Source of the DNA: a virus
Strand: one strand, 5' to 3'
Virus record (IMG/VR): IMGVR_UViG_3300028800_000323
Coordinates: 1 to 22,928 of that record
DNA: 22,928 bases
Shown: positions 1 through 22,928 of the stretch, piece by piece
Numbering within the stretch: position 1 is the stretch's first letter
Layout of the letters: each line of letters begins with the position of its first letter
Notes under the pieces: generated by a model
Databases searched by the model: none
Told to the model about the DNA's origin: nothing
Seen by the model: only the letters and a program-made list of their open reading frames with translations
Made by a program: the position numbers and the translations under genes

Positions 1-70
1 GGTCACGTAGCGACATGTGGCACACGCCGCAGAGGGTGGGGTCGAGGATTTGCGGGGTCGGCGTGGTCAT
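1..70 (-). CDS. Partial small protein with a Cys-x-x-Cys pair (5' end only)
   Basis: Starts at an ATG (complement of 68-70) that overlaps the stop of the upstream 113-aa gene in an ATGA junction, so it is the third gene of the leftward excisionase operon. Only 23 residues are visible before the left edge. They include CGVCH, a CxxC pair that would be half of a zinc knuckle or ribbon. No function can be assigned, and the second metal-binding half would lie outside the window. It is called a gene because of the coupled start and the uninterrupted frame. A chance short frame is the alternative. Confidence 0.55.
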   Translation of the reverse strand, partial: MTTPTPQILDPTLCGVCHMSLRD

Positions 71-408
71 GCGGCCACGGGCTCGCCGTCACGGGCAAGC
101 AACGTGAGCGGCCGAGACGGGTCGTCGTCGGCCCACTCGTACCCCGAGAACCCGTGCCACGTGGCGTCATATGTGCGCCTGTACGCGACACCCGCCGCCG
201 ATAGCACGACGTCGCCCGGTTCCCACGACTCCGGTTCCGGCAAGACCTCAACGGACTTGACGTGATCGGCGTCGAGACGAATCACGTTCATGCCGGGCCC
301 CGCCGCGCCGATGATGAGGGCGTTCGGGGTGAACATCGACTTGGACGCGCGGCCCTCAAGAGTCACGCGCACGAGCGCGCCCTCATCCGGCATAGCGTTA
401 CTTGACAT
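67..408 (-). CDS. Hypothetical early phage protein, 113 aa
   Basis: The ATG at 408 is chosen because the strong ribosome binding site GGAGGG lies just upstream on the minus strand. A longer reading to 468 would run further into the excisionase gene. The first codons overlap the 3' end of the excisionase gene (398-408) and the stop overlaps the next gene's ATG, so it is the middle gene of a tightly packed leftward operon. The protein is soluble, with no membrane segment or cysteine motif. It has a short charged N-terminus, a beta-rich middle (VRVTLEGR, NVIRLDADHVKSVEVL) and a Trp/Tyr-rich C-terminal half. I do not recognise the family. Its position beside xis suggests an early lytic or regulatory role, which is inference only. 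Confidence 0.75.
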   Translation of the reverse strand: MSSNAMPDEGALVRVTLEGRASKSMFTPNALIIGAAGPGMNVIRLDADHVKSVEVLPEPESWEPGDVVLSAAGVAYRRTYDATWHGFSGYEWADDDPSRPLTLLARDGEPVAA

Positions 409-634
409 GTGCCCTCCTGCGGGCGGTTCGGCTTGTGAATGGGGACGGGGGCGCCTCGCGGCAGGCACGTAACCATGCGGTCACGTCCTCGGGTGCGAAT
501 AGCCATCGGCGGCCTACGCGGGTACCGATAAGCTCCCCTTGCCGTCGTGCCCGCTCGACCGTTGACACCGGCACTACGCCGGGCGAGGCGAGATCGTCTG
601 CGACCTCTTGGGCGGTTCGGAGTTGATCGGGCAC
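398..634 (-). CDS. xis: Excisionase (helix-turn-helix recombination directionality factor)
   Basis: A 78-aa basic protein with a winged-helix fold typical of MerR/HTH_17-type phage excisionases. LRTAQEVADDL (residues 5-15) forms the first helix, VSTVERARRQGEL (about 23-35) the recognition region, and GRRWLFAPEDVTAWL (about 41-55) the wing and final helix. Family members bind attP/attL/attR arms and steer the integrase toward excision. The GTG at 634 is preferred over the upstream GTG at 706 because a promoter (TTGACG at 665-670) lies inside the longer frame and its -10 region ends about 6 bases before this GTG, which suggests a leaderless mRNA. The 102-aa version also lacks a good ribosome binding site. 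The integrase gene is 650 bases away on the same strand. A general HTH regulator is the alternative. Confidence 0.8.
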   Translation of the reverse strand: MPDQLRTAQEVADDLASPGVVPVSTVERARRQGELIGTRVGRRWLFAPEDVTAWLRACREAPPSPFTSRTARRRAHVK

Positions 635-640
635 ATTCCC

Positions 641-687
641 AGAGTGCGCCCTGATAAGGCGTAGCGTCAAGGCTTGTCGGTACCGAC
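641..687 (-). promoter_or_regulatory. Leftward early (xis) promoter with palindromic operator
   Basis: On the minus strand the order is a perfect 12-base palindrome GTCGGTACCGAC (676-687), 7 bases, -35 TTGACG (665-670), an 18-base spacer, and a weak -10 CACTCT (641-646). The excisionase GTG at 634 follows the -10 by 6 bases, which fits leaderless transcription, common in actinobacteria. The same operator, 7-base gap and TTGACG order recurs at the promoters upstream of 2724 and 4492, so the palindrome is probably the site of a phage regulator. The -10 is poor, which may mean the promoter needs help or that the start is misplaced. Confidence 0.6.
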
Positions 688-706
688 TAATGGTGATGTG
701 TGCCAC

Positions 707-833
707 AGCCGCGTAGAGGAACCGTTAAAGTTTGCCAAGGTCCCTAGACGTCGGGACTAAAGACACGTAGCGTCGAGGGTTACCGGCACTCCTGCCGGGT
801 ACCACACGCTCACAACGAAAGAAGGCGAGCACG
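707..833. promoter_or_regulatory. Control region between excisionase and repressor genes
   Basis: This stretch separates the divergently transcribed excisionase and HTH regulator. It holds an inverted repeat GTCCC/GGGAC (740-744 and 753-757), a second one CCGGCA/TGCCGG with a 4-base loop (783-788 and 793-798), and a degenerate operator-like GGGTACCA (797-804). A purine-rich ribosome binding site (AAGAAGG) lies before the ATG at 834. I cannot place a convincing -35/-10 pair for the rightward gene. The repeats are plausible operators for self-regulation by the repressor, but no direct evidence assigns them. Confidence 0.45.
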
Positions 834-1322
834 ATGGCACGCAAAACGATCAGGACCGCCGATTGGCAACGTCTAGCCAACGCCATGCGTGACAGCCGAG
901 AGCGCGCCGACCTAACCCGGCCCGCGTTCGCTATCGCCTCCGGGGTCAGTGAATCCACCGTGTACGACGTCGAGCACGCCCGCGAATGGCCGCGCGGCAT
1001 CACCGCTTCAATCCGACGCATGGCCTACACGTTGGGTTGGCCTGACGGATGGGTAGAAGCCCTAGTCGAAGGACGCCAGCAATATGCGCCCGAAGGGCCC
1101 GTCCGGGTAGGCCCTTCGGCCCTCCGAACAGGGACACCCGAAGGCATACAGTCCGGACGTACTGACCTAGAGAACCTATCGGAGTGGATTGGTCGTGGGG
1201 GCGTGCCTTACCGGAAGATACCGACCTCCGAGATTCTGAGGCTCATAAGCACATTGACGGCAATACTTGCCGAGCGCCAGGTCGCTAACGAGCCCGTGAG
1301 TTCAGCGCCGCTAGAGCCCTAA
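834..1322 (+). CDS. HTH (XRE-like) transcriptional regulator, probable immunity repressor
   Basis: A 162-aa protein with an N-terminal helix-turn-helix of the XRE/Cro-CI type at residues about 5-65. The scaffold reads RLANAMRDSRERADLTRPAF, then ASGVSESTVYDVEHAREWP, the recognition helix followed by the loop. The C-terminal half (from about residue 105) has a helical segment TSEILRLISTLTAILAE that could dimerise. There is no LexA-type Ser/Lys autoprotease domain, so induction would not be by simple RecA-stimulated self-cleavage. It is transcribed away from xis, and its last 38 bases overlap the 3' end of int on the other strand. Its position between xis and int, as the only clear DNA-binding regulator in the window, makes it the likeliest ligand of the GGTACC-centred operators. 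That link is inference. Confidence 0.75.
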   Translation: MARKTIRTADWQRLANAMRDSRERADLTRPAFAIASGVSESTVYDVEHAREWPRGITASIRRMAYTLGWPDGWVEALVEGRQQYAPEGPVRVGPSALRTGTPEGIQSGRTDLENLSEWIGRGGVPYRKIPTSEILRLISTLTAILAERQVANEPVSSAPLEP

Positions 1323-2394
1323 GGACCTGCTCGTCAGACTCGCGCATCAAGTGGCCGTAAACGTTGATAGTGGTGGTGATCGACTCGTGGCCGAGCCTCG
1401 CTTGGATCGTCGGCAACGGGACACCGGCCGCGATCAACCACGACGCGTGAGTGTGCCGCAAGTCGTGAATACGGGTACGGCGCCCAATGGCCGCGTCACA
1501 GGCCGGGCCGTAGTGGTCCATAAACGTCGACCTCAGGAGTTGCCCGCCGCGAGGACCTGGAAAGATGAGAGCGTCGGCGGGCTTGCCCTCGACAACGGCG
1601 CGCAGAACTTCGACCGTCTCGGGGTCGAGTGCGATGGTTCGCCGCGACTTGCGGGACTTCGGTACGCCGAGATAGTAGACGCCGCCCGTCGCGCCACGTT
1701 TCCACGCCCTGTGTACGGTCAGTGTCGGCCGGTCCCCGTCGAGGTCAATATCGGCGACACGTAACGCGGTGACCTCGCCCCACCGGAGGCCCGTCCGCGC
1801 GAGCACGATAGGCAACGGCTTGAGAACGTCGGGAGTCATGACGGACACTACCTTGGACAGTTCCGAGGGCGTCAGAATCGACCACGCGGCCGTTGTGCGC
1901 CCGGCGTCCGAACGTGGCACCCGGACACCCGCGCACGGATTCATGCCGAGCCTACCGGCGTGCACAGCCTCGGCGAATCCGGCCGACAAGAGGGCCCGAT
2001 GGTTCGAGAGTGTCTTGGGCGCCACGATGGTCTGCTGCCACGTCACCCACTGCCGGAAGTCGTCACGGGTCACGGCCGCTAACGGGAGCGCGCCGAGCGG
2101 CGCCACCTTCACATGCTGCGCGACGATCCGTTTGTATGCGGCCCGCGTCGAGTCCTCTAGCGCCGTGAGGTTGTCGACGTACTCGCCGAGCCACGCGGCC
2201 ACAGTCTGCCCGCCGACGATCTCGCCGGGCCCGTCGAAGTGGTCGAGGACTTGCTCGCGGGTGACGCGCCTCGAATGTGACACAACCCAACCCATGACCC
2301 GCCTAGCCTCGGCCGGATCGGTTACCTCGACGGCCTGCCACGCGCCGTCCCTGTGCCCGCCGTACCGCCAACGCACCCGATTACGTGTGACCAT
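1285..2394 (-). CDS. int: Tyrosine-family phage integrase
   Basis: A 369-aa site-specific recombinase, full length for the family. It has an N-terminal arm-binding region (about 1-60), a SAM-like core-binding domain (about 63-155; TVAAWLGEYVDNL, TLSNHRALLSAGFAEAV) and a C-terminal catalytic domain (about 172-360). All expected catalytic residues are visible: R204 in TGLRWGE, K246 in VPKSRKS, H310 and R313 in HDLRH, H336 in LGH and the nucleophile Y346 in VYGHL. The ATG at 2394 is preferred to an upstream start at 2556 because a -10-like TAATGT ends 7 bases before it, the same geometry as the apparently leaderless gene at 4492. Its tail overlaps the repressor gene convergently (1285-1322) with no terminator between them. 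It should integrate the phage at attP, probably in the adjacent noncoding stretch. Confidence 0.95.
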   Translation of the reverse strand: MVTRNRVRWRYGGHRDGAWQAVEVTDPAEARRVMGWVVSHSRRVTREQVLDHFDGPGEIVGGQTVAAWLGEYVDNLTALEDSTRAAYKRIVAQHVKVAPLGALPLAAVTRDDFRQWVTWQQTIVAPKTLSNHRALLSAGFAEAVHAGRLGMNPCAGVRVPRSDAGRTTAAWSILTPSELSKVVSVMTPDVLKPLPIVLARTGLRWGEVTALRVADIDLDGDRPTLTVHRAWKRGATGGVYYLGVPKSRKSRRTIALDPETVEVLRAVVEGKPADALIFPGPRGGQLLRSTFMDHYGPACDAAIGRRTRIHDLRHTHASWLIAAGVPLPTIQARLGHESITTTINVYGHLMRESDEQVLRALAALNSRAR

Positions 2395-2411
2395 AGGGCA
2401 CACATTACCCG
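2395..2411 (-). promoter_or_regulatory. int: Probable int -10 element, leaderless start
   Basis: On the minus strand TAATGT (2402-2407) matches the actinobacterial -10 pattern TANNNT and is followed by 7 bases and the int ATG at 2394. No good -35 is visible at 16-18 bases upstream. The element lies inside an 11-base sequence, CACATTACCCG (plus strand, 2401-2411), that is repeated at 2614-2624, so it may also be a protein-binding site. Confidence 0.45.
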
Positions 2412-2613
2412 CTCGGGCCCGGTTTAGTGGGCCCGCCGCGCCCCGATTACAGCCGAGTTCGGGACTTCTCGGCAGAGACGCGCTAACTACTCCCCCGCGT
2501 CCCCTAAGTCCCTGACCTGCGACTTCCTTGATCGTTTCTCGTAATCGGTCACACATTGGTCAAACGGGGCGCCGTTTCCGGTAACCGGGTGGTTCCGTCG
2601 TCGGCGGGATCGG

Positions 2614-2624
2614 CACATTACCCG
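2614..2624. repeat. Second copy of 11-base direct repeat CACATTACCCG
   Basis: Identical to 2401-2411 and in the same orientation, 213 bases apart, on either side of the int-upstream hairpins. It is either a pair of arm-type integrase sites or a duplicated leftward -10 element, since its minus strand reads TAATGT. Confidence 0.5.
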
Positions 2625-2655
2625 AGCCGCGTCGTGTGTCTTAAATCACAGGCAC

Positions 2656-2722
2656 GACGGTACCGATAACCCTTGACGTGGTGCCGAGGCGTACTAATGT
2701 CGGTACCGAAGGAAGGTGCCGA
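2656..2722 (+). promoter_or_regulatory. Rightward accessory-operon promoter with four tandem operator-like sites
   Basis: Operator-like CGGTACCG (2658-2665) is followed by 7 bases, -35 TTGACG (2673-2678), a 16-base spacer and -10 TAATGT (2695-2700). GGTACCGA or GGTGCCGA occurs at 2659, 2680, 2702 and 2715, at steps of 21, 22 and 13 bases. The first three sites therefore fall on one face of the helix, covering the -35 upstream edge, the spacer and the start region. This is what a cooperative repressor-binding region looks like. A ribosome binding site GGAAGG (2711-2716) serves the ATG at 2724. Confidence 0.65.
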
Positions 2723-2723
2723 C

Positions 2724-2930
2724 ATGGGCCCGAAAATCGCTCGGATGCTCAACTGCATTGACCCGCTAACGCCGGACCAGCTAGTAACCCGCGTCCAGTT
2801 TGCCCGCGCCGAGCTTGCCGACATGTGCGGCTTCGAGCACGACTACGACCGCAAGCGCGCCGCCCTCGTCGAGTACGAGCGCCGCCTAGCCCTCTATGGG
2901 TGGGCGGTCCCCGAGGACGTGACGCCGTGA
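2724..2930 (+). CDS. Hypothetical small protein, 68 aa, first gene of the accessory operon
   Basis: Starts at ATG 2724 with GGAAGG 7 bases upstream. An in-frame ATG at 2697 is rejected because it overlaps the -10 element. The protein is largely helical: TPDQLVTRVQFARAELADMCGF and YDRKRAALVEYERRLALYG look like two amphipathic helices that could pair as a helical hairpin. It has a single cysteine pair-free core and no membrane segment. The stop overlaps the next gene's GTG by 4 bases. I do not recognise the family. As promoter-proximal gene of the cassette it should be the most strongly transcribed of the set. Confidence 0.8.
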   Translation: MGPKIARMLNCIDPLTPDQLVTRVQFARAELADMCGFEHDYDRKRAALVEYERRLALYGWAVPEDVTP

Positions 2931-3097
2931 CCCGCGTAGCGAAGTGCTCAAGGTGCGAGGTATGGACGGATACCCATTGGTGGCCGTCCTCGACGCCGCG
3001 TGATCGTTACGGCCGCGTTGCCGTCGACAAAGACCGCTACGACGGCCCTCTTTATTGCTCCGAGACCTGCCGGGACGCCGCCGAGGCGAAGCCGTGA
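2927..3097 (+). CDS. Small putative zinc-finger protein, 56 aa
   Basis: The GTG at 2927 overlaps the previous stop in a GTGA junction. The N-terminus carries CSRC (residues 7-10) and the C-terminus CSETC (residues about 44-48). Together they give a CxxC...CxxxC arrangement that fits a small zinc ribbon or treble clef. The middle is aromatic and charged (WTDTHWWPS, RYGRVAVDKDRYDG). Proteins of this type occur in many actinophage accessory operons and may bind nucleic acid or a protein partner, but no specific function is known to me. The frame is supported by coupled overlaps at both ends. Confidence 0.75.
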   Translation: MTRVAKCSRCEVWTDTHWWPSSTPRDRYGRVAVDKDRYDGPLYCSETCRDAAEAKP

Positions 3098-3189
3098 ACG
3101 CCAAGCCGCGCCCGTGGTGGGCGTACCTCGACAACCGCAAAACCGCCGAACGCATCGCCACCTATTGGGCAGGGAAGGAAACCCCGTGA
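3094..3189 (+). CDS. Very small ORF, 31 aa, inside the coupled operon
   Basis: The GTG at 3094 overlaps the previous stop, and its TGA (3187-3189) overlaps the next gene's GTG at 3186, so it fills the otherwise unexplained 90 bases between two coupled genes. The 31 residues are basic and aromatic (KPRPWWAYLDNRKTAE, RIATYWAGK), with no known motif. It could be a genuine microprotein or a leader whose translation couples its neighbours. The context supports it more than the sequence does. Confidence 0.55.
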   Translation: MNAKPRPWWAYLDNRKTAERIATYWAGKETP

Positions 3190-3476
3190 TCTTGACCCGC
3201 GTAAGTCACAGCCGCGCACGCATCCTCGCCGCACTCGAACACAGCATCGGCCCGTGGGACGGCCTCGACGTCCCCGAGATCGTCGCCGACCTCCGCGCAT
3301 GGGAACCGCGCCTCGTGGCCGTAATCAGCCCTAGCGACGTCGCTAACTACCTCGCCGCGCCGGTCACACCGCAGGCACACAACGCCCGCCCGTGGCCCGC
3401 GCCGCGCCACTCGTGGCCCGTCGCCCCAAGTTGGCCCTACCGGCTTTGCAACAAGCGCCCCGAGGTCGCGCGATGA
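3186..3476 (+). CDS. Hypothetical protein, 96 aa
   Basis: The GTG at 3186 sits in a GTGA overlap, and the stop overlaps the following ATG. A longer upstream reading of this frame exists but would overlap the two preceding genes. The first 60 residues look like a compact helical domain: SRARILAALEHSIG, VPEIVADLRAWEPRLVAVI and SPSDVANYLAA, reminiscent of a winged-helix layout such as those in small phage regulators, with SPSDVANYL as a possible recognition helix. The last 30 residues are proline/tryptophan-rich and probably disordered. The family is not recognised. A DNA-binding role is a weak inference. Confidence 0.75.
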   Translation: MILTRVSHSRARILAALEHSIGPWDGLDVPEIVADLRAWEPRLVAVISPSDVANYLAAPVTPQAHNARPWPAPRHSWPVAPSWPYRLCNKRPEVAR

Positions 3477-3670
3477 CCGCCGAGGTACGCCTCAACAGGG
3501 GCGACAGGGTGCACGTCAAGACGCCGCAACTTCGCGGTTGGGGCACGGTCAAACAATGGTCGATAACCGAACAAGGCGTCACGTACCGGGTCCGCATGGA
3601 CAACGGGGCGGGCGGGTGGGTCCTCGCGTCCGCGATCCGCACGCCGGACCAAATGGAGCGTGCCGCGTGA
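3473..3670 (+). CDS. Small SH3/KOW-like protein, 65 aa
   Basis: ATG 3473 overlaps the previous stop (ATGA), and its TGA overlaps the next GTG. The sequence alternates beta strands: GDRVHVKTPQLRGWGTVKQW, then VTYRVRMDNGAGGWVLASAI. The RGWGTV and WVLASAI segments resemble the small SH3-like or KOW-like barrels used by many short phage and bacterial proteins to bind nucleic acid or peptides. There are no catalytic residues or membrane segments. The fold assignment is by eye and the function is unknown. Confidence 0.75.
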   Translation: MTAEVRLNRGDRVHVKTPQLRGWGTVKQWSITEQGVTYRVRMDNGAGGWVLASAIRTPDQMERAA

Positions 3671-4056
3671 TCGTGTACCGGCTTGCCCATCCCGCGTCAC
3701 ATGCCTACGTGTCGAAGGTCCCCCTCGGGCCTTACGCGTTTGTGCCCTACGGTTACGCCTCCGACGACGACCTCGACGCAATCGAGGCGATGGCCGCCGC
3801 ACACAACGTTGACCCCGGATACCACCCCGGACCTCACCAAGACGACGGCCTCGACGACCGGCCTAACTCGTGGGAGTTCTGCGGCTTCGCTACCCTCCGC
3901 GACTTGACCCGATGGTTCGAGGGCTACTTGCGGCCACTCGGCCGGGCAGGCTTCCGGCTCTACATGTACGACGTGCCGCCGTCGAAAGTCAGGGTCGGCC
4001 GCCGTCAGGTCCTCGCGGATTTGTCGAGCCTCGCGCCGTTGCAGCGTGCCGCATGA
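3667..4056 (+). CDS. Hypothetical protein, 129 aa
   Basis: The GTG at 3667 is coupled to the previous gene by a GTGA overlap, and the stop overlaps the next ATG. The protein is acidic and aromatic. The first half (VIVYRLAHPASHAYVSKVPLGPY, then DDDLDAIEAMAAAHN) leads to a well-structured second half: SWEFCGFATLRDLTRWFEGYL, LGRAGFRLYMYDVP and RVGRRQVLADLS. The middle FCGFATLRDLTRWF reads like a pocket motif found in small actinophage proteins of unknown role, but I cannot name the family. There is no signal peptide, so it is cytoplasmic. Confidence 0.8.
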   Translation: MIVYRLAHPASHAYVSKVPLGPYAFVPYGYASDDDLDAIEAMAAAHNVDPGYHPGPHQDDGLDDRPNSWEFCGFATLRDLTRWFEGYLRPLGRAGFRLYMYDVPPSKVRVGRRQVLADLSSLAPLQRAA

Positions 4057-4421
4057 GGCGCCCCGGCAAGCGCCAACCACCCGAGCCCGCCGAGCCCGTC
4101 CTCCAAGCGTGGTGCCCGGCACACGGCCCCAAGAACCTACCCGCGCACGAGTACGTCCTCCACCTAGTCGACCCGGCACCATTCTTCGAGTGGTGGTGTG
4201 ACGAGTGCCGCGACGTCATCACGCAACCGGCCGGAACGCAGGCCATCGACCTGTTGACCCGGCACGGCGCGGTCGTTGTCGACGACGACGCGGGGCCCGT
4301 AGTTGGTGAGCCCGTCCTCCTACACGTGTTCGACATGGCGCCGCCGCTTACCCTTGACGATGTGATCGACTTCGGGCTCGCTCTTGAACGGCTCGACGAC
4401 GTGGTGGCCGCCGTAAAGTGA
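4053..4421 (+). CDS. Hypothetical protein with Cys/His cluster, 122 aa
   Basis: ATG 4053 overlaps the previous stop (ATGA). This is the last gene before the second accessory promoter. After a basic, proline-rich N-terminus it has WCPAHG near residue 23 and WWCDECRD near residue 50. Together these give Cys, His and CxxC ligands that could bind one zinc. The C-terminal half is acidic with a regular helix (PPLTLDDVIDFGLALERLDDVVAAV) typical of a protein-interaction end. No enzyme motif is visible and the function is unknown. Confidence 0.8.
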   Translation: MRRPGKRQPPEPAEPVLQAWCPAHGPKNLPAHEYVLHLVDPAPFFEWWCDECRDVITQPAGTQAIDLLTRHGAVVVDDDAGPVVGEPVLLHVFDMAPPLTLDDVIDFGLALERLDDVVAAVK

Positions 4422-4438
4422 CGAACGCCACACATGCG

Positions 4439-4491
4439 CCGGGTGCCGAAAACCCTTGACGTCGGTACCCGGCACGCCTAGATTGGTTGCC
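4439..4491 (+). promoter_or_regulatory. Second accessory promoter, leaderless, with two operator-like sites
   Basis: GGGTGCCG (4441-4448), a degenerate copy of the CGGTACCG operator, is followed by exactly 7 bases, -35 TTGACG (4456-4461), a 17-base spacer and -10 TAGATT (4479-4484). The ATG at 4492 begins 7 bases after the -10, so the transcript is expected to start at or within a base of the start codon. A second operator-like GGTACCCG (4464-4471) lies in the spacer, 22 bases from the first. The promoter fit is good and the regulation is inferred from the shared layout with the other two promoters. Confidence 0.75.
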
Positions 4492-4728
4492 ATGACCACC
4501 GATACCGCCAAGACCCACCGCATTACGTGGTGGGTTTACGCGGGCTCAGGCGAGAGCCGCGAGCGTATCCGCCACACCGCGTCAATGCGCGGCCAATGGG
4601 GATACGACGCGACGTGCGCGTGCGGGTGGGATTCTCGGACGGGTGGCGCCCTGCGCCGCTACGTCGAGTCCGAGGTCTGGTTCCACAAGTTCACCGCGCT
4701 CGACAACTCAGAGGACGTGACCCGATGA
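4492..4728 (+). CDS. Small actinophage-type CACGW protein, 78 aa
   Basis: ATG 4492 follows the -10 element by 7 bases, so the mRNA is probably leaderless. An upstream TTG at 4456 is part of the -35 and is rejected. The protein begins with a beta-rich THRITWWVYAG and then has CACGWDSRTGGALRRYV (residues about 44-60). This is a CxCGW element seen in many short actinobacterial and actinophage proteins, followed by a helix and VWFHKF. Cys and His there could hold a metal. The function is unknown. The stop overlaps the next ATG. Confidence 0.8.
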   Translation: MTTDTAKTHRITWWVYAGSGESRERIRHTASMRGQWGYDATCACGWDSRTGGALRRYVESEVWFHKFTALDNSEDVTR

Positions 4729-5294
4729 CCACCACGACGACCGCGATCCTTGCTAGCGACTTCTCGGCCTCGACCCTCGACACCAACCGGCACGAGTGGA
4801 ACCTCGGCACGATGCGCCACGTTATCGCCGCACTCAACGGCCAACCCGTTGCCATCATCTGCGACAAGCGAACCGGCTTCGCCGAGGTCGGCGTCCGGCT
4901 CACGTCCTGCTTCGACGGCGGCCCGAGCCGTGGCCCGCGCGTCACTATCGAGCGCGACGACGAGGACGGCGTGACCCGCTCGACGACGTATTGGCTACCG
5001 TCCATCGGCGAGGCAATCATCCCCGTAACGCACGACACGTTGCGCGGCGCCAAGTGGGACGCCCTCGACTCGTACCGCGACGAATCGAGCGCCGCTATCG
5101 CGCTCGTGCGTGACCGGCACCCGGAATGGAGCTATGGCAAGTGGGAGGCCCGGCCATTTGACGCCGACGTGCAAGTGACCTACGAGGCGCAACGCGAAGG
5201 GGCGGGCCCACGGTTCGCTTACGACAAGGTGAGCCTTAGCGAGATCGTGGCCGACGTGACGGGTAAGCAACTCCGGCCGAGCGTGACGCGATGA
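4725..5294 (+). CDS. Hypothetical protein, 189 aa
   Basis: ATG 4725 is in an ATGA overlap with the previous stop, and the TGA overlaps the ATG of the next gene. This is the largest cytoplasmic protein of the cassette. It starts with a threonine run (TTTTTAIL). The body is mixed alpha/beta: MRHVIAALNGQPVAIICDK, AEVGVRLTS, a GPRVTIERDDEDGVTRSTTYW stretch, and a C-terminal YDKVSLSEIVADVTGKQL helix. There is no membrane segment, signal peptide or catalytic signature I can name. Its size and fixed position directly before the 56-aa and protease genes make it worth tracking as a possible partner, but that is context only. Confidence 0.8.
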   Translation: MTTTTTAILASDFSASTLDTNRHEWNLGTMRHVIAALNGQPVAIICDKRTGFAEVGVRLTSCFDGGPSRGPRVTIERDDEDGVTRSTTYWLPSIGEAIIPVTHDTLRGAKWDALDSYRDESSAAIALVRDRHPEWSYGKWEARPFDADVQVTYEAQREGAGPRFAYDKVSLSEIVADVTGKQLRPSVTR

Positions 5295-5461
5295 TCGTCA
5301 AGGTTAGCTTCTCGGTCGACGTCGACCCCGACGCGTGGGCCCTCAACTACGGGACCAGCACCGACCCGGCCGCCGTCCGCGCCGACGTGCGGACGTGGTG
5401 CGAGAACGGCTGCTATGCGGAACTCCGCGAGCTTGGACTACTAAGGACCGTGACCCCGTGA
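5291..5461 (+). CDS. Small actinophage-type protein, 56 aa, coupled to the protease gene
   Basis: ATG 5291 overlaps the previous stop by 4 bases, and its TGA (5459-5461) overlaps the protease GTG at 5458. The sequence MIVKVSFSVDVDPDAWALNYG followed by DPAAVRADVRTWCENG and LRELGLL matches a pattern I recall from very common short mycobacteriophage-like proteins: a beta strand, then DPxxWxxxYG, then a helix. Their function is not known. It is too short to stand out on length alone, but the coupled overlaps on both sides support it well. Confidence 0.75.
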   Translation: MIVKVSFSVDVDPDAWALNYGTSTDPAAVRADVRTWCENGCYAELRELGLLRTVTP

Positions 5462-6108
5462 TTGGCCGGGTTAGTCTTGCCCTCGCCGTAGCGACTACCG
5501 CCGCGTTCGGGATCGTCACCGGAGGATCAGCGCGGGCCGACGAGCCGCCATGTCAAACCATCGGGTACCAAATCAACGTCCCCGAGATTAACCCCAACTG
5601 GACACAGGCGAACGGCGTCCCGTCCGTGGACGTTATGGCCGTCCGTGACGCCGTGGCCGTGTTCGAGATGCACGTCGGATTCACCTACCGATATGACGGC
5701 ATGACCTCGTGGGTTGCGTCCTACGGTAACGTGGCGGCACAGCCCGACGACCTAGAGATAAGCGTCGTGGTCGACGATCAGGACTTCAATACCCCGCGCC
5801 TAGAACACGCCGCCGCCTTCGAGTGGAGCGTGAACGGTAAGTCCGCGATTATGATGCGTTGGGCGTCCGTCCTCAACTCAGGCATCGACGGCACTAACGC
5901 ATGGCAGGGTGGCAACTCCCTCTTTACCACGACCGAACACGAACTCGGCCACACGCTCGGGCTTATGCACTCGGCACTACCCACCGACATTATGTACGGT
6001 GGGGGCCTCAATACCTCGACGCCGATGTTCTACTCGGTCAACGATCAACGGAACCTCGCCGCCGTGTCGTGCCACCCTTACGGCGTAGTAACGGATACCG
6101 CGCCCTAG
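5458..6108 (+). CDS. Secreted metzincin-type (matrixin-like) zinc metalloprotease
   Basis: A 216-aa protein with GTG start at 5458, coupled to the 56-aa gene. Longer readings of the frame would swallow that gene and remove the signal peptide from the N-terminus. Residues 1-27 form a Sec signal peptide: a short basic start, a hydrophobic core LALAVATTAAFGIV and an A-R-A cleavage site before D28. The catalytic helix is HELGHTLGLMH (161-171), an exact HExxHxxGxxH with three zinc ligands and catalytic E162. DIMY (177-180) supplies the Met-turn, M179. Both are hallmarks of metzincins, closest to matrixins (M10). Only two cysteines remain in the mature part (C32 and one near the C-terminus), a possible disulfide. 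There is no prodomain with a cysteine switch, so it may be made active. It is expected outside the host cell or at its envelope. The target is unknown. Lysogenic conversion, receptor processing or exclusion are options. Confidence 0.88.
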   Translation: MIGRVSLALAVATTAAFGIVTGGSARADEPPCQTIGYQINVPEINPNWTQANGVPSVDVMAVRDAVAVFEMHVGFTYRYDGMTSWVASYGNVAAQPDDLEISVVVDDQDFNTPRLEHAAAFEWSVNGKSAIMMRWASVLNSGIDGTNAWQGGNSLFTTTEHELGHTLGLMHSALPTDIMYGGGLNTSTPMFYSVNDQRNLAAVSCHPYGVVTDTAP

Positions 6109-6125
6109 CGCCCAACGCAAACAAG

Positions 6126-6165
6126 AGGCCACCCGGTCAGGGTCAAAACCCCGGCCGGGTGGCCT
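6126..6165. terminator. Bidirectional hairpin terminator between convergent operons
   Basis: A perfect 11-bp stem AGGCCACCCGG (6126-6136) pairs with CCGGGTGGCCT (6155-6165). A further 4-bp inner stem GGGT/ACCC (6140-6143 and 6148-6151) is capped by CAAA. It lies between the stops of the rightward protease gene (6108) and the leftward late operon (6174). No long T-run is present on either side, which is usual for actinobacterial hairpin terminators. Confidence 0.85.
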
Positions 6166-6173
6166 ACGTTTGG

Positions 6174-6542
6174 CTACTCGGATGGCACCGAACCGTCAGC
6201 CTGCAACGACTCATGCCAGTAACCTTGCACGTTGAACAGGATGCCGCCCAACGCGTGCGTCACATCCACCGCCTCATCATCTTCCGGCCGCGTGACCTCG
6301 TGCCCGCGATGCAAGAGCCACAAGTCGAACACGTGCCGCAGTAGCGACTTCATGTAGACGTCGCGCGGGATGCCCTTCTGCCAGTTGTCCGACGCGCGCA
6401 AGCTACCGTCTTTGAGTGTGCGGTTCTCGTTCATGTATTCGGCGAACGCCCACAGTACGGCCGGGTCGAGGAAGCCCTCGAAGTCGAGCTTGCCTGCCTC
6501 CGTGTCACGGTTCGCGCCCGTGTCGAACTGCCGTGTCGTCAC
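6174..6542 (-). CDS. dATP/dGTP diphosphohydrolase-like protein (DUF5664 type), 122 aa
   Basis: The GTG start at 6542 overlaps the upstream stop (GTGA). Last gene of the late operon. The conserved block FDTGANRDTEAGKLDFEGF is followed by LDPAVLWAFAEYMNENR, DNWQKGIPRDVYMKSLLRH and an acidic EAVDVTHALGGILFNVQGY helix. I recognise this as the phage family annotated as dATP/dGTP diphosphohydrolase N-terminal domain (DUF5664), a MazG-like all-alpha relative. Family members are proposed to hydrolyse deoxynucleoside triphosphates. The second carboxylate-rich helix carries Glu/Asp that could bind the metal. The assignment is from memory of the pattern and the activity of this copy is unproven. It sits with two other nucleotide-related genes. 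Confidence 0.7.
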   Translation of the reverse strand: MTTRQFDTGANRDTEAGKLDFEGFLDPAVLWAFAEYMNENRTLKDGSLRASDNWQKGIPRDVYMKSLLRHVFDLWLLHRGHEVTRPEDDEAVDVTHALGGILFNVQGYWHESLQADGSVPSE

Positions 6543-6901
6543 GCCGCCGCCCGCACGTAGGTAACCACGAGATCGGCCAACGGCTCACGTGTCACGAAAT
6601 CGAACACGGGTAGGCCCAACTCCTGCGCCGTCAGAATCTCAAGGCGTGCGCCGCGTGACTTCTCCCAACCCGGCAGGACGAACACTAGATCGGCGTCGAG
6701 GACGTGCCCGACGTCGAGCCGCATGTAGGCCGCCCGGCCGCCCGGATGATCTGACCGGCCGTCGAAGTTCCGGGCAGGGTTGATAACGTCGACCTCGCCC
6801 TCGGTCGTGAGCGCCGCCTCGGCATCGTTGAACGCCGCATAGTTGTATCCGGGGTAACCCGTCATCGGGCCGCTTATGTAGGCCCGCCCTTGATACCTCA
6901 C
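6539..6901 (-). CDS. Nucleoside 2-deoxyribosyltransferase-like protein (DUF4406 type), 120 aa
   Basis: The GTG at 6901 overlaps the stop of the phosphoesterase gene. The opening RAYISGPMTGYPGYNYAAF is the signature of the DUF4406 family, a flavodoxin-like fold related to nucleoside 2-deoxyribosyltransferases. It is followed by the ribose-binding region VDVINPAR and then RLDVGHVLDADLVFVLPGWEKSRGARLEI, which holds the conserved Asp and the SxGARxE-type loop. Related enzymes exchange or hydrolyse nucleobases on (deoxy)nucleosides or nucleotides. In phages its substrate is undetermined. It is coupled to the downstream dNTP-hydrolase-like gene, which suggests a shared nucleotide-pool function. Confidence 0.8.
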   Translation of the reverse strand: MRYQGRAYISGPMTGYPGYNYAAFNDAEAALTTEGEVDVINPARNFDGRSDHPGGRAAYMRLDVGHVLDADLVFVLPGWEKSRGARLEILTAQELGLPVFDFVTREPLADLVVTYVRAAA

Positions 6902-7761
6902 GCCGCTAGCCCCAACTCGCGCCGGAACGTCGACAACGGCACGCCCTCATATCTGCGGCACAGATAGTCGAGGGTGACCTCCATCAACGAGTACGAGCCG
7001 TGTTCGACCTCGTGACACACGAGGACACCACGCCAATGCGCGTTACCCTGCGGGCCCTTATAGTCCTCGTCGTGCAAGTAGCAGGCGCCCGCGATCAACG
7101 CACGTTGCGAACGTGCCTCGCCCGTCTCCGGGTCGACGACGAACCGTAGAGCCGTGTCATAGGTCTGTTGGTGGCCCATCGTGAACGAGTGCCCAACCTG
7201 CTTGAGCCGCGTTATCGGCATCCCACCCAACGGCTTACCCGTCATGTGGTTAACCCAATAGTGCGCGTACCCGATGCCGTCCAAATAGAACGGCTCTAGG
7301 AACGGGTGCACAGTGAAACCGTGCGCCGCATAGTTGAGCATGTCGAGCGATAGCAGGCCGTCGAGTTTCGCGTCCAACTCACACGCCCGCGTGATCCGGT
7401 CCTCATGGTTCCCGAGCGCGATATGGAGGTCAGGCCGCCAGAACTTGTGCTTGTCGACACGGGCCTTCGCGTTGAAATCCTCCATCGGCTTGCACAGCCG
7501 ATCAAACCCCGCGTTAGCTGCCGCAAGATCGGCGTGAACGCGCCGCCCCTCCATCGCCTTCTTACCGAAGTCGTAAGACGAGAGCGAGGGCATGTCCGCG
7601 TGGTCCCCAAGGTGGATAATCCGCACGTTGGGTCGGCCCGCGAAACGGTCGACGATGTACTGCCCGATCCATCCAAGGTGATCGGTAGGCACGCCGGGTT
7701 TAACCTGCGTGTCGGGTATCACAACATGGATAACGCCGGGGCCTAGTGCCCGATGTTTCAC
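6898..7761 (-). CDS. Calcineurin-like metallophosphoesterase, 287 aa
   Basis: The GTG at 7761 is in a GTGA overlap with the upstream peptidase gene. Metal-binding motifs are in the family order: IPDTQ (residues 15-19, D17 with Gln in the usual His position), HLGDHAD (50-56, D53), ALGNHED (115-121, N118 and H119) and a later MGHQQTYD with the distal His. This phosphoesterase group includes nucleases, nucleotidases and cyclic-nucleotide phosphodiesterases. The DTQ variant is common in phage members. A long insert (about 58-105) of charged helices precedes GNHE. The substrate cannot be read from sequence. A DNA end-processing or nucleotide-degrading role fits its place before two nucleotide-related genes. 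Confidence 0.85.
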   Translation of the reverse strand: MKHRALGPGVIHVVIPDTQVKPGVPTDHLGWIGQYIVDRFAGRPNVRIIHLGDHADMPSLSSYDFGKKAMEGRRVHADLAAANAGFDRLCKPMEDFNAKARVDKHKFWRPDLHIALGNHEDRITRACELDAKLDGLLSLDMLNYAAHGFTVHPFLEPFYLDGIGYAHYWVNHMTGKPLGGMPITRLKQVGHSFTMGHQQTYDTALRFVVDPETGEARSQRALIAGACYLHDEDYKGPQGNAHWRGVLVCHEVEHGSYSLMEVTLDYLCRRYEGVPLSTFRRELGLAA

Positions 7762-8276
7762 GCTGCCTCTTTCGCCGTCGTAGTCGGCGGAAACACACGC
7801 CGCAACACACGCCGCGCCAAATCCTTAGGGGTCACGAACGCGGGCGAGTCCCTGTCACACGTCCACCCGGGCGCATCAATGCCGCCCGCGTAGGCGACAA
7901 GCGCCGAGCATATGACCGTGCGCGGATTCTCGGCCCACTCGACGAGACGGCGCGGCCGGATATGAACCGCGAGCAACGCGAGCGCGAGAATGTCGAGCCA
8001 CCCATACGGGCGCCCCTTAAACGCCAACGCGCGAGCGACAATCCGCCCGCGCGCCGCGTCGTCGAGTTCGTCCTCGCAGAAGATGAGGTCACATCCCGCG
8101 TACTCGCGCAGGTTGCCGAGACGCGCGCCGCCCGGTTCAGCCTCGATCATGTCGAGGTCATCGTTCAGGACGACGCCGCAGTGATCCCACACTGACCATG
8201 TGCCGAGCTTCACCGCGTCCATGTAGACGCCGCCCGTTGACACCACGAAATAGGACCCAGGTCGGGGCAGGTTCAT
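7758..8276 (-). CDS. Permuted papain-fold (NlpC/P60-related) peptidase or amidase, 172 aa
   Basis: ATG 8276 overlaps the endolysin stop (ATGA). The catalytic residues occur in permuted order: His32 in WDHCGVVLND, an acidic IEAEPGGAR (E45), then Cys123 in TVICSALVAYA near the C-terminal third. This is the layout of YiiX/YaeF-type permuted NlpC/P60 proteins rather than classical NlpC/P60, where Cys precedes His. These proteins cleave amide or ester bonds in peptidoglycan peptides or lipids. A hydrophobic stretch ILALALLAVHI (about 96-106) may be a buried helix or a membrane contact. Next to a GH25 lysin it is likely a second cell-wall or envelope enzyme. A lipid target is possible. Confidence 0.72.
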   Translation of the reverse strand: MNLPRPGSYFVVSTGGVYMDAVKLGTWSVWDHCGVVLNDDLDMIEAEPGGARLGNLREYAGCDLIFCEDELDDAARGRIVARALAFKGRPYGWLDILALALLAVHIRPRRLVEWAENPRTVICSALVAYAGGIDAPGWTCDRDSPAFVTPKDLARRVLRRVFPPTTTAKEAA

Positions 8277-9094
8277 GCGTAGGGGATGGTGGCGAGTTGC
8301 GCCGCCGTGACAATCTTGGGGGTCGGATCGGTGACGACGCCGAGACTGACGAGAAGCGTGTTCTCGCCGGGTGCCACGGTGCGCCGCTTGAATCCGTCAT
8401 ACAGGAACCACGGGCCGGGCTCGGCCGTGGTAATGAACTTGACCGCCATATCGTCGTTTCCTTCGTGAGGTTGTGTCGACACAGGGGCAGGCGCTGGTTG
8501 CGGCGCAGGTACGGCCACCGTGAGGCCCGCGAGCCTGCGCAGGTCGTCGAGCGTGCCGCCGAACGTGTCAACGTCCAGGGTTCCAAGCGTGCCAATCACG
8601 CGCGCCGTTTGAGTGACCTCGGCGGGCGTCACCGGATCGAGCGGCACCCATCCCGCATACATGCCGCGTAACGCCGTGAACGGGTCTGAGAGCCACCAAG
8701 AGTGATAGGTGTACAGGAGAGGGCGCAGGCCCGTACCGGAGGCCACGAGGCTAAGCCACGTGCCTGCCCATGCGGCACGCTGCGTCAACGTCCTGCCGTC
8801 GTGCACGTCCTCAAGGTCGAGGGCGAGAAGCCCCCGCCGTGAGCCGAGGACGGCCAAGAAATGCGCCGCCTCGGCCTGCGCCGTGTTCGCCGAGTTGTGC
8901 GCGAAATGGTAAGCGCCCGGCATCAACCCGGCCACACAGATAGCGTCCCAATCCGCGCCGAACCCGGCATCGTTGTATGTCACGCCCTGCGTTGCCTTAC
9001 GTACCGCAAAGGCTATGCCGTCCTCGGCGCGAGCCTTGACCCAATCGACGTGCCCGTTGCCGGAATACACGTCGAGGCCGAGCGTTACCGTCAC
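8273..9094 (-). CDS. GH25 muramidase endolysin with C-terminal binding domain
   Basis: A 273-aa protein whose GTG start at 9094 overlaps the upstream stop (GTGA). Residues 1-190 are a glycoside hydrolase family 25 domain: GLDVYSG (D8), AFAVRKATQG, GAYHFAH and the catalytic LDLED (D93, E95), followed by LLYTYHSWW. GH25 enzymes cut the MurNAc-GlcNAc bond of peptidoglycan. A Pro/Ala-rich linker (PAPQPAPAPVS) leads to a short C-terminal domain of about 58 residues starting MAVKFITTAEPGPWF, presumably for cell-wall binding. There is no signal peptide, so release needs a holin or similar. The linker region also carries a strong internal ribosome binding site and ATG (8447-8464), annotated separately. 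Confidence 0.92.
   Translation of the reverse strand: MTVTLGLDVYSGNGHVDWVKARAEDGIAFAVRKATQGVTYNDAGFGADWDAICVAGLMPGAYHFAHNSANTAQAEAAHFLAVLGSRRGLLALDLEDVHDGRTLTQRAAWAGTWLSLVASGTGLRPLLYTYHSWWLSDPFTALRGMYAGWVPLDPVTPAEVTQTARVIGTLGTLDVDTFGGTLDDLRRLAGLTVAVPAPQPAPAPVSTQPHEGNDDMAVKFITTAEPGPWFLYDGFKRRTVAPGENTLLVSLGVVTDPTPKIVTAAQLATIPYA
8447..8464 (-). promoter_or_regulatory. Internal ribosome binding site and in-frame ATG in the endolysin gene
   Basis: On the minus strand GAAGGAAA (8457-8464) is followed by 7 bases and ATG (8447-8449), in frame with the endolysin. Translation from here would give a separate 58-aa C-terminal domain (8273-8449) beginning MAVKFITT. The site falls exactly at the end of the linker. 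Other phage lysins are known to make such extra binding subunits from internal starts. Confidence 0.5.
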
Positions 9095-9510
9095 GACTCG
9101 GCCGCCTTCGCTTGTGCGGTTTGGATCAACAGCGCGAGCACTTGGTCGAGCTTGGGCTCAAGACGTTGCGTCGTGTCGCCGGGGTTGAGAGTGTTACCGC
9201 CGTTTGGCCTCACCATCGCCTTAACCTCGTCGACAACCTCGGCGAGTGCAGTAACGGCGCCCAACGTTGCCGTGAGCATTTCCTCAAGCCCCGTAACCCG
9301 ATCCACGAGCGGAGGAACGGCCGCCCGCAGTACGCGGCCGGTCATCGTGTCCCTAATCTCGTGATAACCAAACACCGCGCGTTCTGCATGACGCCGCTTC
9401 TTCCAATGCCTGAACCCGTGCAAGTGCGCACGGTAGGCCCACCCGAGCACGGTCAACAGTGACGCCATGAACGCGACCGCAAAGTAGAGAAAGGTAAAGC
9501 TCAGCATCAC
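9091..9510 (-). CDS. Single-helix membrane protein before the endolysin, candidate holin or lysis accessory
   Basis: A 139-aa protein. It starts with GTG 9510 directly followed by ATG 9507, either of which overlaps the upstream stop. Residues 2-25 (MLSFTFLYFAVAFMASLLTVL) are one clear transmembrane helix, followed by a strongly basic stretch RHWKKRRHAER that should stay in the cytoplasm. The C-terminal half is a likely coiled coil (LVDRVTGLEEMLTATLGAVTALAEVVDEVKAM), then LDQVLALLIQTAQA. Small one-helix proteins just upstream of lysins are often class III-like holins or lysis regulators, but most are shorter. A tail-associated or membrane-anchoring role is the alternative. No second membrane segment is seen. 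Confidence 0.7.
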   Translation of the reverse strand: MMLSFTFLYFAVAFMASLLTVLGWAYRAHLHGFRHWKKRRHAERAVFGYHEIRDTMTGRVLRAAVPPLVDRVTGLEEMLTATLGAVTALAEVVDEVKAMVRPNGGNTLNPGDTTQRLEPKLDQVLALLIQTAQAKAAES

Positions 9511-10589
9511 GCCCCACCCATCGCCGAATACAGTGCCGCGAGAACGTCGCTACGTGCCTCGCCGACCGGAGTAAGGGTCAACGTGTCAACGTCAGCCGCG
9601 TATGACGTTTCGCCGATCAGTACGTCGAGCGGGCCTGCTTGACTTGTCATCGCCTCGCGGCCCAATACAACGGCCTGCATACGCACGACAACACCGGCCG
9701 CCACCGACGCAAGGTCAACCGGGGCGCCGCCCATCGTGAGCAACTGACCCGGCAACACAGTGAACGGGTCGGTTACCCGTAGGCGTGGCGTGTTCGCCGC
9801 AAGATCGGCCGTACCTTGCGCCGTTGCCTGCGCGCTACTTACCATGCCCTGTTGGGTTATGTCGAGGATTTTCTCGGCCGCGCCCCAACGCGCCGCCGCC
9901 GCCGCGTCCGTCACCACTTGCACACCGGTATTGCCGCTAACGTCCGCGTCGTAGAGCACAGCCTCGGCCGACGCGAACCCGTCAAGCACTGACGCGAATA
10001 TCGGTTGTGTTGCTAGGAACATCAACGTGGGCACCGTTGGGGGCGTCTCCATCGACACGGCCCAACCCGCGCCCGTCGCCGTCAACTTCCACGCCTTACC
10101 AAGCGCCTGCGCCCCCGCCTTCAACGCCTCGTCAAGCATGATCGAGCCGGACGCCTGAACGCCTGTGCCCGTCGTGGGCGTGCCCAATGTTGCGGGCCGT
10201 AGCCAGGGCAGGCCCCGGCCTCGTGCCGCGTCGACAACCGTGTCGAGCGCGAGCGCCGATCCGTTACTCGAACCGTTGACCGCCGCAAACGACTTCGCTA
10301 ACCCCGCCATGCCCACGGCCGAAATCGACATGGGCGCCCCGCGTTGCGGTTGGTTCATCTTGCCGCCCCACACCACGCCACCCGCGAGCGGAACCGACAA
10401 GATACGGCCGCCCGCGAGTGCGCGGTGAGAGAACGAAGGGTCAACTTGCAACGAGCACTGAAACGTGGTCGGGCCGCCCGAATACGACGTGCCGTAGGTG
10501 ACACCGGATAGCAAACCCAAGTGGTCGAGGAAGTAGCGGTCGCCGCCGCTCGGCGCCTCCGTGTAAATGGACAATGCCCGCGCGGTCAC
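9507..10589 (-). CDS. Tail hub-like minor tail protein, 360 aa
   Basis: The GTG at 10589 overlaps the upstream stop in a GTGA junction. A longer frame to 10658 would overlap the neighbouring gene and is rejected. The protein follows the distal tail gene, where siphophages encode the baseplate hub (gpD/Tal-like). It is beta-rich and Gly/Ala-rich, with segments such as GRILSVPLAGGVVWGG, KAWKLTATGAGWAVSM and PRLRVTDPFTVLPGQLLTMGG. The last resembles the phage-tail hub repeat that reads out parameters of a ring. No enzymatic motif is evident. Assignment rests on gene order and general character. Confidence 0.7.
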   Translation of the reverse strand: MTARALSIYTEAPSGGDRYFLDHLGLLSGVTYGTSYSGGPTTFQCSLQVDPSFSHRALAGGRILSVPLAGGVVWGGKMNQPQRGAPMSISAVGMAGLAKSFAAVNGSSNGSALALDTVVDAARGRGLPWLRPATLGTPTTGTGVQASGSIMLDEALKAGAQALGKAWKLTATGAGWAVSMETPPTVPTLMFLATQPIFASVLDGFASAEAVLYDADVSGNTGVQVVTDAAAAARWGAAEKILDITQQGMVSSAQATAQGTADLAANTPRLRVTDPFTVLPGQLLTMGGAPVDLASVAAGVVVRMQAVVLGREAMTSQAGPLDVLIGETSYAADVDTLTLTPVGEARSDVLAALYSAMGGA

Positions 10590-12307
10590 GTCGAACGCTC
10601 CATCAAGAACCGTGGGTAGTAACTGATACGCACGGTCGACGGCGCCCCGTCCGGACAATAGACCAGTAACAGGTTGTCGCCGGGGTCGAGTGTCGCGCCG
10701 CCTTCGAGTTGCGCCGCCGCCGTGAGACTTACCGCGTCCGTCCGGTCAGAGTGCGTGCCGCCGTAAACCGGGCCGGTCTGAATGCCGGGTTGCGGTTCGT
10801 CGACCCACACGTAGTCCACCGTCCCCGCCACGGTTTGCACCCACGCCAAGAACCCGCGAGTGTCGAGCAATATCACTTCAGTTGGCGTCGTGTTGCCGTA
10901 GGCAATCTGATACGTGACGTTCGTAACGTCGCCCGGCATGTCAACGAGCGGCAGGGTTACTAGCCCACAGTCGATGTAATGCGAGGCCCCATCCACGACC
11001 GAACCAACAGGCGTGGTAAACGTGGCCCCGACTTGCCCCGCGCCGACGTACTGCTTCACTGTCGCCGACGCCGCTCCGATTGCAGCATTGGCCGCGAACA
11101 CGAGCCGATACGTACCTTTGAACGTTGACGGCGCCGTGGTTGTGACCGCGCCTCCCGTTAACGCCTCAAGGATCGGCGTCGTCGAGGGCGTCCCCGATGG
11201 CGCCCTCGCTACCAACACACTCGACAACGCGTTAGTGCCGCCTCGGTCAATCGCTATCTGCGCGGCCGTGCGTGCCGAGCCCTTGACGTTCGCAACCTTG
11301 TAGACCGCGCCGCGCGGCGTCGATGCAACACCACTCGCGGCCGGGTACGCCCGCAACATGCCAAGGTAATAGGTTTCTTGCGCGAACATGTTGCCCTGAT
11401 AGTTCGTGACCCACAGAGTCCATGACGTGATGTGCGCGAGGTCGACGGAGGCCGGGTGGGAGATGTCGACGGATTGGTAGTTCCACCCAAGCGCGGGCGT
11501 CATACCGGATGACTCGAAAGTTTCCGAGGCGCCAGGAGACGTGAGCCGAACCGCGATAGTCTTGGAATACCCGTCGGTTTGGTAATACCCGCACGCTATC
11601 GACGTGCAACCCGTCAGGTCCCACGTTCCCGATACCGGCCCAACCATCGCCATAACGGACGCGCTCGCGTACCCGTTGCGCCAGTAGTCGGCGAGGACTT
11701 GCATGCAACCCGTGCCGTCAATGGGAACCGGCACTGTCGCAGGCCCGAACACGGCGCCAACAGTCAGGCACGGCACGGTTACCGGATCGGAGTAGACACC
11801 CGATTGGTCCGAGGGCGTGTGATACGTGTATTCCGGCCCGTGTCCAAAGTCCGCGAGCTTCACCGATGCCGCAACGGCCGTTGTCGACTCGCGCGTCACT
11901 GACCGCCAGAACGGCAACGCCGGAACCTCGAACTCGAACGTCCGCGCGGCCGGGTAAACCTCAGGCTCGGACGGTTGGGCCTTGAACGTGTCCGCGACAC
12001 ACTCAAGGCCCGTACCGGCAGGCACCCACCGAAGCGTATTGGCGGACTTGTGCGCCTCGCCTAGCAACGCCTCGACGGATGCCGCCAACGTCAACCGGTC
12101 AGGGTTAGCAACCGTGACCACGAGCTTTACGGTTCTGTTGTCGTCGAACTGCCCGACGACTAGCGAACCGTCCATGTAGAGCGAACGAATCACGTCGGTT
12201 ACGGCCTGCGCCGCGCCAACCTCCGTGCCGTCACCCAACGAGAAGTCGCCCGCCGTTAGATCAATCGCGCCCCAAATGAGGCGGTCATAGGTTGCACCCG
12301 TTGTCAT
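10586..12307 (-). CDS. Distal tail (Dit-like) protein with carbohydrate-binding-like insert, 573 aa
   Basis: The ATG at 12307 overlaps the tape-measure stop. The first 140 residues (YDRLIWGAIDLTAG, SLYMDGSLVVGQFDDNRTVKLVVTVAN, ARTFEFEVPALPFWRS) look like the N-terminal ring domain of siphophage distal tail proteins. Residues about 170-330 form a beta-sandwich of galactose-binding type (DGTGCMQVLADYWRNG, GTWDLTGCTSIACGYY, LTSWTLWVTNYQGNMFAQETYYLGML-like strands), suitable for binding surface sugars. A third beta-rich region ends in STVRISYYPRFL. The gene fits the position directly after the tape measure. Sugar binding is inferred from fold-like patterns only. Confidence 0.8.
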   Translation of the reverse strand: MTTGATYDRLIWGAIDLTAGDFSLGDGTEVGAAQAVTDVIRSLYMDGSLVVGQFDDNRTVKLVVTVANPDRLTLAASVEALLGEAHKSANTLRWVPAGTGLECVADTFKAQPSEPEVYPAARTFEFEVPALPFWRSVTRESTTAVAASVKLADFGHGPEYTYHTPSDQSGVYSDPVTVPCLTVGAVFGPATVPVPIDGTGCMQVLADYWRNGYASASVMAMVGPVSGTWDLTGCTSIACGYYQTDGYSKTIAVRLTSPGASETFESSGMTPALGWNYQSVDISHPASVDLAHITSWTLWVTNYQGNMFAQETYYLGMLRAYPAASGVASTPRGAVYKVANVKGSARTAAQIAIDRGGTNALSSVLVARAPSGTPSTTPILEALTGGAVTTTAPSTFKGTYRLVFAANAAIGAASATVKQYVGAGQVGATFTTPVGSVVDGASHYIDCGLVTLPLVDMPGDVTNVTYQIAYGNTTPTEVILLDTRGFLAWVQTVAGTVDYVWVDEPQPGIQTGPVYGGTHSDRTDAVSLTAAAQLEGGATLDPGDNLLLVYCPDGAPSTVRISYYPRFLMERST

Positions 12308-14043
12308 CGCGCAGGCATCCCCAATGCACGTAGCTTCGCCGCGCCCGACGTACCTTGCAGCGCGTCACCAAGCGAGCGGCCCGTCGCGGCGGCCATCGAC
12401 CGCATGTCCCGACGTAACAGTTTGATTTCACTCAACAGCGCGTCAAACCCGGTACCCGGACCCAACGGCACAACCGCCTCGGGCCGCCCGGCCTCGGCAA
12501 CGTTCACGAGTTGCCCACCGGGTTGCGGCATGACAATGCCGCCGTGTGCGAGCGCCGGAATCAGCGTCTCGCCGCCCACGTTGACGTAGTGCCCGAACGC
12601 GCCAAGCTTGATCTGCGGGATTTTCAACGGCAGATGTAGAACGAAGTTCACCGCGTCCTTAAGACCGGCCGTCACTCCATGCCAGATACCCGAGAACAGG
12701 TTAGCGAGCTTGCCCGGCAGGCCCGTGAAGAACGATACGAGCCCGTCCCACCGTGCACGCACCCAATCGACCGTATCGGTTGCCGCGTTCTTGACGTTAT
12801 CGAAGGCGTGCACAACCGCGTCGAACGCTGTAACAAAAGCGTTCTTGACGGCCATCGCCGCGCCGGTCACGTCCTTAAAGACGCCCTGCACAATCGCGCG
12901 AAACGTCTCACTGTGCTTGTACGCGTAGACAAGCCCGGCCGCCAACGCGAGCACGGCCAAGACAACGAGAGCTATCGGGTTCATGCTCATTACGACGTTG
13001 AGTGCGGCCTGAACAGCGGTGAACGCCTTGGTGACCGCGCCCACTATCGTCATGGTCGTTTCATACGCGGCCCACGCGACCACGATTGCGCCGATACCGA
13101 TTGCGATGGACTGAAACAGCGTCTTATGGTCGTCGATGAACTTGAACAGCTTTACGAACACCGGGTAGATATCGTTCGTGACCAACTGCCCGAGCCGCTT
13201 AAGGACCGGCAGGACGTGCACGTCAAACCACGGCCCGGCCACTGTCCCAAACTTGAGGATGCCCTCGGTAATCTTGACGATGATCGGGAGGACCACCGTG
13301 ACGACCTTGGCCGACAAGTCCGTGAACATGTTCTTGGCCTTATTGAGTTGACCCGGTAGTGAGTCACCGGCCGCCTTTGCCGCGCCGCCGAACTTCTCCG
13401 TGAGCGCGTCGAGCATCAACTTTTGGGCGCCCATCATGTCGCCCGAATCTTGCATGGCCGTTATCGACGCCTTTTGCGCATCGGTGAACGTGACGCCAGT
13501 ACGCGCCAGTTTCGCCATACCCTTTTCGGGGTCGCTCAACGCCTTACCAAGTGTCTTAGCGGCGCCCGCCGAATCGGTACCCATGCGGGCGGCCATGTCC
13601 GCAGACAGTCCAATGGTCCGGTCGAACACGTCATTGTTCGCACCGGCCGCGTTCTTGACGTTGGTAAACGCCAACAGTTGCGCCTCGGCCGCCTTCACCG
13701 ACTCGTCAGTTTGCCCGGAGTAGTTCTGTATGGAGTCCGCGAGCTTGTCGAGGCCCGCGATGTTGGTTCCCGACGCGTCCTTCGTCGAGGTCAGCGCGGC
13801 GTTGAGTTGCGCCGTGACACCCGACTCGCTCTTGAGCTTGTCGAACCCGAGCTTGAAAACTTCACCGGCCGCGAACCCGACACCCATAACACCCGCGAGC
13901 GCCATACCGGTCTTCTTGAGGCTCTCGCCGATACCTGACGATTGCTCCTTGACGCCCGCTGACAGTTTCGCGCCGAACCCGGTAACGTCCGGATGAACGG
14001 GAAGGCTCGCAGTACCCGCAGATAGGGATTCACCCTCAGCCAT
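12304..14043 (-). CDS. Tape measure protein, 579 aa
   Basis: The ATG at 14043 overlaps the stop of the frameshifted chaperone (TAATG). It has typical tape-measure organisation: an Ala/Gly/Lys-rich helical N-terminus (LSAGVKEQSSGIGESLKKTGMAL with a hydrophobic AGVMGVGFAAGEV), a long helical middle, hydrophobic segments (TVVLPIIVKITEGI, IAIGIGAIVVAWAAY, PIALVVLAVLALAAGLVYAY) and the C-terminal AHGGIVMPQPGGQ...AEAGRPEAVVPLGP motif common to many phage tape measures. At about 0.15 nm per residue it implies a tail near 85-90 nm, on the short side. It sets tail length and probably aids DNA passage through the host membrane. Confidence 0.93.
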   Translation of the reverse strand: MAEGESLSAGTASLPVHPDVTGFGAKLSAGVKEQSSGIGESLKKTGMALAGVMGVGFAAGEVFKLGFDKLKSESGVTAQLNAALTSTKDASGTNIAGLDKLADSIQNYSGQTDESVKAAEAQLLAFTNVKNAAGANNDVFDRTIGLSADMAARMGTDSAGAAKTLGKALSDPEKGMAKLARTGVTFTDAQKASITAMQDSGDMMGAQKLMLDALTEKFGGAAKAAGDSLPGQLNKAKNMFTDLSAKVVTVVLPIIVKITEGILKFGTVAGPWFDVHVLPVLKRLGQLVTNDIYPVFVKLFKFIDDHKTLFQSIAIGIGAIVVAWAAYETTMTIVGAVTKAFTAVQAALNVVMSMNPIALVVLAVLALAAGLVYAYKHSETFRAIVQGVFKDVTGAAMAVKNAFVTAFDAVVHAFDNVKNAATDTVDWVRARWDGLVSFFTGLPGKLANLFSGIWHGVTAGLKDAVNFVLHLPLKIPQIKLGAFGHYVNVGGETLIPALAHGGIVMPQPGGQLVNVAEAGRPEAVVPLGPGTGFDALLSEIKLLRRDMRSMAAATGRSLGDALQGTSGAAKLRALGMPAR

Positions 14044-14704
14044 TAGTTACCACTCCCCGCCGCGTTGAACATGGCGACAAAATCGGTTAGCGACATAGTG
14101 ACCGGCCCCGATTGTTCGGGTTGCTCGGTCAGTTCGTGTGGACGGCGCACAGGCTCAGGCTTCGGGCCGCCCCACGCATACAACAGGTTGCGCAGGAGGT
14201 CGACCGTTTCGGCCTGTAGTTCCACGGCTGACGACCACGTAGAGGCTTCGCCGTAAAGATCACGCCCCAACGCGGAACCGTTGATTGGGATTCCATGCAC
14301 GAGCGCCAACACACGCCGACAACCCACCGCCTCCGGGCCGTAGCAAACGGCCCGGAGGTCAAGCGAGTAGTGATGTTGAAAGTCAGCCTCAAGCGCGGCC
14401 CAATGTTCGGCGAGGTACGCCGTCAGCCCTCGGATTCCCCCATAGATATTCCGTACAACTCAGACGCGAGAACCTCAAGGTCCGCAACGGAAAATCCGGC
14501 AGACAACAGCGCGTCTACCTCGGCCGGTTCGGCGAGGAACGTTGCGAGCCCGTCGCGTAGCTTGCCCTCGGACAACAGGTCACCCGCGAGGACCGGCAAC
14601 TCGGTACGGAAAGCGTATTCGCGTCCACCGAACTTGACCGTTTCCACGGCGTCACGCCCAGCGGCTTCCGCGCGTGCGGCCCGCTTCGCGTCAAGATCAA
14701 GCAT
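14043..14704 (-). CDS. Tail assembly chaperone G-T fusion by programmed -1 frameshift, 220 aa
   Basis: Reading starts at ATG 14704, follows the first chaperone to residue 89 (Gly codon at 14438-14440), slips back one base at GGGGGAA and continues in the -1 frame to TAA at 14043. The resulting sequence runs GIRGLTAYLAEHWAALEAD, then FQHHYSLDLRAVCYGPEA, then CRRVLALVHGIP, an uninterrupted downstream domain with the look of siphophage gpT domains. The open -1 frame begins within the first chaperone and has no stop before 14043. A free start (GTG at 14327) would drop the first 37 residues of this domain and has no ribosome binding site. In lambda-like phages gpG and gpGT bind the tape measure and recruit tail tube subunits. 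Confidence 0.85.
14423..14704 (-). CDS. Tail assembly chaperone G, 93 aa
   Basis: ATG 14704 lies 4 bases after the tail tube stop. A small acidic, helical protein with TVKFGGREYAFRTELPVLAGDLLSEGKLRDGLATF, the usual opening of actinophage G chaperones, ending ELYGISMGESEG. It is the unshifted product, normally far more abundant than the G-T fusion. The gene lies in the conserved position between tail tube and tape measure. Confidence 0.88.
   Translation of the reverse strand: MLDLDAKRAARAEAAGRDAVETVKFGGREYAFRTELPVLAGDLLSEGKLRDGLATFLAEPAEVDALLSAGFSVADLEVLASELYGISMGESEG
14435..14441 (-). other. Slippery site GGGGGAA for -1 frameshifting
   Basis: In the reading frame the codons are ATG GGG GAA at 14435-14443. 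Slipping back one base re-pairs GGG perfectly and GAA with GGA partly. It lies four codons before the stop of the G chaperone, the typical place. The site is also where the two open frames overlap. Confidence 0.8.
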
Positions 14705-14708
14705 CTAG

Positions 14709-15272
14709 TCAGACTCCCGAAACGGCGTGGTCAACGCCGAGAAGCTCGATTGAATCCGAGCCCGCCGTCTTGAGAACCAAGACCTCGAACGCGTACGAGA
14801 TTTCGGCCGACCGGCCAACCTTGATCGACGTAGGCAGGGTCAGGTATGCGGCCCGGGCGACATAGATACGCGCCGACACGGCCCCGTCCGTCCAGTCCAT
14901 GCCGAGCTTGAACTCTTGGTCATCGCCGGGCGCGAGCTCCGTCGTCGTGTACGCGCCGAGAAGGCCGGGAACAACGGTCACGCCCCACGCGTCTTGAAAC
15001 ACCGTGAGCGAGGATTGCTGCGCCTCGAACGCGAGTGAGCGCGTCAACGATTGCCGGATCAGGCGCACAACGTCGAGGACTTGCCACGAGTTGATTTGCA
15101 CTGTCTTGAGGTCAACCTTTGCGGTGAACCCGTCCTTGACTAGCCCGAGGTTCGTCCAGTTCGCGCCCCACGCCGACGTTGAGTCCGTGGGCGCCGCTGC
15201 GGCGCTCGTGCCCTTCCAAATCGCACCCGTGCCGCCGACTCGGATTTGGCTCGGGTCAAGTGCATTTGTCAT
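14709..15272 (-). CDS. Major tail (tube) protein, 187 aa
   Basis: ATG 15272 has an AAAGG-type ribosome binding site further upstream in the 16-base gap. The protein opens with TNALDPSQIRVGGTGAIWKG and contains WGANWTNLGLVKDGFTAKVDLKTVQIN. This 'region of a tube subunit with N-terminal arm and beta-barrel' pattern is common among siphophage tube proteins, with VVPGLLGAYTTTEL and a C-terminal SAEISYAFEVLVL strand. Size and place between tail terminator and chaperones fit. It polymerises as the tail tube around the tape measure. Confidence is high from context and moderate from sequence. Confidence 0.85.
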   Translation of the reverse strand: MTNALDPSQIRVGGTGAIWKGTSAAAAPTDSTSAWGANWTNLGLVKDGFTAKVDLKTVQINSWQVLDVVRLIRQSLTRSLAFEAQQSSLTVFQDAWGVTVVPGLLGAYTTTELAPGDDQEFKLGMDWTDGAVSARIYVARAAYLTLPTSIKVGRSAEISYAFEVLVLKTAGSDSIELLGVDHAVSGV

Positions 15273-15288
15273 GTGTGTTTGCTGCCTT

Positions 15289-15732
15289 TCAGTTCACGGG
15301 ATGCAAGGTCACCGTGGCGCGAGCCACGTACCGAGACAAGGGGGGTTGAGAAACGGGGTCAGGCATCCATAGAGGCCCAACGTCGATACGTGCGCCGCAT
15401 AGCACGGCCTCGGGAACCGTGTCGTCGGCGATGGCCGACAGACACGCCACTACTGCCGCGATCAGGTCCGCGCACTGCTTGGGGCCGTCCGGGTATTGCG
15501 CCGGGTCGGCCGGAATCATGGCGTCGACTTGAATCGCCGCGTCGTCGACCCACTGCCGCGTGACGGGCGTACCGCCGCCGCGATGAATCATCACTTGAGG
15601 CCACGACGGCGTATCCGGCAGGCGCGGCCCAATGTTGCCGGGGTCGATCAGGTCCGTAACCTCGGGCCGTGACCGTAGGTACTGAATCACTGCGAGCGTT
15701 GCGTCAGGAAACGCCACTATCGGATAGGGCAC
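15289..15732 (-). CDS. Tail terminator / tail completion protein, 147 aa
   Basis: The GTG at 15732 overlaps the upstream TAG by one base. Longer readings into the upstream gene are rejected. It shows VPYPIVAFPDATLAVIQYLRSRPEV, then GPRLPDTPSWPQVMIHRGGG and, near the end, VSQPPLSRYVARATVTLHPV. This arrangement (helix, strand with Pro/Trp, final strand) matches the small alpha/beta tail terminators (lambda gpU / gp17 type). Position before the tube gene agrees. It caps the tail tube before head joining. Confidence 0.8.
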   Translation of the reverse strand: MPYPIVAFPDATLAVIQYLRSRPEVTDLIDPGNIGPRLPDTPSWPQVMIHRGGGTPVTRQWVDDAAIQVDAMIPADPAQYPDGPKQCADLIAAVVACLSAIADDTVPEAVLCGARIDVGPLWMPDPVSQPPLSRYVARATVTLHPVN

Positions 15733-16055
15733 TACTTGCCGCCCTTCTTGAACTTGAGCCCGGCCATTGACGCGGCCGTGCGCAGAATCCAACGCGCCGG
15801 AAGGTTCCGACCGGGCGCCCCGAACTCGATGATTGCCGAGATTGGATCGGATGCGATGACACGCGCCCCGGCCTCGGTTTTCTCGGCCGTGATACCCGCA
15901 ACGTAATCGCCCGTGTCGTAGGGTGCGATTTCGCGCGCATACTCGGCCGCGTCCTCGGCAACCTCAAGGCACGCATCCCTAACACGGGCCATGTGCGCAA
16001 TCCGGGCCGAGAACGCTTCGTTGTAGTGAACCTCAAGAACACCGAACCCGATCAC
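15732..16055 (-). CDS. HK97 gp10-like head-tail protein, 107 aa
   Basis: The GTG at 16055 overlaps the upstream stop (GTGA). It has the family features: ACLEVAEDAAEYAREIAPYDTGDYVAGI, an APYDTGxY core that follows a helix, then IIEFGAPGRNLPARWILRTAA and a basic FKKGGK tail. Members of this family (HK97 gp10, PF04883-like) are minor proteins of the neck region. The gene lies between head closure and tail terminator genes as expected. Confidence 0.85.
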   Translation of the reverse strand: MIGFGVLEVHYNEAFSARIAHMARVRDACLEVAEDAAEYAREIAPYDTGDYVAGITAEKTEAGARVIASDPISAIIEFGAPGRNLPARWILRTAASMAGLKFKKGGK

Positions 16056-16399
16056 GTCGCCGCCGTCGTTTCCACGAGCGCACACTCAACATGCGAGACC
16101 GTGTTACCCACCAACGGGTTAACAACCTCATGCGGCAGGCCGTCGAGGGTGAACGTGTGCCCGCCCCACTCGATCCGATCCCGAACCGTGACCGCCGTAC
16201 CCGCTGGCAGGAACGCCCGCCAATGTGTGCGAACCGTCACCCGGTCGAGCATGACCTCATCCGAACTGACGTACTCGACATAACCCGACACGAACACCGG
16301 ATCGGTAAACGCTCGGGTCGGTAGCCCGTAGCTATCGTCGGGGCCGTCCACTGCGGGCCGGATCGTCACCGGCATTTGCATGAGTCGCACGGGTTGCAT
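16052..16399 (-). CDS. Head closure / head-tail joining protein, 115 aa
   Basis: ATG 16399 lies one base from the upstream stop. A beta-rich protein: VTIRPAV, DPVFVSGYVEYVSSDEVMLDRVTVRTHWRAFLP, TAVTVRDRIEWGGHTFTLDGLPHEV and HVECALVET. The sequence pattern RDRIEWGGHTFTLDG with strand-turn repeats is typical of siphophage head closure (gp16/stopper type) proteins. A second Met at 16381 could also be the start. It seals the connector after DNA packaging. Confidence 0.8.
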   Translation of the reverse strand: MQPVRLMQMPVTIRPAVDGPDDSYGLPTRAFTDPVFVSGYVEYVSSDEVMLDRVTVRTHWRAFLPAGTAVTVRDRIEWGGHTFTLDGLPHEVVNPLVGNTVSHVECALVETTAAT

Positions 16400-16400
16400 G

Positions 16401-16994
16401 TCAGGCCACGCCCGGCACGTCGTAGTCGTCGAGGATGATTTGGTCGAGCGGCGAGAACCCCTGCGCCGCTAACGCCTCATACCGCACGTCGTAGTTGCCG
16501 AGCTTCTCGGATTGAATGCCGGGGTTGAAGTTGATAATCCGCGCCGCCGTACCAAGGCACACGCCCATGAGGTCATCCGGTACTTCGTCGAGCCCGTGCG
16601 AGTAGGTGACACGCACAGTCCCCGGCTCGACCGGCCACACAATGCCGATACCGTCCCGCAGTGTCACGGTTCCGTTCGGCATGTCGACGAGGTACTGAGT
16701 CGGATCGGCCGCCACCCATTGCGCGTAGGCGAGCCCGTCCGTCGTCGTCTCCACCAATGTTACGTCGGTTACCGGCCGTTGCGGCAGGGTGACGATTCGG
16801 CCCGTGATCGGCCACAAAGTAGGCCGGGGGTTGAGGATAATCAGGTCAGCGTCAACCGCCACAATCTGTTGCCCGCGCAGATAGCGCCGGATCGCGCCCG
16901 ACGCTATCTGAATCGCAAGCTCAGCCGTGTACGTGTCAAGGTCGCGCTGCATGTACCCCGCGAGTTGCGTAGGGTCCGCGAGTAGCGTCGTCAT
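16401..16994 (-). CDS. Head-tail connector (adaptor) protein, 197 aa
   Basis: ATG 16994 is in an ATGA overlap with the upstream stop, which fixes the start. MTTLLADPTQLAGYMQRDLDTYTAELAIQIASGAIRRYLRGQ is a helical bundle region, followed by beta strands GRIVTLPQRPVTDVTLVE, an 80-residue strand-rich insert, and a C-terminal PDDLMGVCLGTAARIIN helix. This corresponds to gp6/gp15-type connector subunits below the portal. The insert (about 65-130) is longer than in the smallest members. Confidence 0.82.
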   Translation of the reverse strand: MTTLLADPTQLAGYMQRDLDTYTAELAIQIASGAIRRYLRGQQIVAVDADLIILNPRPTLWPITGRIVTLPQRPVTDVTLVETTTDGLAYAQWVAADPTQYLVDMPNGTVTLRDGIGIVWPVEPGTVRVTYSHGLDEVPDDLMGVCLGTAARIINFNPGIQSEKLGNYDVRYEALAAQGFSPLDQIILDDYDVPGVA

Positions 16995-18730
16995 TCGTAA
17001 ATCCACCCTTCCGGGTCACCCGTAGGCCGACGCGTAACGCTCCCAACAGGGCGCCGCGTAATGAGAGACACAGCCTTGACGATTGCCCGCCCGATTGCCT
17101 CCGGGTCCGCGATACCGGCCACGACCACGAGGACCGCGCCGGGCGTTGCAATCACGTCACCAATCGAGGTAACCGACGCGATACCGGCAGGCCCGAGGGT
17201 CACCGCGCCCGGCCACGTCACCGCCGCGCCTAACGCCTCGTGCGAGTCCAAACTCGGGGGCGCGACTAGGATGGCACCGGGAAGAACCCGCGATGCGCCC
17301 ACGGCCGCTAGGGACGCGATAGCGTCCACGTCGAGTTCAACCGGCCCCGGCAACATGGCCGCGAGTGCCGCGACAATCTCGCCGGAATCAATGCCGTGCG
17401 CCACAAGGAATGTTCCACCGGCACCCATGACCGGATGCCCCTCAGCCTCGGCCGACGCGATACCCGCGAGGTCGAGCAAAGCCGCGCCCGGAACGAGCAC
17501 GAGCCCGCCGAACCCCTCGACAGAATCGAGGCCGCCAGGACCTACAGTCACCGGGCCGGGCAGGATCACAACCGCCCCGAGGTCGAGCACGGAGTCGATA
17601 CCCGCCGCTGCCAACGTGGCCGCGCCCGGAGTAATCACCGTGCCGTCGACAACCTCGCCGGACGCAATGCCATTCGGTCCAACGATCACGGGCCCCGGCA
17701 GGATGCCGAGCGCGCCGAACGCCTCAGCCGAAGGAAGCGCCGTGAGTGCGATGCAATCCACCAACGCCAACGCGCCGAACGCCTCGGTCGACAACATGCT
17801 CAACAGCGCCAACGTGGCCGCGCCCGGAGACACAACCGTTGCGCCGACAAGCTCACCCGTGCCAATCGCACCGGGGTCAACCGCCGTTGGTCCGGGCGTG
17901 AGAGTAGGCGAACCAATCGGGTCGACGAGCGAAAGAATCTGCGCAGGCTTGAGAACCGGATCGAGCCATAGCGTCCCGAACGCCTCGGCCGTGCCAATGC
18001 CACTCGCCGTAACAACGGGCTTGAGGACACCCGAACCGGATGCCTCGGCCGACGCAATCGCATTGCCCGTCAAGCTCAGGTTTTGCGCAGGCCCCGGCCA
18101 ATACGTCGCCGTACCGTCGTCGAGCCGCGCGAGAGCCATCACGAAGTCGCAGGCCGTGACCGTGTTAGCGGCGTCCGGGCCAAGGTTAACTTGCGCGATG
18201 TTAGTCGAGCCCGTGTTCTGATTCGTTAACGCGCAACCCGTGAACTTCGCGGTCGGGCTGAACGCGTCATAGAAGTCGACGTTTATCGCGCCCGTTGTGG
18301 CCGAAACCGTGACGCCCACGTTGAGCCGGTACCATTGGCCGTACACGAGGGGCGTCGAGCCCGTCCACACGACCGACCCACTGAGTTGCACGAACGGCAT
18401 GTTCGAGGCGTTGACCAAGCACCGGACCAAGCTCGACGACGTGCGAATGTCGAACAGGTAATCATTCGTGCCGGGCATCGCCCTGTTGAACTTGAACAGC
18501 AAGGACGCGCTTACGTGCGTCGTCGCTAGGCCGGTCTTGATAACGCCGAAGTATTGGTTCGCCGTTTGCGGGCCGAGTATCGCCGTTGCGGCGCCGAGTC
18601 CTGCGAGGGCTTGCGCCGCCGAGAATGTCGCCGCAGGTGTGCCGCTACTGCCCCAACTAAACGGCGAGATTGCCGCCGACGTGACCGCCGCGCCATCGGT
18701 GCCCGTTAATAGACTTGTCCACTGAGTCAC
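16991..18730 (-). CDS. Adhesin-like fibre protein with lectin-like head and 23-residue repeats, 579 aa
   Basis: The GTG at 18730 has GGAGGG about 8 bases upstream, and the stop overlaps the connector gene start. Residues about 15-210 look like a concanavalin-A/LamG-type beta-sandwich (SASLLFKFNRAMPGTNDYLFDIR, WYRLNVGVTVSATTGAINVDFYD, VMALARLDDGTATYW), a fold often used to bind sugars. Residues 218-550 are about fifteen degenerate repeats built on G-I-x-S-x-E-A-x-G-x-x-V-x-x-P-G-x-V-x-x-x-P. In the last nine copies the anchor Ile/Leu recurs every 23 residues (355, 378, 401, 424, 447, then 471, 494, 517, 540). A short basic tail ends the protein. The repeats would form a long beta-rich stalk. 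The position between capsid and connector genes makes a head- or neck-attached fibre possible. Confidence 0.75.
   Translation of the reverse strand: MTQWTSLLTGTDGAAVTSAAISPFSWGSSGTPAATFSAAQALAGLGAATAILGPQTANQYFGVIKTGLATTHVSASLLFKFNRAMPGTNDYLFDIRTSSSLVRCLVNASNMPFVQLSGSVVWTGSTPLVYGQWYRLNVGVTVSATTGAINVDFYDAFSPTAKFTGCALTNQNTGSTNIAQVNLGPDAANTVTACDFVMALARLDDGTATYWPGPAQNLSLTGNAIASAEASGSGVLKPVVTASGIGTAEAFGTLWLDPVLKPAQILSLVDPIGSPTLTPGPTAVDPGAIGTGELVGATVVSPGAATLALLSMLSTEAFGALALVDCIALTALPSAEAFGALGILPGPVIVGPNGIASGEVVDGTVITPGAATLAAAGIDSVLDLGAVVILPGPVTVGPGGLDSVEGFGGLVLVPGAALLDLAGIASAEAEGHPVMGAGGTFLVAHGIDSGEIVAALAAMLPGPVELDVDAIASLAAVGASRVLPGAILVAPPSLDSHEALGAAVTWPGAVTLGPAGIASVTSIGDVIATPGAVLVVVAGIADPEAIGRAIVKAVSLITRRPVGSVTRRPTGDPEGWIYE
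17081..18079 (-). repeat. Protein-level tandem repeats, about 15 copies of 23 residues
   Basis: Encodes residues 218-550 of the fibre protein. At DNA level the copies are diverged, but pieces such as CGCCGAACGCCTC recur on the plus strand (17714 and 17769 regions). The same SAEAFGAL-type motif occurs twice in the N-terminus of the next protein upstream (18745-19836). The early copies are irregular (17-27 residues) and the later ones fixed at 23 (one step of 24). Confidence 0.8.
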
Positions 18731-18744
18731 GCGTTAGCCCTCCG

Positions 18745-19836
18745 TCAACTACTCGGGTGCAAAATGACCAACGGGTGCCCGTCAACTCGCGCGTTGCCCG
18801 ATTGAATGAAGTTCACGTTGGGATGAACGATGATGTCGTAACCGTCCCAATCGTTACCATCAAACAGTGAGTTCGTGATCGTGATCGGGCCCTCTTGCGC
18901 CGCATTGCCGGTCGATTGCAAGTTGATCGTTCCATACCAGCCGCCGCCGAACCGACACAGATTCCATGTGATATCGCCAACGGGCGAGACGTTCTGCGTA
19001 GTCAGGAACGACGAGTTTTGCTGCCCGAGTAGGCGTGGCCCCGAACCGTCATTCGGCCCGACCGTGCGTAGCGCGTGCCCGTCGCCTAGCGTTGGGTGCG
19101 TAATACCTGTGCCGTAAATGCGGCTGAACGTTGCGACCGTGCCGCCCGGAATCTGGCAGTTGTCGTTATGGGTACCGTTCACTTGGTCGATCAGGTAGTA
19201 AACGCAGTGGTCGAGGAATCCCCAATCGGCCGTGATGTTCAGCGGCCGGTAACCGTTGTGCATGTTATTGGGGCTCAGTTGGTCGCCGCCAACGTCCAGA
19301 ATCTTGAAGTCGTAGATACCGAACTCGGCGCCCGAAATCCCATTGGTGCCCTTGACCGGAACGTTCGGTTGGATCGTGAAGTGCTGAAAGTTAGGCTTGG
19401 CGCCCGTGAAGTGGCCGTTGGTGTCGATGTACCCGTTGGCGCTCGTGCCGTTATCGGCGCCGACAATCTCGAACCCGTCGCCCGTGATCCCGTTAATGCC
19501 AACGGTATTAGGCGCGCACCCGACCATGCCGTGTATCCGCCAACCGGATAGGTCTAGGCCGTCAGTGTTGAAGTTCCAAGAACGGCCGAGGTCCCGCAGG
19601 TTCGCGGGCACACCCTTGACGAGTCCCTGAAAACCCATCGGGTACACGCCGTCAGGGATCGTGGGCACAACGAGCCCGCCCGACAACACCAACGCGCCGA
19701 ACGCCTGCGCGGACGATATGCCCAGCGCTTGCATCCACGCGGCCGTAATCGGCGAGATCGAGAGCGCGCCGAACCTTTCCTCAGACGGGATACTCAACCG
19801 GCCATAGGTCGGCAGGGTCGGAACGTAAATACTCAC
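18745..19836 (-). CDS. Beta-helix spike-like protein, 363 aa
   Basis: The GTG at 19836 is preceded by GAGGGG at good spacing. The N-terminus (residues about 10-60: LSIPSEERFGALSIS and ISSAQAFGALVLSGG) carries two copies of the motif repeated in the adjacent fibre protein. The rest alternates Gly/Asn turns with short strands (DLSGWRIHGMVG, GIYDFKILDVGGDQ, GDITWNLCRFGGGWYGTINLQ, ITNSLFDGNDWDGYDIIVH), the rhythm of a right-handed parallel beta-helix as in phage tailspikes. Such spikes bind or cleave surface glycans. Possible acidic catalytic residues cannot be singled out. Shared motifs suggest it assembles with the neighbouring fibre. Confidence 0.72.
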   Translation of the reverse strand: MSIYVPTLPTYGRLSIPSEERFGALSISPITAAWMQALGISSAQAFGALVLSGGLVVPTIPDGVYPMGFQGLVKGVPANLRDLGRSWNFNTDGLDLSGWRIHGMVGCAPNTVGINGITGDGFEIVGADNGTSANGYIDTNGHFTGAKPNFQHFTIQPNVPVKGTNGISGAEFGIYDFKILDVGGDQLSPNNMHNGYRPLNITADWGFLDHCVYYLIDQVNGTHNDNCQIPGGTVATFSRIYGTGITHPTLGDGHALRTVGPNDGSGPRLLGQQNSSFLTTQNVSPVGDITWNLCRFGGGWYGTINLQSTGNAAQEGPITITNSLFDGNDWDGYDIIVHPNVNFIQSGNARVDGHPLVILHPSS

Positions 19837-19870
19837 GGGCGCCCCTCGCTACGTGCGTTGCATATTGCCC

Positions 19871-19901
19871 GGCAGGGAACGACACGTGGCCGTTCCCTGC
19901 C
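19871..19901 (-). terminator. Perfect 11-bp hairpin after the small structural gene
   Basis: GGCAGGGAACG (19871-19881) pairs perfectly with CGTTCCCTGCC (19891-19901) around a 9-base loop. It lies between the stop of the 143-aa gene (19918) and the spike start (19836). It may terminate part of the late transcripts or protect an upstream mRNA end. The strand shown is the transcribed direction. Confidence 0.75.
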
Positions 19902-19917
19902 AGACGATGTGCAACGG

Positions 19918-20349
19918 TCAGAGCTTGAAAATCTTGCTCGCGCCGTTGTCCCACGCGACATTTATGTCGCCGCCGTTGGGCGTGATCGGCAGGCCCGTGG
20001 CCGTGTCGATATAGGCGATCAACCGCTGTGCCGACGCCGCGACGTCCGCGCCGCCCGTCACCGCGCTTGACTGATACACGATCAGGTTCGGGCAAGCCGC
20101 GCCCGACGCCACAGCCGCAAACACCGTGTCAGCCGCGTCCGCGACACCGGCCGCCACGGTCTTACCCGACAGTGCCGCCGTGGTCGACACGAGCGTTCCG
20201 CCCGCCGTGGTCACGTCGGACACGAACTGGTGAGTTGCAAGGTTCACCGTGTAGCCACGCACAAGCGCGACCTTGATTACTGCGGTGTCCCAATCAATCG
20301 AGCCATCAAGGAAGCCCTGACGGCCTAAGTCAAAAAGCGCATTTGCCAT
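19918..20349 (-). CDS. Small capsid-adjacent structural protein (possible decoration or fibre-base protein), 143 aa
   Basis: ATG 20349 has an AAAGG ribosome binding site. An upstream in-frame start at 20376 lies inside the hairpin and is rejected. The sequence MANALFDLGRQGFLDGSIDW...IKVALV, then LVSTTAALSGKTV, then RLIAYIDTATGLPITPNGGDINVAWDNG, ending SKIFKL, matches a family I recall as widespread in phages. Its members sit near capsid or fibre genes and are usually annotated hypothetical or structural. The role is uncertain: capsid decoration, neck or fibre attachment. Hairpins on both sides imply its mRNA is made or kept at its own level. Confidence 0.75.
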   Translation of the reverse strand: MANALFDLGRQGFLDGSIDWDTAVIKVALVRGYTVNLATHQFVSDVTTAGGTLVSTTAALSGKTVAAGVADAADTVFAAVASGAACPNLIVYQSSAVTGGADVAASAQRLIAYIDTATGLPITPNGGDINVAWDNGASKIFKL

Positions 20350-20376
20350 TAGGCAACCTTTCGGAGTGCATAGCAA

Positions 20377-20406
20377 CGCGGCCCAACCCCGAGAGGTTGA
20401 GCCGCG
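20377..20406 (-). terminator. Hairpin between capsid and small structural gene
   Basis: CGCGGC (20377-20382) pairs with GCCGCG (20401-20406), and CAACC (20384-20388) with GGTTG (20395-20399), with one mismatch between them and a 6-base loop. It lies 23 bases after the capsid stop. It probably acts as partial terminator or mRNA-end stabiliser. Confidence 0.65.
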
Positions 20407-20428
20407 CCGTTATGCGTTGATGGTTCGG

Positions 20429-21706
20429 TCAGTGAGCCGGGGCCGCAACCCAGTTCGGCGTCAAGAGGCCGAAGCCGCCAGTGCGGTAGACCACGAGGGC
20501 CAGCCGCTCGGACGCGCGCACGGTCACAACACCGTTCTGGAAATCGGTTCCGTCGCTGTTGGTCATTTCGAGGACGATCCCCGCGCGCCGGAAAATCTGC
20601 GCGCATGACCGGAAGGCGCCCATCGCCATCGTTCCGGCCGCAATCGCCGGGGTCTGGACGACACGGAATCCCCACACGGCGTCGACGTTGGAGTAACCGC
20701 CGTTTCCGTATGCGCCGCTGAACGGGCCGCCCGCGTAGTACTGCCCGTTCTTGTCCTTGGCGAGACGAATCTTCGACCAGTCGGTCGGGTTGACCAAGAT
20801 GGCGTCAGGCTCAACGAACGCGTTGAACCGGATGTTCGTCGCCATCGTGTAGAGGGCGTCGATCACGACCGACACGTCGGTCGAGCCATCCGGGGTAAGC
20901 GTTGTCTGCTTGCCCGTGCGTGACGAGTCCAACAGGCCGAGAACGCTCGGCATCCCTGCGCCGTTGAGAAGCTCGGTCTGCTCCTTTTGCTGCAACCCGA
21001 GCGTCATACGCTCGTTGACGAACGACTCGAACTGAGACGCGTCCGCGAGCATCTCGTCGGTGACCTTGTGGAAGTGCGCGATCTTGCCGACCTGCGCGAC
21101 CTCACGCTCGACCGTCACGTCAGACTTCGGAATCGGGCCCGCCTCGGCAACGCCCGCCGCGTTCAACTGCTCGGCGGATTCCTTGACGTAGGAAATGATT
21201 TCCGATGTAGTGGCGCCCTGCGCGAACAGGTCAGCCACGACCAACTGAGGAAGCAGGATCGGCACGATACCGGGCAGGAAGTCCGGCATCACAACAGCGC
21301 CGCCGACGCCGGTCAAGAACCCGCCCGAAAGGGTCGAGCCCTCGGCCTCAGTGTTCACCACGGGCGGGTCGCCCGCCTTGGTGCCGATATCGAGCGTTGT
21401 GCTGAACCGGCCACCCTTCGACGCCACGGCGCTCTTGTACGCGCCCGACTCGACGATGTGACGGCCGAGGGTCTTGCGGCCGGTCGTGGCCTTCGACGCG
21501 CCCGCGTCCTCGACGGCGCCGCCGTCAACGATCCGAGCCAAGCCTTCGTAGGTCGCCACTGTGTCTTGGTGGCCCTTGAGTTCGACTTGGTACGCCTCCA
21601 ACGCGGTCATCTTCTCCGCGATGGTGAGGGTGTCGTCCTCCTGTGTCGCCTTGGCCTGCACGGCGAGACGCCGGATTGCAGACTTGGCTTCGAGAACCTT
21701 GCTCAT
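20429..21706 (-). CDS. Major capsid protein, HK97 fold, 425 aa
   Basis: ATG 21706 overlaps the protease stop (ATGA). Residues 1-60 are a charged coiled coil (LEAKSAIRRLAVQAKATQED, LTIAEKMTALEAYQVELK), the scaffolding delta domain of HK97-type capsids, followed by a linker. The mature part has GFLTGVGGAVVMPDFLPGIVPILLP at its start, VGKIAHFHKVTDEMLADASQFESFV, RMTLGLQQKEQTELLNGAG and the A-domain region DAILVNPTDWSKIRLAKDKNGQYY, ending in VTVRASERLALVVYRTGGFGLL. The protease upstream probably removes the delta domain near residue 100. CTG codons appear here more than in early genes. Confidence 0.96.
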   Translation of the reverse strand: MSKVLEAKSAIRRLAVQAKATQEDDTLTIAEKMTALEAYQVELKGHQDTVATYEGLARIVDGGAVEDAGASKATTGRKTLGRHIVESGAYKSAVASKGGRFSTTLDIGTKAGDPPVVNTEAEGSTLSGGFLTGVGGAVVMPDFLPGIVPILLPQLVVADLFAQGATTSEIISYVKESAEQLNAAGVAEAGPIPKSDVTVEREVAQVGKIAHFHKVTDEMLADASQFESFVNERMTLGLQQKEQTELLNGAGMPSVLGLLDSSRTGKQTTLTPDGSTDVSVVIDALYTMATNIRFNAFVEPDAILVNPTDWSKIRLAKDKNGQYYAGGPFSGAYGNGGYSNVDAVWGFRVVQTPAIAAGTMAMGAFRSCAQIFRRAGIVLEMTNSDGTDFQNGVVTVRASERLALVVYRTGGFGLLTPNWVAAPAH

Positions 21707-22452
21707 GTTTCACTGTCTCCATACTCGGAAGCTGTGCACTCGATTTGGAGTGCAAGGGTTTGTAGTGCGACCCGCTCGGCCTCGTCATCGGGGACGCCGG
21801 AACCGGGGGCATTTGCAGGTGCGCCGGGCTCGGGAGTGCCGGACTTCTCGCCGGAAGGTTCGGTATCGGTGCCGGATGGTGCCGCCCCGGCAGGCGTTGC
21901 GCTCTTGGCACACGCGGCGCCAAGATCGAGCGCAAGGTCATGTAGCTGTTGAATGCGCTCTTGGTCTGAGGACGCGTTACGGCGTCCTTCCTTAAGGTCA
22001 AGTTCTTTCGAGTCCACGACGACCGCCTCAGGATTCGCGGGCACGGCAACGAACGCGCCGTTCAGTAGCTCGCGGCGAATCGTGCGTGTACCGTCCGCGC
22101 CCTCGACAACTGATCGCAGGAACGCGACAGACACGGTACGAATGTGCCGCTCGTTGACCAACGTGCGAACCTCTTGCGCACGCGGGATCGACGAATACGT
22201 GCCGTCGACAACGAGGCGCCCCTGTTCGTCGATTGATGGCACGCCGCCGCCCACGGTCGAGGCCACACTCATGCCGTGGTCGATGTCGAACGTGATGTGA
22301 TCGGGAAGTGGTAGCTCCCACTCGTTAGTCAGGACTTCCTCGCCGTCGCGGTCCTCGGTTGGCGTCGACAAGATCACACGGAATGAACCGCTCTCACTGT
22401 CGGAATCAACCGGGGCGATATCTGCGAGGGCCTTGGTTACAACCTTGCCCAT
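21703..22452 (-). CDS. Prohead protease (HK97 gp4 type), 249 aa
   Basis: ATG 22452 is preceded by AAGGGA; the longer open frame to 22593 would overlap the upstream gene and is rejected. Residues 1-150 show the S78 protease core: SFRVILSTPTEDRDGEEV, the catalytic His59 in FDIDHGM, Ser108 in RTVSVAF and the acidic E128 followed by NGAFVAVPANPEAVV. The C-terminal 100 residues are Pro/Gly/Ser/Ala-rich and end in DDEAERVALQTLALQIECTASEY, a short helix. This tail may target the protease into the prohead or act as scaffold. The stop overlaps the capsid start, matching the usual protease-capsid pairing. Confidence 0.93.
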   Translation of the reverse strand: MGKVVTKALADIAPVDSDSESGSFRVILSTPTEDRDGEEVLTNEWELPLPDHITFDIDHGMSVASTVGGGVPSIDEQGRLVVDGTYSSIPRAQEVRTLVNERHIRTVSVAFLRSVVEGADGTRTIRRELLNGAFVAVPANPEAVVVDSKELDLKEGRRNASSDQERIQQLHDLALDLGAACAKSATPAGAAPSGTDTEPSGEKSGTPEPGAPANAPGSGVPDDEAERVALQTLALQIECTASEYGDSET

Positions 22453-22462
22453 GATTTGTCCC

Positions 22463-22928
22463 TTACTTGCTGAACTCAAGTTCGCAGGTACAACCCGCGT
22501 TGTCGTCGGCGCCGCCGCTCGGGTCGCCGGGTCCATCCATGCCGTTAGAGAAGTTCTCCCCCAACGCCACCGTCTCGCCGTCCATCGCCGCATGTTCGGG
22601 CCGAGGATTCGCCGACGTAACCAGCCACGTCTTAGAACCCGCCGAGCACTGCCGCGCCGCCGCTAACGAGGCCAACCCTGCGACACATGCGACACGGCCC
22701 AACGCGAGCCGATCCGCCCGCGCGTCGTCGAACACTGAGTCGAGCTCATCGTCGCCGTCGTCCTCGTCGTCGGCCGCTTGCGCTGCCTCGACGGCCGCAC
22801 GTGTTGCCGCGTTGATGTTCTTCGCCGCCGTCGTCGCGTTGTCGTCGAGCCACTCGCCCAACTCGTCCGCGTCATACGCGCCGCCAAGGCCCTTGGCGAC
22901 GTTGCCGCCGATTGCCTGCGACGTTGCC
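22463..22928 (-). CDS. Partial head morphogenesis (MuF-like) protein, C-terminal 154 aa
   Basis: The frame is open to the right edge, so the start lies outside. The visible part begins ATSQAIGGNVAKGLGGAYDADE, has an acidic low-complexity stretch (AADDEDDGDDELDSVF), and ends in KTWLVTSANPRPEHAAMDG, ETVALGENFSNGMDGPGDP and a Cys pair CTC near the end. The ending (W-x-T-S-x-N-P-R-P-x-H, D-G, F-x-N-G, C-x-C) is the typical C-terminus of phage MuF-like minor head proteins, alone or fused to a portal. The protein sits inside the head, probably bound near the portal. The order MuF-protease-capsid agrees with HK97-like operons. Confidence 0.8.
   Translation of the reverse strand, partial: ATSQAIGGNVAKGLGGAYDADELGEWLDDNATTAAKNINAATRAAVEAAQAADDEDDGDDELDSVFDDARADRLALGRVACVAGLASLAAARQCSAGSKTWLVTSANPRPEHAAMDGETVALGENFSNGMDGPGDPSGGADDNAGCTCELEFSK

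Follow-up and report, generated by a model that had tools for sequence, protein, structure and literature searches.

In Listeria, the phage-derived protein Mtz is a secreted metzincin that cleaves the TIMP-like lipoprotein Tim (PMC8235301). Together, Mtz and Tim sensitise the bacterium to phage lysis and to cell-wall agents; they raised virion release about five-fold and permitted lysis where it is normally hampered, an effect that required the TIMP-like lipoprotein partner (PMC8235301). This is the one worked example of lysogenic conversion by surface proteolysis that we found. Here we describe another phage locus with a metzincin gene, located in a virus record of 22,928 bases; the entire record is referred to as the window, and all coordinates are given within it (Table 1).

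Table 1. Features of the matrixin locus and of its surroundings in the window
Feature	Position	Strand	Basis
HTH repressor-like regulator	834..1322	+	HTH_31; phrog_2328 transcriptional repressor
Tyrosine integrase	1285..2556	-	Pfam Phage_integrase 4.2e-21
Chain of about ten small upstream genes, several with 4-nt overlaps	2727..5461	+	ORF list
Gene for 56-aa cytoplasmic protein; TGA stop overlapping the matrixin start codon (GTGA)	5291..5461	+	ORF/sequence
Ribosome-binding site (AAGGA), 10 nt ahead of the GTG	5443..5447	+	sequence
Gene for predicted exported matrixin (metzincin) protease, 216 aa	5458..6108	+	ORF; Pfam PF00413 above cut-off; MMP catalytic domains as fold matches in the PDB
Sec-type signal peptide, residues 1-27, predicted cleavage between ARA and D	5458..5538	+	inspection
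Cys32, first of only two Cys	5551..5553	+	sequence
HELGHTLGLMH zinc-binding/catalytic motif (H161, E162, H165, G168, H171)	5938..5970	+	motif scan
DIMY Met-turn (M179)	5986..5997	+	sequence
Cys205, second of only two Cys	6070..6072	+	sequence
Strong hairpin between convergent operons (arms 6126-6143/6148-6165)	6118..6172		-40.3 kcal/mol, z -5.8
GH25 endolysin, in convergent late operon	8273..9094	-	Pfam

The Sec signal with its ARA site, the HExxHxxGxxH motif and the DIMY Met-turn, on which the sequence-only reading of this DNA had built, were all recovered in the open reading frame, the signal by inspection. The window contains a single copy of the zinc motif and 100 dinucleotide shuffles contain none; the chance expectation is about 0.003 per six-frame window, or about 3e-5 when the Met of the Met-turn is added. 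Residues H161, E162, G164, H165, G168, H171 and M179 are invariant across an alignment of 60 phage matrixins, and E162, previously named as the catalytic residue, is indeed the catalytic Glu. By inspection, the signal peptide (MIGRVSLALAVATTAAFGIVTGGSARA, followed by DEPPC) shows one Arg, an h-region rich in Ala, and the ARA site before D. Residues 3-21 are a predicted helix within this region, whose Kyte-Doolittle peak (2.07 over 12 residues) lies slightly below the strict cut of 2.2 applied in our survey, and export of the protein by this Sec signal is likely. The catalytic region begins, by reading, right after the signal peptide, and the mature part comprises 189 aa, compared with 152-170 aa for the matrixin catalytic domains among the PDB matches, a size consistent with the lack of a prodomain. 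The earlier claim that there is no prodomain is supported. The two Cys residues sit at opposite ends of the domain, and one may guess at a disulfide between them.

Comparison with the M10 families, which the sequence-only reading had proposed as a check, placed the protein in the Pfam family Peptidase_M10 (Matrixin, PF00413; E 9.1e-7, 29.3 bits versus a curated cut-off of 24), the best-scoring of all metzincin models. This match spans only profile positions 102-133, i.e. the active-site half, and the best PDB sequence matches, MMP-12 chains, extend across 33 residues. Structure prediction with AlphaFold2 gave a pLDDT of 66.5 and a pTM of 0.61 when the 60 phage matrixins were used, and 63.7 and 0.66 with 35 trimmed sequences; the active-site helix region is the best-predicted part. 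In Foldseek searches of the PDB both models ranked MMP catalytic domains first with a probability of 1.00 (TM about 0.4-0.6 at pLDDT 64-67). The matches among viral structures included an M10 peptidase of an uncultured Caudovirales phage, a matrixin (Maribacter phage Colly_1), a Zn protease (Lactobacillus phage 3-521) and insect-virus MMPs. The predicted fold would therefore be nearest to MMP catalytic domains, as far as models of modest confidence can tell. It might be argued that the motif arose by chance or belongs to a different HExxH fold (SprT or ImmA, for instance), given that overall identity to any known protein is low and that the Pfam match is restricted to the active-site half. We consider this highly improbable: the extended motif with its Met-turn goes well beyond chance, the Matrixin cut-off is passed, and SprT-like entries fall far below the MMPs that lead both fold searches. 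The assignment of the putative enzyme to the matrixins (metzincins) is well supported by these sequence comparisons.

The matrixin gene is the last of a tightly coupled operon. The sequence-only reading had tied its GTG start to the 56-aa gene; the two genes do share 4 nt, and with the AAGGA site ahead of it the GTG at 5458 is the likely start. Neither a signal peptide, nor a lipobox, nor a transmembrane (TM) segment was found in any upstream protein of the operon, and Pfam gave no match above the cut-off for the nine scanned. It had been suggested that these small proteins include an inhibitor or chaperone of the exported enzyme. This idea was not supported: as products lacking an export signal, none of them is expected to meet an exported matrixin, and an exported partner within the operon was rejected as a candidate. 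The hairpin downstream of the matrixin gene is a probable two-way terminator. A scan for sigma-70-type promoters gave matches at chance level, and neither a promoter nor a repressor site was identified.

The window also encodes an excisionase, a capsid protein and a tape-measure protein, and the presence of a tyrosine integrase indicates that the phage is temperate. The capsid protein is 40% identical to that of Propionibacterium phage PFR1, which is also distantly related in its prohead protease, integrase, tape measure and endolysin, and the nearest relatives of the tape measure are found in Gordonia phages. The PFR1-like capsid combined with a Gordonia-phage-like tape measure suggests that the host probably belongs to the Actinobacteria. 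The matrixin operon is located between the integrase and lysis genes, on the strand opposite the late genes, and runs away from the integrase gene. In PFR1 the gene order is endolysin and holin, three opposite-strand accessory genes, and integrase, so that the matrixin operon fills the interval matching these three genes. No PF00413 match occurs in the phages closest in capsid (49-50% identity), whose records may be incomplete, and the matrixin gene is, judging by this distribution, an accessory gene outside the core modules. The sequence-only description is supported in these points: a matrixin gene of a temperate phage, last in a tightly coupled operon, for a protein that has an export signal but no prodomain.

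Several further observations concern PFR1 and other parts of the window. PFR1 gp27 (L102:22514-22984), annotated as superinfection exclusion, carries a lipoprotein-type (lipobox-like) signal and lies between the integrase and repressor genes. A metallophosphoesterase encoded in the window (6898-7761, - strand) is about 49% identical to a protein of a Rheinheimera phage and 47% to one of a Pseudomonas phage, whereas the capsid has actinophage affinity. The adjacent gene (7758-8276, - strand; 172 aa), which adjoins the endolysin gene, matches phrog_1128, enoyl-CoA hydratase-like, a label that looks doubtful. No tRNA gene that could mark an attachment site is present within the window, and queries with the endolysin and with a 189-aa upstream protein retrieved no related viral loci.

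Neither phages nor viral or genome contigs yielded a close relative of the window matrixin. Three weak matches in a plasmid collection were confined to the motif, and the pattern EHELGH...DIMYG had no match in bacterial genomes. The matrixin motif with the spacing of the window protein was present in 59 IMG/VR stretches, and a second strict pattern in 38, one of them common to the first set, giving together about 96 stretches. All 38 tested records of the first set passed the Pfam cut-off, and 54 of the 60 sequences in the alignment, which contains that of the window, matched Matrixin at E 0.001. Using a crude hydropathy cut of 2.2, we detected an N-terminal hydrophobic segment in 58 of the 72 matrixins with a readable start, compared with 50 of 255 genes in their neighbourhood (Fisher p 2e-21); 17 matrixins are lipoprotein-like. 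Judging by these N-termini, export looks like a general trait of phage matrixins. Tail, portal and integrase genes are among their neighbours. A common neighbourhood was considered and rejected, as no PHROG or Pfam family recurred in more than two of the 114 neighbours. Phage matrixins are thus a diverse set, spread broadly but sparsely over environmental phages, some of the surveyed contigs possibly being misclassified bacterial DNA. The earlier statement that such proteases are rarely carried by phages needs qualifying, in view of these approximately 96 stretches, of the matrixin-like folds in isolate phages and of the Listeria prophage metzincin (PMC8235301). PHROGs contains no family for phage matrixins, and they are therefore probably annotated as hypothetical in most phage studies.

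Several observations concern individual surveyed proteins. A clade of metzincins of about 194 aa (L064, L068, L069, L071-L074, L077, L081, L085, L088, L089, L091 and L099) has a near-identical active-site region, VLEHELGHALGFLHYNKINHLMNEKW; a query of the phage collection with one of them (L068) gave no match. A 240-kb viral contig carries a tandem pair of matrixin genes (L003:5488-6676) and a third PF00413 match elsewhere. The N-termini of nine matrixins (L022, L028, L029, L037, L040, L043, L046, L057 and L076) look more like a TM anchor than like a signal that is cleaved off. In two others (L008:2155-2916 and L044:1085-1825) an N-terminal stretch is similar to a peptidoglycan-binding repeat, and one member of the 60-sequence alignment (A1) matches PG_binding_1.

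We favour the view, with a probability of roughly 0.45, that the matrixin gene is a lysogenic-conversion (moron-type) gene, whose product would cleave proteins of the host surface or extracellular proteins nearby. The gene with its motifs, family, likely start, operon position and accessory status is what the analysis shows; what follows on its product's export and activity, on the timing of expression, and on substrate and benefit is inferred. The zinc-dependent enzyme would be exported by the host Sec machinery and its signal peptide removed after ARA27. Having no prodomain, it would become active as soon as it is folded and zinc-bound outside the membrane, where it would cut proteins of the phage-carrying host, be they wall-associated, on the surface or extracellular nearby. 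The most likely benefit would be a changed surface of the lysogen, e.g. removal or alteration of a protein used by later phages, and superinfection exclusion is a plausible consequence of such cleavage. This view is supported by the intact catalytic residues, the MMP fold matches and the position in the integrase-lysis interval, as well as by the lack of a matrixin in the nearest capsid relatives and the excess of export segments among phage matrixins. By analogy, the PFR1 accessory genes of the corresponding interval and its superinfection-exclusion gene near the integrase may point in the same direction. Moreover, the Listeria prophage metzincin acts on a surface lipoprotein and changes cell-wall behaviour (PMC8235301). 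Against it, the operon could instead be early lytic.

Another role to be considered is that of a helper in lysis and release, in which the protease would weaken wall-associated or S-layer-like proteins and thereby aid the endolysin. The effects of Mtz/Tim on virion release and hampered lysis in Listeria (PMC8235301) are a precedent, and the end of the matrixin gene adjoins the late operon with the GH25 endolysin. However, the lysis genes lie on the other strand, beyond the strong hairpin, so that the matrixin gene is not co-transcribed with them; moreover, the window operon offers no exported counterpart of the lipoprotein that the Listeria effect needed. With its strand opposite to the late genes, a terminator-like hairpin behind it and a place on the integrase side, the gene looks more like one for lysogenic conversion or early functions than one for lysis, and we regard the helper role as unlikely. 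We find it distinctly unlikely that the lysogen's secreted protease is an auxiliary feeding or niche enzyme, digesting environmental proteins or the peptides of competitors. Small exported matrixins do occur in many environmental phages in unrelated gene contexts, and a chitosanase gene of a soil virus, which plays no part in replication, is reported to yield an active enzyme (PMC9485262). Yet many of the phage relatives look anchored, either as lipoproteins or through a TM segment, which suggests action at the cell surface, and no genes linked to peptide uptake or secretion were recognised nearby. That the gene is a recent passenger from a bacterial genome, useless to the phage, would agree with the lack of close relatives in the searched phage, plasmid, viral and genome collections and with its absence from the nearest capsid relatives. 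It is nevertheless improbable, as the catalytic residues, Met-turn, signal peptide, ribosome-binding site and coupled start are all intact, and the G+C content of the gene (0.61; 0.76 at third codon positions) is near that of the window (0.64).

Returning to lysogenic conversion, if the matrixin is active outside the cell, the phage would through this gene edit its host's surface proteome by cleaving proteins. A broader proposal, which we put forward tentatively and consider rather unlikely, is that phages have repeatedly and independently acquired exported matrixins as a means to shave the surface of infected or lysogenic hosts, excluding rival phages or preparing release, the window protein being an actinophage version that acts without a lipoprotein partner of the Listeria type. 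This kind of enzyme is already known; what our analysis adds is the recurrence of exported matrixins across environmental phages.

Among known proteins, the matrixins of PF00413/MEROPS M10 (animal MMPs, bacterial karilysin) share with the window protein the zinc motif, the Met-turn spacing, a fold predicted with modest confidence and a signal peptide, at about 14-20% identity in fold alignments. By reading, it differs from animal-type MMPs in the absence of the Cys-switch prodomain (PRCGxPD), and lacks the segment with the structural Zn/Ca ligands (GDxHFDxxE-like), in place of which it has AFEWSVNGKSAIMMRW. The matrix metalloproteases of baculoviruses and entomopoxviruses are likewise virus-encoded proteins with an MMP-like catalytic domain, but they belong to eukaryotic viruses, are mostly larger and have no bacterial link. 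The small IMG/VR matrixins (e.g. L012, L027, L040, L044 and L086) resemble the window protein in size (about 150-280 aa), in the matrixin motif and, mostly, in an N-terminal export segment; clear similarity is confined to the active-site region, and they occur in other phage groups and gene contexts, several being lipoprotein-like or TM-anchored. Listeria Mtz has the Met-turn AIMLD instead of DIMY, and the gene for its TIMP-like lipoprotein lies immediately downstream, where the window gene is followed by the hairpin and the convergent operon; unlike Mtz/Tim, the window gene has no directly adjoining CI/Cro pair. Both are nevertheless signal-bearing, prophage-associated metzincins encoded by accessory genes in the lysis-side region, and a Gram-positive host, Listeria in the case of Mtz and a probable one for the window phage, would be a further likeness.
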